This document shows positions 1-64,000 of a DNA stretch of 64,000 bases, in pieces (within the stretch, counting starts at the first letter, position 1; every line of letters starts with the position of its first letter). This DNA comes from Candidatus Sulfotelmatobacter sp. (GTDB taxonomy: Bacteria > Acidobacteriota > Terriglobia > Terriglobales > Acidobacteriaceae). The notes under the pieces were generated by a model, which was given only the letters and a program-made list of their open reading frames with translations, did not search any database and had not been told where the DNA came from. The stretch lies in assembly GCA_030041415.1 (NCBI GenBank), contig JASHNX010000094.1:1-64000 (forward strand). Direction: 5' to 3'. The translations under genes were made by a program, and so were the position numbers.

Positions 1-1
1 T

Positions 2-1279
2 CCGGAGCGAAAGTTCCCCAGCGTTTTGATCGCCGGGACGAACGGCAAGGGATCGACGGCCGCGACGCTCGCTTCGATTCTGCACGCCTCGGGCCTGAAA
101 ACCGGCCTGTACACCTCGCCCCACCTGCTCCGGCTCAATGAAAGGATTCGGGTAAATGGCCTGGAGATCGGCGATGACGATTTTGCATCCCTGCATACCG
201 AGGTGGATCGAATTGCGGAAGAACTTGTGGGGCACGGCGAATTACCGTGGCATCCGAGTTTTTTCGAGATGATGACGGCGATCGCATTTGAGTATTTCGC
301 GCGCGAGAAAGTGAATATTGCCGTGCTCGAAGTCGGCATGGGGGGAAGGCTGGATGCAACGAATGTCGTCGAGCCGCGGGTCAGCGTGATCACCGACATC
401 TCGCTAGATCACCAGAAGTATCTTGGTGACACGGTCCGAGAGATTGCCCGCGAAAAGTCAGGGATTGTCCGCCCGGGCGAAGCGGTGGTGACTTTGCCGC
501 AGCAGCCGGAAGCAAATGACGTTATCGGGAATACGATCCTCGATCTGGGTGCGCGCGGAGTGAGCGCCGTCCCTTACATGCCGCCGGTTTCGCCGAAAAG
601 CGCGAGTTATTTGGCCCGGAAACACCGAGAAGGATTTACCGCAGGGGTCGCAGAGAACCCCAAGAGCCCTAATGCGTACGTCTACCAATACCCTTTGCAG
701 GTGCTGGGTCAACAGATTCTAGTCGAATCGCCGCTTGTAGGGCGGCACCAGTTGCGTAATCTAGCGCTGGCGGTTGCGGCCGCGGTGGAACTGAATGAGC
801 AGGGCTTTGCCGGCGTCACCCCGGAAACCGTTGAACGCGGAATCCGCGATACTTACTGGCCAGGGCGATTTCAGGTATTTCCGGCGAAGTCGGGACGGCC
901 CGAAATCGTCATCGATGCGGCGCACAATCCGGCCGGCGCCTGGGCGCTGCGCTCCGCGCTATCGGAACTTTACGAAAACCGTTCGCTGATTCTTATTTTC
1001 GGGGCGATGCTTGACAAGGCAATCTCTGAGATGACCGTGATTCTGTTCCCGCTGGCCGATCGCGTGATTGCAACTCGGCCGGAGAATCCCCGCGCCGCAT
1101 CGCCCGAGGAAATCCGGCAGGCGGCAGCCCGCATTGGAGTTGAAATCGAGGGGGTCGATGATGTGCGGCAAGCAGTCGAACGCGCCCGCTCGCTGGCAAA
1201 CCGGGACGACGTCGTGGTGATCGCGGGATCGATTTACCTGATCGGCGAAGTGATGCGGTTGATCGGTCCGGAACTGTGA
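2..1279 (+). CDS. folC: Bifunctional folylpolyglutamate/dihydrofolate synthase, 5' partial
   Basis: Cytoplasmic Mur-ligase-type enzyme that adds glutamate to dihydropteroate and folates with ATP. The frame is open from base 2, so the true start lies left of the window; a TTG at 26 falls inside the conserved core and is not a credible start. Seen: the P-loop AGTNGKGST at the left edge, SPHL, MGGRLDATN, DISLDHQKYLG, and DAAHNPAG at the opening of the C-terminal ligase domain. About 425 residues are visible, so only the first few tens are missing by comparison with the family. plsC follows 36 bases later on the same strand. A possible pABA-forming CADD protein lies at 48.3 kb, so two folate-linked genes occur in the window, though not together. 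Confidence 0.95.
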   Translation, partial: PERKFPSVLIAGTNGKGSTAATLASILHASGLKTGLYTSPHLLRLNERIRVNGLEIGDDDFASLHTEVDRIAEELVGHGELPWHPSFFEMMTAIAFEYFAREKVNIAVLEVGMGGRLDATNVVEPRVSVITDISLDHQKYLGDTVREIAREKSGIVRPGEAVVTLPQQPEANDVIGNTILDLGARGVSAVPYMPPVSPKSASYLARKHREGFTAGVAENPKSPNAYVYQYPLQVLGQQILVESPLVGRHQLRNLALAVAAAVELNEQGFAGVTPETVERGIRDTYWPGRFQVFPAKSGRPEIVIDAAHNPAGAWALRSALSELYENRSLILIFGAMLDKAISEMTVILFPLADRVIATRPENPRAASPEEIRQAAARIGVEIEGVDDVRQAVERARSLANRDDVVVIAGSIYLIGEVMRLIGPEL

Positions 1280-1315
1280 ACTGCGGCCGCTCATATTTTC
1301 CCCTAAAATAGAAAC

Positions 1316-2149
1316 GTGCAGGACGTGAACTCATCGGTGGAAGTACGGTCTGAGGCAACGGTACCGACGGTTGCGCAAAAACAGAGTCCGCATGCCATTC
1401 CCGGGAAAAATTACGGGTGGCCGAGCCGCTTGCGCTCCTATCTAATTCTCGACCCTCTGATTTGGTTTTATACCCTCGCCCTGGGAGTGCTGGCTCTTCC
1501 CGGCGGTATGTTTGACCGCAGCGGCCGTCGGCTGCATTGGTTTTCCCGAACCTGGTCGTGGCTCATCATGAAGACTATTTGTTCGCCAGTGAAAGTTACC
1601 GGGCTCGACAAGATCGATACTTCGAAGCCGCATGTCTATGCCGTGAATCACGCCTCGGCGATGGACATTCCGGTTCTGTACGTTCACTTGCCGTTTCAGT
1701 TCCGCATCGTGTTCAAGAAGGAGCTCTTGTCGTATCCCGTGGTGGGGTGGCAGTTGAAGCGGTCCGGTCAGGTCTGCATCGATCAGCAGAAGCCGACGAA
1801 TTCGATCGCCGCAATCCGCTCGGCGGTGAAGAGCCTCAAGGCGGGGATGCCGCTGGTCATCTACCCCGAGGGCGGACGCACTCCGGATGGCGAGATCAAA
1901 CCGTTTCTGCCGGGTGCTTTTTTTCTCGCCTTGAAGGTACAGGTGGATATCGTGCCGATAGCCCTGGTCGGTACCTACGAACTGCTGCCGATGGATACTT
2001 ACCACATTAAGTGCCGTCCGCTGGAGATGCGTATGGGCAGGCCGATTTCGACCGCAGGGCTGACAATGCGGGATTTGGAGGCATTGTCGGCCAGGGTGCA
2101 GAAGGCCGTGGAGGAGTTGTATTACGCGTCGGGTTCGGAAGCGGTGTGA
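1316..2149 (+). CDS. plsC: 1-acyl-sn-glycerol-3-phosphate acyltransferase (PlsC family)
   Basis: Membrane-associated acyltransferase that makes phosphatidic acid from lysophosphatidic acid, a step of phospholipid synthesis. The 277-residue product shows a hydrophobic anchor around residues 41-63, the catalytic HX4D motif as NHASAMD at 111-117, and the acceptor-binding motif PEGGRTPDG near 184-192. The start is a GTG at 1316; residues 1-35 are polar and not typical of the family, so a later start is possible. It probably shares a transcript with folC just upstream. Family membership is secure; the exact acyl acceptor is inferred. Confidence 0.9.
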   Translation: MQDVNSSVEVRSEATVPTVAQKQSPHAIPGKNYGWPSRLRSYLILDPLIWFYTLALGVLALPGGMFDRSGRRLHWFSRTWSWLIMKTICSPVKVTGLDKIDTSKPHVYAVNHASAMDIPVLYVHLPFQFRIVFKKELLSYPVVGWQLKRSGQVCIDQQKPTNSIAAIRSAVKSLKAGMPLVIYPEGGRTPDGEIKPFLPGAFFLALKVQVDIVPIALVGTYELLPMDTYHIKCRPLEMRMGRPISTAGLTMRDLEALSARVQKAVEELYYASGSEAV

Positions 2150-2233
2150 GTTGGATTGCTTTAGGTTCTCGGCAGATCAAAAAAGGTCACAGATAAGTCT
2201 TGATTGTTGGTCTGAAACTGCATTGGCAGGCCC

Positions 2234-2380
2234 TTATTTCTTGAGCTTGTGATAAGGATCGCGAATTTCAGCTGAGACAGCGGTTAGAAAGACGCCGAAA
2301 GCAAGCGCCAGCCAGACCGGAATACCAAACTTGGTGCACAGAGCGCCCAGCAACACGATGCAGAGGACCGCTATTGCCAT
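2234..2380 (-). CDS. Small two-helix membrane protein, 48 residues
   Basis: A short reading frame of 48 codons with ATG at 2380 and TAA at 2234. The product has two hydrophobic stretches, residues 2-15 and 20-38, split by a short KFG turn, and ends in a charged tail with KLKK. A stop codon lies directly before the ATG in frame, so the start is fixed. No strong ribosome site is visible; GAGAGA lies about 14 bases upstream. The composition looks like a real membrane protein, not a shadow of another gene, because the opposite strand has nothing convincing here. Function unknown. Confidence 0.5.
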   Translation of the reverse strand: MAIAVLCIVLLGALCTKFGIPVWLALAFGVFLTAVSAEIRDPYHKLKK

Positions 2381-2654
2381 TCAACATGATGTCTCTCATT
2401 TCGATCGCAAACAATGGCAAGACTTAGCGATTACCAAGCCGACTTTAGTAATCAGCCGTTGGTTTCAGCCAGAAAACTCTGGCTTCTTTGAACTGCGATA
2501 TCGACCCCGCCGGCCTTGGGAGACACAATCGTTTTGTCGCCGGCCAGTCTTCACCATCGCGAAGGCTGGGACTGGGAGTAAGATTCCTCTACCGTAACTT
2601 TTCCCGCTCCATTACCGTTATTCCTATGTAACGCTACTCCGTACGGAGAACTCG
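2381..2654. other. Gap before the sigma factor gene, no gene seen
   Basis: These 274 bases separate the small membrane protein from the sigma factor gene and must hold the promoters for both directions. A forward open frame across 2331-2597 has atypical composition and no ribosome site and was not accepted. Just before the sigma start there is a weak ribosome site (GGAGAA at 2645-2650). No clear -35/-10 pair was identified. Confidence 0.4.
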
Positions 2655-3251
2655 TTGAAGGCTCTGACGGCTCGGAACAAAGAACGCCAAGCGCACGATC
2701 GCAACAAAGACGATCGCAGCAAGAACGACCGGCTTCTGATTGAAGCCGCGCAGGCCGATCCTGCGCGCTTCGCCGAGCTTTACGAGAACAATTTCGAACG
2801 CGTGTATGCCTACATCGTCCGGCGCGTCGTCGACCGCCCGGAAACCGAAGACCTGACGGCAGAGGTTTTCCACCACGCGCTCGCGAACCTGAAGAAATAT
2901 GAGTGGCGAGGGATTCCCTTTGCCGCATGGCTGTTTCGCATCGCGGCGAACTTGATTTCGGATCGATGGCAGAAGCGGAAGCGCGAGCAATCGATCGACG
3001 AGCCGGAGCAAATTGAGTCGATCCAAGGCGGCACTGCGGAACTTGAAGAGGTGGAACGCAAAGCGACGTTATTTCGTCTGGTCGATACGCTGCCGGCCGA
3101 GCAGCAACGAGTCATCGTGTTGCGGTTCGTCGAGCAGAAAAGCATTAAAGAAGTGGCGCGAGGCATGCGGAAAACGGAAGGCGCGGTGAAGCAATTGCAA
3201 TTTCGTGCCTTAACGACGCTACGCGCCAGAATGGAGGGTGCCGATGCCTAA
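2655..3251 (+). CDS. RNA polymerase ECF-type sigma-70 factor
   Basis: A 198-residue sigma factor that would redirect RNA polymerase to a specific promoter set. Region 2 spans about residues 35-105 (DPARFAELYENNFERVYAYI, then AWLFRIAANLISDRW) and region 4 about 145-195 (LPAEQQRVIVLRFVEQKS, then a helix-turn-helix). The start is TTG at 2655, five bases after GGAGAA; the first 30 residues are very basic and charged. Its last codons overlap the start of the triple-VOC gene, which shows translational coupling. That neighbour is the natural candidate for its partner or regulator. No classical anti-sigma factor with a zinc or membrane domain is present nearby. Confidence 0.9.
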   Translation: MKALTARNKERQAHDRNKDDRSKNDRLLIEAAQADPARFAELYENNFERVYAYIVRRVVDRPETEDLTAEVFHHALANLKKYEWRGIPFAAWLFRIAANLISDRWQKRKREQSIDEPEQIESIQGGTAELEEVERKATLFRLVDTLPAEQQRVIVLRFVEQKSIKEVARGMRKTEGAVKQLQFRALTTLRARMEGADA

Positions 3252-4731
3252 GCGCTCTCTGAACACCGGAAACAATGACTCGAAAAAGATGGAGCAGTTG
3301 AACCAGGCCATCGACAAGATGTTCACGCGGACCGATGGCGCCGCGCCGAGAGCCGGAACTGAAATCGAGCCACTGGTGCGCATCGCGGCAGAATTGCGCA
3401 ATCTGCCGAGCGCAAGCTTCAAGGCACGATTGAAATCCGAATTAGGAGGTAAGAAGAGTATGACTACTATTGCCGAGCCCATCGCAGCTGTACGCACGAC
3501 AGCGTTGCCCTGCCTGGTGTTTAAGAATGCCGCCAAGGCGATTGAGTTTTACGAGAAGGCCCTGGGTGCAAAGGAACTGTTCCGCTTTGAGCACGACGGG
3601 CACATCCCTCACGCTGAGATAGCCATTGGAGATTCGAACGTTGCGCTGAGAGATGAGTGGGCTGAAGGGAACATCTTCAGCGCGGAGACGCTCGGGAGTT
3701 CGCCGATTTCGCTCGAGGTGCATGTGCCGGATGTGGACGAGTTTGCGAGGCGGGCGATTGCGGCCGGGATGGAAGTGATTCGTCCGCTGAAGGATCAGTT
3801 CTACGGGCGTCGGGACGTTACGCTTGGCGATCCCTTTGGCTACCAGTGGAGAGGAATAACGGTTAAAGAACAGGTCTCGGTGGAAGAGATGCACCGGCGA
3901 CTGGAAAAACTCGAGAGTGGACCGGAAGGAGGGCAACCCCAAACAGGCGTGGCTCCCATTCCGCGCGGCTTCCACAAAGTCACGCCATACATCGTGACGG
4001 CTGACGGCGACGCCATGCTCAACTTCGCGAAGAACGCATTCGGCGCCGAAATTACGCTGCGTGCCGAAGGCGGCGGTGGTGGCGGAGTCCACGGCGAAGT
4101 GCGCATCGGCGACACTATGCTGATGATGGGTGGAGGCCTTCCCGGCAAGCCGTTTGCCGCCAAGCCGCAACTCACTGCGCTGCATGTCTATGTGAAAGAC
4201 ACAGACGCAACCTACAAGAAAACCTTGCAGGCCGGAGCGACCTCGCTCAGCGCGCCGCAGGACCATGAATACGGCGAGCGCGGCGCCAGCGTGAAAGATC
4301 CGTTCGGCAACTTGTGGTATATCGCGACGCACCAGGGCAAGAGCTACATCCCAAAGGGTCTGCATAACGTGAATGTGTATCTGCATCCTCTGAGGGCCGA
4401 GCCGGTGATCGGCTTCTTGAGACGCGCTTTCGGCGGTCAGGAAATTTCAAAGTACGCTTCGCCGGATGGCGTGATTCACCACGCCGAAATTCGCGTCGGG
4501 GACTCGGTCGTAGAAATGGGCGAGGCTCACGGGCCGTATCAGCCGATGTCCTCGATGTTCTACGTCTATGTGCCGGATTGCGACGCTGTTTACCGGCAGG
4601 CAATCGCTGCCGGAGCAAAATCGCTGCACGAGCTGACCGACCAGCCTTACGGTGACCGCAACGGTGCTGTGACCGATCCATTCGGGAACATCTGGTACAT
4701 CGGCACGCACGTGAAGGATGTCGAAACCTAG
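3244..4731 (+). CDS. Triple VOC (PhnB/glyoxalase-like) protein with sigma-linked N-terminal segment
   Basis: A 495-residue soluble protein. Residues 1-72 are a polar helical leader with the motif LRNLPSASFKARLKSEL; three VOC domains of the PhnB-like type follow at roughly 85-205, 245-365 and 375-492, each ending in a DPFG(N/Y) plus W element (GDPFGYQW, KDPFGNLWYI, TDPFGNIWYI). The ATG at 3244 lies six bases after GGAGGG and eight bases before the sigma gene's stop, so the two are coupled. A second, stronger ribosome site inside the gene could start a VOC-only product at 3460. VOC proteins bind metals and small molecules; no substrate can be named. The pairing suggests a ligand-sensing role towards the sigma factor, which is inference. 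Confidence 0.88.
   Translation: MPKRSLNTGNNDSKKMEQLNQAIDKMFTRTDGAAPRAGTEIEPLVRIAAELRNLPSASFKARLKSELGGKKSMTTIAEPIAAVRTTALPCLVFKNAAKAIEFYEKALGAKELFRFEHDGHIPHAEIAIGDSNVALRDEWAEGNIFSAETLGSSPISLEVHVPDVDEFARRAIAAGMEVIRPLKDQFYGRRDVTLGDPFGYQWRGITVKEQVSVEEMHRRLEKLESGPEGGQPQTGVAPIPRGFHKVTPYIVTADGDAMLNFAKNAFGAEITLRAEGGGGGGVHGEVRIGDTMLMMGGGLPGKPFAAKPQLTALHVYVKDTDATYKKTLQAGATSLSAPQDHEYGERGASVKDPFGNLWYIATHQGKSYIPKGLHNVNVYLHPLRAEPVIGFLRRAFGGQEISKYASPDGVIHHAEIRVGDSVVEMGEAHGPYQPMSSMFYVYVPDCDAVYRQAIAAGAKSLHELTDQPYGDRNGAVTDPFGNIWYIGTHVKDVET
3444..3462 (+). promoter_or_regulatory. Internal ribosome binding site and in-frame ATG in the triple-VOC gene
   Basis: AGGAGGT at 3444-3450 followed after nine bases by an in-frame ATG at 3460. 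It encodes the Gly-Gly-Lys of the leader/VOC junction, so it may be chance, but it is the best ribosome site in the neighbourhood. Starting here would give a protein of three VOC domains without the leader. Confidence 0.5.
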
Positions 4732-4753
4732 GATGGGGGAATGAACCTCACCC

Positions 4754-4784
4754 TCCCACCCAACAAAATGCCAGTTGGGTGGGA
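4754..4784. terminator. Perfect 11-bp inverted repeat between convergent genes
   Basis: TCCCACCCAAC at 4754-4764 pairs with GTTGGGTGGGA at 4774-4784 across a nine-base loop. It sits between the stop of the triple-VOC gene and the stop of the oppositely oriented DUF4331 gene. A T-run is lacking, so intrinsic termination is possible but not certain; it could also be a copy of a dispersed palindrome. Confidence 0.45.
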
Positions 4785-4830
4785 AGTGGGATTACAACGA
4801 GTTCCTAACTCGCCTTCTGGCTGCGGCTAC

Positions 4831-5892
4831 TCACGCCGCAGTCTGTTCGGCGTCTCGTGCAGGCACGGCCGGAACGTATGGAAACGCTCGCGACGGTTTC
4901 GAACTGACCGATTCTTTGCCGATGCCCAGCCGAATGGGAGTGTTCGCCGCAAGAGAGAACATTACGTCGGGCGCGTTATCTGTTAGCGAACGGCCGTTCC
5001 AATCAGCAAAACCAAATACAGCCGGCGTACCGAGCTCGTACGGCAGCATATTAGGCAACAATCGGTGTGCCACTTTCTCCGCATAGGCAAGCGGGTCTTC
5101 CGCGGTTCCGTACGCGGCAACCACTCGGGCGATCCCGTTCGTGACAATCTCCCCATGAGTGGCAAAGTCTTCATGGGGGCGTCCCGCATTCAGGCGGTTG
5201 CCAAGATCCTCGTTGTATTGAGTAAACAGAGGGGGGATCATCGGAAGGCCTACGCGGTTAATCGAGCGCCAACCGCCGGCGTCCGTCGCAAGCGTCGACA
5301 CTGCCCAAATCCCGACGTGCCGGTTCCCGCCAGCTGCGGAGAGCAACTCTTTGTCAGGCACCTCTAGGACGATCGAGTATACTGTCTGGCCTGCGAACAA
5401 GTTCTTGGCCTGTGTGGCGTCCCAGCCAGACAGATTTACCACGGTGCCATCCTGGAATGCGTGGCCCACTGCATGTAACACATCGGGTTCAATCCAGAAC
5501 GGATCACCGGCCTTGTCCGCCCACACACGAAGACCGGACGACCCGGTAATCTTCTCACCCGTCATCCCTTCGGCAACCACTAAGCCGGGGGCATGTGGAT
5601 CACCGGCTTCCGCTCCTTTGATACACCGCACGACGTACCGTTGGCTCCCATTTTTGTCGCGCTCCTCAAATGTGAGCCGATAGGTGATGTCTTCAATCGC
5701 ATCGCCGTTGACGTCGATCTTGAACTCGTACATTCCCTCTGGGTGGTAACCGGGAACGGGAATTGGACCGAAGATGGAATGGCAGATATTGATGACAAAC
5801 ACTGTACCCGTTTGCCCGCGGAACACGTAGAGGTCTGTTATGTCGAGTCGAATATCCTGTCGAGCGATTGGTGAATCAAGGTGATGGGACAT
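4831..5892 (-). CDS. DUF4331 family protein
   Basis: A 353-residue protein of the DUF4331 family, which has no settled function. It begins with the family's signature MSHHLDSP and the nearby DITDLYVF, and keeps the DVNGDAIEDITY and FFAG/DAF-like later segments typical of these beta-rich proteins. The start at 5892 was chosen because AAGGAG precedes it closely and the family signature follows at once; an upstream in-frame extension to 6066 is basic, unconserved and would run into the kinase gene. No signal peptide is visible at this start. The gene diverges from the kinase gene at 6066 and converges on the triple-VOC gene. Confidence 0.85.
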   Translation of the reverse strand: MSHHLDSPIARQDIRLDITDLYVFRGQTGTVFVINICHSIFGPIPVPGYHPEGMYEFKIDVNGDAIEDITYRLTFEERDKNGSQRYVVRCIKGAEAGDPHAPGLVVAEGMTGEKITGSSGLRVWADKAGDPFWIEPDVLHAVGHAFQDGTVVNLSGWDATQAKNLFAGQTVYSIVLEVPDKELLSAAGGNRHVGIWAVSTLATDAGGWRSINRVGLPMIPPLFTQYNEDLGNRLNAGRPHEDFATHGEIVTNGIARVVAAYGTAEDPLAYAEKVAHRLLPNMLPYELGTPAVFGFADWNGRSLTDNAPDVMFSLAANTPIRLGIGKESVSSKPSRAFPYVPAVPARDAEQTAA

Positions 5893-6065
5893 AGCGCTCC
5901 TTTCATTAGCGGACTGATGCATGCTAACAGCTATTTTTACAGAGGACGGGTACGAACCGCACTGCGTCAAAGCGTCACTGAGCTCTCGCACGATGCGATG
6001 AGCGTCCCGAACGCTTCCCGGCCTCCGATTGACCTTTTTTGTCCCCCGTCCTAGGATTCCACGCA

Positions 6066-8357
6066 ATGGTTTCCTCCTCCCATCGGATCGGCCAAACCAT
6101 CTCCCATTACCGAATCGTCGAAAAGCTCGGGGGCGGGGGGATGGGCATCGTTTACAAAGCCGAGGATGTGAAATTGGGCCGGTTTGTAGCTCTCAAGTTC
6201 CTTCCTGAGGATGTAGCCGGGAACCCGCAGGCGCTTGCCCGCTTTCAACGCGAAGCAAAAGCGGCGTCTGCTCTCAATCATCCCAATATCTGCACTATCC
6301 ATGAAATCGATGAGCAGGACGGGCAGGCGTTCATCGTCATGGAGTTTCTCGATGGGATGAACCTGAAACATCGAATCGGAAACAAGCCGCTGGATATTCA
6401 GATCGTGCTCTCGCTGGGAATTGAGATTGCAGATGCACTGGACGCGGCGCACACTGCCGGCATCGTCCATCGCGACATTAAACCCGCAAATATCTTCGTC
6501 ACCAAACGGGAGTATGCCAAGATCCTAGATTTCGGGCTGGCAAAACTAGCTTCCGCACCTACTGCCACCGAGGGAACCTCGGAGGCAACCGCCGATCACC
6601 TGACTAGTCCGGGGACAGCTCTTGGAACAATTGCCTACATGTCGCCCGAGCAGGTCCGGGCGCTGGAACTCGATGCGAGAACGGATTTGTTTTCCTTCGG
6701 TGCCGTACTTTACGAGATGACGACCGGCCGGTTGCCATTCCGCGGTGAGACGTCGGGAGTGATTTTCAATGCGATTCTCGACCGGCCGCCGGTGCCTTGC
6801 GTCCGCTTGAATCCTGACCTGCCTGCGGGTCTGGAACGCATCATCGATAAGTGTTTGGAAAAGGATCGAAACCTCCGCTACCAGCATGCCTCCGAGGTTC
6901 GCGCCGATTTGCAACGCTTGAAACGTGACACCGACTCTTCAAAAGTGTCCGCGGTTATCGAGCCGCAGGTGCTGCGAGTCGCTGTACTCCCCTTCGAAAA
7001 TCTCGGCGACAATCCCGAAACAGAATTCTTGAGCGACGGTATCACCGAGACCATTATCTCGAGCCTTTCACAATCGACTGGCATCCGCGTGATCTCGCGG
7101 ACTTCGGTTTTCCGCTACAAAGGGACGAATATCGACTTGCCGTCAGTTAGCCGGGAACTGAATGTCGGCGCGGTCGTGTTAGGAAGAATGGTGCAGAGGG
7201 GCGATCAACTCCTGATCAGCGTGGAACTGGTGGACCCTCGCGATAACAGTGTCACCTGGAGCACTCGGCTCCGCCGCCAGATGGCGGAAATTCTGTCGCT
7301 CGAAGAAGAGATCGCTCAGGGTATTGCGGAAAATCTGCGCTCCAAACTATGCACTTCGAAGAAGCGGCCCACCGAGAGTCCCGAAGCTTTTCAGCTCTGC
7401 CTTAAAGGGCGATATCACTGGAACAAGAGAACCGAGGATAGCCTTAAGAAGAGCCTTGAGTGCTTTAACCTTGCCGTCGAGAAGGACCCGTCGTGCGCTC
7501 TCGCCTACGCCGGAGTGGCCGATAGCTATGGAATGCTTGTGTGGAACATGATGATTTCACCGCGTGATGGCCTGCCCAAGGCCAAGGCTGCGGCCTCCAG
7601 GGCGATCGAGATCGACGGTGAATTGGCGGAAGCTCATTCGTCCTTGGCCTTCGTAAAGTTGTTTTACGAATGGGATTGGCATGGCGCGGAGCGGGAATTC
7701 CAGCGTGCCATCGAGTTGAATCCAAATTATGCGATGACCTGGCAGTGGTATGCCATGGAACTCGCCGCTTTAGGGCGCCACGAGGAAGCGCTTCGGGAAA
7801 CCGATCGCGCATTGCAACTCGATCCTCTGTCGATGTCGGTCAATACGACCACCGCGCTTTTGTTTTATCTGGTTCGCGATTTCGAACACGCCCTCGGCCA
7901 GATTCGAAAGACCCTCGACCTGGATGCCAGCTTCTTTCCGGCACACTTTGTCCGCGGGTGCATTCTCCAAGGAATCAACCAACAGGAGGAAGCCTTAAAT
8001 GAGTTGCAGGAGGCGGCCGAGTTGTCCCATCGGTTGCCGTTGTTCCTGGGTGCCTTGGGGTACGGGCATGCAATCTTTGGCGGCACCGGGAAAGCCGCGG
8101 AGATTCTGCAGGAACTTCTGGCGATGCGCGGGAACAAGTATGGTTCATCCTATTGCATCGCCGAGATATATCTGGGTTTGGGCGAAGTCGACCGGGCGCT
8201 GGATTGGCTCGAGAGAGCGTGCGATGAACGAGCCACCTGGATGATCTTTCTGAAAGTTCACCCTATCTTTGAGCCGCTCCACGCGCAACCAAGGTTCGCG
8301 GAGATCCTGAAGCGTATGGGTTTGCAGTCTGACGCCACTCAGGTCAAATCTGCGTGA
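6066..8357 (+). CDS. Ser/Thr protein kinase with TolB-like (FlgO-type) and TPR regions
   Basis: A 763-residue Hanks-type kinase. The kinase domain covers about residues 15-280: glycine loop [14 protein letters not shown], catalytic lysine in [17 protein letters not shown] loop, DFGLAKLA, and SPEQ in the activation segment. Around 305-440 comes a domain with [17 protein letters not shown] and [12 protein letters not shown], known from TolB-like regions of TPR-linked adenylate cyclases. From about 450 to the end there are repeated TPR units ([24 protein letters not shown] and so on). No transmembrane segment is obvious, so it is probably cytoplasmic. The ATG at 6066 was chosen over a TTG at 6039 because the family normally starts near [10 protein letters not shown]. 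Substrates are unknown. Confidence 0.92.
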
Positions 8358-8447
8358 AGCCCTTTCGCGCGTTGATGCGAGCAGGCAGGGTGGCAGGTCC
8401 CCCTGCGGTAAGCGGAGCACGGGCCACGCAGACTTATAATCTCTGCG

Positions 8448-9662
8448 ATGGAAAACTCTTCCTCGGGAACGGTTCGACTGGACCGGCAGAATCCTTACCT
8501 CCGCCTGCTCTGTATTAATATCTTCGTCCGCGATCAGGATCGCAGCCTGCGCTTCTACGTTGACCAGCTCGGATTTGGCCTGGTGGTCGACGAGAATTAC
8601 GAATCCGCCGGACGCTGGCTGGCGGTTGCGCCTCCAGACGGCAATACGGTTCTTGCGCTCATTACTCCCAAACGCAAATCGGAAGATTACAAGCTCATCG
8701 GACGCTCCAAGCATGCCGTGCTCGTCACCGAAGACGTAGTTGCCAAGTTCGAAGAGTGGAGCAAGCGCGGCGTTCGGTTTCATCATCCTCCGCAAACCAC
8801 ACTCTGGGGAGGCATCTTCACCCGTTTCGACGATCTCGATGGCAATTCATTTACACTAGTCGGCCGCGATGATTTTGTTCGCGAAATCGAAGCCGAACGG
8901 CGGGCCGCTGCAGAAAAACTGGAAGCGGAGCGGCGTGCGGCCCAGGAACTCGACATCGCGAAGCGAGTGCAGTCGCGGCTTTTTCCGCAGAATTTGCCGC
9001 CGCTGGAAACACTCGACTACGCGGGCGTATGCATCCAGGCGCGCGAAGTGGGTGGCGACTATTACGATTTCCTGAATCTGGGCCAGTCGAGGCTCGGGCT
9101 GGTGATTGGCGATACTTCCGGCAAAGGCATCGGCGCAGCTTTATTGATGGCGAATCTGCAAGCTAATTTGCGGAGCCAGAGCGCGATTGCCATGGAGCAG
9201 CCGCAGAAATTCCTGCAATCGGTGAATCAGCTTTTCAGCGAAAACACAACCGATAGCGCCTACGCCACGCTGTTCTTCGGCGAGTACGACGACCGCTCGC
9301 AAAGACTTCGTTACGCGAATTGCGGGCACTATTCGCCAATCCTCCTGCGACACGACGACGCGCTGGAAATGCTGAATTCGACGGGAACTGTCCTGGGATT
9401 GTTTCGCGAGTGGGATTGCTCGGTCCAAGCGTGCGCGATGCAGCCGGGAGATATTTTGGCGTTGTATACCGACGGGATCACGGAAGCGTTCAATTCCGAT
9501 GGAGAAGAATTCGGCGAGCAGCGGTTGATCGAATCCCTGCGGCGAAATCGCGAGCAGATGGCGCAGGCGATGCTAGCGGCAATCTTGGAGGAGGTTCAAG
9601 AGTTCAGCGCAGGCAAGCAGTACGATGACATTACGCTGATTGTGGGGAAATGCCGCAACTAA
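8448..9662 (+). CDS. VOC domain fused to SpoIIE/RsbU-type PPM phosphatase
   Basis: A 404-residue fusion. Residues 17-140 form a VOC domain (INIFVRDQDRSLRFYVDQLG, ending DDLDGNSFTLVG); 145-170 is a charged, alanine-rich helix likely to be a coiled-coil linker; 171-403 is a PP2C-like phosphatase with QSRLFPQNLPP, metal-binding GGDYYD at 202-207, GDTSGKG at 221-227 and LYTDGITEAF. RsbU-type enzymes dephosphorylate anti-sigma antagonists and so switch stress sigma factors. The VOC domain in the position of a sensor suggests that a small molecule or metal controls the phosphatase. No RsbV/RsbW homologue lies nearby. It follows the kinase by 90 bases on the same strand. Confidence 0.9.
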   Translation: MENSSSGTVRLDRQNPYLRLLCINIFVRDQDRSLRFYVDQLGFGLVVDENYESAGRWLAVAPPDGNTVLALITPKRKSEDYKLIGRSKHAVLVTEDVVAKFEEWSKRGVRFHHPPQTTLWGGIFTRFDDLDGNSFTLVGRDDFVREIEAERRAAAEKLEAERRAAQELDIAKRVQSRLFPQNLPPLETLDYAGVCIQAREVGGDYYDFLNLGQSRLGLVIGDTSGKGIGAALLMANLQANLRSQSAIAMEQPQKFLQSVNQLFSENTTDSAYATLFFGEYDDRSQRLRYANCGHYSPILLRHDDALEMLNSTGTVLGLFREWDCSVQACAMQPGDILALYTDGITEAFNSDGEEFGEQRLIESLRRNREQMAQAMLAAILEEVQEFSAGKQYDDITLIVGKCRN

Positions 9663-9734
9663 GACAGGCCGCGTTTGACCCTCCCCAACCGCCTTCTTTA
9701 GACTGAAATATCCACGCTCTGCAAGGCTCAACTT

Positions 9735-11714
9735 ATGGCAGATAGTATTCATGTCAAGCTTCCCGACGGAAGCGTCAAAGATGTCCCTAAGGGCACGACT
9801 GCGCTCGACATTGCCAAATCGATCAGCCCGCGCCTCGCGGATGCCGCTCTTGTCGCTCAGGTGTCTTCCAACGGCGATCAGGCAGGCGAGGGCGCCCGCC
9901 CCAAGCTCATCGATCTGACCAAGCCGCTCGAAAAAGATACCCAGCTGCGCTTAATTACCGAGAAAGATCCCGAGGCGCTCGAAGTTTACCGGCATTCGTC
10001 GGCGCATTTGCTCGCGGCTGCAGTGCTTGAACTTTTTCCGGAAACCAAACTCGGCCATGGTCCAGCCACCGAGAGCGGTTTTTTCTACGACTTCTACCGG
10101 CCGACTCCGTTTACGCCTGAAGACCTCGAAAAAATCGAAAAGAAAATGCAGGAACTGGTGCAGCAGAACATTCCCTATGCGCGCGAATTTCTGCCACGCG
10201 ACCGGGGACTCGCCGAGTTCAAAAAAGAAGGCGACTTCATGAAGTGCCATTTCATCGAGCAGTTCACCAAGCCCGATGAAAAGATCTCGATCTACCGCAC
10301 CGGCAAATTCGTCGATTTCTGCCGTGGTCCGCACATTCCGTCGACCGGAAAAATCAAGGCGTTCAAGCTGTTCAACATCGCCGGTGCGTACTGGCTGGGA
10401 GATGAAAAAAATCCGCAGTTGCAGCGCATCTACGGTACGTCGTTTTTCTCGAAGAAGGATCTCGACGCCCACTTGCAGCAGATTGAGGAAGCCAAAAAGC
10501 GCGACCATCGCGTGCTTGGCAAGCAGCTCGATCTGTTTTCGATTCAGGAACTGGCCGGGCCGGGGCTGATTTTCTGGCATCCGAAGGGCGGAATCATCCG
10601 CAAAGAGATGGAAGACTGGATGCGCGATCAGTATCTCAAACGCGGATATTCGCTCGTCTACACGCCACACGTGATGCGGCGCCAGTTATGGCAGACCTCG
10701 GGGCATGAGGGTTATTACTCGCAAAACATGTTCGACGCGATGGAACTAGACGATGCCGAGTATCGTCTGAAACCGATGAATTGCCCCGGACACATTCTGA
10801 TTTACCGAGACTCGCTAAAATCCTATCGCGACCTGCCCGTGCGCCTCGGCGAGTTGGGCACGGTTTATCGGTATGAGCGGTCTGGAGTCATGCATGGCCT
10901 GTTGCGAGTACGCGGTTTTACCCAGGATGACGCGCACATTTTCTGCACGCCGGAGCAGATTGAAGATGAGATCGCGAGCTGCCTGGATTTCGCTTTCGAC
11001 ACGTTGAAAGATTTCGGCTTCGACAAGTTCCAGACCGAGCTTTCCACCTGGAATCCGAATGATCGGAAGAATTTCGTCGGCAGCGAAGAGCAGTGGAACC
11101 ATGCTCAGCAGTCGCTCGAAAAAGTGCTGAAGGCGCACAACGTCGAGTACAGGACGATTCCCGGCGAGGCCGCGTTTTACGGCCCGAAGATTGACATCAA
11201 GCTGGTCGACGCCATCGGGCGTTTGTGGCAGCTTTCGACCGTGCAGTTCGACTTTAACCTGCCGCAGCGCTTCGGATTGGAATACGTTGCGGAAGACGGT
11301 TCGCGCAAGCAGCCGGTCATGGTGCATCGCGCACTTTACGGCTCGATCGAGCGCTTCTTCGGCGTGTTAATCGAACACTATGCCGGTGCGTTTCCGGTGT
11401 GGCTCTCGCCCGTGCAGGCGGTGATGATTCCGATTGCCGAGCGGCACGTGGAGTACGCAAACAAAGTGGCTGCACAGTTGCGCGATGCGGGTGTGCGCGT
11501 GGAGGTCGATGCGCGGAACGAGAAAATGAACGCCAAGATTCGTGAGCACTCCTTGCAGAAGGTGCCGTTTTTATTAGTCGTGGGCGATAAAGAGGCCGAG
11601 GCTGGCAAGGTGAACGTGCGCACGCGCGGAAAAGAAAAAACCGAGGACATGCTGGCGGCGGAATTTGTGGAGAAGATTAAGAAGCTGATTGCGGAGAGGA
11701 GCGCGGGGCTGTAA
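9735..11714 (+). CDS. thrS: Threonyl-tRNA synthetase
   Basis: Class II aminoacyl-tRNA synthetase of 659 residues that charges tRNA-Thr. Domains in order: TGS at 1-65 (LPDGSVKDVPKGTTALDIAK), the editing domain with HSSAHLLAAAVLEL, the catalytic core with MNCPGHILIY (zinc cysteine) and motif 2 region YRYERSGVMHGLLRVRGFTQ, and the anticodon-binding domain ending with ARNEKMNAKIREHSLQKVP. Length is normal. The ATG at 9735 opens directly on the TGS domain. The 72-base leader shows no T-box or other recognisable control structure. Confidence 0.97.
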   Translation: MADSIHVKLPDGSVKDVPKGTTALDIAKSISPRLADAALVAQVSSNGDQAGEGARPKLIDLTKPLEKDTQLRLITEKDPEALEVYRHSSAHLLAAAVLELFPETKLGHGPATESGFFYDFYRPTPFTPEDLEKIEKKMQELVQQNIPYAREFLPRDRGLAEFKKEGDFMKCHFIEQFTKPDEKISIYRTGKFVDFCRGPHIPSTGKIKAFKLFNIAGAYWLGDEKNPQLQRIYGTSFFSKKDLDAHLQQIEEAKKRDHRVLGKQLDLFSIQELAGPGLIFWHPKGGIIRKEMEDWMRDQYLKRGYSLVYTPHVMRRQLWQTSGHEGYYSQNMFDAMELDDAEYRLKPMNCPGHILIYRDSLKSYRDLPVRLGELGTVYRYERSGVMHGLLRVRGFTQDDAHIFCTPEQIEDEIASCLDFAFDTLKDFGFDKFQTELSTWNPNDRKNFVGSEEQWNHAQQSLEKVLKAHNVEYRTIPGEAAFYGPKIDIKLVDAIGRLWQLSTVQFDFNLPQRFGLEYVAEDGSRKQPVMVHRALYGSIERFFGVLIEHYAGAFPVWLSPVQAVMIPIAERHVEYANKVAAQLRDAGVRVEVDARNEKMNAKIREHSLQKVPFLLVVGDKEAEAGKVNVRTRGKEKTEDMLAAEFVEKIKKLIAERSAGL

Positions 11715-11767
11715 GGTCTTTCCTTACCACCGAGACACAGAGGCGCAGGGAAAATTACACCTTGCCG

Positions 11768-12169
11768 TTAGCTCCACTGACCGCCTCCGTAAGGTTTTGC
11801 TTGGCCCCTGCGATGATAATCCGGGCCTTCGATTCGGTATTGAGACTTGCATTCGTGGCAGTCCCATCTCTTGAGGTCGGCCCGGTTTATTTCAAGAAAT
11901 AAGTGCACGGCTGATTTATCCTTCTCAAAACATCGAGGGCAGAACGGAACCTGATCTCCCTCCTGGAAGTAAAATGGCTGCTGGAAGCGCATTTTCTCTC
12001 TTAATGCTAGGTTTTCCTCAAGTTCCTCGGTCCCCTGCTCCGCCTGTCGCTTCTCTCGGGTAAGCTCCATCACTTCGCCCTCGAGGTGAACGATTTTTCG
12101 GTAGAGTTCGATATCGCCGATTTTCTTTGCGAGGTCAGCTGCATCCTTGACGTTCTCGATTAAGCCCAT
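11768..12169 (-). CDS. Zinc-ribbon protein with N-terminal coiled coil
   Basis: A 133-residue protein in two parts. Residues 1-65 form an amphipathic helix with the pattern VKDAADLAKKIGDIELYRKI and a glutamate-rich tail. Residues 70-115 hold four cysteines, CPRC at 77-80 and CHEC at 104-107, as in a treble-clef or zinc-ribbon fold. Similar small proteins are widespread in bacteria without a known role. The ATG at 12169 follows GAGGAG by three bases; another ATG at 12184 is possible. It is convergent with thrS and divergent from tilS, whose TTG start lies 65 bases away. Confidence 0.75.
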   Translation of the reverse strand: MGLIENVKDAADLAKKIGDIELYRKIVHLEGEVMELTREKRQAEQGTEELEENLALREKMRFQQPFYFQEGDQVPFCPRCFEKDKSAVHLFLEINRADLKRWDCHECKSQYRIEGPDYHRRGQAKPYGGGQWS

Positions 12170-12234
12170 ACGCTCCTCGAGCATAGTGTGCCAATTCACA
12201 GGGCCCCTGTCAAAATGACCCAACCGAGGCGCTG

Positions 12235-13893
12235 TTGTACGATCTTCCGGTGCACCCACTCGCGCAGCGCGTGCTCGACCACATCCGCCGGAACGAACTT
12301 CTACTGGCCGGCAATCGCGTCGGCGCGGCGGTTTCCGGTGGAATTGATTCGGTGGCGCTGTTGCGGCTCTTGCTTGAATTGCGGGGCGAACTCGGCATTG
12401 TCCTTTCTATTGTTCATTTCAATCACAAGCTGCGGGGGGCGGAGTCGGATGGGGATCAGGAGTTCGTCGCTTCTCTCGCCCGCGATCACGGATTGGAATT
12501 TTGTTGTGGTGGCGGGGATGCGGCCGAGCTTGCCGCCGAAGAACATTCGGGGATCGAAGCCGCGGGGCGGGAATTGCGGTATGAATTTTTTCGGACGCTA
12601 TTGGGAGCGGGCGAGGCAAAATCCCCATTTCTCCCAGAACAGGGGAGAAATGGGGCACTCGCGGCTGCAGGAGTTGCGCCACCCAAAGGCGTTCTGAACA
12701 AGATCGCGACGGGGCACACGCTCGACGACCAGGCCGAAACTGTGCTGATGCGAGTGATTCGCGGCACGGGGTCTCGAGGGTTGGGAGGAATTCATCCGCG
12801 CATCGTACTTGAGGATGAGGAGGGTGAAGCCCCCGGCGAAATCATTCGTCCTCTGCTCGGGGCTCGTCGACACGAACTGCAACAGTACCTGAGTGATCTC
12901 CAACAACCCTGGCGAGAAGACGCGACCAATTCCGATTCCAAGTTTACCCGCAACCGCGTGCGCAAGCTGCTGATGCCGCTGCTAGAGCGCGAGTTCAATC
13001 CATCCATCGCCGAGAATCTTGGCGAGTTGGCCGAGATTGCTCGCGACGAGGAAGACTATTGGGAAAACGAAGTTTCCGGCTGGCTGGGGACCGTGGTCCA
13101 GTGGTCACTTCCCGAGTGGGCACGGGGGTTGGGATATGCAGACGCGCCTGCGCTGGTGCAAATTGCACCCTCCAAGACAGACTCCGGCTTTCAACCCCAG
13201 GTTTCTGAATTAAGCGAACGAATCGAGCAGGCTCGACATGCTATTGCGAATGCTTCTTTGAGCCGGCCATGGCTACTGACAGAGCCGAAAGCGGTGCAGA
13301 GAAGGGTTATCAAGGCGATCGGCGAGCAAGCGGGAATTTCCCTAGAGTTTAAGCATGTGGAAGAAATCCTGCGGTTCGCGACCGAAGACGGTACGGGCAG
13401 AGAGCTGTCGCTACCCGGCGGTTGGAAGATCGTGCGTGAGCCGGAAGCCATGGTTTTCGTTACGCCTGATTTGCGGCGGCTGGAGCCTTTGGGCGATTAC
13501 GAGTATGTCCTGGGAGTTCCCGGACGGGTCTTTGTGCCGGAACTCGGAGTAGCAGTCGAAGCGTTGCGCATCTCTCCAGATTTGGAGAGCCCGGAGTATA
13601 ATCCGCAACAACTTCTGGACGCGGAACTCGTACCCAGACGTCTGACGCTGCGAAACTGGCGCGCGGGCGATCGATACTGGCCGTCGCACAGTAAGTCGCC
13701 CAAGAAGGTTAAGGAACTCTTGCATGAAAAGCATATTTCGCAGCCGCAGCGGAAGCTCTGGCCAGTGATCGCCGCTGCGGATGAGATCGTTTGGGTGCGA
13801 GACTTGGCGGTTCCGGCAAAGTTTGCCTGGCAGCGCGCGGGTGAGGCGGTGTTGATCCGTGAGATTTCGCGCAACGAATACGAGACAATCTAG
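12235..13893 (+). CDS. tilS: tRNA(Ile)-lysidine synthase
   Basis: Modifies the wobble cytidine of the AUA-reading tRNA-Ile to lysidine. The N-terminal PP-loop ATPase domain has SGGIDSVALL at 34-43 and the DDQAETVLMRVIRG segment; the middle and C-terminal parts match the long form of the family with RAGDRYWP and VKELLHEKHI. At 552 residues it is longer than most homologues. Part of the excess is an in-frame insert between EFFRTLLGAG and LNKIATGHTLDD that carries a 13-bp palindrome. The start is TTG at 12235; no good ribosome site is visible. It is the first gene of tilS-hpt-ftsH. Confidence 0.93.
   Translation: MYDLPVHPLAQRVLDHIRRNELLLAGNRVGAAVSGGIDSVALLRLLLELRGELGIVLSIVHFNHKLRGAESDGDQEFVASLARDHGLEFCCGGGDAAELAAEEHSGIEAAGRELRYEFFRTLLGAGEAKSPFLPEQGRNGALAAAGVAPPKGVLNKIATGHTLDDQAETVLMRVIRGTGSRGLGGIHPRIVLEDEEGEAPGEIIRPLLGARRHELQQYLSDLQQPWREDATNSDSKFTRNRVRKLLMPLLEREFNPSIAENLGELAEIARDEEDYWENEVSGWLGTVVQWSLPEWARGLGYADAPALVQIAPSKTDSGFQPQVSELSERIEQARHAIANASLSRPWLLTEPKAVQRRVIKAIGEQAGISLEFKHVEEILRFATEDGTGRELSLPGGWKIVREPEAMVFVTPDLRRLEPLGDYEYVLGVPGRVFVPELGVAVEALRISPDLESPEYNPQQLLDAELVPRRLTLRNWRAGDRYWPSHSKSPKKVKELLHEKHISQPQRKLWPVIAAADEIVWVRDLAVPAKFAWQRAGEAVLIREISRNEYETI
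12623..12655. repeat. Palindromic insert inside tilS
   Basis: CCCCATTTCTCCC at 12623-12635 pairs perfectly with GGGAGAAATGGGG at 12643-12655 across a seven-base loop. It lies within an in-frame segment of tilS that has no counterpart in the usual PP-loop ATPase, between the helix ending in LLGAG and the conserved LNKIATGHT. This looks like a mobile palindromic unit tolerated in a surface loop. Confidence 0.7.
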
Positions 13894-13940
13894 GGGTATT
13901 TCGATCGCATAAACACGTAGGAGCGGAGGCAGTCCGTTTC

Positions 13941-14486
13941 ATGAATACGAGAATCGAGCCACGACAGGTTATTTCGGCCGAGCAGATTCAGAAGCGGGTC
14001 AAGGAACTGGCCCGGCATATTTCGGACGATTATCAGGGGCAGACGGTTCAGGCGCTGGCCGTTCTCGAGAATGCTTTCATGTTCATGGCCGACCTGGTAC
14101 GCGCTTTGGAAATACCGGTTATCTGCCAATTCATAAAACCCCGGTACCGCAAACAGCAGGACAATTCGTCGGCCGAGGTGATGGAAATTTTCTTCAGCCA
14201 CGAACCGGATATCCGTGGCCAGCATATTCTGCTGGTCGAGGGACTGGTGCATTCGGGAGTGACTAGCGAATTTCTAATGAATGATCTCCGAGCGAGGGGC
14301 GCGGCGTCGGTAAAGCTGGTGACCCTGCTCGACCGCCAGTCGGCGCGCAGGGTTGCTTTACAGCCCGATTATTTCGGCTTTTTGGTGGATGAGGCTTACC
14401 TGGTTGGTTACGGTTTAGGGGCATCCGAGCAAACCAATCGCAACATTCCCTATCTGGTAGCGAGTCCGGTCCCCGTGATGACCTAA
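13941..14486 (+). CDS. hpt: Hypoxanthine phosphoribosyltransferase homologue, probably catalytically impaired
   Basis: By fold and position (between tilS and ftsH) this 181-residue protein is HPRT, the purine salvage enzyme. However, key sites are changed. The first loop, normally LKG, is LEN at 42-44. The PRPP loop, normally VEDIIDTG-like, reads VEGLVHSG at 99-106, so the second acid and the catalytic aspartate are G101 and H104. The YGS flap region is replaced by RYRKQQ, and the VGYGLD metal-binding aspartate is G160. Conserved structural parts remain (FMFMADLVRAL, DEAYLVGYGLG, NRNIPYLV). I infer a pseudoenzyme kept for a structural or regulatory role; a changed substrate is the alternative. 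Its ATG lies 47 bases after tilS. Confidence 0.8.
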   Translation: MNTRIEPRQVISAEQIQKRVKELARHISDDYQGQTVQALAVLENAFMFMADLVRALEIPVICQFIKPRYRKQQDNSSAEVMEIFFSHEPDIRGQHILLVEGLVHSGVTSEFLMNDLRARGAASVKLVTLLDRQSARRVALQPDYFGFLVDEAYLVGYGLGASEQTNRNIPYLVASPVPVMT

Positions 14487-14640
14487 GTTATACGAAGAAG
14501 ATCGCACGTTTTTCCCCTGAAAAAGGTAGAATAAAGATCTTGGAATTTCCCCATCGAATTTGGCCGCAAGGCATCTAATTTTAGTGTGGACGGTCGGTGC
14601 GGGTTTGTATTCGTGAACGCCGATCGGTTCGGGAGCATTC

Positions 14641-16551
14641 TTGGTGAATTCGACAGTCAAAACCGTGGTCTTTTGGGTGGTCATCGGCCTTTCCGCTCTG
14701 CTTTTGTGGACCGTGATTCAGCAGGGTCGTGGCGGACAAAAGGATAAAGAAGTCAACTTCTCGCAGTTCATGTCTGATGTGAGCGACGGGAACGTGCACG
14801 AGGTGACGCTGGATGGCCAGCAGGTGCACGGGAAGTTGCGCGACGGCAACTCGTTCCATAGTACCGTGCCGATGAATTATCCGGACATGTACAAGACGCT
14901 TACCGATAAGGGAGTGTCGGTAAATATCAAGGACGTGAATAGCGGAAGCTGGTCGTTGCAGCTTTTGGGCACGTGGGCTCCGCTGATTCTGCTGGGCGCA
15001 TTGTGGTTCTTCATGATCAGGCAGATGCAGACCGGCGGTAATAAAGCTTTGTCTTTTGGCAAGAGCCGGGCGCGGCTGCTTTCCATGCAGCAGAAAAAAG
15101 TCACGTTCAAAGATGTGGCGGGAGTCGAAGAGGCCAAGGAAGAGCTGCGCGAAATTATCGAATTCCTGCGCGAGGCGCAAAAGTTCCAGAAGTTGGGCGG
15201 GAGAATTCCCAAAGGCGTGCTTCTGGTTGGACCTCCGGGAACCGGTAAAACCCTTTTGGCTCGCGCCGTGGCCGGCGAGGCCAACGTGCCTTTCTTCTCG
15301 ATTTCTGGCTCGGATTTTGTCGAGATGTTTGTTGGTGTAGGCGCTAGCCGCGTTCGCGATCTTTTCGAGCAGGGCAAGAAGAACGCGCCTTGCATCATCT
15401 TTATCGATGAAATCGACGCGGTTGGACGGCATCGTGGCGCGGGTCTCGGTGGCGGTCACGATGAGCGCGAGCAGACCCTGAATCAGTTGCTGGTCGAGAT
15501 GGACGGGTTTGAGTCCAACGAAGGCGTCATTCTGATGGCGGCGACCAATCGGCCGGATGTGCTTGATCCTGCGTTGCTGCGACCCGGGCGATTCGACCGG
15601 CGAGTTGTAGTGAGCCGACCCGACGTTCGCGGAAGGGAAGAGATTCTGCGGGTGCATACCCGCAAGATTCCACTGGCCGAAGATGTTGATCTGTCTGTGC
15701 TGGCTCGCGGAACACCAGGATTCTCGGGCGCCGATCTCGCCAATATGGTCAACGAAGCCGCGTTGGCCGCGGCGCGCCAAAACCGCAAAGCCGTGCTGAT
15801 GTACGACTTCGAGGTGGCCAAAGATAAAGTTCTGATGGGCGTGGAACGCAAGTCGCTGATTCTTTCCGAGCAGGAGAAGAAAGTCACGGCGTATCACGAA
15901 GCTGGACACGCGCTGGTCGCGGCTAAGTTGCCGGGCTCCGATCCGGTACATAAGGTGACAATTATTCCACGGGGCATGGCGCTGGGTGTAACCATGCAGC
16001 TGCCGATCGATGACCGGCATAATTACACCCGCGAATATCTGAAGACGGATCTGGCGATTCTGATGGGCGGACGCCTGGCCGAGGAAATTTTCCTTAACCA
16101 GATGAGCACGGGTGCCGGAAACGACATTGAGCGCGCCACCGAAATGGCACGGAAAATGGTGTGCGAGTGGGGTATGAGCGATCTGGGCCCGCTCACTTTC
16201 GGCAAGAAAGAAGAGCAGATCTTCCTGGGTCGCGAGATCAGCCAGCACCGCGATTACAGTGAAGATACGGCAATCAAGATCGATGCCGAAGTACGGAAAC
16301 TTGTGAGCGAGGGGTACGATACGGCCAGGAGCATTCTCGAGAGTAACCGTGACGTGCTGCAAAAGATTGCAGCGTCCTTGCTGGAGCGGGAAGTGCTCGA
16401 CGCTTCCGAAGTGATGATGCTGGTCGAAGGCAAGGAACTGCCTCCGATGAAGTCTCCTTCGAAGCCGGATGAGGGCGTGCAACAAGTGCTGAAGCCAGAG
16501 CCGGGACGGCCCGGAATTGCGAAGGGCGGGGAAAGCCCGGCGCGAGCGTAA
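14641..16551 (+). CDS. ftsH: ATP-dependent zinc metalloprotease FtsH
   Basis: Inner-membrane AAA+ protease of 636 residues that degrades misassembled membrane proteins and regulators. Two transmembrane helices flank a periplasmic domain (about residues 5-25 and 105-125). Walker A is GPPGTGKT, Walker [13 protein letters not shown], the second region of homology RPGRFDRRV, and the zinc site HEAGHALVA. The C-terminal tail ends in a low-complexity KPEPGRPG stretch. The start is TTG at 14641 or GTG at 14644, both a few bases after GGGAGC. A hairpin terminator follows at 16611. Third gene of tilS-hpt-ftsH, with a 154-base gap that may carry its own promoter. Confidence 0.97.
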
Positions 16552-16610
16552 GGGCAGACAGCTGAAGTCTAGTCTTAATCAGTAGGCTTCACGAAAATCC
16601 GCAAATCCTG

Positions 16611-16634
16611 GGGCGGCGATGAGCCGCCCTTTCT
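16611..16634 (+). terminator. Intrinsic terminator after ftsH
   Basis: GGGCGGC at 16611-16617 pairs with GCCGCCC at 16623-16629 across GATGA and is followed by TTTCTGTT. It lies 60 bases after the ftsH stop and just before the stop of the convergent aldo/keto reductase gene. Confidence 0.7.
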
Positions 16635-16652
16635 GTTGAAGTTCTGCGCTTT

Positions 16653-17642
16653 TCAGCCGTTCACGATCTTCATCATGTGTTCGGGATAACGCTGTCCAGC
16701 CGCAGCGCCGGCAGGGAAGATTTCCTCGATTCGCCGCAGATCTTCTTTGTTCAACTCGATATCGACGGCAGCAATATTGTCTTCCAAATATTTGCGGCGC
16801 TTGGTGCCAGGAATTGGAACGATGTTCTTATCCTGTGCCAACACCCATGCGAGAGCCAGTTGAGACGGCCTGCAAGCCTTCTCTCGTGCGATCTCCTCGA
16901 TGGCGCGCACGAGATCCAAATTCTTCTTGAAGTTTTCTCCCTGAAATCGAGGAGAACTCCGGCGGTAATCATCCTCGGGAAAATCTTCGACTTTCCTGAA
17001 TTGTCCGGTCAGAAAGCCTCGCCCCAGGGGGCTGTAAGCCACAAAGCCGATCCCGAGCTCGCGGCAGGTCGAAAGGATTTCACCCTCCGGTTCGCGGCTC
17101 CAGAGCGAGTATTCGGTTTGCAGTGCGGTGATCGGGTGAACCTTTACCGCCCGCCGCAAGGTTTGCGGAGAAGCTTCGGACAAGCCGACGTGCCGAACCT
17201 TTCCATCCTGCACAAGCTTGGCCATTGCGCCCAGGGTCTCTTCAATTGGGGTGTTGGGGTCGACGCGGTGCTGGTAATAGAGATCGATGGTATCCACTCC
17301 CAGCCGCTTCAGGCTTGCCTCGCACGATTTGCGAACGTAATCCGGCTTGCCATTGATGCCTCGCGCGTTGGGATTCGCTGGATCGCGCACGATTCCGAAT
17401 TTCGTGGCCAGCACAACTTTGTCGCGCTTGCCCTTAATGGCGCGTCTGACCAGTTCTTCATTCTTGTAGGGACCGTACGCATCCGCCGTGTCGAGAAAAT
17501 TTATGCCAAGTTCAAGCGCGCGGTGGATCGTAGCAATCGATTCATCGTCGTCGCGTCCGCCATAAAACTCCGACATACCCATGCAGCCAAGCCCGATCGC
17601 CGAGACCTTCAGGGCGCTGCGTGCAAGTTCACGAAATTGCAT
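16653..17642 (-). CDS. Aldo/keto reductase
   Basis: Cytoplasmic NADPH-dependent oxidoreductase of 329 residues with the TIM-barrel pattern of the AKR family: [13 protein letters not shown] near the N-terminus, the [15 protein letters not shown] segment carrying catalytic Asp and Tyr, the lysine in VVLATKFG, and [13 protein letters not shown] near the cofactor site. It resembles the subgroup often annotated as YghZ- or AKR13-like. Two adjacent ATGs (17645, 17642) follow AGGAGG by four and seven bases; the second has the better spacing. Substrate unknown. Confidence 0.92.
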
Positions 17643-17810
17643 CATGATGCCTCCTAGCAAATAATCAGCAGGTCAAATTATGGGTGCCTCTTAACTACAG
17701 ATGCACGAGCTTTGGCACCAGATGACAGGAATTCTGAGTCGTGAACCGCTTGACTGATCTCTAATCCGGGTGAAATTGGGCGGCGAAGAAAGATGCGACC
17801 AGGTGAAAGT

Positions 17811-18335
17811 ATGAGCCAGATTCCTCTGTGGTTCGAGCGCAAATTCGATTTTTCGTTTCCGGCTAAGTTGTACCCGAATATATGCGCGCGGCTTCGCGGG
17901 ACCCCAGCGCGGCTGGAAGATGTTCTGAACGGACGCGACCACAGAACTCTGACCGTCAAGCCAAAAGAAAAATGGTCGGCGCAGGAACAGGTTGGACATT
18001 TGCTCGATCTGGAACCTCTATGGCTGGCTCGGGTGGAAGATTATGTAAAAGGCAGCGGCGTGCTCACGGTTACCGACCTGCAGAATCGAAAAACCGACGA
18101 AGCGAACCACAATTCGGGGCAGCTCAAAGAAATTTTGACCCAATTTCGCACCGCGCGAAATCGACTGCTGGAGCGGACTGGAGAAATAGACGCGACGCTA
18201 TCCACCCGTTCGATTCCACATCCTCGCCTGAAAGTGCCGATGCGTCTCGTCGACCATCTGTTTTTTGTTGCCGAGCACGATGACCATCACTTGGCGAAAA
18301 TCTGGGAACTGCTGAACTCTGCAGCAGAGGGATGA
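17811..18335 (+). CDS. DinB family protein
   Basis: A 174-residue four-helix-bundle protein of the DinB/YfiT type, a superfamily whose members use a metal site formed by three histidines, often in thiol (bacillithiol or mycothiol) transfer or of unknown use. Seen here: SAQEQVGHLLDLEPLW (first His) and EHDDHHLAKIWELL (last His pair). The ATG at 17811 has AGGTGA just upstream; an ATG at 17793 is in frame but lacks a ribosome site. It ends exactly where the convergent selD gene ends, with no base between. A second DinB protein lies at 29.7 kb. Confidence 0.85.
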   Translation: MSQIPLWFERKFDFSFPAKLYPNICARLRGTPARLEDVLNGRDHRTLTVKPKEKWSAQEQVGHLLDLEPLWLARVEDYVKGSGVLTVTDLQNRKTDEANHNSGQLKEILTQFRTARNRLLERTGEIDATLSTRSIPHPRLKVPMRLVDHLFFVAEHDDHHLAKIWELLNSAAEG

Positions 18336-19385
18336 TCAAGCTATCACTGCGATCAGCCGTTTCGTGCGAGGCACGACTTCGCCAATCTGCGATGCAGGAA
18401 TCCGCGCCGACTGAAGAGCGGCGAGGAGTTTCTCCGCGTCTTTGGATGCCAGCGAAATTAGCAGGCCCCCAGCCGTCTGAGGATCGAAAAGCAGCCGCTT
18501 GATCTCGTCCGAAATTGGCTCTTCGTAGGCAACCACGCATTCGGCAAAATCACGATTGTTATTTAGTCCTCCTGGGATATATCCGGCACGTACGCATTCC
18601 ACGGCGCCCGGAAGCAGGTCAATCTTGCTCGTGCTGAGGCGCAAGGAGACATCGGAAGCGAGCGACATTTCTCGGGCGTGGCCGATGAGGCCGAAACCCG
18701 TGACGTCAGTCATGGCATGAACCCGCAGATTCTGCCTCTCAAGTATCTCCGCCGCCTGCTTGTTGAGAGTGGTCATTGAACGTACTGCAGCATCGATCCA
18801 TATCGGTTCGGCGCTGCCCTTTTTTATCGCGGTTGAGATCACTCCCGTGCCCAGCGCCTTGGTAAGAATGAGAGCGTCGCCCGGTTTCGCTCCGGCATTG
18901 GTGAGAACTTTTTTCGGATTTACCACTCCGGTAACGGAGTAGCCGAATTTGGTTTCCTCATCGCGAATACTGTGACCGCCGATGACGGTACACCCTGCCT
19001 CGATCATCTTTGACAACCCACCGGCAAGAATGCGCTCGAGCATTTCGAGATCGGCCTTATCGGGAAAGCAGACCAGTGCGAGCGCGGTGACCGGCTTTCC
19101 GCCCATGGCGTAAACATCACTCAACGCATTCGTGGCGGCGATCTGGCCGAACGTGAAAGGATCATCGACGATTGGCGTGAAGAAGTCGACCGTTTGCACC
19201 AGCGCCTGCTCCGGCGCGATTTGATACACTCCGGCGTCGTCGGCGTGGTCGAAGCCGACCAGAACGTTCGGATCATGTTGCCGGGCTAATTTCCCAAGCA
19301 CCTTGTCCAGCGCCGCTGGACTCAGCTTGGAAGCTCAACCCGCAGCTTTCACCGACTCGGTAAGGCGGAATGGCTTATCGGGCAT
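18336..19385 (-). CDS. selD: Selenide, water dikinase (SelD), itself a selenoprotein with in-frame TGA
   Basis: Makes selenophosphate from selenide and ATP, the selenium donor for selenocysteine and selenouridine. An uninterrupted frame starts only at a GTG (19301), which would lack the active site. Reading on upstream, the frame continues through a single TGA at 19335-19337 to an ATG at 19385. The added residues read ESVKAAG-U-ASKLSPAALDK, so TGA is residue 17, the position of the catalytic Cys/Sec, three before the essential Lys20. The rest has FDHADDAGVY, VDFFTPIVDDP, GGHSIRDEE and the glycine-rich AIRS fold; total 349 residues. A second in-frame ATG lies at 19415. A SECIS-like hairpin follows the TGA. 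selA, selB and selC are not in this window. Confidence 0.93.
19294..19330 (-). promoter_or_regulatory. SECIS-like hairpin for selenocysteine insertion in selD
   Basis: Read on the minus strand, the element begins five bases after the TGA: CCAAGC, a TGA bulge, GTCCAGC, loop GGC, GCTGGAC, a five-base AAGGT bulge, then GCTTGG. Both stems (6 and 7 bp) pair perfectly. The distance from TGA to apical loop (21-23 bases) and a G-bearing small loop fit bacterial SECIS elements, which recruit SelB. The pairing also lies within the coding frame, as expected in bacteria. Confidence 0.8.
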
Positions 19386-19397
19386 GAAGTCATTGTA

Positions 19398-19472
19398 CCG
19401 ATTGTCAATTTCCATTTTCCGCGCGTGCCGATTGAACAAAACCTCTGAACCGCTCGCGAGTTTGACAATCGG
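19398..19472. repeat. 11-bp inverted repeat upstream of selD
   Basis: CCGATTGTCAA at 19398-19408 and TTGACAATCGG at 19462-19472 are perfect reverse complements, 53 bases apart, in the space between selD and the next gene to the right. They could be an operator for a dimeric regulator or a long hairpin in the selD leader. No other evidence for either. Confidence 0.4.
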
Positions 19473-19495
19473 AAGTTGGCGACCAGACGACGTGA

Positions 19496-19999
19496 CTACT
19501 TAGTGGTCACATCGATAATTTGGATGTCCGGATATTGCCGGTTCCACTGCGCCGAAATGGACTCAAAGGTCAATCGAAACGGTTCGCTCTGGGCAGGACC
19601 AAGCGGAGAAGAGTTCAGATCGACGGCTTCAGGATATGGACCGCTCGTTTTCAATACTTGCAAGGGGACTTCTTCGCGCTGCGCCAGTTGTCCCATATCG
19701 TCTTTGAAAGTGACTTCGACGATAGCCCGTATGACGGTTTTGGCGCCGGTGTTCGTGACCGTGCCGTCGACGTAGTTCACGGTCGCGCCGACAAAGTTCT
19801 CCGCCGCGCTCATTTTCAGATCAGAGAGCTGGAGACTAGCTGCATAAGCAGGGGGACCTAAGTTTTTCTTTTGCGGGGTGCGCAGAAGAAAGGCACCGAC
19901 GAGGGCAGCGACGATCACCGCGGCAACGGCGACGACAATAATTCGCCGGCTGGAATCGGGCTCTTCGGCTACCGGATTCGGCTGGATCAATCCGCCCAT
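19496..19999 (-). CDS. Single-pass membrane-anchored protein, DUF2393-like
   Basis: A 167-residue protein with a short cytoplasmic start, one transmembrane helix at about 20-40 (IIVVAVAAVIVAALVGAFLL) and a beta-rich outer domain. The pattern YVDGTVTNTGAKTV, then a vector of strands with PLGPAQSEPFRLTFE, resembles FxLYD/DUF2393-like immunoglobulin-type domains found on many bacterial surfaces. Function unknown. It lies upstream of selD on the same strand with a 110-base gap and follows another membrane protein gene by 21 bases, so these two are probably co-transcribed. Confidence 0.7.
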   Translation of the reverse strand: MGGLIQPNPVAEEPDSSRRIIVVAVAAVIVAALVGAFLLRTPQKKNLGPPAYAASLQLSDLKMSAAENFVGATVNYVDGTVTNTGAKTVIRAIVEVTFKDDMGQLAQREEVPLQVLKTSGPYPEAVDLNSSPLGPAQSEPFRLTFESISAQWNRQYPDIQIIDVTTK

Positions 20000-20020
20000 G
20001 CAAGAAGATTGTACCGGAGT

Positions 20021-20386
20021 TTATTCGGCGGTCTTGAAATATGCAGCCGCGAACAGGATTCCGAAGAACAGATCGACGCAACCCAGACCCAGATCACCTG
20101 GCGTAAGTCGATGCTGAAGATAGAGCACGACGAAGGTTGCACCTCCGCCAAATTTTTCGATGATCGAGGGAATCATCATCGGCCGCAGGCGGCTCGGATC
20201 GCGTGCGATGACGAAGAATGCGATCTGGAACGCCAGACCCACGGCCGCGAAACCATAGTAAAAACCGGGATGCGTAATCGGTGGAGGATCTTGACGGCCG
20301 ATCACATCGAAAAGAAAATAAAGCGGGGCCAAGACCAGCACGCCCCAAATCCCGGCGATCAGAAAAGTGATCTTTGCAAATTTCAT
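20021..20386 (-). CDS. Small four-helix integral membrane protein
   Basis: 121 residues with four predicted membrane helices (about 5-27, 44-61, 78-91 and 100-117), polar links such as GRQDPPPITHPGFYYGF and little outside the membrane. Such conserved four-helix proteins are common in acidobacteria and related phyla without assigned function. The start ATG at 20386 is the only good one. It is followed 21 bases on by the DUF2393-like gene. Confidence 0.7.
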   Translation of the reverse strand: MKFAKITFLIAGIWGVLVLAPLYFLFDVIGRQDPPPITHPGFYYGFAAVGLAFQIAFFVIARDPSRLRPMMIPSIIEKFGGGATFVVLYLQHRLTPGDLGLGCVDLFFGILFAAAYFKTAE

Positions 20387-20460
20387 CGAAGCGTTTCAGG
20401 CGAGCTTCGCTCGCCTGGACAGCCGAGGGGGCTATCCCACATGGCCATCCTGCATAAACC

Positions 20461-21843
20461 TTACTCTCCGCCGACGGTCAGGCCGTCAATGCGTAGCGTT
20501 GGCGCCGCGACGGCTCCGCGAAATTCGAGATCGTTTGCGATCTCTGAAATGTTAAGAAACATTTCCTTCAGGTTTCCCGCGACCGTGATCTCTTCGACCG
20601 GGTAGGCGAATTCGCCGCCTGAGACCCACAATCCGGAAGCGCCGCGGGAATAATCGCCAGTGACCAGGTTTGCGCCGTGGCCGAGAAATTCAGTGACGTA
20701 GAGCCCTTCCTTGATGTCGCCGATCATTTGCTTCGGCGTACGCAGCCCAGGTTGGAGGAAGTAATTTCCGGGACCGATGCCGGGAGTCCCCGCGAGTCCG
20801 CGAGAGGCGTTGCCGGTGGTGGCAAGCCCGAGCTTTTTCGCCGTGTAGGTGTTCAGCAAATATGATTTCAGCACGCCTCTCTCGACCACAAGGGTTTGCC
20901 GTGTCGGCACGCCTTCTCCATCGAATGGGCTGGTTCCGAAGCCGCCCGGGATCGTGCCATCGTCGATGATCGTGACATTTTCACCGGCGATCTTTTGCCC
21001 GAGCTTGCCGGCGAGAAACGAGGCACCACGGTAAACCGAATCGCCATTCACGCCTTCGAAAATGTGCTCAAGAATCGAGGTGGCAACCATGGGATCAAAG
21101 ATGACGGGCACGTGCGCAGTTTTGACTTTCCGTGCTCCGAGCCGTCGCAAAGTCCGTTCGGCGGCAACCCTACCCACCTGCTCGGGCGATTCGAGTTTGG
21201 TCAGCGTGCGTGCTACCGAGAACCAGTAATCCCGCTGCATCGAACCATCCTCAGCCTGTGCGATGGGAACGGCCGCCATCGAACAATATGACCGTCGATA
21301 CTCGCCGACAAATCCGTGCGAGTTTGCCAAAACCTTGTGGCCGGTGGCGGCGTCGAACGATCCACCCTCTGAATTTTTGATGCGCGGGTCAAAATCGAGC
21401 GCGGCTTTTTCGGTGCGGCGGGCATAATCGATGCGTTGAGGACCTGGCAGTGAATAAACGTCTTCGTGATAAAGGTCGAGATCGCCGGAGATTTGCCCGA
21501 GTTGCGACGCTTCGGGAATGCCGCCAAAAGGATCCTCCGAGGTGATTTTCGAAAGTTCGAGCGCGGATTTCACCATGCGGTCGAGGCTGTCGCGAGAAAA
21601 ATCGCTGGAGTGGGTATTGGCCGCGCGCTGGCCGCGAAACACCCGCACGCCAATCGAGCGCGAACCCGATTCTTTGAGGGTTTCAACTTGGCCGAGCCGA
21701 ACCAGTGTCGAGAATTCATCCCCTTCTCGGACGACGCATTCGGCAGCTGTGGCGCCTCCGTTCATCGCGCGGCGCACGATATCCTGAGCCAGATCGCGGA
21801 GGTCGGTGGCGAGTTGGGGAGATTCGAGTTGAGGAGAGAGCAT
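20461..21843 (-). CDS. tldE: TldE/PmbA-type metalloprotease subunit
   Basis: A 460-residue partner of TldD; the heterodimer TldD/TldE cleaves unfolded or modified peptides, including leader peptides of some natural products. It shows the family's N-terminal ECVVREGDEFSTLVRLGQVE, GSRSIGVRVFRGQRAAN, VIFDPMVATSILEHI and the C-terminal YPVEEITVAGNLKEM. Like other TldE proteins it lacks the HExxxH zinc motif. The ATG at 21843 was chosen because the in-frame extension further upstream translates a dispersed repeat (HSESSRRLGEEAAFAK). It lies 113 bases after tldD on the same strand. Confidence 0.93.
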   Translation of the reverse strand: MLSPQLESPQLATDLRDLAQDIVRRAMNGGATAAECVVREGDEFSTLVRLGQVETLKESGSRSIGVRVFRGQRAANTHSSDFSRDSLDRMVKSALELSKITSEDPFGGIPEASQLGQISGDLDLYHEDVYSLPGPQRIDYARRTEKAALDFDPRIKNSEGGSFDAATGHKVLANSHGFVGEYRRSYCSMAAVPIAQAEDGSMQRDYWFSVARTLTKLESPEQVGRVAAERTLRRLGARKVKTAHVPVIFDPMVATSILEHIFEGVNGDSVYRGASFLAGKLGQKIAGENVTIIDDGTIPGGFGTSPFDGEGVPTRQTLVVERGVLKSYLLNTYTAKKLGLATTGNASRGLAGTPGIGPGNYFLQPGLRTPKQMIGDIKEGLYVTEFLGHGANLVTGDYSRGASGLWVSGGEFAYPVEEITVAGNLKEMFLNISEIANDLEFRGAVAAPTLRIDGLTVGGE

Positions 21844-21845
21844 AA

Positions 21846-21912
21846 ATCTTCGACAAGGCTGCTTAGCAAAAGCAGCTTCCTCACCGAGCCTTCGACTCGA
21901 TTCGGAATGACA
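21846..21912. repeat. Dispersed repeat copy between tldD and tldE
   Basis: This gap contains GCTGCTT/AAGCAGC (21858-21864 and 21870-21876) followed by a segment ending CGATTCGGAATGACA. On the minus strand it reads TGTCATTCCGAATCG... and resembles segments at 40298, 46541 and 47750. A different short motif, GTAAATCCGTGGC, follows at 21937-21950. Confidence 0.6.
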
Positions 21913-21956
21913 CCCTTTATAAATCCGTAGGATCCGCGTAAATCCGTGGCAAAGAA

Positions 21957-23441
21957 TTACTGCATGAATCCGCCCGTATCTTTCTTTGCGGTCCCGCCGA
22001 CGGTCAGGCGATCGATCTTGATGGTTGGAATACCGACACCTACTGGAACGGCTTGTCCATCCTTGCCGCAAGTGCCGACGCCTTCATCAAGCTTTAAATC
22101 ATTGCCGACCATCGAAACCCGCGTCAGCACATCCGGCCCGTTGCCGATCAGCGTTGCGCCCTTGATCGGTGCGGTAATCTGACCGTCTTCGATCATGTAC
22201 GCTTCGCTCGCGCCAAAGACGAACTTGCCGTTCGTAATATCGACCTGCCCACCGCCGAAATTTACGGCATAGATGCCACGTTTCACCGAGCGAATAATGT
22301 CTTCCGGGTTATCCTGTCCCGCGAGCATATAGGTATTCGTCATTCGCGGCATGGGAATGTGTTCATAGCTCTCGCGGCGTCCATTGCCCGTGTCAGCAAT
22401 GCCCATGAGCCGCGATGACAGCTTATCGCTCAAATATCCTTTCAGAATTCCCTTTTCGATAAGTACTGTTTCTTGCGTCGGAGCCCCTTCATCGTCGACG
22501 TTAAGCGATCCGCGGCGCCACGGCATGGTTCCGTTATCAACAACCGTGCAGCCTTCACTCGCTACGCGCTTGCCGATCAACCCGGCGAAAGCGGAGGTCT
22601 TTTTGCGATTGAAATCGGCCTCAAGTCCGTGACCGACGGCTTCATGCAACAACACGCCCGGCCATCCCGGGCCGAGTACAACTTCCATTTCGCCCGCCGG
22701 AGCTTCGCGCGCATCAAGCTGCAAAATTGCCTGCCGTGCCGCCTCTTTTGCGAAAAACTCCGGAGTCTTTTCACCGAAGAAGAAATCAAGGGCCACGCGC
22801 CCTCCTCCGCCAGAGCCGCCACGAGCCGAATTGCCTTCCGTTTTCGCGATGCAGGAAACATTCAGCCGGGCCAGCGGCTGCGAATCTTCGGCGAGGGTTC
22901 CATCAGAGGCGACGACCAAAATATTCCGCAATTCGTCTGAGTAGCTGGCGCGCACTTCCTGAATGCGCGGATCATAGGCCCGCGCAGCCTTGTCAGCGCG
23001 CATCACCAGTTCGAGCTTCGCCGTAATCTCTGCATCAACTGACGGCAAGGTTATTGGGTACAAGCTCCGCGCAGCAGTCTTCTGAAATCCGGCAACCGGC
23101 GTTTTCGCAGGAGCGCTGGCGATCAGAGCCGCAGTACGCGCCGCATGAAGAATTCGAGAAGCGGATAAATCGTCCGTATACGCGTACCCAGTGCGCTCGC
23201 CCGAAACCACCCGCACTCCGCAACCCGCAGAAATTCCCTGCGATGCCGACTTCACCATCGATTCATCCATCGAAAGCGAAGTCGATGACAGATATTCGAA
23301 GTAAAGATCTGCGTAATCGCCGCCAGCGGAAAGGGCCGCGGATAAGTAGCGTTCCAGATCGTTCTCTGTAACTCCGTAGTGGTCGAAGAAAAATCGTTGC
23401 TTTTCGGAGAAAGACTGTTTTTCCAAAATCCTCACCTGCAA
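21957..23441 (-). CDS. tldD: TldD metalloprotease subunit
   Basis: A 494-residue zinc protease subunit. The metal motif is HEAVGHGLE, followed by the conserved DNGTMPWRRGSLNVDDEG, MTNTYMLAG and the C-terminal EGVGTCGKDGQAVPVG. In the TldD/TldE heterodimer only TldD carries zinc, and tldE follows directly here, as expected for a functional pair. A glycine-rich insert (GGSGGGG) occurs before the catalytic region. The start is a TTG at 23441; a GTG at the third codon is an alternative. No ribosomal peptide precursor gene was recognised next to the pair, so a general housekeeping role is as likely as peptide maturation. Confidence 0.93.
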   Translation of the reverse strand: MQVRILEKQSFSEKQRFFFDHYGVTENDLERYLSAALSAGGDYADLYFEYLSSTSLSMDESMVKSASQGISAGCGVRVVSGERTGYAYTDDLSASRILHAARTAALIASAPAKTPVAGFQKTAARSLYPITLPSVDAEITAKLELVMRADKAARAYDPRIQEVRASYSDELRNILVVASDGTLAEDSQPLARLNVSCIAKTEGNSARGGSGGGGRVALDFFFGEKTPEFFAKEAARQAILQLDAREAPAGEMEVVLGPGWPGVLLHEAVGHGLEADFNRKKTSAFAGLIGKRVASEGCTVVDNGTMPWRRGSLNVDDEGAPTQETVLIEKGILKGYLSDKLSSRLMGIADTGNGRRESYEHIPMPRMTNTYMLAGQDNPEDIIRSVKRGIYAVNFGGGQVDITNGKFVFGASEAYMIEDGQITAPIKGATLIGNGPDVLTRVSMVGNDLKLDEGVGTCGKDGQAVPVGVGIPTIKIDRLTVGGTAKKDTGGFMQ

Positions 23442-23544
23442 TATAGATGCTGCCGGGGGAAAGGCAGACTCAGTTGAGCGAAACCAACATTATCCCACGC
23501 CTCGATCGCGGTGGGATGAAAACATCCACAGAAGCCTGCTAACG

Positions 23545-25164
23545 ATGGTCACTTATCACAGACCGCACTGGACGGTTACCCCGACACTTCCTGCACGGAT
23601 CGCCATGGTTTCGCCGGAGAGTCTAACCCGCGCGGTTTCGGATTTCCTCAGCGAAGCGGCAACCGCCGTCGTAGTGGAAAACGGCGCAGTCGTGTTCGAT
23701 ATGGCCCGTGCAAAGTACTCGATTTCGGGCGAGCACAATCGCTGCTTGCTGCATATCTGGTCTGCAGAGCGCAATTCTGTGCGCCGCGTGCTGGATGCCG
23801 AAGTGAAAAATGGTGCTCTGCGGCTGGCTGTGCAGCGGTTGGGCCAGGCCAAGCCATCGAAGTTGGAAATCTGTCGCGAGCGCGATCGGCGGTCTCCGAC
23901 CACCCGCCGCCTGGCGCGCGCCAGCTATGAGCAAAAGCTCAGAAGGACTCTCGAGCGGCATTTCCCGGATTTCAAGGTCGCGCAATTAACTGGCAGCGTG
24001 GACCTGGAGAAATCCTTCGGCCCGGTTTATACGCGTGGCCTGATCCGGCAAGGTCGCACGGCATTTGCTGTCCTTGGTGTCAACGCCTCCGAAACGCAAG
24101 CTTCGATCGACGCATCACTGACGTTTGCAATTTTGTGGCTCGATGTCTGCCGGAGCCGGCAGGCTGCGAATGTGCTGGTGGAAGGTCTGAAGCTCTTTGT
24201 TCCGCAGGGAACTTCAGAACTGGTTCGCGAGCGCATGGCGAACTTGAATCGCGATTTGGCCAAGTGGTTTTTATACGAATTGAATGAAAAAGACGACGCG
24301 CTGGTGAAAATCGATTGTGCGGACCGGGGAAACGTTGCTACCCGGCTCGTACATGCGACCGACGAAGCGGCGGCCCGGCAGCGCTTTGCGGAATCCGTCG
24401 CCAAGATTCATGAGATTCTGCCGAACTGCGAAATCGCCGTGCTTTCAGCCGCTGAGATTTCATTCCGCTGGCGTGGATTGGAGTTTGCTCGCGCGCGGCT
24501 GGGCTGCCTTCCGGGATCGTTCCGCAGTAAGGAAGAAATTGTGTTTGGAGTTGGAGCCGAAGAGCGAGTTTTGGAGGCTGGAAATGAAACCGCTTTCATT
24601 GCCCTGGCGCATTCGCTGCGCGATGTGCGCCATCCTTATGGGCCGCGCCAGCATCCGCTTTGGCGCCTGCACCCTGAAAGATGGCTTGAGTCGCTTGTCG
24701 CTGCGGATGTAAGCATGATCGACGAACGGTTACGGCCCGACTGCAGTTATTCCCAGGTGCCCGCATTTTCTGCAGCGGATCGCGCGATGGTCGACGTACT
24801 GACAGTCACACAGACGGGACGGCTCACGGTGGTGGAGTTGAAGGCCGAAGAAGACATTCACTTGCCCCTTCAGGGCGTGGATTACTGGTCGCGTGTGGAG
24901 TGGCACCATAGGCGCAATGAGTTCCCGCGATTCGGATATTTCGAGGGCCGCGAACTGTCACCGGCAAAACCATTGCTGCTTTTGGTCGCGCCCGCACTTC
25001 ACGTCCATCCCTCCACGGATACATTGCTGCGCTATGTTTCACCCGAAATCAATTGGGAGTTTATCGGCATTGATGAGCGCTGGCGCGAAGCGGTGAAAGT
25101 CGTCTTCCGGAAACGATGCGGCCAAGACCACCCCCCGAGGATGGCCAGATCGCGCTCCGCGTAG
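23545..25164 (+). CDS. Uncharacterised protein with predicted C-terminal PD-(D/E)XK nuclease-like region
   Basis: I do not recognise this 539-residue protein as a named family. Residues 1-260 are mixed alpha/beta with many arginines (RRSPTTRRLARASYEQKLRR) and no cysteine clusters. Near 405-455 there is the pattern RAMVDVLTVTQTGRLTVVEL then KAEEDIHLPLQGVDYW: an Asp on a first strand, then E-L-K on the next, followed by a helix with Gln/Trp. This spacing matches the active site of PD-(D/E)XK nucleases. No signal peptide or membrane segment. It diverges from tldD (103 bases between). A DNA repair or defence role is possible but not shown. The first ATG at 23545 has no clear ribosome site; an internal ATG at 23605 is an alternative. 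Confidence 0.7.
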   Translation: MVTYHRPHWTVTPTLPARIAMVSPESLTRAVSDFLSEAATAVVVENGAVVFDMARAKYSISGEHNRCLLHIWSAERNSVRRVLDAEVKNGALRLAVQRLGQAKPSKLEICRERDRRSPTTRRLARASYEQKLRRTLERHFPDFKVAQLTGSVDLEKSFGPVYTRGLIRQGRTAFAVLGVNASETQASIDASLTFAILWLDVCRSRQAANVLVEGLKLFVPQGTSELVRERMANLNRDLAKWFLYELNEKDDALVKIDCADRGNVATRLVHATDEAAARQRFAESVAKIHEILPNCEIAVLSAAEISFRWRGLEFARARLGCLPGSFRSKEEIVFGVGAEERVLEAGNETAFIALAHSLRDVRHPYGPRQHPLWRLHPERWLESLVAADVSMIDERLRPDCSYSQVPAFSAADRAMVDVLTVTQTGRLTVVELKAEEDIHLPLQGVDYWSRVEWHHRRNEFPRFGYFEGRELSPAKPLLLLVAPALHVHPSTDTLLRYVSPEINWEFIGIDERWREAVKVVFRKRCGQDHPPRMARSRSA

Positions 25165-25370
25165 AGGCCGCGTCCAAACTTCTTGCGGTGGCGTTTGTGC
25201 GTTACGGACCTCGGTGGCTCAAGGATTTTCCGTTTTCGTAACAATCACAAGAAATTTTTCACAACACGACCCAAACTGCGCTAAGATTCGCCGGTTTTGG
25301 TCGGACTGCTGACACTCCGATCGGATCTATGTTTTCGAAGTGCAAATCAAAGCACCATGAAGGAGATGAC

Positions 25371-28022
25371 ATGGTTCGAAGATTCAGTATTTTCTTCCCC
25401 AGGATTTTCGTCCTCGCTCTCGGTTTTACTCTCCTCTGCCACGCCCAATCGCAACTGCTGACGCGTCACGTTCGCGATGCTGTGGTGAACGGGCAGGCGC
25501 GGTTGGTCGGGCAACTCCCAGCAAGCCAGACTCTTCGCTTCGACATTGTTCTGCCACTGCGCGATCACGCGGGATTGCAAAATTTCCTGCAGGACCTTTA
25601 CGATCCTTCCAGTTCCTCCTACCATCAGTTCCTCAAACCGCAGGAATTTACCGCCAGGTTCGGCCCAAGCCAGGAAGATTGGGATGCTCTAGTAGCTTTC
25701 GCGAAAGCCAGCGGCTTTGAAATCGTCGGAGGAACTCGCGAGAGCAGGGACTTGTGGCTCACCGGAACTGTTGCCAACATCGAGAAAGCCTTCCATGTGA
25801 CTCTCGGGGTCTATCAGGACCTCACAGACAACCGCCAATTCTTTGCTGTCGACCGCGAGCCCACCGTCAACCTGCCGTTCCAACTCTGGCACATCACCGG
25901 TTTGGATAACGATTCACAGCCTCACCCGCTGTACGTAAAGAAGAGCGACTACGCGAAAGCCCAAGGGATCGATCCCGATAAGATCATCTCTCGTGCCACC
26001 ACTGGCTCCGGCCCGTCGTCTTCCTTCCTGGGCAGCGACATGCGCGCGGCCTACTACGGCGGAACGGCGCTCACCGGCTCGGGCCAGAACCTGGCGCTTT
26101 TCGAATTCGCCGGCACGGACCTGTCCGATCTTTCCACGTATTACAAGAACGCTGGGCAAACGGAGCCTTTCACTCCCACCCTCATTTCCACGGGCGGGTT
26201 CGGCACGAGCTGCGTCGATAGCGGCAGCAGCGCATGCGACGACACCGAACAGACCCTCGACATGACCCAGTTCATGGGCATGGCCCCGGGCGCCAACATG
26301 CTCTACATGTACGTGTGCGGTGACGTTCTGGCGAACGGATCAGGGAACATCAGCGATACCGCCTGCATCAGCGCAATGGTTACCGATACTGACGCCCCCT
26401 TATCCATGCAGATCAGTTGCTCATGGGGCTGGACACCGGCCGACCCCAGCACGTTGGACCCATACTTTGAGCAGATGGCGTCACAAGGCCAGAACTTTTT
26501 TGCCGCGTCCGGCGACGATTCGGCTTGGTCTGCTTCGAACGAGGCCTGGCCCGCGGACGATGCCAATATCGTCTCGGTCGGGGGTACGGACCTGACAACC
26601 TCCAGTGCAGCTGGCCCGTGGAAATCGGAAACTGCCTGGGAAGATAGCGGTGGTGGTGTTTCTCCAGACGACATTGCGATCCCCTCGTGGCAAACGCCCG
26701 TGGACGGCTGCTCCGGATGTTCGAAGACGCTCCGGAATGGCCCCGATGTGGCGGGCAACGCGAACTTCACCTATTACGTCTGCGCCGACCAAACCACTTG
26801 TACGGCGAACGAATACGGCGGCACCAGCTTTGCCACGCCGATGTGGGCCGGCTACCTGGCTTTGGCCAATCAACAGGCAGCGTCCAACGGCGAAACGATT
26901 GGCTACATCAATCCCACGCTTTATCCGGCTGCCGAAGGATCGAGCTACAGCACGATCCTCCACGACATCACGAGCGGAAGCTGTGGTAAATATTCGGCGG
27001 CAACAGGTTTTGATCTGTGCACCGGATGGGGCAGTCCCAACACGACCGGAATGATCAATCTGCTGGCTCCCTCGTCGACGTCGCCGAGTTTTACTCTTTC
27101 GGCGTCGCCGAGCAGCTTGACTGTGACGCAGGGAAGCAGCGGGACCAGCACTATCACCGTGACAGATGTGGGCGGATTCACCGGGAGCGTGACGCTCGCT
27201 GCTTCGGGCCTGCCCAGCGGCGTGACCGCGACGTTCGGGACCAATCCCACTACCGGGACCAGTGTGCTTACGCTGACCGCCTCTTCTACGGCCACTACGG
27301 GCGCGGCGACGGTGACGATCACCGGAACCTCCGGCACGTTGACCGCAACCACGACGATCGCTCTGACGGTGAGTTCAAGTACATCGCCGGCATTCAGCAT
27401 CAGCGCTTCGCCGACCTCGGTGGCGATAACGCAAGGCAGCAGCGGCACCAGCACCATCACGATCTCCAGCACGGGCGGATTCGACTCAGCAACCACGCTG
27501 AGCGCGAGCGGCCTGCCGAGTGGCGTGACTGCCACGTTCTCCACCAACCCGGTAACTCCGCCAGCGAACGGCAGCGCAACTTCAACTCTTACGCTGACGG
27601 CATCCGCGAGCGCCACGGTCGGCGCGGCTACGGTGACGATCACCGGAACATCGGGATCGACCAGTCACAGCACAACCATCGCTCTGACCGTGAATACGTC
27701 AGGAACCAAGAACTTCACCATGTCGCTGTCACCGAGCTCCTTTACGCTCGATGACGGCAGCACCGTGGGCACCACTCTGACCATCACCAGCGTGAATGGC
27801 TTTAGCGGTTCGGTGACGCTCAGCGTGAACGAGTTCCCAACGGATGTGTCGGCGACGGCTTCGTCCAATCCCGTGACGGTGCCAGCGAATGGGAGCGTGA
27901 AAGTAACGATCGATTGGACCGCTACCAGGCACGCACCTAACGGAACCACAACCATAGAACTGATCGGAACTTCGGGATCGATTGAGAACGAGATCCCGGT
28001 CACGATAACAGTTGCACCGTGA
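25371..28022 (+). CDS. Exported S53 (sedolisin/kumamolisin) protease with C-terminal Ig-like repeats
   Basis: An 883-residue secreted acid protease. A signal peptide (FVLALGFTLLCHAQS) is followed by the pro-kumamolisin activation domain (about 45-200) and the S53 catalytic domain: Glu and Asp in DTEQTLDMTQFMGMAPGA, the oxyanion-hole Asp in FFAASGDDSAW, and nucleophile Ser in YGGTSFATPMWAGY. From about 570 to the end come three Ig-like repeats of some 100 residues, two of them starting FTLSASPSSLTVTQGSSGT-like and sharing GASGLPSGVTATF-type sequence. The ATG at 25371 follows AAGGAG by six bases; a frame extension upstream lacks a signal. The repeats suggest binding to cell wall or polymer. A GC-rich hairpin terminator follows. 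Confidence 0.93.
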   Translation: MVRRFSIFFPRIFVLALGFTLLCHAQSQLLTRHVRDAVVNGQARLVGQLPASQTLRFDIVLPLRDHAGLQNFLQDLYDPSSSSYHQFLKPQEFTARFGPSQEDWDALVAFAKASGFEIVGGTRESRDLWLTGTVANIEKAFHVTLGVYQDLTDNRQFFAVDREPTVNLPFQLWHITGLDNDSQPHPLYVKKSDYAKAQGIDPDKIISRATTGSGPSSSFLGSDMRAAYYGGTALTGSGQNLALFEFAGTDLSDLSTYYKNAGQTEPFTPTLISTGGFGTSCVDSGSSACDDTEQTLDMTQFMGMAPGANMLYMYVCGDVLANGSGNISDTACISAMVTDTDAPLSMQISCSWGWTPADPSTLDPYFEQMASQGQNFFAASGDDSAWSASNEAWPADDANIVSVGGTDLTTSSAAGPWKSETAWEDSGGGVSPDDIAIPSWQTPVDGCSGCSKTLRNGPDVAGNANFTYYVCADQTTCTANEYGGTSFATPMWAGYLALANQQAASNGETIGYINPTLYPAAEGSSYSTILHDITSGSCGKYSAATGFDLCTGWGSPNTTGMINLLAPSSTSPSFTLSASPSSLTVTQGSSGTSTITVTDVGGFTGSVTLAASGLPSGVTATFGTNPTTGTSVLTLTASSTATTGAATVTITGTSGTLTATTTIALTVSSSTSPAFSISASPTSVAITQGSSGTSTITISSTGGFDSATTLSASGLPSGVTATFSTNPVTPPANGSATSTLTLTASASATVGAATVTITGTSGSTSHSTTIALTVNTSGTKNFTMSLSPSSFTLDDGSTVGTTLTITSVNGFSGSVTLSVNEFPTDVSATASSNPVTVPANGSVKVTIDWTATRHAPNGTTTIELIGTSGSIENEIPVTITVAP
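27090..27960 (+). repeat. Three tandem Ig-like coding repeats of the S53 protease
   Basis: Three units of roughly 300 bases begin near 27090, 27390 and 27715. Units 1 and 2 share long near-identical stretches such as those encoding QGSSGTSTIT, SGLPSGVTATF and GAATVTITGTSG; unit 3 is more diverged (SPSSFTLDDGSTVGTTLTIT). The pattern shows a recent internal duplication of the first two units. Confidence 0.75.
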
Positions 28023-28050
28023 CGGATAGATTGTTCTCTGAAACAAGAGG

Positions 28051-28070
28051 GCCGGCCCGAAAGGGCCGGC
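28051..28070 (+). terminator. Hairpin after the S53 protease gene
   Basis: GCCGGCCC at 28051-28058 pairs with GGGCCGGC at 28063-28070 around a GAAA tetraloop, 28 bases after the stop. The U-run is weak (TCATTT), so termination may be partial. Confidence 0.6.
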
Positions 28071-28205
28071 TCATTTACCAAAGGATCCGGCCAATTTCCG
28101 CCGGAAGTCACCGCGCTGTAGGCACGGTGGTCGCGGACAGTCGATCTGAACAGCACATTATCCGCCGCCCACTGAACGTTTCACTTATCGCATTGTGGAG
28201 GTACT

Positions 28206-29573
28206 ATGAAAACTCCAGTTTTTCCGCGGATCCCAACTCTCTGCGTGGTTGAGGATTCTTCTGCCGGTTTTGCCTCCGGTCAAAGCGGCCCAAAATCCAA
28301 CGGGATCGAAAGAGTACGAAGATACTACCCTCTGCTATTGCCCGTGGCCGCCGTAATGGTTTACCTGCTCGTCAGGGCGGAAGATTCCCAGAACTGGCTC
28401 GAAGCCCAAGTCAGCCTTGTTACAACCCTGACATTGCTGGCCCTAACGCTCTGGTGTTGGTGGCAGCAAAATAACGAAGCCCCCGAACTTTCGCGCGGGG
28501 CCGCGATCTATCACCGGGCGCTGGATAAGCTGTTGTGGTGTGTCGCCATCGGAATCCTGGCCATGCTTACGATTGCCACCCGGACGGAACACTGGGTGGA
28601 GGGCATCGTCGCTAGGGCGATCGGCTACGGGATCTTGATAGCGGGGGCTGCTTTCATCTCTGGAGTGCTATTGGGCTATTTGTTCGGACTTCGTCCAACG
28701 GACAATTCTCAGAATTCAGCTGGCCAGTCGCCGGCTGCACGCCCACAGACAAATCTCGCGGAGATTGCGGACTGGCTCACAAAGATCATCCTGGGAGCGG
28801 GTCTCGTGCAACTGACCAGCATGCCGGGGCCGATTTGGAAATTTGCGAATGTGATCGCATTGGGAGTCGTTGAAGACTCAAGTGTGGAAACTCCCAACCC
28901 CGCCATCGCGCTAGCCATCATGGCATTTTTCTCCACTTGCGGGCTCCTGTACGGCTACCTCTGGACGCGGTATGAAGATGCTGTCACCTCCTATGGGGCG
29001 GGCGACATTTCGGCTGCTGCGCTGGTAAATCTTTGGCTAAACGCACACCCGGCACCGGATGATCAAACGCGCGCAAACATGATGAACGCTGTCAAGAACG
29101 CTTCCTCCACGGCGAGGATGCGTATTTTCCTGCAGGCGGAGGAATACCGCGAGGCTTCCACCGAAGATGTAAATGAACGCTCACTTCCAGTCTTCGAGGC
29201 ACTGGTCGAAGCAGATGCAGAAGGAGTCTTTCACCGAAACAGAAGCCAGTCTGCGCTGGCTCTGATGGGAAAAAAGAAGGATCCCAAAACTTCTGGTGAC
29301 GAGTGGAGCAAGGCGTACAGTCTCTTGAACGACGCCATCCGGATTCGAAATCGATCGGGAGAACCGGCATGGCGTGAGTATGAGTTTGCCCGTGCCGTCT
29401 GCCAGATCAAACTTGATTCCAATTTTACGAACGACCCTCAGCGTCCATCGGACGCATCGACGGCTAGATCCATTCGAGCTGACTTGGATCAGTCTAAGGA
29501 CGTTCCCCCAGCAACTAAAGCACTCATCGACAAAGATCAGGTGGTTGCCAAGTGGGAGGGCTTAAATAAATAG
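28206..29573 (+). CDS. Multi-pass membrane protein with NLxEIxDWLTKI motif, unknown function
   Basis: A 455-residue protein. Residues 1-35 are polar; hydrophobic helices lie near 42-55, 68-84, 108-125, 138-160, and 227-247. A segment after the fourth helix reads TNLAEIADWLTKIILGAGLV, a motif I know from several families of predicted bacterial signalling membrane proteins of unknown role; it probably forms another helix at the membrane. The C-terminal 200 residues are soluble, helical and TPR-like in spacing (QAEEYREASTEDVN, YSLLNDAIRIRNRSG). GGAGG at 28197-28201 precedes the ATG at 28206. It stands alone between a terminator and an opposing gene, so its transcription is independent. Confidence 0.75.
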   Translation: MKTPVFPRIPTLCVVEDSSAGFASGQSGPKSNGIERVRRYYPLLLPVAAVMVYLLVRAEDSQNWLEAQVSLVTTLTLLALTLWCWWQQNNEAPELSRGAAIYHRALDKLLWCVAIGILAMLTIATRTEHWVEGIVARAIGYGILIAGAAFISGVLLGYLFGLRPTDNSQNSAGQSPAARPQTNLAEIADWLTKIILGAGLVQLTSMPGPIWKFANVIALGVVEDSSVETPNPAIALAIMAFFSTCGLLYGYLWTRYEDAVTSYGAGDISAAALVNLWLNAHPAPDDQTRANMMNAVKNASSTARMRIFLQAEEYREASTEDVNERSLPVFEALVEADAEGVFHRNRSQSALALMGKKKDPKTSGDEWSKAYSLLNDAIRIRNRSGEPAWREYEFARAVCQIKLDSNFTNDPQRPSDASTARSIRADLDQSKDVPPATKALIDKDQVVAKWEGLNK

Positions 29574-29740
29574 GCGCAAGAAAGGAATACGCCAATCTGA
29601 GTGACCTGCCGGGGAAGTTCAATGAGCAGGTTCAGCTTGGGCGACACCATTCAATACGCGGAACCCTGCCTTAAAATTTTGCGAAGCTGGGCACAAGCAT
29701 CTCGAACTTGTGGAAACAAGCAATGACTCGACTGTCCGTA

Positions 29741-30250
29741 TCAGCCCTTCCACGTGCCCAGCAAACGCCGCAGGTCGACTAATTGCCCCAGATGGTAGGC
29801 GTTGTGGTCCGCCACCAACAAGGCCTCGCGCAGAATCGTCTGACCGTCGCCCCAGGGAATTCGCGCATACAGGTCGGTCTTCGGATTCGCAATCAATTCC
29901 TGCATCCCCTTCAGGTCTTTGCGAAATTGCTGAATGCTCTTGTTCCACGCGGCGGCACTCGGAGGCGCTTCGTTTTCAGGCCAATACCCTTCCGGCCATT
30001 TCGGTGACTCGTGCTTGGGATTGCGGCTGAATTCGAGAATGTCCCATTGCGCAATGCGCAAATGCTCAAGCAGCATCCACGCCGAATGCGGCAGGTCATT
30101 CGGTTTTACGCCGCGAAGATTTTCCGGCAGGTCTGTAACGATATCCCCGAATTTCGCGTGTGCCCCGCCACCGTCGAGCAGGTAGATCAAATGTTCTCGC
30201 AGTTGTTTGTCATGCGAATCCTCGGCGCGCACTTTACGCTTGATGGCCAT
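29741..30250 (-). CDS. DinB family protein
   Basis: A 169-residue DinB-fold protein. The metal-binding pattern is seen in [20 protein letters not shown] (first helix histidines) and [20 protein letters not shown] (last helix, H...H). These proteins typically bind one divalent metal; substrates are mostly unknown. It is more typical of the family than the one at 17.8 kb and shares little sequence with it. The ATG at 30250 follows AGGGAC. The next gene upstream on the same strand ends 23 bases away, so the two may be co-transcribed. Confidence 0.88.
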
Positions 30251-30273
30251 CTCGTGTCCCTTTCTGGATTTGA

Positions 30274-31452
30274 TCAGTCCTGAATTTTGTCGAATTGTGC
30301 CGCGCTCGGCGGCAAAGCATCCTGTAATAACTTCTCGCCCTTTAAGACGCGGCCTATGCCGCGAACGATGCGGCGCAATGGAAAAATATTTTTTTCGTCA
30401 GCCAGAAAAATCTCGCCGACCCTCGTGCCGCGGTAGAACCAACGCTTCAAGAGTGCCAGATGCTCCATCGTTTCGCCGGCAGACTTTGAGAGGCTTGATG
30501 GAAATGAATTGAACGCCAGCTGCACTCTTGCCTCCATGGATTGCGATTTCGCCTGGTCGGCGGGTTGGATAGAAAATGCGACAGGCCCTGAAATCAGCGC
30601 GCGTTCGACGCGGAAGAATTTTACCGAGTCCGGAACCTCGCTCGGCTGAACGATCAGGGCTGACAAGCGGTCGATCTGGCGAACAATTTCGGGGAATTGG
30701 TTAACGACGGGTTTCAATTTCTCCAGGCGCACGTGAATTGCAGCTGCGTCTTCGAATGCGAGGTTAGCTGAAGCAGCGTCGCGCTGAGCTGAGACTTCGC
30801 GCGTTAACGATTCTCCTGCGGACTCAAAATAACTTTGGACGCGATTGACTTCAGCAGAATATTCCTCGTCGGTGCAGCCCCTGAAGCATGGTGCCAGGCA
30901 CATCTTCATCTCGGAGTAAATGCAGCCGGGAAATTTGGGATCGGGATGCAGATCGTCTACGCATCGCCGCATCTTGAAAAAATCCAATGAGTCGTTCATG
31001 AACTTTTCGGCCACGATCCGCGATCGAAATGGTCCATAGTAAAGCGCTCGGCCGTTTAGTCGTCCCAGGCGCGTGGTGATCGAAGCTCGCGGGTATTGGT
31101 TCTCCATGTGCAGCCTGAGCAGCGGAGCAAAGCGGAAGCGGAGACGCTTCGCGTAATTCTGCGGAAAAGTTTCCCGGAACAGCCGATAGAGTAGAAAGCC
31201 CGATTCGAAATCCGATCCGGTCGGCGTGAATTCAACTGAGCGGATGCGTCCCCGTAGATTCAGCTTCTTCGTTCTCTTGTCGGGCTCTCCCAGCAGGCGC
31301 TGCAAACGGCGTCGAAGGTTCGCAGTCTTGCTGACGTATGGCTCGGCGAGTAGTTCATCGCCCCGGAGCAGAAATACGGCTGGAGCCGCGGGCGCGGCAG
31401 AGAAAATCTCCGCATCGCGCGCAGGGGAAAACTCAAGGCGCTCGGTCAGCAC
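30274..31452 (-). CDS. Short UvrC-like nuclease (Cho-like), GIY-YIG and UVR region only
   Basis: A 392-residue homologue of the N-terminal half of UvrC, which makes the 3' incision in nucleotide excision repair; Cho is the known short relative. Seen: a GIY-YIG-like domain at 20-110 ([28 protein letters not shown]), the linker [16 protein letters not shown], the cysteine cluster region [18 protein letters not shown] and the UvrB-binding helix pair with [19 protein letters not shown]. The C-terminal RNase H-like and HhH domains of UvrC are absent. The GIY and YIG triads are altered (VFLLRG and YVSKT), so activity is uncertain. Start is a GTG at 31452. Confidence 0.82.
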
Positions 31453-31514
31453 GGAACTATTCTAAGCAAGTGCTCACCACATAAGCACAGAGAAAACCAA
31501 AACCTAAGGAGGTC

Positions 31515-31829
31515 TCACAGGCCGCCGTGGAGCCTTCCGAAATAGTGGGCAAGATTTAGCGACATGAGCAGAATGCCTGCTCCTAGGGCCAACACGGGCG
31601 TGGTTTTGCGCAGATCGAAGCTGCCCACTCGGCAGACCAGCAGGTAGCCGATAGCCAGATTGAAGAGGCCCCATAGGACGTTGACCGTCGAAGAGGACAG
31701 GCCTACTCCCGGGGGCGATGCGAAAGGGCTCTGAAAGGCATGCCCCGAGATTCCATTACCAAGATGGGGTAGGGCGTTCGCCCAGAATACTCCCCCGAAA
31801 AAGTACGATATGTAGTGATACCAGCGCAT
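31515..31829 (-). CDS. Small three-helix membrane protein
   Basis: 104 residues starting MRWYHYISYFFGGVFWANAL, with helices near 5-20, 48-65 and 77-96 and a conserved-looking HLGNGISGHAFQSPFASPPG link. The pattern is that of an uncharacterised small membrane protein common in several phyla. The ATG at 31829 was chosen because the in-frame sequence upstream translates the end of the dnaC-like gene in another frame. It lies 53 bases after that gene and is probably co-transcribed. Confidence 0.75.
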   Translation of the reverse strand: MRWYHYISYFFGGVFWANALPHLGNGISGHAFQSPFASPPGVGLSSSTVNVLWGLFNLAIGYLLVCRVGSFDLRKTTPVLALGAGILLMSLNLAHYFGRLHGGL

Positions 31830-31882
31830 TGTCACGCCTTTCTCATTGAAGAAACGTGTAGGAGCAGATAAACGCAAATGCT

Positions 31883-32701
31883 CTAGCGGAAGCTGGCGCT
31901 CTTGACCCGCTCGCGGTAATCCTGGCCCTCCATTGTTACGATGCGGCACATCTCATGAAGTCGCGAGCGCATGCGATTCCCAATCCTGTCGCCTAGAGTT
32001 TCTTTCTCAGATGCGTATCTGGCAGCTTCCTGGCTTGTGGTTCTTGCGATGCCAGGCCGCTCACGCTCCACGAGATTGGGATAGTTAGTGGTGATAATCG
32101 TTGTGCGGTCGTCGTTGTACCGGGTATTGAGGATCAGGCTTACGGTGTCACCGACCCATTCAGTCGGTTTGGCAGCCCCCAGCTCGTCAAGCACTAAAAC
32201 CTCGGTCTCGAACACCGGCCGGAGCACATCCAACTCTGTAGTTTTAACAGTGTCGTTGTAGGAATTCTGGATCTGCTTGAGTAGTTCGCGGTAATCGTAG
32301 AAAAGGCAGGGAGTCGCCTTACTGCGAATCAGTTCCTTAATGATTCCAACCGCCAGGTGGGTCTTACCAACGCCGATCGTGCCGATTAGTAGCAGGCCCG
32401 CTTTGTCGACGGGATATTCTTCTACAAATCTGTAAGCAGCCATCCGAGCTGGAGCGAGCGAAAGATAAGGCCCCTCAAACTCAAAGTTCGAAAGCTCACA
32501 ATGCTCATATCTGTTGGGAATGCGAGCTGCCGCCAGCAGGCTTTGATTTCGTGCCCGCAATCGGCAATCGCAACGAGTGACGCGCCGGTCTTTGTTGGTA
32601 TTTTTGGATTTCTCGCCACCTTGTGGCGAGCCTGCGGACAGCGGCTTCCATCCTGTTCCATCGCAGAGCGGACAAACATCGGCTTGAGTCGTGATCGGCA
32701 T
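31883..32701 (-). CDS. DnaC-like AAA+ helicase loader with N-terminal zinc ribbon
   Basis: A 272-residue ATPase of the DnaC/DnaI/IstB group. Residues 10-48 hold CPLCDGTGW and CDCRLR, a four-cysteine metal site as in DnaI-type loaders. Walker A is GTIGVGKTHL near 107-116, Walker B VLVLDELGA; a sensor-like ITTNYPN follows. Such proteins load the replicative helicase on DNA. IstB of IS21 elements is the main alternative, but istA and terminal repeats are absent and IstB lacks this zinc ribbon. The ATG at 32701 is the first good start. Confidence 0.88.
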   Translation of the reverse strand: MPITTQADVCPLCDGTGWKPLSAGSPQGGEKSKNTNKDRRVTRCDCRLRARNQSLLAAARIPNRYEHCELSNFEFEGPYLSLAPARMAAYRFVEEYPVDKAGLLLIGTIGVGKTHLAVGIIKELIRSKATPCLFYDYRELLKQIQNSYNDTVKTTELDVLRPVFETEVLVLDELGAAKPTEWVGDTVSLILNTRYNDDRTTIITTNYPNLVERERPGIARTTSQEAARYASEKETLGDRIGNRMRSRLHEMCRIVTMEGQDYRERVKSASFR

Positions 32702-33081
32702 CGGCCATTGATCAATAGCTATTGCTCATATCTGACTTTGCACCCGGGGCAGCATCTCTCGCAAGTGGGAAACCTGGAATCTCTGTGTACAAGCTGTGAA
32801 GCGGCCGGCGATTCTGTGGACGAACGAGGAGAAATTTGCGGCGAATGGCTTGCGGTTCGTTTGCTGACAAGGGAGGTCGAGCGAGTCTTGCCGCCGAAAC
32901 CAGCGTTGAAAGCCTCGGGCGCTGACACAGTAGTGCAGAACAGGCTTCCCATGCGGATTTTCACAGTTGACATTCTGTCCAGAGAGAGGAAAATACGATT
33001 CCGTCAGGTTTCCCACTCAGTACAGAGGGGCCCTAACTCCCGGTTAGTGCTGGGCATGAAAGAAACCTGCGAGGAGAAACT
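32702..33081. other. Intergenic region between dnaC-like and HU genes
   Basis: 380 bases between divergent genes. Open frames cross it on both strands, but none has a good start or recognisable sequence. It should contain both promoters. GAGGAG precedes the HU start at 33071-33076. No tRNA or known regulatory RNA was recognised. Confidence 0.5.
32967..32996 (+). promoter_or_regulatory. Possible promoter of the HU gene
   Basis: TTGACA at 32967-32972 is a perfect -35 hexamer, with AAATAC 18 bases downstream as a weak -10, some 85 bases before the HU start. The -10 is poor, so the assignment is tentative. Confidence 0.3.
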
Positions 33082-33360
33082 ATGAATAAAGCCGATCTGG
33101 TCGATAAGATCGCTGGCGCCTGCGAAATCAGCAAGGCGCAGGCTACAACCGCGATTGATACCGCCGTCTCAAGCATTACCGGCGCGCTGAAAAAGGGAGA
33201 TCGAGTGGCATTGATAGGCTTCGGCACCTTCTCGGTTTCGCAGAGAAAGGCACGAAATGGGCGCAATCCTCAAACCGGCGCTACGATCAAGATCGCTGCC
33301 CGCAAAGTCGCAAAGTTTACGCCGGGGGCCGAATTGAAGAAGGCCGTTAACAAGAAGTAA
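33082..33360 (+). CDS. hup: HU family DNA-binding protein
   Basis: A 92-residue histone-like protein that bends and compacts DNA as a dimer. It starts MNKADLVDKIAGACEISKAQ, has the GFGTFSVSQRKARNGRNPQT beta-arm region and ends KFTPGAELKKAVNKK, all typical of HU. The arm contains the Pro-bearing tip NPQTGATIKI. The ATG at 33082 follows GAGGAG by five bases. A strong hairpin terminator follows 30 bases after the stop. Confidence 0.96.
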   Translation: MNKADLVDKIAGACEISKAQATTAIDTAVSSITGALKKGDRVALIGFGTFSVSQRKARNGRNPQTGATIKIAARKVAKFTPGAELKKAVNKK

Positions 33361-33390
33361 ACACTGCTCGACAATTCACGGGATTGAGGA

Positions 33391-33417
33391 ACGGCAGGGG
33401 GTCGGCCCTGCCGTTTG
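33391..33417 (+). terminator. Intrinsic terminator after the HU gene
   Basis: ACGGCAGGG at 33391-33399 pairs with CCCTGCCGT at 33406-33414 and is followed by TTTG. Position and stability fit a terminator for the single-gene HU transcript. Confidence 0.7.
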
Positions 33418-33511
33418 TCGCTAGGGCAAAGGCCTAATTTTTCCTGCAAGATCTTTTCGTTCCGCCGATGCTTTTTCTCAATTTGCCACCTAAGTCTACA
33501 ATGGGCTCAGA

Positions 33512-34096
33512 ATGATTGCCCATTTGCGCGGAACGCTGCTGGCGAAGCGTCCCAATCAGATCGTCATTGAAACCGGCGGCGTGGGCTACGAGGTGAGCAT
33601 TAGCGTCTCTACCTTTTCTGAACTACCCGCCAACAGCTCGGATGTCTCGCTGCACATTTACACCCACGTTCGCGAAGACGTGATCGCCCTGTACGGCTTT
33701 CTGCATCCTGGAGAAAAAGAGCTGTTCGAGAAATTGATGACCGTGAGCGGCATCGGCGCAAAGCTGGCGATAACGATCCTGAGCGGGATGCCGGCGGATG
33801 AGATGGTTGCTGCAATTCGATCCAATGACATCAGCCGTTTGACCAAGATTCCCGGCATTGGCAGGAAGACAGCAGAGCGCATGGTTCTGGAACTTCGCGA
33901 CAAGCTACCGGTGAAAGAACATGCTGCGACCCCCTCCTCACTGAGCGCCTTGGAAGAGGATGTGCTGTCGGCGCTGGTGAACCTCGGCTACCAGCGTCCC
34001 GCTGTCGAGAAAGCGCTCGCCAGTGTTTCCGCTTCGATGAGACCCGCGACCTTCGACCCGCTATTCCGTCAAGCTTTGGCACTTCTCTCCAAATAA
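33512..34096 (+). CDS. ruvA: Holliday junction branch migration protein RuvA
   Basis: 194-residue DNA-binding subunit of the RuvAB motor. Domain I begins MIAHLRGTLLAKRPNQIVIE; domain II carries the two helix-hairpin-helix motifs (VSGIGAKLAITIL and IPGIGRKTAERMVLEL); domain III (about 145-194) binds RuvB, with ALVNLGYQRPAVEKAL. Normal length. ruvB and ruvC are not in the window. Confidence 0.96.
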   Translation: MIAHLRGTLLAKRPNQIVIETGGVGYEVSISVSTFSELPANSSDVSLHIYTHVREDVIALYGFLHPGEKELFEKLMTVSGIGAKLAITILSGMPADEMVAAIRSNDISRLTKIPGIGRKTAERMVLELRDKLPVKEHAATPSSLSALEEDVLSALVNLGYQRPAVEKALASVSASMRPATFDPLFRQALALLSK

Positions 34097-34469
34097 TCAC
34101 TGACGCAGGGAGCACGACCTGCGAACTCCTCCGGCTACGGAAAATCATATAAAACTCCGTTGAACGGAATAACCAACACTCGGGGGGCATCTTAAGTGCC
34201 GCAAAAACATAACATTACAATTACAGACCTTATGGAAGTGGAGTTGCACTGTTATGTCTGGAAATCTTCATTTCTCTCGGGTCTCTTAACGCGGTACCTG
34301 CGGTCTTTTTCATATCTGGTCTATTAGTTGGTCAGTGGCGGGCGCCTAGCTTGGGAATGTGATGCAAAGCTAGTAAGGCAAGTTCCTGCACCACTCTCGC
34401 GCCGGGTCCGTTTTCAGTTCAAAACCCAAGGTTGTGGCCTTCAATTTTCTCTCAGTTCAGGAGGAAGCA
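34097..34469. other. Leader region of the TonB-dependent receptor gene
   Basis: 373 bases with no gene. A small hairpin occurs at 34346-34373: CTAGCTT pairs with AAGCTAG around a 14-base loop that includes GGGAATGTGATGCA. The region around it has a GATGCAAAGC string reminiscent of one part of the cyclic di-GMP-I riboswitch, but the rest of that motif is not there. The length allows a long 5' untranslated leader. Confidence 0.4.
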
Positions 34470-37400
34470 ATGCACTCCCGTAGCGTAAAGTCGCTTCTGA
34501 TTATTCTTTTAGCTGTTTGCGTGGCTGGCACCCTGCCAGTTTGGGCACAATCGACTTCTTCCGGAACCGTGGCAGGAACAATCACTGACCCGACGGGCGC
34601 TGTTGTCGCCGGAGCGACGGTCTCACTGACCGATCCGGCCACAAACATTACCCGAACCGCGACCACGAACGCTACTGGGCGCTACTTCTTTGCCGACGTT
34701 ACCCCGGCAATTTACAACGTCTCGGTTTCCAAATCTGGATTCGCGACGGTGAAATCCGAGCACCAACAAGTGCAGATTGGGCTCGCGCTCAACGTCAATT
34801 TGGCGCTGCAAGTTGGCGGGACCAATGTGGTGGTCGAGGTTTCGGCAGTCGGTAATGAATTGCAGACCATGAACGCAACCGTAGGGAACACGGTTCCCAG
34901 CATCGCCATCGACAACCTGCCCAGTATCGGTCGCGATGTGAACACGTTCATCGAGTTGCAGCCGGGCGTCAGCGCTGGCGGCGACGTTGCCGGTGCGGTA
35001 AACGATCAAAGCTATTTCTCGCTGGATGGCGGCAACAACACGAACGATATGGATGGCAGCGGCGGCGTTTACACCTCCACCCAAACCGGCCTGGTCATCG
35101 GCGATCCCACGGGCGGCATGTCCACTCAGTCGTTTACTTACTCTGCCCCGTCAGGCGTAATGCCCACACCGGCCGACAGCGTAGAGGAGTTCAAGGTGAA
35201 CACCGCCGGGCAGACGGCCGACTTCAACAGTTCCGCTGGCGCAGAAATCAAGGTGGTTACGAAGCGCGGCACCAGCAGCTTCCACGGCACAGCCTACGAG
35301 TATTACAAAGACAATAACTGGTCATCGAATTCCTGGGCGAACAACGAATTTAACTGGGAAGGCGTAGCTCAGTGCGGCGCAGTTAACTGCGGGCACATCG
35401 ATCTTCCTTCGTATCATTTTAGCCGCTTTGGTGGAGCGCTAGGAGGGCCGCTCATTCCGAAAGATGTTCTCGGCGGGAAGACCTTCTTCTTTTTCAACTA
35501 TGAAGGTTTCCGCTATCCAAATTCCGAGACCATCGATAGAAACGTCCCCTCGCCTGCCCTGCGTTTAGGGTTGTTAACAAACTCCGCCACCGGCGCGATT
35601 GCCTACAACTTGAACAATGCTCCGGTCACGTATAAGGGCGTCACATATCCGGCGAACTACGGCTGCACCGGGGCCCCCGGTGGTCTCTGCGACCCGCTTG
35701 GCCTCGGTCTCAATCCTCTGGTTTCTCAAATATGGAATAAGTATGAACCGCAGTCGAACGCAACTTGCAGCCAGAGTCTTTGCGACAGCGCAAATATTCT
35801 GGGATATGCAGCGAACCTGAGCTTGCCCATCACCAGCAACTTTGATGTGGCGCGCATCGATCATGATTTCGGTTCCAAGAACCACTTCATGTCGAGCTGG
35901 CGCTACTACAACATCAAGCTGGCGTCGGATTCCCAGGTTGATATTGGAGGCTTCTTCCCGGGAGATACGCTGGGCACACCGGCCTCTCAATCCAGCGATC
36001 CGGTTCAAGACTGGTACTTTGTCGCCGGACTGACCACGAACATTACCACGAACACCACGAACGACATTCATTACAGCTACCTGCGGAACTGGTGGGCCTG
36101 GAACCGGGCCGGGGGGCCTCCACAGCTCAGCTCGCTTGGTGGTGCGCTTGAAATCGAAAGCGGTCAGGGAACCTGCGGCCAGACCTGCCAAGAACTTGAC
36201 CCGTACAACGTGGACAATCAGCAGATCCGCCGCCGCTTCTGGGACGGGCATGACAACATGATCCGCGACGATGTTTCCATGCTGAAAGGCAACCACCTGT
36301 TCCAGTGGGGAGGTACCTATCAGCATAATTTCGATTACCACCAGCGTAACGATAGCGGCGGCACCATCAATGCCTTCCCCGTGTATTCTCTGGGCGATAA
36401 TACTCTCGGCTCGTTGCTGAGTGTACCCACCGGAGCGACCGCCGCTTCATATCCTTGCAATACGACGGCTACACTTTCAAGCGGCGCAGGTAACTGCGAT
36501 TCGATTGTTGCGGCGACGTTGGGAGTGGTTTCCTACGCCGGGCAAATGTTCACACGCACGGGTTCGAGCCTGAGTTTGCAGCCTCCTCTTTCGAACGCCT
36601 TCGACAAGAGCGTCATTCCTTACTACAACGTCTATTTCAGCGACACGTGGCACCTGAAGCCGACGCTCACCTTTACTTACGGCTTGGGTTATACGATTGA
36701 GATGCCGCCCACCGAGCAGAACGGGAAGCAAACAGTGCTGGTGGACGCCGCCAATGAGCCTATTAGTACTGAGACTTACATCACCAATGTGAAAAGAGCT
36801 GCCTTGGCTGGCCAGGTGTACAACCCGGAAATGGGGTTTGCGCTGGTTGGCAATGCCGCGAACGGATTGAAGTACCCCTATAACCCCTACTACGGCGAAT
36901 TCAGCCCGCGCGTTGCCGTAGCCTGGAATCCGCACTTCGATAGCGATTCCCTGGCTGGCAAAATCTTCGGGCATGAAGATACGGTCCTTCGCGGTGGTTA
37001 TGGACGGCAATATGGCCGTTTGAACGGCGTCACTCAGGTTCTCGTTCCGCTGTTGGGACTTGGCTTGGAACAACCAGTATCGTGCAAGTCCAACATTTCC
37101 ACCGGGGCGGGAGGCTGGGCCTGTGGAGGCTCGGGTGCAGCGACTTACTCTGACGCATTCCGCGTTGGGGCGACACCCTCCGCTAGCGGCGGCCCGACGG
37201 TCCCGCTGATCTCGCTTGCAACTCCAACTCTGCCGCAGCCGGTCTATCCCGGGTTCAACAATGCCTTTTCGTCAAGCCCCGAGGCCCTGGATCCGAACTT
37301 CCGGCCGAACGCGATTGACTCGGTGGATGTCACGCTCCAGCGTCAGTTGACCCACAGAGTCACGTTGGAACTGGGTTACATCTACCGACGAATCACTCAC

Positions 37401-38702
37401 GAGTATCAGCCTGTCGAACTGAACCCTGTTCCCTACATGATGACCCTGGGTGGTCAGCAGTTTGTGCAAGCCTATGACAACGTGTTGCTGGCATACTGCG
37501 GCGGCATCGCCGGAATGGCCGGTGGCGGATGCAAGGGAAATGCTGGAGCTGTCACGCCACAGCCTTTCTTCGAACACGCGTTGAAGGGTACAGGCTACTG
37601 CAATGGCTTCTCGAGTTGCACGGCTGCAGTCGTTGCGAACGAAGGTAGCAACCTAGCTAATGTACAGGTATGGGGCCTCTGGAGCGATCTGGATACTGGC
37701 GTTGGCTGCCCCGCAGGCGGATGTACTGATACCAACGGGAATGTCGGCGCTTTTAACTTCCCACGCAGTTTGCAGAGCACTCCGATTCCAACTACCTGCA
37801 ACGCGACAACGACGATCGGTTGCTCCGGAGCGTTCACCGACGGAGCCTTCCTAAACGCCAGCATTGGCTACGGCAATTACAATGCCGGTTTTATTTCCGT
37901 CAAGACGTCTGATTGGCGCGGGCTGACCATGCAATCGAATTTCACCTGGTCGAAAGCTCTCGGAACCGCGGCGCAGGCGCAGTCCTCGAGCGAACTGGAT
38001 ACCCTCGATCCCTTCAACTTGCAAGAACAGTACGGCAGACAGGCTTGGGACCGCAAAATCCTCTACAACGCGTTCCTTGTCTACCAGCCTCCGTTCTACA
38101 AGGGGCAGAATGGAGCCATAGGGCGAATACTGGGCGGATGGACGTTCTCGACCATCTTTGCTGCAGGCTCCGGCGTCCCGACACAGGTCGGTACGACTTT
38201 TGGTAACTATCAATCCTTCGGCGCGTGCGATGGTGTCGGCTGCGCCGACTACGACTTGGAGAACGCCGTGCCTATCGGCTCCGTTCCCAACCGTCATGCC
38301 TACTACTGCCCAGGAAACGCCATCGGCACCGCGGCCAACGGATTCTGCGCCACTCAAACCAACAGTTACCCCGTGAACTATTTCCCGACTGGAGTGCTCC
38401 AGGCTTCGAACTGGCGTAACCCGATCCTCGGAATTGATTCGCGGGATGGCGGCTCCGGAATCCTCGGGGGGTTGGCGTACTGGAACGTGGACTTCAGCAT
38501 CAAGAAGAGCGTCCGCGTGGCGGAAAGCGTCAACCTGGAATTCCAGGGTGTCTTCGCCAACGTACTGAACCACAATCAGTGGACCGATAACTACCTAGGC
38601 CTCTACAATGACCCCGGCTTTGGAGCTCTCGGTTTCAACACCGGATACAACGGCGAGGCGGAGCCCAGAAACATTCAGCTCGGCGCTCGGGTCCGGTTCT
38701 AG
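34470..38702 (+). CDS. TonB-dependent outer membrane receptor with carboxypeptidase-regulatory N-terminus (Oar-like)
   Basis: A 1410-residue outer-membrane protein. A signal peptide (SLLIILLAVCVAGTLPVWAQ) is followed by a carboxypeptidase-regulatory beta-sandwich at about 30-115 (GTVAGTITDPTGAVVAGATV), the plug domain (IDNLPSIGRDVNTFIELQPG, then VKVVTKRGTSSFHGTAYEYY-like strand), and a large barrel that ends RNIQLGARVRF with the terminal Phe needed for insertion. Such receptors are greatly expanded in acidobacteria and import polymers or metal chelates using TonB energy; the substrate cannot be read. AGGAGGA precedes the ATG at 34470. A strong terminator follows. The tonB-exbBD cluster at 55 kb could supply energy. 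Confidence 0.95.
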   Translation: MHSRSVKSLLIILLAVCVAGTLPVWAQSTSSGTVAGTITDPTGAVVAGATVSLTDPATNITRTATTNATGRYFFADVTPAIYNVSVSKSGFATVKSEHQQVQIGLALNVNLALQVGGTNVVVEVSAVGNELQTMNATVGNTVPSIAIDNLPSIGRDVNTFIELQPGVSAGGDVAGAVNDQSYFSLDGGNNTNDMDGSGGVYTSTQTGLVIGDPTGGMSTQSFTYSAPSGVMPTPADSVEEFKVNTAGQTADFNSSAGAEIKVVTKRGTSSFHGTAYEYYKDNNWSSNSWANNEFNWEGVAQCGAVNCGHIDLPSYHFSRFGGALGGPLIPKDVLGGKTFFFFNYEGFRYPNSETIDRNVPSPALRLGLLTNSATGAIAYNLNNAPVTYKGVTYPANYGCTGAPGGLCDPLGLGLNPLVSQIWNKYEPQSNATCSQSLCDSANILGYAANLSLPITSNFDVARIDHDFGSKNHFMSSWRYYNIKLASDSQVDIGGFFPGDTLGTPASQSSDPVQDWYFVAGLTTNITTNTTNDIHYSYLRNWWAWNRAGGPPQLSSLGGALEIESGQGTCGQTCQELDPYNVDNQQIRRRFWDGHDNMIRDDVSMLKGNHLFQWGGTYQHNFDYHQRNDSGGTINAFPVYSLGDNTLGSLLSVPTGATAASYPCNTTATLSSGAGNCDSIVAATLGVVSYAGQMFTRTGSSLSLQPPLSNAFDKSVIPYYNVYFSDTWHLKPTLTFTYGLGYTIEMPPTEQNGKQTVLVDAANEPISTETYITNVKRAALAGQVYNPEMGFALVGNAANGLKYPYNPYYGEFSPRVAVAWNPHFDSDSLAGKIFGHEDTVLRGGYGRQYGRLNGVTQVLVPLLGLGLEQPVSCKSNISTGAGGWACGGSGAATYSDAFRVGATPSASGGPTVPLISLATPTLPQPVYPGFNNAFSSSPEALDPNFRPNAIDSVDVTLQRQLTHRVTLELGYIYRRITHEYQPVELNPVPYMMTLGGQQFVQAYDNVLLAYCGGIAGMAGGGCKGNAGAVTPQPFFEHALKGTGYCNGFSSCTAAVVANEGSNLANVQVWGLWSDLDTGVGCPAGGCTDTNGNVGAFNFPRSLQSTPIPTTCNATTTIGCSGAFTDGAFLNASIGYGNYNAGFISVKTSDWRGLTMQSNFTWSKALGTAAQAQSSSELDTLDPFNLQEQYGRQAWDRKILYNAFLVYQPPFYKGQNGAIGRILGGWTFSTIFAAGSGVPTQVGTTFGNYQSFGACDGVGCADYDLENAVPIGSVPNRHAYYCPGNAIGTAANGFCATQTNSYPVNYFPTGVLQASNWRNPILGIDSRDGGSGILGGLAYWNVDFSIKKSVRVAESVNLEFQGVFANVLNHNQWTDNYLGLYNDPGFGALGFNTGYNGEAEPRNIQLGARVRF

Positions 38703-38722
38703 TCCAACATCAACTTCCGAAT

Positions 38723-38756
38723 AGCCCGCAGCTTCGCGCTGCGGGCTTATTTTTTG
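38723..38756 (+). terminator. Strong intrinsic terminator after the receptor gene
   Basis: AGCCCGCAGC at 38723-38732 pairs with GCTGCGGGCT at 38738-38747 around TTCGC, then TATTTTTTG. Classic form, 21 bases after the receptor stop and before the convergent mnmE. Confidence 0.9.
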
Positions 38757-38806
38757 TGAGGGCACGCGGCCAATTTGGCATGATGGCCCGATATACAACT
38801 CCAGCT

Positions 38807-40234
38807 CTATTTCCCGATGCAAAACGTGCTGAAGATGAGATTCAGAATGTCATCCCGGGTGGTGGCGCCGGTGATCGAATCGAGCGGCCGCAGCGCGTTA
38901 TAAAGATCGAGAAGCAACATTTCATGAGGAACTCTCGCTGCGACCGCGGCTGTGGCAGCGTCGAGCGCGGCGAGTGCATCCTGCACGAGGCCTTGATGCC
39001 GGGCGTTCGTAAGGAATCCGGCCTCGGCCTGCGCTCCGGTTGCTCCGCCAACGTGCCGTAAAATCTCGCTGCGCAGATCGGCAATTCCAGCGCCCGTAAG
39101 CGCAGAAACCTGCAGCGAGGAAGCCCAGGGATTGTCCGGCCCGCGCTCGACCAGATCGCACTTGTTCGCAATTACGATGGCCGGACGATTTCCGGCCTGA
39201 TCGAGAAGCTCCTTATCTTCCGGCACGACGCCCTGTGACGCGTCGAGGACAACCAGCACGAGATCGGCGTCGACCAGCGCTTCCATCGATTTGCGGATGC
39301 CGATGGATTCGGCTTCGTCGAGCGCCTGCCGGATTCCTGCAGTATCGACGAGCTGAACTGGAATGCCGCCGATGGACACCGTCTCACTGACAAGGTCGCG
39401 GGTTGTGCCGGGAGTAGCTGTCACGATCGCGCGATCATGCTCGACCAGCCGGTTGAACAGGCTAGACTTGCCGACGTTTGGCCGGCCGACAATCGCGAGG
39501 GTCAAACCCTCGTGCACAATCTTGCCGTAGGCAAAGCTGGCCGCGAGTTGAGTTAGCGGCGTGCGGACTGCGGCAATCCGTTCCAGAATCTGTCGATCGG
39601 GCAGCACCGAAACATCGTCTTCTGCAAAATCGATACCCGCCTCGAGAACCGCAATGAGCTCGACCAGTTTCTGCTTGATCGGCTGAAGGCGCCTTGAGAG
39701 CGCTCCTTCGAGCTGCTGGGCAGCGATCTTGGCCTGATACAAAGTCTGTGATTCGATCAGATCGCGGACGGCTTCCGCCTGCGCCAGATCGATCCGGCCG
39801 TTCAAGAACGCGCGCATGGTGAATTCGCCAGGTTCGGCTAGGCGCGCTCCGGACGCGATGGTGAGCTCGACAATATGCCGCAGAACTACGGGAGATCCAT
39901 GGGCAGAGATTTCGACAATGTCGTCGGTGGTGTACGAATGTGGCTTGGCGAAGTAAGTGACAACGACTTCGTCGATGCGCTGTGGTTGTGGGACAGGCGC
40001 CCCCGGCTGCCTGTCCTGAGCGCCGTCGAAGGATCCGGCAGAGCAAGGCTCGGCAGCTTCCGTTGGGGGATCGATCAGTTCGCCAAAAACTGCGCGTCCC
40101 GGCCCCATCTGATGTCGCAATCGTAGAATGGGTGCGGCGATGGCGCGCGCACTTGGGCCGGCAATGCGCACAACGCCGATTCCTCCGCGTCCGGGCGGGG
40201 TTGCAATGGCGACGATCGTATCGTCAAGGTTCAC
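38807..40234 (-). CDS. mnmE: tRNA modification GTPase MnmE
   Basis: 475-residue GTPase that with MnmG puts the aminomethyl-type group on wobble uridine-34. The N-terminal domain starts with [20 protein letters not shown]; the GTPase has P-loop [25 protein letters not shown] and NKCD; the C-terminus ends with the CIGK motif whose Cys is essential. Residues near 60-80 contain [20 protein letters not shown], an in-frame repeat insert. The GTG at 40234 was chosen since the family begins right before DDTI; a TTG at 40267 is in frame but less fitting. Its partner MnmG is at 46.1 kb on the same strand. Confidence 0.94.
39995..40060. repeat. Dispersed repeat inserted in mnmE
   Basis: The plus strand reads CTGCCTGTCCTGAGCGCCGT then CGAAGGATCCGGC. 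This CCTGAGC...GTCGAAGGA form is a variant of the elements seen at 47750 and 21880. In mnmE it translates to the low-similarity stretch with [11 protein letters not shown], inside the N-terminal domain. Reading frame is preserved. Confidence 0.6.
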
Positions 40235-40297
40235 CGGGCGATTGTAGCGGTTACACTGGATGCACAACCAGCATCACCGATGTGCAAACATCCTAGG

Positions 40298-40347
40298 TTG
40301 TGTCATCCCGAAGTCCCGCGCTTTTACCAGCGGGGCGAGGGATCTCC
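40298..40347. repeat. Dispersed repeat copy upstream of the carbonic anhydrase gene
   Basis: TGTCATCCCGAAGTCCCGCG followed by an inverted CGCGCT...AGCGGGG-like part and GAGGGATCTCC. It resembles the TCATTCCGA...GAGGAAC elements found elsewhere in the window and lies in the gap between the mnmE start and the next gene. Confidence 0.55.
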
Positions 40348-40380
40348 AACGAACAGAACGCTCAAGATCAAGGAGTGAAC

Positions 40381-40878
40381 TTGTCGGTCGCAGACGAACT
40401 GATCAAAGCCAATCACGAATTCGTGAAGAACTTCAATCTGGGTGATCTTGCCGTTAAGCCACGCCGCCGCGTCGCCGTACTTGCCTGCATGGATTCCCGC
40501 ATTCTTTTCGAGCGCTGCCTCGGGTTGCAGCCCGGTGATGCGCACATGATCCGCAATGCCGGAGGTATTGCGACCGATGACGCGCTGCGCTCGCTGATTG
40601 TGTCTCATCACCTGCTCGATACGCAGGAGTTCATCGTCATCAACCACACCGATTGCGGCCTGCTGAAAGTGAAGGAAGAGGGACTCCGGGCAAGACTTAG
40701 AGACAAAATGGGCGCCGATGCCCGCGAGCCTGCGCACTTCTACGCCTTCGACGATCTGGAAAAAAATGTGCGTGAGCAGGTGCACTGTGTGAAGTTACAT
40801 CCGTGGATTCCCAAGCATATTCCGGTACGCGGATTTATTTATGACGTCAAGACGGGAAGATTGGCCGAAGTGAAATGA
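40381..40878 (+). CDS. Beta-class carbonic anhydrase
   Basis: Zinc enzyme of 165 residues interconverting CO2 and bicarbonate. The zinc ligands are C36 in VLACMDSR, H89 and C92 in INHTDCG, with the Asp-Arg dyad D38/R40 intact. RNAGGIATDDALRSL is the conserved helix start. It is a short form, close to the small beta-CA group found in mycobacteria and methanogens. The start is a TTG at 40381, five bases after AGGAG at 40371-40375; a frame extension back to 40300 lies in a dispersed repeat and is not credible. Confidence 0.9.
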   Translation: MSVADELIKANHEFVKNFNLGDLAVKPRRRVAVLACMDSRILFERCLGLQPGDAHMIRNAGGIATDDALRSLIVSHHLLDTQEFIVINHTDCGLLKVKEEGLRARLRDKMGADAREPAHFYAFDDLEKNVREQVHCVKLHPWIPKHIPVRGFIYDVKTGRLAEVK

Positions 40879-41026
40879 ATCATTTTGGCGAAAGCCCATC
40901 CAGATTAGATTTGTGATTCAGAACGCGTCGCGGTGAGGGATCTGCTTCTTCGCACCTGATCAAAACAGCAGATTTCTCACTTCGGTCGGAATGCCGACCC
41001 CCAGAAGTGGGGCTTCGCTACAATAT

Positions 41027-41950
41027 CTACCTCACAACCCTTTCAATCTCCCCCTTCAGCTCCTCATACGGCACGGCCCCCGGATGGTACCAAGCCACCT
41101 TGCCGGTTTTATCCAACAAGACAAGCGTTGGCGTGGTCGAAGCTCCGTAAACATCAAAATTGTACTTGCTGATCGGCACCGGCATATCGAGCAGTCCTCC
41201 GTAGAAGCGATGCCGCACTGCATCGATATACGCGAGTTCATCGCTCGGTGCCGCGTGCTCGACTTGGGCCGTGTAACCATAGAGCTGCGTCGGACCAACC
41301 ACTTTCAACCCTTGCGGCGCGAATTCGCTTCGCAATTCAGAGATGATCGGCGCTTCCGCTTTGCAGTCGGAGCACCAATGCGCCCAGAAAAACAAAAGGA
41401 CGGGCGAGCCCTTGAGCTGGGTGAGCGTGGGCGGCTTCGATCCAAGAAATTGCTCTTCGTGCAATGCCGGAGCGAGGCGGCCCTCAAACGTCAGCAGGTT
41501 CAGGTTTTTCTGCAGCCGCGGGCGGATAGAAGTATTGCCATAGGTTCGCAGCGCGGTTCGGAGAAGTGCGATCGCCTGCGTGCGTTCGCCTCGTTCTGAC
41601 AGCACCTGCGCCCGAACCTCGATTGCGGCTCCGAGCGCGAGCGGCAAATGGGGTTCTGCATCGAGCGGCCGACTCTTCAGTTCGGCGACGGACAGGGCTT
41701 CCGTTTGCTTCGCATAAGACGCCGCCTGGTCATATTGCCCCGCTGCAAGTGCAGCACGCGCCATCCAGGAATAGGCCTCCAAATATTCCGGCGTGATGCC
41801 CGCTTGCGCCCGATAGGAATTCAGGTAAGAGTCGGCAGCGCTGAAATTGTTTTGTGCTAATGCGGTGCGGACATTATCGACCACCCCAGCCCACGCTGGA
41901 GTGATGAGAATTATCAAAACAGTAAACTTCCGCAGACCCATATTTCCCAT
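41027..41950 (-). CDS. Exported thioredoxin-like (TlpA/ResA type) protein with helical repeat region
   Basis: A 307-residue protein. A signal peptide (MGLRKFTVLIILITPAWAG) is followed by a helical, TPR-like region to about 165 and a thioredoxin fold. The active site is WAHWCSDCKAEAP, with the C-S-D-C pair, and the cis-Pro strand is ASTTPTLVLLDKTG. Such proteins reduce disulphides outside the cytoplasm, for cytochrome c maturation or other clients. The ATG at 41950 and another at 41941 are both possible. No cytochrome maturation gene lies adjacent, so the client is unknown. Confidence 0.88.
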   Translation of the reverse strand: MGNMGLRKFTVLIILITPAWAGVVDNVRTALAQNNFSAADSYLNSYRAQAGITPEYLEAYSWMARAALAAGQYDQAASYAKQTEALSVAELKSRPLDAEPHLPLALGAAIEVRAQVLSERGERTQAIALLRTALRTYGNTSIRPRLQKNLNLLTFEGRLAPALHEEQFLGSKPPTLTQLKGSPVLLFFWAHWCSDCKAEAPIISELRSEFAPQGLKVVGPTQLYGYTAQVEHAAPSDELAYIDAVRHRFYGGLLDMPVPISKYNFDVYGASTTPTLVLLDKTGKVAWYHPGAVPYEELKGEIERVVR

Positions 41951-41986
41951 GATCGCTTTTGGACGTGCATCTTGGCAAATGGACAC

Positions 41987-42216
41987 CGTCAGGTCAATTC
42001 CGTAGTTGTCTAAGTAACTGTATCAAAAAGGGTTATGATTGCACTCAGTAAAAACATGTAGCTTTTTTGAGGCATTTCCAATAGAATGGTGCTGCGTTTG
42101 ACTTTAGAGTTCTTTCGCAGTATCCAGTTTCTCCGCAAACCAGCGTGTGACCTGCCTGCAGAAGAAGCCTTCCAAAGTTTCAGCGCTACATCAACACAAA
42201 GGAAATTAAGCAACAC
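41987..42216. other. Promoter and leader region of the cold-shock gene
   Basis: 230 bases between the divergent thioredoxin-like and cold-shock genes. The stretch before the cold-shock start is A/T-richer than its surroundings, and AAAGGAAATT lies near the start. A long 5' leader is usual for cspA-type genes, and the length permits one. I could not define the -10/-35 boxes. Confidence 0.35.
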
Positions 42217-42417
42217 ATGGAAACAGGAACAGTGAAGTGGTTTAACGACGCCAAGGGCTACGGTTTCATCAGCCGCCAGAACGGCGAGGATGTCTTCGTG
42301 CATTTCTCCGCCATTCAGGCCAGCGGCTTCCGCAGCTTGCAAGAAGGTCAGCAGGTGCAGTTCGACGTGGTCAAAGGCCCCAAGGGCTGGCAGGCCGAGA
42401 ACGTCAAGAATACGTAA
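42217..42417 (+). CDS. Cold-shock protein, CspA family
   Basis: A 66-residue single cold-shock domain that binds single-stranded RNA and DNA and melts secondary structure. The start [18 protein letters not shown] and the motif [10 protein letters not shown] are the RNP1- and RNP2-type RNA-binding patches. Length and charge are typical. It has its own promoter region and terminator and so forms a single-gene unit. Confidence 0.97.
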
Positions 42418-42448
42418 ACCACTTTGCGGCTACAATCCGCAAGCAGGA

Positions 42449-42476
42449 AAAAGGCGGCCAGAAATGGCCGCCTTTT
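42449..42476. terminator. Intrinsic terminator after the cold-shock gene
   Basis: AAAAGGCGGCC at 42449-42459 pairs with GGCCGCCTTTT at 42466-42476 around AGAAAT. With T-runs on both strands, it may serve both the cold-shock gene and the kinase gene that ends at 42561 on the minus strand. Confidence 0.88.
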
Positions 42477-42560
42477 GAACTGGAGATTGAGTAATTGAGA
42501 AACATTCCGAATTGAGCAATTTGAAAGCTTCGGTGCACAATTGCCAAATCAAACGATTAT

Positions 42561-45335
42561 TCAATGAGTCTGGTTTTCGCGGATCAGCACCACATCTGAA
42601 TCCGTGTGCCCGCGCACCAGCGCTAATTGCTTTCCATCAAACGACCAGTGGAAATCGTAGATCCGTTCGGAAGTGAAATCGGTAATCTGCCTGCCCTTCG
42701 ATCCGTCCAGCGGCTGCATCCACAAGTTATCTACGCCGTTGTCGCGTGTGGGGTACACCACGCCTTTACCGTCATGGCTGAAGCGTATAAGCCCGAGGCG
42801 CAGGCGCTCGAAATCCAGCTTCCTCGCTTGTCCCGTGTCTGTATCCACCAGCACCAACGTGTCTTTGTGTCCCAGCGCGTGTTCGAGGGTAGCGAATGCA
42901 GCCCATTTTCCATCGGGAGAAACATCGAACTGGCTGTCGCTAATGGCGAGTTTTGAAACCGCCTGCGGTGTGCCGCCGTCGATCGGAACGCGCGCCAAGG
43001 TCGGTTCATCTTCTTGATCAATGTAATACACCCAGCGTCCATCGGGCGAACAGAGCGGCAGAGTATCGCGCCTGCCAGTGGTGACCTGTTTCAGGTTCCC
43101 CCCAGATGCATCGACGCGCCAAACATTAACATCGCCCGCTGTTCCCAGAGAAAGAAGTTCAAATACGGTGTAATAGCCGTTGGCGCAGGCCGAAAAGTCC
43201 CCGGCAGCTTTTCCGGTTCCTTCCTGAGGGGTGGTGACTGTTTTATTTCCGGTCGAGGGATCGATGCGGGTGAGAACGTTTCCCTGGTCGCCGATCAACT
43301 GACCATCGGCCGTCCAGCTGAAATTCGTATTCGCACGCGCGGTTCCAACCGCGTGAGCCTGTGCGGCAGGACCCGGAGTGACAAAAAGATTCCAGTGTTC
43401 CTCACTCAAAATAGTCGCCAGTGTAACTCCGCTGGTCGCGATACTGACGCCAGAGTACGTATTTGTGTCATGCGTGATAAAAGAAACTTTCGCCTCTGGA
43501 TAAGAAACGAATCCGATCTGCGCCTGATGAAGATTAGTCTGATTGTGAAGCAGCCCAAGCAGACCGATGCCGCTGGGCATCCAGGTTGGGGACGCAAAAA
43601 AGTAATCTTGCCCTTTGAAGAACGGTTCTTTCTTTCCACCGGCGACGTCCACGGTGACAAGTCCCTGCACGTATCCCGCGTGCAGTTCGTTACACATGAT
43701 GGTCTTTCCATCGGGAGACCACGCCGGGGAAGACAATCCCTCAGCCATCGAACCGCTAGTGAGGATCTTCTCCTCCGAATCGCCGCCATCCACGGGGCGA
43801 ACAATCAACTGATATTTCCCTTCCTCCGGATTGTCGTAGCGCATGAAAGCGTACCTGTTTCCATCGGGTGAGAAGGTAATGTTCGAATCCACATCGGAAG
43901 CAAGTTTTTGCGGAGTCTCGCCAAGCAGTGCGGAGCGGTAGAGAAACTTCAATTCCGGATTTCCCGGATCGCTACGCACAAAGTAGAAATAGTTCCCATC
44001 CGGAGAAAATCTGAGACCGCTGTAGTAGACATCCGCCGGGGGCTGCACCTGCACGTTGCTGTTTGTGGGAATATTACGCAACCACAAGCTGGCAAGTCCG
44101 TTTTTGCGGGACATGCACAAAACATATTGGCCGTTAGGAGAAATAGCCGCGAGAACTTCGTTTCCGGTGTCTGTCACCTTTGTTGCCGAAATATTCTGAA
44201 AGGGAATCGCCCGCCTGCGGCTGAGCAAAAAGTAGGTGCCACCAATGACGGTGATGACGGCCAGAAGCACGATTGTGCCAAGCAGTCGCAGTGTCCGGCT
44301 CGAAGCAAGAGGTTGTGTCGCAGAGCCGCCGGACGATATTCGGTCGTTGGCGGCAGAAACGCCCGAAGCGGCTGAGGGGGAAGAAGATATTTGCGTTGTC
44401 GAACCGCTGACTAATCCCATTTGCGCCGACTTACGACCGGATTCGGTATCGCGCTTCAACCTCCTAAGGTCGCCGCGCAGATCTGCTGCCGACTGATAGC
44501 GAAGCTCGCGATCTTTCTCGAGCGCCTTGGCAATGATTTCATCGAGCTTGGCGGGGAGGGAAGGATTCAGTTGCAGGACGGGTGTTGGATCAAGCTCAAG
44601 GATGGCATGAAAAGAGATCGCCGAGGTCGCTCCCGAGAATGGCAGGCGACCAGTTGCCATTTGGTAAATCACGACCCCGAGAGAAAATAGATCCGTGCGC
44701 GCATCCAGCGCTTCACCCCGCGCCTGCTCCGGAGACATGTAGGCGATGGTGCCAACGGTTGCCCCGGGGCTGGTCAGGTGAGCGGGCGATGGCGAGTCCT
44801 GCGTAGCTCCAATAGTTTCCATCGCCAGCTCGGGATGGGAAAGCTTGGCAAGGCCGAAGTCGAGCACCTTTACCTGTCCGCGCTGTGTAATAAAAATATT
44901 CGCCGGTTTGATGTCGCGGTGGATGATGCCCTTCGCGTGCGCGGCGTCGAGGGCATCGGCAAGCTGAATGCTCCATTCGAGCAGGCGGTCCACGGTGACG
45001 CCGGTCGCGCCAATTCTTCGGGCGAGCGTCTCGCCATCGAGAAGCTCCATGGCAATAAACAACTGCAACTGGCCATCTTCGTCCTGAGTTTTCTCGACGG
45101 CATAGATGGTGCAAATGTTCGGATGATTCAGCGCGGACGCAGCGCGCGCCTCGAGCAGAAAGCGGTCAAGCGCAGTCTGATCGCTCGAAAGCTGGGGAGG
45201 AAGAAACTTCAGCGCCACTCGGCGGCCAAGATCGAGATCCTGCGCCTCGTAGACAACGCCCATTCCGCCGCTCCCGAGCTGCCCCGTGATGCGGTAATGG
45301 GAGATGGTTTGGCCGATGATAGGTGAGCCGGACAA
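42561..45335 (-). CDS. Membrane Ser/Thr protein kinase with C-terminal TolB-type beta-propeller
   Basis: A 924-residue kinase. The kinase domain (about 10-280) has [48 protein letters not shown] and SPEQARGE. After a polar linker a transmembrane helix lies near 350-370 ([20 protein letters not shown]), and the outer part consists of repeated SPDGNYFYF- and [10 protein letters not shown]-type blades of a WD40-like TolB propeller. This places the kinase inside and the propeller in the periplasm, where it can sense ligands. The start is TTG at 45335. The first residues share [10 protein letters not shown] with the kinase at 6 kb. Confidence 0.93.
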
Positions 45336-45543
45336 TGAGGTTCATCTTAAGGAGGGATGAGAAGTGCAGTCAAACTGTCCATACGCGGGACCGCATGGGT
45401 AGGCGCCCGCTCGATAGGTACCGCATGCAATAGTCTCTAGCGGCGACTATGGTTCCACCCGCAATTGTCCCACTTGCAATTCCTTCACGATTCCCATTAG
45501 CTTTCCACTAGGCTTATAGAGAACGTAAAATTGGGGCGCTCGC

Positions 45544-45981
45544 ATGCAACGCTGCAAACTCTGCGCCATGTTGGCGGCGCTGTTCTTGTCATACCAACTT
45601 CAATCTTTCGCTCAAACCTCGGACACCATCCGCGTTCTTGGCCTCGAAAACGCCTGGAACGAAGCTGAGAGCCACAAGGATGTCAAAGCTCTTATCGCTC
45701 TGCTTGCTCCCACCTTCGTATATACGGATGCGGATGGCGCTTTCTCCGACAGGACGCAGTTTCTTGCCGGCATACCAGGCGTCACCTCCACCCAGATCGT
45801 CAATGAGGGGATGAAGGCCGACTCCTACGGTGAGACTATCGTTGTGACTGGTGCGTACCGTGAACAAGGCACCGACAACGGGAAGCCTTACTCACTCCGG
45901 GGCCGCTTCACCGACACATGGATTCATCAGAACGGTCAATGGCTGTGCGTCGCCAGCCAGGAAACCTTGATCGCTCACTAA
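45544..45981 (+). CDS. Exported NTF2-like (DUF4440) protein
   Basis: 145 residues. A signal peptide (MLAALFLSYQLQSFAQ) precedes an NTF2-like cone fold with the DUF4440 pattern LENAWNEAESHKDVKALIAL, then FVYTDADGAFSDRTQFL, VTGAYREQGTDNG and a C-terminal FTDTWIHQNGQWLCVASQET. Such proteins bind small hydrophobic ligands or act as isomerase-like enzymes; no catalytic residues could be named. It is divergent from the kinase gene, with a 208-base gap between. Confidence 0.85.
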   Translation: MQRCKLCAMLAALFLSYQLQSFAQTSDTIRVLGLENAWNEAESHKDVKALIALLAPTFVYTDADGAFSDRTQFLAGIPGVTSTQIVNEGMKADSYGETIVVTGAYREQGTDNGKPYSLRGRFTDTWIHQNGQWLCVASQETLIAH

Positions 45982-46073
45982 GAGATACGGTATAGGCCCG
46001 CCCAGGCCTCCGCTGTCCGGCTCTCAGGGGTGTCGAGAAATCCCGATTCCACTCGTCGAGCAGGGCTGGCATG

Positions 46074-48182
46074 CTAGATCGCTGCAGCCTGCTCTCTGCG
46101 CCGCGCCTGAATTTCGATGTAGATATTCACGAGAGATACCGCTGCCGGGGTCACTCCCGGAATGCGCGAGGCCTGCGCCAAAGTTCGCGGGCGCACATGA
46201 TTCAGTTTCTCCTGCATCTCCCGCGAAAGCCCGCTGACTGAGCAATATTCGAACCACTCCGGGATGGCCCGCTGCTCCGATTTTTTTAGCCGCTCAATGG
46301 CCTTCTGCTGCTGCAGTAAATATCCCTCATACTTGATTTCGGTTTCGACCGACTTCAGCTCATTGCGGATTTCGGAAGCAAGAGCGCCGGAACCCACGCC
46401 GATTTCATCATCCCGGAAAAAAGTAGGATCGAGATCCCGCAAGATCGGAGCCAATCTTTCAATTGTGATCTCGGGCCGTTTCAACAGTTGGGCAAGAGTC
46501 TGGCCCAGTGCGGAGGTCACCGCGGCATCCACGGGATCGTTGGCAAAAGCTGGTTCCTCGCCCGCGCTCTGCGCGCGCTCGGAATGACATCGATTGAGAG
46601 TGTCGATGTACTCCGGTCTGAGTTTTGTGGACTCGAGCAGTTTCTTCAAATTCCCCAGCCGCCCCTGCTTGCGCTGGAAATCCTTCCACGCCTCGTCGGA
46701 AATCAAGCCTGCACGTCGCCCGTGCGGCGTAAGCCTCCGGTCGGCATTGTCGATACGCAGATGAAGGCGGAATTCTGCGCGCGAAGTGAACATCCGATAC
46801 GGCTCGTTTGTTCCCTTCGAAATCAAATCGTCGATCAGGATCGCGGTGTACGCCTCCGTTCGGTCAAGAATCAAGGGCTGTTCGCTTTTCACGCTCAACG
46901 CCGCGTTGATTCCCGCCATCAATCCCTGGCAGGCCGCTTCTTCGTATCCAGAAGTGCCATTGATCTGTCCCGCGAGAAAGAGTCCTGCAATCTTCTTGGT
47001 TTCGAGAGTACGTTGCAATTCCGTCGGGTCGATTGAGTCATATTCGATCGCATATCCCGGACGGAGCATCTCCGCCGTCTCTAGCCCCGGAATCGACTTC
47101 AAAATCCCCAGCTGCACTTCGACCGGCAGCGACGTGCTCATGCCGTTCACGTAAATTTCGTGGGTGTTCAGCCCCTCCGGTTCGAGATATAGTTGATGCA
47201 TCTCCTTGTCGGGGAATTTGACAATCTTGTCCTCGATCGAGGGGCAATAGCGCGGCCCGATCGATTGAATCTGCCCGCTGTACATGGGCGAACGATGAAC
47301 GTTTTCCCGGATGATGCGGTGAGTTTCCGGCGTCGTAAACGCGATGTAGCAGGGAACCTGTTTGTCGTGATGCGCCACTCGCTTGGTGCGGAAGCTGAAT
47401 GGCGTGGGGTCGTCATCTCCGGGTTGGAGAGTAAAGCGCGACCAGTCGATCGTGCGTCCATCAAGGCGCGGCGGAGTGCCGGTTTTCAGTCGGCAACCAC
47501 GCAGCCCGAGCTTCTTTAATGCTTCGCCGAGCAAGACCGCATTTGGTTCTCCCGATCTTCCCGCTGGATATTGTTGTTCGCCGCAATGAATGAGTCCATT
47601 GAGAAAAGTCCCCGTCGTGATGATTACCGCCTGAGCACCCACTGTGCGGCCATCGCGCAGGCGAACGCCGCGGACGACGCGAGCGGAACTTTGCTCCCCC
47701 GGACGGCCGAGGGCGGCCGTCCCCACATGACCATTCCGCTTCTCGGCCGGAGATCCTTCGCTTCGCTCAGGATGGCAGAATTTATCATCGCCGATGATCA
47801 ATTCCGCCACTTCCGCCTGCTTGATCTTCAAATTCGGCTGCGACTCAAGAACCGCGCGCATTTTCAGCCGGTAGGCTTGCTTGTCGCATTGCGCCCGCGG
47901 CGACCACACGGCTGGACCACGCGAAGTATTCAACAACCGAAATTGAATTCCAACTGCGTCCGTGATCTCGCCCATGATTCCGCCCAGAGCGTCGACCTCG
48001 CGAACCAAATGTCCCTTTGCAATCCCGCCGATCGCTGGATTGCATGACATCTGCGCGATCAGATCGACATTCAGAGTGTAGAGCGCTGTCTTCAGCCCCA
48101 TCCGGGCCGAAGCCATCGCGGCTTCGCATCCAGCGTGACCGGCTCCGACGACAACGATGTCGAGTTTTTCGGTGAACAGCAT
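46074..48182 (-). CDS. mnmG: tRNA uridine-34 5-carboxymethylaminomethyl modification enzyme MnmG, enlarged by repeat inserts
   Basis: FAD-dependent partner of MnmE in wobble-uridine modification. It starts [20 protein letters not shown] with the dinucleotide-binding motif, then [20 protein letters not shown], the [10 protein letters not shown] and SLPVEVQ segments, and ends with [15 protein letters not shown]. Its 702 residues exceed the usual length of about 630. Two extra segments explain most of this: one with [16 protein letters not shown] after LIIGDDKF, one with [18 protein letters not shown] after YIDTLNR. Both translate a dispersed repeat in frame. The ATG at 48182 fits the family; an upstream ATG at 48233 would add an unusual tail. 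Confidence 0.94.
46541..46592. repeat. Dispersed repeat inserted in mnmG, copy 2
   Basis: Plus strand: GTTGGCAAAAGCTGGTTCCT then a GCGC-rich centre and CGGAATGACATCG. In mnmG it encodes the [19 protein letters not shown] segment. It matches the orientation and sequence of the copy at 21880 (GGAATGACA, GAGGAAGC). Confidence 0.7.
47690..47790. repeat. Dispersed repeat inserted in mnmG, copy 1
   Basis: Contains GGACGGCC/GGCCGTCC (47701-47708 and 47715-47722) and then ATCCTTCGCTTCGCTCAGGA at 47754-47773. In mnmG this encodes [16 protein letters not shown] and the [10 protein letters not shown] stretch. Two different palindromic units appear to be joined here. Confidence 0.7.
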
Positions 48183-48329
48183 CGTTAGTTTAAGCGGAGA
48201 AAACCGCCCACCCCGTCCAATTTCCTCTTTCATTCTAGCAACTTGCCGCGATTCGTGATCCTCATCACTGGTCCTGCAAGGCATTTGCGGTATAGTGATC
48301 CCTAATCATGCTGCGCGCCGGAGGCGATC

Positions 48330-49034
48330 ATGAATACCGCTGAATTTTTCGAGAAACTGGAAGCATCCATCGCCAAATACGATCTACTCTGTCATCCCTT
48401 TTACCGCGCATGGGCGGACGGAAAGTTGACGCGAGACGACCTGCGCGAATACGCGCGTCACTACTATCACCACGTCGAAGCCTTCCCGTGTTACCTGGCA
48501 GCATTCGCGTTACGGCTGGAAGAGGGCGAGTTACGGCGGGCGGTGCTGGCAAATATGTGCGATGAGAAAGGCGCAGCGGAGAAGAAATCGGGGAAAGATG
48601 CGGTGCCGCACTCGGAATTGTGGCTTGATTTTGCCGAAAGCATGGGATCGAGGCGCGACTTGAACTGGCACCTGCCAGTAGCAGAGGTTCGCGAACTCAT
48701 ACGATATTTTCATCGGGTCGCGGCTGAAGGCAGTCCGGAAGAGGCATTGGCGGCGTTTTACGCATATGAATCGCAGGTCCCGCGCATTGCTCAGGAAAAG
48801 GAGCGGGGCTTGCGCGAGATGTATGGCGCTGATGATAAAACTTGCGGGTATTTCACTTTGCACGCGACGGCCGACGTCTATCACTCGAATGTCTGGCGCA
48901 GACAACTGGAGCGGCGAATTGCGCAGAACCCCGACGCAGCCTACGCGGCGCTGGATGCGGCCGAGAATACGGCTAAAATGTTGTGGCACGCTCTGGATGG
49001 AATCGAAGCGGCGAGAATGGCTTATGCGGCTTAA
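48330..49034 (+). CDS. CADD/PqqC-like di-iron oxygenase-type protein, possible pABA synthase
   Basis: A 234-residue helical protein of the heme-oxygenase-like di-metal family. HPFYRAW at 22-28 and YYHHVEAFPCYLAAF at 45-59 match the CADD (Chlamydia protein associating with death domains) subfamily, which is known to form the folate precursor p-aminobenzoate from a tyrosine of its own chain. Metal ligands are expected among the EKG and EAHSE-like helices (here CDEKGAAEKKSGKD and ADVYHSNVWRRQLE). The gene diverges from mnmG with 147 bases between. A general oxygenase role is the alternative. Confidence 0.85.
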   Translation: MNTAEFFEKLEASIAKYDLLCHPFYRAWADGKLTRDDLREYARHYYHHVEAFPCYLAAFALRLEEGELRRAVLANMCDEKGAAEKKSGKDAVPHSELWLDFAESMGSRRDLNWHLPVAEVRELIRYFHRVAAEGSPEEALAAFYAYESQVPRIAQEKERGLREMYGADDKTCGYFTLHATADVYHSNVWRRQLERRIAQNPDAAYAALDAAENTAKMLWHALDGIEAARMAYAA

Positions 49035-49139
49035 CGAGCCGTAGCGAGAGAGGGTTACCGTTGCCTGGGGCATTTTCAAGGCATCGCGATTTTTGATTTG
49101 AAAAATTAAGTTGCCTGTTCGCTTCTGCTTCGGGCAAGA

Positions 49140-49532
49140 ATGGCGAAACCTATACCCATCGGTGCGCGCGGCAAGGCGCAGGAGAGAGTCGAGTTCAAGC
49201 ACACCCTGACGGCGCATCATCCCGATTTGCCGCCCGTCTACTCCACCCCCGACATGATTCGCCTGATGGAGACGGCAGCGTTTCATGCCCTTCATCCCTA
49301 TTGCGAAGGCGACGAAATCACGGTGGGAACGTCGATCAACGTTGAGCATCGCGCGGCCAGTAGTATCGGAGCGCAGATCAAGGCCGAGGCGGTGTTGGAA
49401 TCATTTGATGGCCGTTTCTATGCTTTGCGTGTGACCGCGAAAGACGATTGTCAGGAAATCGGACGTGGCACTGTGGGCCGCGCCGTGGTGAGCGTCGGCA
49501 AATTTACGAAGAAGATGATCGCGAAGCAGTAA
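49140..49532 (+). CDS. Thioesterase, fluoroacetyl-CoA-thioesterase-like hotdog protein
   Basis: A 130-residue single hotdog domain. The signature VYSTPDMIRLMETAAFHAL (helix that carries the catalytic Thr/Ser and Glu) and VGTSINVEHRAAS match the FlK-like thioesterase group, which hydrolyses acyl-CoA esters in the cytoplasm. The physiological ester is unknown. The ATG at 49140 is the only likely start. The next gene begins 30 bases later, so a two-gene unit is likely. Confidence 0.85.
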   Translation: MAKPIPIGARGKAQERVEFKHTLTAHHPDLPPVYSTPDMIRLMETAAFHALHPYCEGDEITVGTSINVEHRAASSIGAQIKAEAVLESFDGRFYALRVTAKDDCQEIGRGTVGRAVVSVGKFTKKMIAKQ

Positions 49533-49561
49533 GCGTTCAATTTGCACGGCGAGGTGCAAGC

Positions 49562-49918
49562 GTGATCAACGGTGCGCACGTCGTTATCTACAGCAAGAAT
49601 GCCGGATCGGACCGCGCGTTTTTTCGCGACGTTTTGAAATTCTCCTCCGTTGATGCAGGCCATGGCTGGCTGATCTTCGCCCTGCCTCCCGCAGAGGCTG
49701 CGGTCCACGATTCCGAAAGCAACGATCGTCACGAGCTTTACCTCATGTGCGATAACATTGAGGCAACGCGGAGGGAGCTGAAGTCAAAAAAAGTGAAAGT
49801 ATCGGAGATTACTCAGCAGCGCTGGGGAAAAGTTGCCAGCTTCACGCTCCCCGGTGGCGGGAAAATCGGAATCTACGAGCCGAGTCATGCGAGCCCGCTG
49901 AAACCTGGCCACAAATAG
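49562..49918 (+). CDS. VOC family protein, single domain
   Basis: A 118-residue VOC-fold protein with the pattern VVIYSKNAGSDRAFFRDVL and a C-terminal FTLPGGGKIGIYEPSH. It belongs to the glyoxalase/dioxygenase fold; single modules dimerise to build the metal or ligand site. Substrate unknown. The start GTG at 49562 follows GAGGTG; an ATG at 49448 in frame lies inside the thioesterase gene and is not credible. It is followed 15 bases on by a phosphoesterase gene. Confidence 0.85.
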   Translation: MINGAHVVIYSKNAGSDRAFFRDVLKFSSVDAGHGWLIFALPPAEAAVHDSESNDRHELYLMCDNIEATRRELKSKKVKVSEITQQRWGKVASFTLPGGGKIGIYEPSHASPLKPGHK

Positions 49919-49933
49919 ACTCCTACCGGTCCA

Positions 49934-50407
49934 ATGCCCTCCATTACGATTGGCGTCATCTCCGACACGCACGGTTTACTGCGGCCGGAGGCAATTAGAG
50001 GTCTCCAAGGAGCGGAACATATCATTCATGCAGGCGATGTAGGGGCCCGGGGGATTCTTACAGATATTTCTGCAATCGCCCCGCTCACGGCGGTGCGCGG
50101 CAACGTCGATAAAGGGGTATGGGCACAAAAGCTCGCGGAAACGGAAGTGGTCGAGATCGGTGGAGTTTTAATTTACGTGCTGCATGACCTGGTCAAGCTG
50201 GATCTCAATCCAAGGACCGCGGGATTCAGCGTAGTAATTTCTGGGCACAGCCACATTCCCAGGCAGGAAATACGCGATGGAGTTCTGTATTTCAATCCCG
50301 GCAGCGCCGGGCCGCGAAGGTTCAAGCTTCCTGTCGCGATTGGCAGGCTCATCGTCGACTCTGGCCAAGTGCTGGCGGAGACGATCACGCTCGATCCGGC
50401 AAAGTGA
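49934..50407 (+). CDS. Metallophosphoesterase of the YfcE/MJ0936 type
   Basis: A 157-residue calcineurin-like phosphoesterase. The metal-binding motifs are in order: SDTHGLLRPEA, HAGDVGARG, RGNVDKG, LHD and GHSHIPRQE. Family members hydrolyse phosphodiesters such as bis-p-nitrophenyl phosphate in vitro, and no natural substrate is settled. The ATG at 49934 starts directly on the first strand. It lies at the end of a short run with the thioesterase and VOC genes, before tgt. Confidence 0.9.
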   Translation: MPSITIGVISDTHGLLRPEAIRGLQGAEHIIHAGDVGARGILTDISAIAPLTAVRGNVDKGVWAQKLAETEVVEIGGVLIYVLHDLVKLDLNPRTAGFSVVISGHSHIPRQEIRDGVLYFNPGSAGPRRFKLPVAIGRLIVDSGQVLAETITLDPAK

Positions 50408-50499
50408 ATCATTCGGCCCGAAAGTCACGATCCTGGTTTTTAGGGCGCTGACGGTAACAGTTGCTACGTGGCCCATTTACAATCCCAAACAAATTCCTT

Positions 50500-51648
50500 A
50501 TGGCCATTCAGTTTCATGTCGATGCTCGCCACGGAAATGCTCGCTCCGGCCGTTTGGTCACGCATCATGGTGTGATTGAAACGCCCGTGTTTATGCCCGT
50601 AGGCACTGCCGCAACAGTCAAGGGTGTTCCGCAGGACTTACTCGAAGAACTCGGCGTTCAGATTCTTCTCAGCAATACATATCACCTGTATCTTCGGCCG
50701 GGAGTTGAAATTGTGCGCCGATTCGGCGGACTGCATGATTTCATGGCATGGCCTCGAGCGATTCTTACCGATTCCGGCGGATTTCAGGTATTCAGTTTGA
50801 ACGAACTCCGCAAGGTCACCGAGGAAGGCGTGACTTTTCGATCTCACCTTGATGGCTCCTCGCATTTCTTTACGCCGGAGAGCGCTATTGAGGCCCAGAT
50901 CGGGCTCGGCGCCGACATCATTATGGCGTTCGATGAGTGTACGGAATATCCGGCGGATCGAGCCCGAGCTCGCGAATCGATGGAGTTGACGCTGCGCTGG
51001 GCTGCGCGCAGCAAGAAATACTTCGAAGAGCATAAGCATGAGACGCCTTGGAGATTCGCGGGCGAAAGTGGCCGCAACACTCAATCCCTCTTCGGCATCG
51101 TGCAGGGTGGTATGGACTTGGAGCTGCGAAAAGAATCAGCGGAACGCACCATCGAGATCGACTTCCCCGGTTACGCCATCGGAGGGCTCAGCGTCGGCGA
51201 GCCGCGTGAACGCACCCGCGAAGTGGTAGAAGCGACGCTTCAATACTTGCCGAAAGACAAGCCGCGCTATCTGATGGGTGTGGGCACCCCTGAAGAAATT
51301 GTTGAATACTCCAATCTCGGCATCGACATGATGGATTGTGTCCTGCCCACGCGCGCTGCCCGGCACGGCCTGCTCTTTACCTCTGAAGGCAAGATTTCCA
51401 TCAAGCAGGCGCGGTATACTGAAGACGAAGGGCCGCTGGATCGAAATTGCGGATGCTTGGTTTGTCGGAGTTATTCTCGCGCGTATTTGCGACACCTCTA
51501 CGCGGCGGGAGAAATATTAGCTCAGGTTTTGAACACGCTGCACAACCTGAGTTTCTACCTTGACACTATGCGGCGGGTACGTCATTCTATTCAACTTGGG
51601 GAAGAGTCGCGTTTTATCTCCGAGGTTTGGTCTCGACCAAAACCGTGA
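50500..51648 (+). CDS. tgt: tRNA-guanine (queuine) transglycosylase
   Basis: A 382-residue enzyme that exchanges guanine-34 for the queuosine precursor in tRNAs with GUN anticodons. Catalytic Asp is in LTDSGGFQVFSL, the second in VLPTRAARHG (NCVLPTR-like segment MMDCVLPTRAAR), and the zinc site is CGCLVCRSYSRAYLRHL plus a later His. The ATG at 50500 starts the family core; an in-frame TTG at 50461 gives an odd extension. It leads the tgt-yajC-secD-secF group, as in many bacteria. Confidence 0.95.
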   Translation: MAIQFHVDARHGNARSGRLVTHHGVIETPVFMPVGTAATVKGVPQDLLEELGVQILLSNTYHLYLRPGVEIVRRFGGLHDFMAWPRAILTDSGGFQVFSLNELRKVTEEGVTFRSHLDGSSHFFTPESAIEAQIGLGADIIMAFDECTEYPADRARARESMELTLRWAARSKKYFEEHKHETPWRFAGESGRNTQSLFGIVQGGMDLELRKESAERTIEIDFPGYAIGGLSVGEPRERTREVVEATLQYLPKDKPRYLMGVGTPEEIVEYSNLGIDMMDCVLPTRAARHGLLFTSEGKISIKQARYTEDEGPLDRNCGCLVCRSYSRAYLRHLYAAGEILAQVLNTLHNLSFYLDTMRRVRHSIQLGEESRFISEVWSRPKP

Positions 51649-51878
51649 CCTCGCTGAAGGACCTTCCCGGATTCAAGCCTGAGCAGTAAATGATCCGGCC
51701 AGAATCGATCGGCACTCCCGTCGCGAAATGACAGGGCTGTTGTCTTGCAGGAGGGGAGCAGGGGTTTGCGGAGCAGCGCCTGCTGATCTTCCGGAAACGG
51801 ATCGTGCCCAGGATGCATGAAATTCCCGGGACGGTTACGCTTGAGGCGAATCTGCGCGAGTGAGTGTACTCGACGAAT
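51649..51878. other. Gap between tgt and yajC
   Basis: 230 bases with no gene I can support. A minus-strand frame crosses it but also covers the end of tgt. It includes AGGAGGGGAGCAGGGG at 51771-51786. A promoter for yajC-secD-secF may lie here. Confidence 0.35.
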
Positions 51879-52208
51879 ATGCAATCTTTCTTAGCTATTC
51901 AGGCAAGCGGTGGCATGGGGCTTCTCGCAGGTGCGGTGCTGTTCATCTTTTTGTTCGGCATCTTATATCTGGTCATGATTCTTCCGCAGCAGCGCCGCCA
52001 GAAGAAATGGCATGCCATGCTGGATGCGCTGAAGACCGGCGACAAAATCGTGACCAGCGGCGGACTGCGGGGAACCATCGTAGCCCTGAAGGACGATTCG
52101 GTGTACTTGCGCGTACCTCCCGATAATCTCCGGGTGGAAGTGACTAAGGCGTCGGTTACCCAGGTGACGACCGGCGAAGAAGAAGTCAAAACCAAAGCAG
52201 CATCTTAA
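51879..52208 (+). CDS. yajC: Preprotein translocase subunit YajC
   Basis: 109 residues: one membrane helix at about 13-36 (LLAGAVLFIFLFGILYLVMI), then PQQRRQKKWHAMLDALKTGD and VTSGGLRGTIVALKDD. YajC associates with SecDF. The start is ATG at 51879 or GTG at 51864 in the same frame. It precedes secD by 37 bases. Confidence 0.93.
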   Translation: MQSFLAIQASGGMGLLAGAVLFIFLFGILYLVMILPQQRRQKKWHAMLDALKTGDKIVTSGGLRGTIVALKDDSVYLRVPPDNLRVEVTKASVTQVTTGEEEVKTKAAS

Positions 52209-52245
52209 CTATCGACAGTCCCTTTGATCAGGAATTGGTTTCGCT

Positions 52246-53862
52246 ATGAATAAAGATTTCGGCTGGAAAGTCGCACTCATTGTCGGAACCTTGCTCGTCT
52301 TTTTGTATGGAATTTTTGGCATCCCCCAGAGCCTTTCCGGCGGAGGGCTGCTCGCCGCGATCACGAACCGCATTCACCTCGGTCTTGATCTGAAAGGCGG
52401 TACGCACCTGATCCTGCAGGTGCAGGTGAATGATGCGGTCAATGTCGATTCCGATAATGCCGTGGAGATCCTCAAGGAGCAGCTCAACAAGCGTAAGATC
52501 GCCTTCGCCGATATCTCCAAGCCTGATCCGGCCAACGCCCCAGACAGGATCGTGATCAAAGGCGTCTCGCCGGAGGCGCGCAAAGATCTGCTGGATATTG
52601 CTTCCGAACGCCTTGCGGAGTATGACCTCAGCTCGGGCGCGGATAATTCCTGGACCCTCACGATGAAACCGCAAATGCTGGCCGATCTTAAGAACAAGGC
52701 GGTCACGCAGGCCATCGAGACAATCCGAAACCGCATTGATGCTCTTGGCGTCAGTGAGCCGACAATCCAGGAGCACGGACTCGGCCAGTACCAGATTTTG
52801 GTGCAATTGCCCGGGGTCGACGACCCAGGCCGCGTGAAAGACATCATGCAGTCCACTGCCATGCTTGAGATCAAGCAGGTTTTGGGCGGCCCTTACCCCA
52901 GCGAAGAGGCCGCGCTGCAAGATAAGGGCGGGGTTCTGCCGCCGGATGCCATACTCTTGCCGGGGCACGGGGCGCCCGGCGCGGCTCCAGGCGAACAGGC
53001 GTGGTATCTGCTATCTCGAGTTTCCGCCGTAAGAGGCAAAGACTTGCGAGACGCCCAGCCCAGTACCGATCAGAACGGCCAGCCTAACGTGCGTTTCGAA
53101 CTGACCGGTGAAGGTGGTCAGCGCTTCTTCGACTTCACTTCGAACCACGTTGGCGACAGTCTGGCGGTCGTGCTCGATAACAAAGTGCAGGAAGTTGCAA
53201 ATATCAAAGAGGCCATCCGCGATAGCGGGGAGATCAGCGGCGGCAGCATGAGCGAGCAACAGGCCAAGGATCTTTCTATGATCCTGCGTTCGGGCGCATT
53301 GCCCGCCGGTATCAAGTATCTCGAAGAGCGAACTGTCGGACCCTCGCTGGGCAGCGACTCGATTCGGCACGGTGTAACGGCGGCCATCATTGGCATGCTG
53401 GCGGTTTTGATGTTCATGCTGATTTATTACCGCGCAGCGGGAATTAATGCAGATGTTGCGTTGCTTCTGAACCTCATCATTCTTCTGGGATTCATGGGTT
53501 ATTTCGAAGCCGTGCTCACCCTACCTGGAATCGCCGGAGTGATTCTGACCGTCGGTATGGGCGTAGACTCGAACGTCCTGATTTTTGAGCGCATTCGTGA
53601 GGAGTTGCGCAACGGCAAAACCCCCCCTTCGGCCGTGGATCAGGGTTTCAGCCACGCATGGATCACCATCGTTGATACGCATGTGACTACGATTGTTTCG
53701 GCGGCAATCTTGTTTATCTTCGGAACCGGACCGGTGAAGGGTTTTGCCGTGACGCTCACCTTCGGTCTGTTGGCAAATCTGTTCACGGCTGTTTTTGTTT
53801 CGCGCGTAATTTTTGATTGGGTGTTGAGCCGCAAGCAGCGCGGTGAAGCGTTGAGCATTTAA
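52246..53862 (+). CDS. secD: Protein translocase subunit SecD
   Basis: 538-residue inner-membrane protein that, with SecF, uses the proton gradient to finish protein export. An N-terminal helix (about 8-25) precedes LGLDLKGGTHLILQV and the large periplasmic domain; the C-terminal half has five helices with VGPSLGSDSIRHG, GVILTVGMGVDSNVLIFERI and a final FVSRVIFDWV. All family features are present. It is followed by secF after 98 bases that include an inverted repeat. Confidence 0.97.
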   Translation: MNKDFGWKVALIVGTLLVFLYGIFGIPQSLSGGGLLAAITNRIHLGLDLKGGTHLILQVQVNDAVNVDSDNAVEILKEQLNKRKIAFADISKPDPANAPDRIVIKGVSPEARKDLLDIASERLAEYDLSSGADNSWTLTMKPQMLADLKNKAVTQAIETIRNRIDALGVSEPTIQEHGLGQYQILVQLPGVDDPGRVKDIMQSTAMLEIKQVLGGPYPSEEAALQDKGGVLPPDAILLPGHGAPGAAPGEQAWYLLSRVSAVRGKDLRDAQPSTDQNGQPNVRFELTGEGGQRFFDFTSNHVGDSLAVVLDNKVQEVANIKEAIRDSGEISGGSMSEQQAKDLSMILRSGALPAGIKYLEERTVGPSLGSDSIRHGVTAAIIGMLAVLMFMLIYYRAAGINADVALLLNLIILLGFMGYFEAVLTLPGIAGVILTVGMGVDSNVLIFERIREELRNGKTPPSAVDQGFSHAWITIVDTHVTTIVSAAILFIFGTGPVKGFAVTLTFGLLANLFTAVFVSRVIFDWVLSRKQRGEALSI

Positions 53863-53864
53863 AG

Positions 53865-53925
53865 AATTGGGTAAGTTTGGTGACGGGTAATTGAACCGAT
53901 ACCCAATTTCCCAATTACTCAATCA
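53865..53925. repeat. Inverted repeat between secD and secF
   Basis: AATTGGGTA at 53865-53873 pairs with TACCCAATT at 53900-53908, and GGGTAATTG in the loop partly pairs with CCAATTACT at 53911-53919. It resembles a low-complexity element repeated in other genomes of this group. A role in separating secD from secF expression is possible. Confidence 0.5.
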
Positions 53926-53960
53926 GTCGAACTGACTCGAACTGATAAGGGGCAATACAG

Positions 53961-55136
53961 GTGGAGTTTTTTCATAATCCAAACTACGATTTTCTTGGCA
54001 AGAAGTGGTACTTCCTCGCCTTTTCGCTTGTGTTCAGCGTAGCCGGTGTTTTCTCGATGCTGTTTTGGCACCATATTCCTTACGGCGTCGACTTCCGAGG
54101 CGGGACTCTGGTCTATGTGAAGTTTTCGCACACTCCCAATGACAACGCCCTGCGCTCAGCCATGGATCACGCCGGGCTACACAATGCCAAGATTCAGCGC
54201 TACGATCTCCCCTCCGATAATGAAGTCCTCATCGATCTCGATGTGCAGGAAACCAGCGAACAGGCCCTTGATCGCGGTAAGACACGCATCATCGGTGCGC
54301 TCGAAACAGACACCCCCAGCGGCAAACAGGACTTGAACAACGCGTCCTTCCTGACAATTAAGAATTACCTGATGGATAAGGACCCCATGCACCTTGGCTC
54401 GGATGCCGACCAAAAGTACACGCAGCAGGCTACGGGCATCGTGAACACGCGCGACAAAGTTCTCGGCGGGGTATTCAATTCCTTTGATCAGTTGAAGAGC
54501 CAGGTCGATCCTGGCGTGTTGTCCTCATTGCCCGATGGCTTCTTCCTCTCCGACTTCGGGGTGCGCAACGTTGAAATCGTCGGCCCCCAGGTCGGAGCGC
54601 AGTTGCGTAAGCAGGCGCTGCTGGCGACCATCTATTCCCTGGCTGGAATGTTGGTCTATCTGGGTTTTCGTTTCGAGTGGATCTATGGCATTGCCGCCGT
54701 AGTCACTGTATTCCACGATACCCTGATCACGGTTGGAGCCTTTTCACTCCTCAATAAAGACATCTCGCTGACCGTCATTGCGGCCATTCTGACCCTGATC
54801 GGCTACTCCAATAACGACACGATCGTGGTTTTCGACCGAATCCGAGAGAATATCAAGCTGATGCGGCGCGAAAAGTTGGCGGACATCGTCAACCGCAGTA
54901 TTAATCAAACGCTTAGCAGAACGATCTTGACAGCGGGGCTAACCTTCCTTACTGTACTGGCTCTCTACTTATTTGGTGGTGAGGTGCTTCGTGGATTCAG
55001 CCTCGCGCTGGTAATCGGTATTCTAATCGGTACGTATTCGTCGATCGCGATCGCCGCGCCGATTCTGGTGGCCTATCAAGATTGGAGAATTTCGAAAGGC
55101 AAGCGGGCGGTTGCAATGCCGGTGCGGGCTCGGTAG
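53961..55136 (+). CDS. secF: Protein translocase subunit SecF
   Basis: 391 residues, partner of SecD. Helix 1 lies near 15-32, the DFRGGTLVYVKF motif follows, and the five C-terminal helices include LGFRFEWIYGIAAVVTVFHD and LIGYSNNDTIVVFDRIREN (normally IGYSINDT). Starts at GTG 53961 with GGGGC upstream. The periplasmic loop is longer than in E. coli SecF (some 60 extra residues around 115-170), similar to other acidobacterial copies as far as I can judge. Confidence 0.96.
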   Translation: MEFFHNPNYDFLGKKWYFLAFSLVFSVAGVFSMLFWHHIPYGVDFRGGTLVYVKFSHTPNDNALRSAMDHAGLHNAKIQRYDLPSDNEVLIDLDVQETSEQALDRGKTRIIGALETDTPSGKQDLNNASFLTIKNYLMDKDPMHLGSDADQKYTQQATGIVNTRDKVLGGVFNSFDQLKSQVDPGVLSSLPDGFFLSDFGVRNVEIVGPQVGAQLRKQALLATIYSLAGMLVYLGFRFEWIYGIAAVVTVFHDTLITVGAFSLLNKDISLTVIAAILTLIGYSNNDTIVVFDRIRENIKLMRREKLADIVNRSINQTLSRTILTAGLTFLTVLALYLFGGEVLRGFSLALVIGILIGTYSSIAIAAPILVAYQDWRISKGKRAVAMPVRAR

Positions 55137-55315
55137 TCGCCCCTATTTTTCCGTATCGGACCATGTGTTAAGCCCTTGTTTGCACGATGTTGACTAAATG
55201 CTTCTTGATGCAGCGCCGGTGGTTGGAACCCTCTAATTCGGGGTGCCGAATCTGGGAGCAAACAGGGCGCGACCGGTGTCTAAACGGACGTAAGCTCTAA
55301 AGCGGGAGAAATATC

Positions 55316-56053
55316 ATGTTTGAAGATAGCCTTCTGGAGTCCGGTGGGCGGTTAAAGACCAAGCGAGGACGAACCACGACCTTCGCTATTTTTCTGGAGA
55401 TACTGGCGATTGGCGTCATGGTGCTCATGCCTCTTATCTTCACAGAAGCATTGCCCAAGCAACAACTGATGACCTTCCTGGTTGCTCCACCACCACCGCC
55501 ACCTCCGCCTCCACCTGCAGCCGCTCCCGTCCACGTCGTGAGGCAGATTCAGACTGACATTGTGAACGGCGCCCTCCGTACCCCGACGAAGATTCCGCAA
55601 AAAGTTCAGATGATCAAGGAAGATGAGGCTCCGCCAGCGATGGCATCGGCAGGCGTAGTCGGTGGTGTTCCCGGCGGTATTCCCGGCGGGCAGATGGGTG
55701 GCGTAATCGGTGGCATTATCAGCTCTACGCCGGTAGCCGTCCCTAAGGTCGCAGCTCCGCAGCGCGTGCGTGTGTCGCAAGGCGTTTCTCAAGGATTGCT
55801 GATTCGCAAAGTGAATCCGACGTATCCGCCTCTGGCACGCCAAGCGCGCATTCAGGGGACGGTGGTTTTGCATGCCGTCATCAGCAAGGATGGTTCCATT
55901 GAAAACTTGCAACTGGTTAGCGGACATCCAATGCTTGCCCCCGCGGCCATCGAAGCGGTCCGGCAGTGGAGGTACAAACCATACTTGCTGAACGGCGAAC
56001 CGGTGGAGGTGGATACGGAAGTACAGGTGAATTTTACCCTCTCGGGCGGTTAG
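55316..56053 (+). CDS. tonB: TonB family energy transducer
   Basis: 245-residue TonB protein. The cytoplasmic N-terminus is followed by one helix at 23-43 (IFLEILAIGVMVLMPLIF), a ten-proline run in VAPPPPPPPPPPAAAP, a Gly-rich linker and the C-terminal TonB domain (GLLIRKVNPTYPPLARQARI, then VRQWRYKPYLLNGEPVEVDT). It spans the periplasm and passes ExbBD-derived energy to outer-membrane receptors such as that at 34.5 kb. GGGAGAAAT precedes the ATG. Confidence 0.93.
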   Translation: MFEDSLLESGGRLKTKRGRTTTFAIFLEILAIGVMVLMPLIFTEALPKQQLMTFLVAPPPPPPPPPPAAAPVHVVRQIQTDIVNGALRTPTKIPQKVQMIKEDEAPPAMASAGVVGGVPGGIPGGQMGGVIGGIISSTPVAVPKVAAPQRVRVSQGVSQGLLIRKVNPTYPPLARQARIQGTVVLHAVISKDGSIENLQLVSGHPMLAPAAIEAVRQWRYKPYLLNGEPVEVDTEVQVNFTLSGG

Positions 56054-56154
56054 ACCCGTCAGAGTCGTTTGTATAGCTTTCTGCGGAAGATCTTGCGGCA
56101 AGCTTTAATTTCGCATCAAAGTGAGTAAGGAAGTTCGAGGAGGCAAAGCAACTC

Positions 56155-56916
56155 ATGTTGGCTAACTTCGCAGCAGCAGCAATCGTCAGTCATGTTCCCA
56201 AGGTTGCCGCCTGGATTGTGCAAGAGGGCGGCGCGGTGGGATGGGACCCAATTTCGCTATGGCACCAGATGGGAATCGTCGCGAAAATCGTGGTCATCAT
56301 CCTGTTTATTATGTCGGGCTGGTCGATCGGCGTCATGATCGATCGCTGGATGGCATACAACGCGGCACGCAAACAGTCACGCGCTTTCGCGCCCGCTGTG
56401 GCAGGCGCTCTGCGCGACGGCCGGATTGATGAGGCCATTAAGGTCGCCGAGCGCAATAAGAAAAGCCACCTGGCCAAGGTTGTCACCGCCGGCCTGATGG
56501 AGTTCAAGGCTCACCAGGATAGCCCTGGGGCTATCCCCGGCGAGACTATTGAAGCTTCCAAGCGCGCCTTGGAGCGGACCGAAGCCATTGTCCATGCCGA
56601 ACTGAAGCGCGGCTTGGGCGGTCTGGCCACGATCGGTTCAACAGCGCCGTTCGTCGGCCTGTTTGGAACGGTGATGGGCATTCTGAACGCCTTCAAAGGA
56701 ATTTCAGAGCAGAAGGCAACCGGTCTGGGCGCCGTCGCCGGCGGAATTTCGGAAGCACTCGTGACCACGGCTTTCGGGCTGTTGGTGGCCATCCCGGCCG
56801 TCATGATGTTCAACTACCTCACCGGCCGCGTGGAAGCGTTTGATGTGGAGATGGATAACTCATCAAGCGAGCTGATCGATTACTTCCTGAAGCGGCGGGA
56901 CGTTCGCCGGTCGTAG
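56155..56916 (+). CDS. exbB: MotA/TolQ/ExbB proton channel family protein
   Basis: 253 residues with three membrane helices (about 43-63, 155-180 and 195-220), the family motif LGGLATIGSTAPFVGLFGTV and GGISEALVTTAFGLLVAIPA. Pentameric ExbB forms the stator with ExbD. GAGGAGG lies upstream of the ATG at 56155. It follows tonB by 101 bases. Confidence 0.93.
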   Translation: MLANFAAAAIVSHVPKVAAWIVQEGGAVGWDPISLWHQMGIVAKIVVIILFIMSGWSIGVMIDRWMAYNAARKQSRAFAPAVAGALRDGRIDEAIKVAERNKKSHLAKVVTAGLMEFKAHQDSPGAIPGETIEASKRALERTEAIVHAELKRGLGGLATIGSTAPFVGLFGTVMGILNAFKGISEQKATGLGAVAGGISEALVTTAFGLLVAIPAVMMFNYLTGRVEAFDVEMDNSSSELIDYFLKRRDVRRS

Positions 56917-57037
56917 GTTGAACCTAAGGTCCGCAGTGAGTTGCTGATCCGGCGTTGGCTTTGGCCGGCGCCGGGCTTCCCAACTTGCTCGGAGCTTTGA
57001 GACCGCGAATCGTGAAGGGAGTACGGGAGATCGAAAT

Positions 57038-57496
57038 ATGTCATTAGCCAAGCGCAACGAAGGCGCAAAGGTCAACTCCGACATCAACGTCACGCCAATG
57101 GTGGATGTGATGTTGGTGCTGCTGATCATTTTTATGGTCATCACGCCCATGTTGCAAAAAGGCATCAGCGTGGACATGGCCAAAGTAAATAACCCGACGC
57201 CTATGCAGGACGCGGATAAGGAAGATGCTCTGCTGGTTTCGGTGATGAAGAATGGGGATGTGTTTTTCGGGGCGGATAAAACGTCGCCAGATTCGCTGAC
57301 GGAGAAAGTCAAAGACCGTCTCACGAACCGGACCGACAAGCGAGTCTATGTGAAGGCCGATGCGCGCGCTCACTACGGCAATGTAGTGCAAGTGGTTGAT
57401 GCCGTTCGCGCCGCGGGAGTCGATGATCTCGGCTTGCTGACCGAACAAAGAAAGACTGCTCCGAACGCGCCGCCCGTAAAGGCTGGCGGGGAATAA
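57038..57496 (+). CDS. exbD: Biopolymer transport protein ExbD/TolR, copy 1
   Basis: 152 residues. The single helix carries the essential Asp in INVTPMVDVMLVLLIIFMVI, followed by a periplasmic domain with VYVKADARAHYGNVVQVVDA. It works with ExbB in the proton channel. It is 121 bases after exbB and 12 bases before a second exbD, from which it differs enough to suggest different roles or a heteromeric stator. Confidence 0.92.
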   Translation: MSLAKRNEGAKVNSDINVTPMVDVMLVLLIIFMVITPMLQKGISVDMAKVNNPTPMQDADKEDALLVSVMKNGDVFFGADKTSPDSLTEKVKDRLTNRTDKRVYVKADARAHYGNVVQVVDAVRAAGVDDLGLLTEQRKTAPNAPPVKAGGE

Positions 57497-57508
57497 AGGA
57501 GATCGATT

Positions 57509-57949
57509 ATGGGAATGGCCGTTGGCCCAAGCGGGGGCCAAAGCGCAAACATTAACGTTACTCCGCTGATCGACGTATTGCTGGTGCTGCTGATCATTTT
57601 CATGGTGATCACGCCCTTGACACCCAAAGGCCTGGACGCGCTGGTTCCTCAGCCGCCTCCGCCAAATCAGCCGAAGAATACCCAGCCCGATCGTACGATT
57701 GTGGTTCAGTTGATTGATCGAGGCGGCGGACAGGACCCTGGACTCAAGATCAACCAGGAAGACGCGACTTGGGACAATCTGCAAGGGCGCTTGGCTGACA
57801 TCTATAAGACCCGTGCCGAGAAAGTCATGTTCGTGAAGGCGGATGACCCGATTCCGTTCGCCGATGTGGCGAATGTGATCGACATCGCGCACGCTGCAGG
57901 CGTCGATAAGGTCGGCCTGATTACCGCGAAGATCGAGTCCGGCAACTAA
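57509..57949 (+). CDS. exbD: Biopolymer transport protein ExbD/TolR, copy 2
   Basis: 146 residues, again with the Asp-bearing helix INVTPLIDVLLVLLIIFMVI and a domain with VMFVKADDPIPFADVANVID. The start ATG at 57509 follows AGGAG. The linker after the helix has a proline-rich QPPPPNQPKN not found in copy 1. The pair ends the tonB-exbB-exbD-exbD set. Confidence 0.92.
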   Translation: MGMAVGPSGGQSANINVTPLIDVLLVLLIIFMVITPLTPKGLDALVPQPPPPNQPKNTQPDRTIVVQLIDRGGGQDPGLKINQEDATWDNLQGRLADIYKTRAEKVMFVKADDPIPFADVANVIDIAHAAGVDKVGLITAKIESGN

Positions 57950-58012
57950 ACAAGGTTCTAAGTTTCAAATTTCAGGGCCGCGCCTGTATCTGGCGCGTTG
58001 CATTCCGATGGC

Positions 58013-58039
58013 GCACGGGGGCGAGAGTCCCGTGCCGTT
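58013..58039 (+). terminator. Possible terminator after the exbD pair
   Basis: GCACGGG at 58013-58019 pairs with CCCGTGC at 58029-58035, followed by CGTTTCC. It lies 64 bases after the second exbD. The T-run is short, so confidence is limited. Confidence 0.4.
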
Positions 58040-58065
58040 TCCGCCAAAGAATGGTTGGGCAGCGC

Positions 58066-58095
58066 TTGTCAACTTGCTGTCTCTGGGCCTAGGAT
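58066..58095 (+). promoter_or_regulatory. Possible promoter of the TPR lipoprotein gene
   Basis: TTGTCA at 58066-58071 and TAGGAT at 58090-58095 with an 18-base spacer, 28 bases before the start codon. It is near the sigma-70 consensus but with mismatches. Confidence 0.3.
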
Positions 58096-58122
58096 GCTCT
58101 GGCAAGGGAGACTTATATCGCA

Positions 58123-58959
58123 ATGAATAAATCTATTCGTCTGCTCACACTGGCGGCCGCTGCGCTAGCGCTTTTTTCTGCCGTGGGCTGCAACAAACTG
58201 CGCGCGCGCGATCAGCTGAACAAGGGCGTGACCGCTTACAAGAACGCCAAGTACGAGGAGGCGATCGATGATTTCCAGCACGCCACGGCTCTGGATCCCA
58301 GCCTGATCAATGCCAAGATGTATCTAGCCACCGCCTATGCTCAGCAATACATCCCGGGCGCAGATACGCCCGACAATAACAAGATGGCGGAAGAGGCTAT
58401 CAAGCAATATCAGTCGGTGCTGGAGATGAATCCGGCGCGCGACCAGAAAGTAAACGCGGCGAAGGGCATTGCTTATCTGTATCTCAACATGAAGAAGTTC
58501 GATGACGCCAAGAAGTATTACCGTATGGCGGCTGACCTCGATCCGAACGATCCTGAGCCCTATTACTCCGTTGGTGTCATCGATTGGACGGCTTGCTATC
58601 AACCGCGCATGGAAGAGCGAGCCAAGCTCGGGTTGAAGCCGGACGAGGAGTTGAGTGCAAAGAACAAGGATCAGAAGAAGGTTTGCGAAGAGCTGAAAGC
58701 CAAGAATGAGCCGCTGATCGACGAAGGCATTGAGAATCTGAATAAGGCGATTCAGCTCCGTTCCGATTATGACGATGCCATGGCCTACCTAAACCTTATG
58801 TATCGCGAAAAGGCCGACGTAGAATGCGACGACCTCGATGCCCGGCAGCAGGATCTGAAGACGGCCGACCATTGGGTGGACGAAACCTTGGCCACCAAGA
58901 AAGCCAAGGCAGAAAAGCAGCCCGGTCAGCAAGGCATCACCATGGATCAAAAACAGTAG
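58123..58959 (+). CDS. TPR-containing lipoprotein
   Basis: 278 residues. The signal LTLAAAALALFSAVGC ends in a lipobox with Cys at residue 23 and a following Asn, so it is probably lipidated and held at the inner or outer membrane face. TPR units run from about 30 to 230 (AYKNAKYEEAIDDFQHATAL and LYLNMKKFDDAKKYYRMAAD). A Lys/Gln-rich tail ends it. AAGGGAG is upstream. It follows the TonB/Exb cluster on the same strand and may belong to its function, though a possible terminator and promoter lie between. Confidence 0.88.
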   Translation: MNKSIRLLTLAAAALALFSAVGCNKLRARDQLNKGVTAYKNAKYEEAIDDFQHATALDPSLINAKMYLATAYAQQYIPGADTPDNNKMAEEAIKQYQSVLEMNPARDQKVNAAKGIAYLYLNMKKFDDAKKYYRMAADLDPNDPEPYYSVGVIDWTACYQPRMEERAKLGLKPDEELSAKNKDQKKVCEELKAKNEPLIDEGIENLNKAIQLRSDYDDAMAYLNLMYREKADVECDDLDARQQDLKTADHWVDETLATKKAKAEKQPGQQGITMDQKQ

Positions 58960-59082
58960 CGGCGAGCAGATCGCAAAGTCCTGCGATCGGCAAGTCCCGA
59001 CGCCAGTGGTTGTTGATCGACAGAAGACGATCCATTGTTACAATGGTTTCCTGTCACACCTAACGCTGTGCGGGAGGCGTTC

Positions 59083-60282
59083 ATGCCGGATAGAAATCTC
59101 TCGTCGTTTTCGCATTTTTCTCGCCGCTCGTTTCTACAAGCCTCAGCCGCTGCTACTGCGGCTATTCCTTTTCTGACCGAACCATTGCTTGCCGCGGCTG
59201 CGGCAGTCCATCGCCCGTATACGTCGGACGCTGTCTTTATTGATTCCAACGAAAATCCACTCGGCCCCAGCCGGCCGGCGCGTGAAGCGATTGCCGCGAT
59301 TATTCCGCAAGGCGGACGTTACTCCGACAATCTGACCGACGATCTCTTACACATCTTTTCGCAACAGGAAGGCCTGAATCGTGACTATGTTCAGGTGTTT
59401 CCCGGCTCGACTCCCGGACTCCATTTCGGAGTAATCGCGTTTACCTCGCCACAGAAGAGCTACGTCACTGCCGACCCCGGCTACGAAGCGGGGATGTTCG
59501 CCGCCGAGAGATCGCAGGCTCGCCTCGTTAAGGTGCCGCTTACCAGAACTTATGCTCATGATGTTCGGGCGATGATCGCCGCCGCGCCCGACGCGGGATT
59601 GTTCTACATATGCTCTCCCAACAATCCGACCGGTACGCTTACGCCGCACGAAGATATTGAATATTTGCTCGACAACAAGCCGCGTGGTGCGGTGGTGATG
59701 GTCGACGAAGCCTACATTCATTTCTGCGATGCTCGATCAACCATCGATTTGGTAAAGGCCGGAAAGGACATCATTCTGCTTCGCACATTCTCAAAAATCT
59801 ACGGCATGGCCGGCCTGCGTTGCGGGCTCGCGATCGCCAGGCCTGATCTCCTGAAGCAAGTGACCGACGCGGCCGGTTGGAACTTTATGCCAATCACGGC
59901 GGTGGTTGGGGCGACGGCCAGCCTTAAGGGTTCTGAGATTGTGGCGGAGCGAAAGCGAATCAATCACACCGTCCGCCAAGCGACGTTCGAGTGGCTCGAC
60001 CGCAACGGCTACTCCTATATCCCCTCAGAGGCAAATTTCTTTCTGCTTGATACGAAGAGGCCGGGGAAGGAAGTGATCGACGCCATGGCGCAGCAGAAAG
60101 TGTACATCGGCCGCATCTGGCCAATCATGCCGAGCTGCGTGCGCATCACCGTAGGAACCCATGAGGAAATGGCTCAGTTCCAGACCGCCTTCCAGAAAGT
60201 AATGCGTGGCGCGGTGGCGTTTTCGCTGCAGCCGGCAAGGTCTGGAAGCAAGCCCCGAAGCGGCGCGCCCCTGCCGTCGTAG
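59083..60282 (+). CDS. Tat-exported PLP-dependent aminotransferase (HisC-like)
   Basis: A 399-residue class I/II aminotransferase resembling histidinol-phosphate aminotransferase. Its N-terminus has a twin-arginine signal, SRRSFLQASAAATAAIPF, so it is predicted to be folded with PLP and exported to the periplasm. Seen in the core: DSNENPLGPS, CSPNNPTGTL, MVDEAYIHF and the PLP lysine in LRTFSKIYGMAGLRCG. Export sets it apart from the usual cytoplasmic HisC and argues against a role in histidine synthesis. GGGAGG precedes the ATG at 59083. Tail after 385 is basic and low-complexity. Confidence 0.9.
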   Translation: MPDRNLSSFSHFSRRSFLQASAAATAAIPFLTEPLLAAAAAVHRPYTSDAVFIDSNENPLGPSRPAREAIAAIIPQGGRYSDNLTDDLLHIFSQQEGLNRDYVQVFPGSTPGLHFGVIAFTSPQKSYVTADPGYEAGMFAAERSQARLVKVPLTRTYAHDVRAMIAAAPDAGLFYICSPNNPTGTLTPHEDIEYLLDNKPRGAVVMVDEAYIHFCDARSTIDLVKAGKDIILLRTFSKIYGMAGLRCGLAIARPDLLKQVTDAAGWNFMPITAVVGATASLKGSEIVAERKRINHTVRQATFEWLDRNGYSYIPSEANFFLLDTKRPGKEVIDAMAQQKVYIGRIWPIMPSCVRITVGTHEEMAQFQTAFQKVMRGAVAFSLQPARSGSKPRSGAPLPS

Positions 60283-60338
60283 GATGTAAGATGCGACGGT
60301 TTATCCAAGCGCGAAAGCGAAAGATGTAGGCGTGGAAA

Positions 60339-60659
60339 ATGCCGTTGATAGATACCAACAGACTTAAGGTCGTCGAGCGCCTGCCGGGATGGCGCGGGCG
60401 GTACTTTCACTCGCAGAACATGACGTTTGCGCACTATGATTTCACTCGCGGGGCATGCATCCATGAGCACTTCCATCCGGAAGAGGAAGTTTATGAGGTG
60501 ATCGAGGGTGAACTGGAGCTCACCATCGATGGCACGCCACAGATCGCGAAACCAGGTTTCGTGGCTATCGTAGCTGCGAACGCCCGCCATTCCGTAACAG
60601 CTCTCACAGACGGCCGCGCGATCATCGTGGACTATCCTGTAAGACGAGAGTTTTCTTAA
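60339..60659 (+). CDS. Cupin-domain protein
   Basis: A 106-residue single cupin. The metal-binding motif is HEHFHPEEEVYEVIEGE (H, H, E), and the second is ARHSVTAL (H). Cupins of this size bind metals or small molecules, and a function cannot be given. It starts 56 bases after the aminotransferase gene on the same strand. Confidence 0.88.
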   Translation: MPLIDTNRLKVVERLPGWRGRYFHSQNMTFAHYDFTRGACIHEHFHPEEEVYEVIEGELELTIDGTPQIAKPGFVAIVAANARHSVTALTDGRAIIVDYPVRREFS

Positions 60660-60684
60660 GCCCATTAACCTGTCTACAGGCAGG

Positions 60685-61743
60685 TTATTCCACAGTTTCA
60701 TTCCACTTCACCGTTCGCCGCTCGCGGCTGCTCTTGTGGGCCAGCATCACGGCGCGCATGGTTCGCAGTGCCTGCTCAGGTGTGACTGCAAGCGGGGATT
60801 TCTTCTCGATTGCGTCCCTCACGTTGGCGTAGAAACCGCGGTAATCGCCGCGCTCGGTTTGTACTCTCTCGCTCGGCTTGCCGACCAGGCTGAGGGTTCC
60901 CCAATTCTCTTCTGGTTCTTCGCCCCAGTCCGCGCCCCAATCCACTCCATCGGGAACGTTTGCTCCCCGCAGCCGCGGCTCCTGCGGATCCATTCCGTAC
61001 TTCACGAACGATCCTTTAGTCCCGTGAATCAGAAAATGCGGTCCTGGCTGAAACGCGACGATTCTGGCCCGAGCCATCGCGCGCAGCCAAGGATATTCGA
61101 GGCATACATCAAACGCGTCGTCGACCTGCGACGTTTCGCGCTGGCAGAATGCGGACGCCGTAATCGATGTCGGCTCGCCGAAAAGAACGAGCGCCTGATC
61201 GGTCACATGCGGCCCGAGATCAAAAAGAACACCCGCTCCCGGCTGGTCTGCCCGTTCGCGCCACGCATTTGCTTTTGGCTCCAAACGAAAGCGGTCGTAG
61301 CGGCATTCATATTCGGCAATCTCTCCCAACCTGCCCGAGGCGACAACTTTTTGCACGGTCCGGAAATCGCCGTCCCATCTTCGATCCTGATAAACCGTAA
61401 TCAGGCGTGCGCGCTCAGCGGCAAGCCGTACCAGTTGTTCAGATTCAGCCAGGGTCGGGGCAAACGGCTTGTCGACCACCACATGGCGTCCTGCCAACAG
61501 GCAAGCGCGCCCCAATTCGAAATGAGAATCGTTCGGCGTCGCGATTACACACAGCTGAATTGTGGAATCGGATAGCAGTTCATCCAGGTTTCGAGCGACC
61601 TTCACCCGAGGATATTTCTCCTGCGCTCGCGAACCGCGCCGCTCCAGAATGCATGCCAACTCCATTCCTGGCACGCCGCGAATTACGGGCGCATGAAATG
61701 CCTGCCCTGCCAGCCCAAACCCGATGAGCCCAACTCGTACCAT
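60685..61743 (-). CDS. Gfo/Idh/MocA family oxidoreductase
   Basis: A 352-residue NAD(P)-dependent dehydrogenase. The Rossmann motif is GLIGFGLAGQAFHAPVI, then CVIATPNDSHFELGRACL, the VVDKPFAPTLAESEQLV segment with the conserved EKP-like Lys (here DKPF), and the C-terminal domain with GVLFDLGPHVTDQAL. Resembles YvaA/YdgJ-type enzymes that act on sugars or inositols. AGGAAGGGG precedes the ATG at 61743. It converges on the cupin gene. Confidence 0.93.
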   Translation of the reverse strand: MVRVGLIGFGLAGQAFHAPVIRGVPGMELACILERRGSRAQEKYPRVKVARNLDELLSDSTIQLCVIATPNDSHFELGRACLLAGRHVVVDKPFAPTLAESEQLVRLAAERARLITVYQDRRWDGDFRTVQKVVASGRLGEIAEYECRYDRFRLEPKANAWRERADQPGAGVLFDLGPHVTDQALVLFGEPTSITASAFCQRETSQVDDAFDVCLEYPWLRAMARARIVAFQPGPHFLIHGTKGSFVKYGMDPQEPRLRGANVPDGVDWGADWGEEPEENWGTLSLVGKPSERVQTERGDYRGFYANVRDAIEKKSPLAVTPEQALRTMRAVMLAHKSSRERRTVKWNETVE

Positions 61744-61895
61744 CGGTTCCCCTTCCTGATCTTTTCTACTATGTCTGCACCACCCAATTTACAGCGTTCT
61801 GCCGATTTTGCCCGCCACTTGGGTGAAGTAAGAAGCATTAGCTGTGAGGAGTTTGCTCGTAAAGTAAAGTCCAAGCTGTCGTTCAGGAGAAACAA

Positions 61896-62057
61896 ATGAG
61901 ATTCGGGCCACTTTTCGCAATCGCAATCCTGTTGTTCTTTGTATGGGGCTTGTGCTTTCTAATGTTCAATGTTGCCGGCGTGCTGATTCACTTGCTGCTG
62001 TTGTTTGCTGCGGTTTCGTTTATTGCTCACATATTGCTCAGAGGGAGACCGGCATGA
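61896..62057 (+). CDS. Small two-helix membrane protein, Lmo0937/DUF5670 type
   Basis: A 53-residue reading frame with ATG 61896 and TGA at 62055. It starts MRFGPLFAIAILLFFVWGLC, has a second helix VLIHLLLLFAAVSFIAHILL and ends GRPA. The layout of hydrophobic helix, aromatic turn, IH-LL helix and basic tail is that of small proteins of the Lmo0937 family, function unknown. AGGAG lies six bases upstream of the start. Confidence 0.75.
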   Translation: MRFGPLFAIAILLFFVWGLCFLMFNVAGVLIHLLLLFAAVSFIAHILLRGRPA

Positions 62058-62101
62058 TCGACCTTCCACCCGGCGGGTCCCTTGGATGGCGGTAGCGACG
62101 T

Positions 62102-62503
62102 TTACCGATCTTTCAGGCGGCGTACGAACTTCAGCCCGGACCAGATCTCCGTTACGGCGCAGACCTTGATGTCCACGAGACCGGCATTCAGGCCGATTGT
62201 GCGGACTTCATTCTCGTTCAGATCGGTTTCCACTCCCGAGGCTTTCTTCGGCCAGCTTGCCCACAGCATTCCTGGTGGTGCTAGCATCTCGTTGAGTTGC
62301 CCTAAATGCTTCGACAGTTCCACGCGCGATTTTGCGAACACCATCGCAAAGTCGATGGTATCGGGGTGCTTGAGCAGATTGCACTCCGCCAGGGCATCCC
62401 CTAATTCGCTGCGAACGTCCGAAGGCGCATTGGCCAAGTAGACGCGAAAGCCGGGCTTGATTCCCAATTTTTTCGGAAGCGGAGTCCCCGAATATCCTGG
62501 CAT
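62102..62503 (-). CDS. DUF3052 family protein
   Basis: A 133-residue cytoplasmic protein with the family's start MPGYSGTPLPKKLGIKPG and later the block PPGMLWASWPKKASGVETDL and IWSGLKFVRR. Function unknown. ATG at 62503. It is co-directional with the VWA gene 67 bases upstream. Confidence 0.88.
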   Translation of the reverse strand: MPGYSGTPLPKKLGIKPGFRVYLANAPSDVRSELGDALAECNLLKHPDTIDFAMVFAKSRVELSKHLGQLNEMLAPPGMLWASWPKKASGVETDLNENEVRTIGLNAGLVDIKVCAVTEIWSGLKFVRRLKDR

Positions 62504-62570
62504 AGGGTTACTGGAAAAAGTTCGCTATACGAGATTCACAACCAAAACAATGAAGGAAAATTGACCGCTA

Positions 62571-63614
62571 CTACTGCGCCGCAGGCGCAAAATATCCGCG
62601 CCGTGCGCGGACGCGGAAATTCTTGCGGTCGAGCGCGACAATCTCAATCGTGCGAAAGTGTCCGTCTGCCTTGAAGTCCGCCGGCTTGTAGGAGACAGCA
62701 TACTGACTGCGCAGTTCATCCTGAATCTCTCCGAATGCATTGGAAACGTCGCGAATCTGGAAGGGGAAAAACGCGCGCCCGCCCGTGGCATCCGCAATTC
62801 GCTCCAGCACCTTGTCTCCGGGTCCCTTCGTGCCGCTCACGTTGGTGCTGATCGTATAGACGATAGTTTCGGCGCGCTGCGCCATCTCAATGGCCTCTTC
62901 ACGAGTGACGTGGCTCTGGTTGTCTTCGCCATCGCTCAAGAGAATAATGGCGCGGCGCGTGGGGCCGTTCTGGGGTTCTTTGAGCAGTTTGTCACGGCAG
63001 GCAAAGTAGAGCGCGTCATACATCGCCGTCCCTCCACCGGGGCGCAATTCGCGGACGCCATGCCCAAGCTTTTCGGCATCATCGGTAAAGTCCTGAGTGA
63101 CTTCCGGAGTAACGTCAAACCCGACCACCATTGCCTGATCGTAGCCCCGGCGAATAATCTGGTTAAGAAACTCAATCGCCGATTGCTGCTCGAACTTGAA
63201 TCGATCACGCACTGAGTTACTGGCATCGATGAGCAAACCCACCTGGAGTGGCAGATTTGCCTCGGCCCGAAAGCTGCGGATTTCCGCTGGAGGCTTACTA
63301 TCGTCGACAATGCGAAAATCGTTCTGTTTCAAGTCGGTGATGTGCTTGCCGTGCTTGTCGGTCACGGTAAAGACAACGTTGACCTCGTTAATGCCAATAC
63401 GAATTCGAGGCACATCGTCCGTGCCCGAATCGTGATCGCTCGAATTGGCTGAGGACCTTTCCGAAACCGCCTGATGCGCATCCTGGGCCGACTGAGAAGC
63501 CGCTTGCGGCGGCGCATCCGACTGCGAGATCGCGGTGAGGGGCAGTCCCAGCGAGACTGCAGCGCACCCGAACAGCGCTCCCCAATAGATGCTTCTGCGG
63601 AAGAACAACCTCAT
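62571..63614 (-). CDS. VWFA-related acidobacterial-type protein, exported
   Basis: A 347-residue protein. The signal peptide (WGALFGCAAVSLGLPLTAIS) is followed by a linker rich in Ser/Ala, a strand region with VVFTVTDKHGKHITDLKQND, and a von Willebrand A domain from about 125 on. The MIDAS metal site is LLIDASNSVRDR (DxSxS), with GGTAMYDAL (Thr) and LLSDGEDNQS (Asp) completing it. It matches a family named from acidobacterial genomes; proposed roles are protein-protein contacts outside the cell. Start ATG at 63614. Confidence 0.92.
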   Translation of the reverse strand: MRLFFRRSIYWGALFGCAAVSLGLPLTAISQSDAPPQAASQSAQDAHQAVSERSSANSSDHDSGTDDVPRIRIGINEVNVVFTVTDKHGKHITDLKQNDFRIVDDSKPPAEIRSFRAEANLPLQVGLLIDASNSVRDRFKFEQQSAIEFLNQIIRRGYDQAMVVGFDVTPEVTQDFTDDAEKLGHGVRELRPGGGTAMYDALYFACRDKLLKEPQNGPTRRAIILLSDGEDNQSHVTREEAIEMAQRAETIVYTISTNVSGTKGPGDKVLERIADATGGRAFFPFQIRDVSNAFGEIQDELRSQYAVSYKPADFKADGHFRTIEIVALDRKNFRVRARRGYFAPAAQ

Positions 63615-63709
63615 TGCTGCCTATTATATCCGCAACTGCTGGCCCCGATTGGGGCGAACGTCGCGGTTCCATACCCCCTCGATACAGGGTAGAGTTTTTG
63701 TTCCGGCAG

Positions 63710-64000
63710 TCAGCCTCCATCGAGTTTCTTGAGGAAATCCTGCAATTCTCGCGGAAGTTCAGCCTTGAGCACGATCAATCCTCCGGATCGCGGTTGCCGG
63801 AATTCGAGTTCGGCCGCATGCAGAAAATTTCGGGGTAAGCTGAGCGAACTGTGGGACATCTTGCTTCCCGCCAGAGTAGCGCGAAGCGGATAGTTCAGAT
63901 TTTGCCGTATTTCACCCGGCGCTCCGTAAACCTTATCGCCCACAACAGGGTGTCCCATGGAGGCCATGTGAACCCGAATCTGGTGGGTGCGTCCGGTATC
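63710..64000 (-). CDS. RluA/RluD-type pseudouridine synthase, partial
   Basis: Only the C-terminal 96 residues are in the window; the gene runs off the right edge. Seen from the edge: [20 protein letters not shown], then GDKVYG, exactly the RluA-family C-terminal block, and a tail ending in FLKKLDGG. The enzyme isomerises uridine in rRNA or tRNA; the catalytic Asp lies outside the window, so its exact target cannot be told. An ATG at 63967 is an internal Met of this block. Confidence 0.9.

Follow-up and report, generated by a model that had tools for sequence, protein, structure and literature searches.

The DNA analysed here (the window, a stretch of 64,000 nucleotides from a Candidatus Sulfotelmatobacter sp.) contains an HPRT-like gene with an altered active site, hereafter HPRTd, which is flanked on the same strand by tilS directly upstream and by ftsH directly downstream (Table 1). 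Elsewhere in the window, a selD frame reads MPDKPFRLTESVKAAG-TGA-ASKLSP...; because its in-frame TGA stands at the usual Sec/Cys site, this gene probably encodes a selenocysteine-containing SelD.

Table 1. Coordinates of the genes, protein motifs and DNA elements discussed in the text (positions in the window)
Feature	Position	Strand	Remarks
tilS	12235..13893	+	Start uncertain; intact PP-loop (SGGIDS); with TilS_C domain
HPRTd	13941..14486	+	HPRT-like gene; ATG start, ORF of 181 aa
Loop I, LEN, residues 42-44	14064..14072	+	Canonical L-K/R/N-G
Loop II region, residues 64-78, FIKPRYRKQQDNSSA	14130..14174	+	SSYG flexible loop lost
PRPP motif, V-E-G-L-V-H-S-G-V-T, residues 99-108	14235..14264	+	D100->G, D103->H; E and SG.T kept
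LDRQSARR, residues 130-137	14328..14351	+	Purine-contact Lys (K131) = Arg; extra basic residues
VGYGLG, residues 155-160	14403..14420	+	Mg-site Asp (D159) = Gly
R167 (= Arg165 of B. subtilis HPRT)	14439..14441	+	Kept; 53/53 in the HPRTd family
Palindrome, GTGAC-N4-GTCAC	14479-14490		Overlap with the stop codon of HPRTd (window's genus)
GCATCTAA element in ftsH leader	14571..14578	+	GC[A/G]TCTAA; present with or without HPRTd
ftsH	14644..16551	+	GTG start likely
selD	18336-19385	-	In-frame TGA

Pfam assigned HPRTd to the phosphoribosyltransferase (PRTase) family, with PF00156 (residues 14-150) as the only domain, and its top match in the PDB was the HGPRT of Thermus (3acb). By sequence it belongs with the HPRTs: it matched the NCBIfam model for HGPRTase (TIGR01203) with an E-value of 6e-38, although its 130.2 bits lie below the equivalog cut-off of 150 bits; against the NCBIfam PyrR model it scored only 22.7 bits (cut-off 138). 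An AlphaFold2 model built from close homologues only reached pLDDT 68 and was superseded by a model from 62 sequences (pLDDT 86.9, pTM 0.82), which superposed on solved HPRTs with TM 0.8-0.86. The HPRT fold is thus predicted to be intact, in line with a preliminary description of this DNA, which had regarded the remaining fold residues as well preserved.

The same description had listed three changed motifs (LEN, VEGLVHSG and VGYGLG), all of which were found in HPRTd, but it missed the replacement of loop II and the change of the purine-contact Lys to Arg (D100, D103, K131, D159 and R165 follow the numbering of B. subtilis HPRT). In loop I, N44 was present in 53/53 and E43 in 52/53 members of the HPRTd family, whereas canonical HPRTs have G in 9/9. 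KPRYRKQQD stands where HPRTs have the SSYG flexible loop II, so that the S-[ST]-Y pattern is absent, with K66, P67 and Y69 each in 53/53 members, and the segment LDRQSARR was equally uniform (R132, Q133, R136 and R137, each 53/53). The PRPP motif VEGLVHSG departs from the canonical V-E-D-I-I-D-[ST]-G and lacks the E-D-x-x-D-[ST]-G pattern. D159, the Mg-site residue of B. subtilis HPRT, corresponds to G160 in 52/53 members of the family, compared to D in 9/9 canonical HPRTs, for which the pattern is VGYG[LI]D. The functions of E99, D100, D103-T107, K131 and R165 have been described for the Bacillus enzyme (PMC6783271). Since the same altered motifs occur in about 80 genome records, chance or assembly error can be excluded, and judging from the residues lost, HPRTd is almost certainly not a working HPRT.

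HPRTd was found in 22 of the 24 genomes of the same genus (76-94% identity; completeness of the two genomes without it, 87% and 76%). The altered motifs are nearly invariant over the approximately 80 Terriglobales records, which confirms that the losses are common to acidobacterial orthologues, a point that the preliminary description had raised, and the reading frame is open in nearly all loci. The median pairwise dN/dS of HPRTd (0.067) was close to that of FtsH (0.069) and of the intact HPRT (0.057), with TilS at 0.18; purifying selection on HPRTd is as strong as on FtsH and the intact HPRT. Very probably, the gene is retained for a role other than that of an HPRT. A search for viral relatives of the altered form yielded none.

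Conservation extends to the pocket itself. Among 53 HPRTd family members, mean entropy at the pocket positions was 0.22 bits vs 0.76 elsewhere (9/20000 random position sets were as low), and E43, N44, K66, P67, Y69, G101, H104, R132, Q133 and R137 were fixed or nearly fixed, although non-canonical. The acidic Mg/ribose groups are gone, basic groups have been added and the phosphate-binding features are kept; with the SG.T loop, Arg165 and, at the purine site, Lys/Arg all conserved, the alignment shows a pocket that has been rebuilt, not abandoned. The pocket of Bacillus HPRT holds PRPP or (p)ppGpp, and the residues of the HPRTd pocket are those that contact (p)ppGpp there (PMC6783271), except that D100, one of these contacts, is lost, which counts against the ligand reading. 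Ligand binding, suggested by a pocket that is both strongly conserved and remodelled, had not been foreseen in the preliminary description; by this conservation HPRTd probably binds a ligand.

Eight PRTase-family genes were identified in the source genome. One of them lies on contig C235 and encodes an HPRT with all motifs intact (LKGS, SSYG, VEDILDTG, LDKPSRR, VGYGLDYAERYRNLP); it is the second hpt that had been proposed to be looked for, and the same intact copy was likewise found in 20/20 relatives of the same genus that were read. In six genomes (G103, G200, G041, G044, G105 and G133), the locus copy occurs without an intact HPRT. Because G050 and G084, which belong to the same families as genomes with the locus copy, have no HPRT gene at all, the locus copy need not serve salvage in those families. 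Among the genomes sampled, the PRPP motif was kept at the locus in only four (G331, G321, G377 and G311; loci L202, L203, L205 and L207), in which the sole HPRT lies between tilS and ftsH. Their proteins contain VEDILDTG and GYGLD and lack the SSYG loop; despite this unusual loop II, they are possibly active HPRTs. An HPRT of the enzyme type in the tilS-ftsH slot looks like the state from which the lineage set out, the direction of change being our inference from an unrooted tree.

To follow the locus through the class and the phylum, motifs and neighbours were read locus by locus, because no bit-score threshold separates the two forms, altered and canonical, in distant genomes. In a tree of 130 sequences, HPRT-like genes adjoining tilS/ftsH were separated from HPRTs elsewhere by 2 label changes (0/500 shuffles were as low); with the relocated L208 and L211 assigned by descent, 1 label change remained among 110 sequences, and the branch of the locus lineage had a support of 86, which is not decisive. 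When 52 sequences of the locus lineage were compared with 58 other HPRTs, D100 was kept in 8/52 vs 58/58, D103 in 12/52 vs 58/58 and D159 in 9/52 vs 58/58, and the loop-II Tyr was present in 0/52 vs 56/58 (Phe in the remaining two). D103 and D159 each underwent at least 3 losses or gains within the locus lineage. Retained in this lineage were the phosphate-loop Gly (G105, 52/52), Lys/Arg131 (52/52), Thr107 (44/52) and Arg165 (45/52). Many branches of this old lineage have lost residues aligned with those that bind ribose/Mg, catalyse the reaction or close the active site, and such losses happened repeatedly. The best explanation is that in most branches the HPRT homologues at tilS-hpt-ftsH throughout Acidobacteriota are no longer purine phosphoribosyltransferases. 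The locus HPRTs of Acidobacteriota and Bacillota (the latter represented by two genes that are presumably located at tilS-ftsH) were split in the best free tree; holding them together gave an lnL 11 higher (p-AU 0.72), and a grouping of the two is allowed by the tree.

The order tilS-HPRTd-ftsH was observed nearly wherever the contig permits, in about 80 genome records. At three loci (L067, L069 and L077), the altered HPRT adjoins tilS and no ftsH was detected downstream. In many Terriglobia, ftsH comes directly after tilS, without an intervening HPRT gene, and several complete genomes (Acidobacteriaceae-type, f6, f9, f13 and f4) lack HPRTd with tilS left adjoining ftsH. This clean loss indicates that, in general, ftsH can be expressed without HPRTd. 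In f42 genomes, the gene for the altered HPRT was relocated away from the locus. Both patterns argue against an essential role of HPRTd in a TilS-ftsH circuit. The relocated gene of G324 (L211/L277) reads LEDSF, VGGILDTG and GYGLG; a cluster of oligopeptide ABC transporter genes lies 5' of it and, after a gap of about 9 bp, a lysophospholipid-acyltransferase-like (DUF374-type) gene follows (both named by eye).

The TilS_C domain was present in 42/47 loci with HPRTd vs 8/18 without (Fisher p 0.00035, kinship ignored). The co-occurrence is suggestive only and has clear exceptions (f6, f9, f13 and f4, in which TilS_C is kept despite the absence of HPRTd). TilS without TilS_C was seen in most of the f1 genomes that lack HPRTd and in f42 genomes with a moved HPRTd (L259, L261-L267, L275 and L276).

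Upstream of ftsH, a comparison of genomes with and without HPRTd revealed no HPRTd-specific DNA element. Two candidates were rejected. The GCATCTAA element reads GC[G/A]TCTAA in ftsH leaders of HPRTd-less genomes as well, and some of its distant matches fell inside the HPRTd coding frame; in the ftsH leaders of many Terriglobia, it resembles the -10 element of an ECF sigma factor. The palindrome GTGAC-N4-GTCAC, considered as an HPRTd operator, is confined to the L039-L117 clade, where it lies about 160 bp before ftsH, and is absent from other genomes with HPRTd. Its position is conserved, and where the centre has changed the arms compensate (e.g., GTGACCTGGGTCAC in L060); it resembles a site of the CRP/FNR family. 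Of the earlier view of this protein as a regulator, the loss of the catalytic set, the intact second hpt, the sharing of the losses by orthologues, the retention of the gene under selection and the Bacillus precedent hold, whereas regulatory action by HPRTd is a proposal.

We propose that HPRTd would bind, in the absence of Mg and without transferring a phosphoribosyl group, an anionic, nucleotide-like ligand such as (p)ppGpp or a purine nucleotide, and that it would partner the neighbouring TilS in a ligand-dependent manner; HPRTd-TilS would then tune TilS activity and/or ftsH expression, like the catalytically competent TilS-HprT of Bacillus. A role in a TilS-ftsH circuit fits with the shared gene order and with a dead HPRT having been kept in this slot. 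By analogy, the chances that HPRTd acts through TilS and/or ftsH are about even. A ligand-binding HPRT pseudoenzyme that acts in this way is the best explanation overall, at about even odds; its regulatory step is one that we infer and consider plausible. That HPRTd is specifically a DNA-binding activator of ftsH seems unlikely. More broadly, and only as a tentative suggestion, HPRT-derived pseudoenzymes might form a phylum-wide class of Mg-independent nucleotide (perhaps (p)ppGpp) sensors that would link purine/stringent status to tRNA-Ile2 lysidine and FtsH, the moonlighting of Bacillus HprT having been split off via a second gene for the enzyme.

Other explanations account for part of these data. 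The loss of catalytic residues could mark a decaying pseudogene, and a recent pseudogene was the outcome against which the preliminary description had set its own reading; the conservation of HPRTd (dN/dS, open frame, invariant motifs) refutes decay and leaves it a negligible probability. HPRTd could still be a weak or specialised HPRT, as the sole-copy genomes with VEDILDTG and GYGLD at the locus might suggest, and in a study of the T. cruzi HPRT (PDB 1i0l-1i14) single substitutions of the invariant Asp reportedly can leave some activity. In the window protein, however, five sites were lost together, and salvage is not required in G050 and G084, which makes a residual HPRT highly improbable. 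HPRTs form dimers or tetramers (PMC6783271), and the intact copy coexists with HPRTd throughout the same-genus genomes read, so that a non-catalytic subunit pairing with and regulating the intact HPRT is conceivable; given the six genomes in which the locus copy has no intact HPRT to pair with, such a role is unlikely in general, and we regard it as improbable.

Two further readings deserve somewhat more weight. In one of them, HPRTd is an enzyme of new chemistry, its pocket (E43, N44, K66, Y69, H104, R132, Q133 and R137) having been rebuilt for another nucleotide-like substrate: the changed residues are fixed within Terriglobales, not drifting, and the His that stands in for the former general base could serve as base or nucleophile. 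Across the wider locus lineage, that position (H104 in the window) varies (H/Q/N/E/Y/S/G/D), unlike a conserved catalytic residue, and the neighbours of HPRTd are tilS and ftsH instead of a metabolic operon; new chemistry therefore appears rather unlikely. In the other, HPRTd is a TilS or RNA-binding cofactor that serves tRNA modification only, with ftsH as a bystander. This would agree with the adjacency to tilS in nearly all loci, the association with TilS_C (kinship ignored) and the basic residues gained in the pocket; TilS, however, evolves much faster than HPRTd, and four families have TilS_C but no HPRTd, and we consider this reading doubtful.

The gene order with hpt between tilS and ftsH recurs in bacteria. 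In Acidobacteriota, the enzyme has repeatedly been removed from this slot and the protein kept, which makes a non-enzymatic role separable from phenotypes of purine salvage; genomes that have HPRTd, lack it or carry it at another place provide natural controls. A search of the open literature for an inactive HPRT at a tilS-ftsH locus found nothing.

Canonical bacterial HPRTs (TIGR01203; 3acb, 1r3u and 6d9q) share fold, length, phosphate loop and Arg165 with HPRTd and differ in loop I, loop II, D100, D103, K131 and D159; the score of HPRTd falls short of the family cut-off. Bacillus PurR carries an N-terminal DNA-binding domain, whereas Pfam found no separate DNA-binding domain in HPRTd. PurR is a transcription regulator with a PRTase fold, the pocket of which senses PRPP/(p)ppGpp (PMC8789054); it uses this fold without catalysis, as HPRTd would in our reading. 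In Trypanosoma brucei, an APRT isoform without activity (PMC8836349) is likewise an inactive PRTase paralogue retained alongside an active one, although it is a eukaryotic APRT without a link to tilS/ftsH. The closest precedent, already invoked in the preliminary description, is the TilS-HprT complex of B. subtilis, which is described in PMC8152036, citing Lin 2014, as an activator of ftsH. It shares with the HPRTd locus the order tilS-hpt-ftsH, the HPRT fold and TilS as the proposed partner; Bacillus HprT, however, is an active purine-salvage enzyme, whereas HPRTd lacks the catalytic set and HPRT is supplied by another gene. Non-catalytic PRTase homologues and the Bacillus TilS-HprT were thus known already, and a conserved family of HPRT pseudoenzymes at tilS-ftsH is added here.
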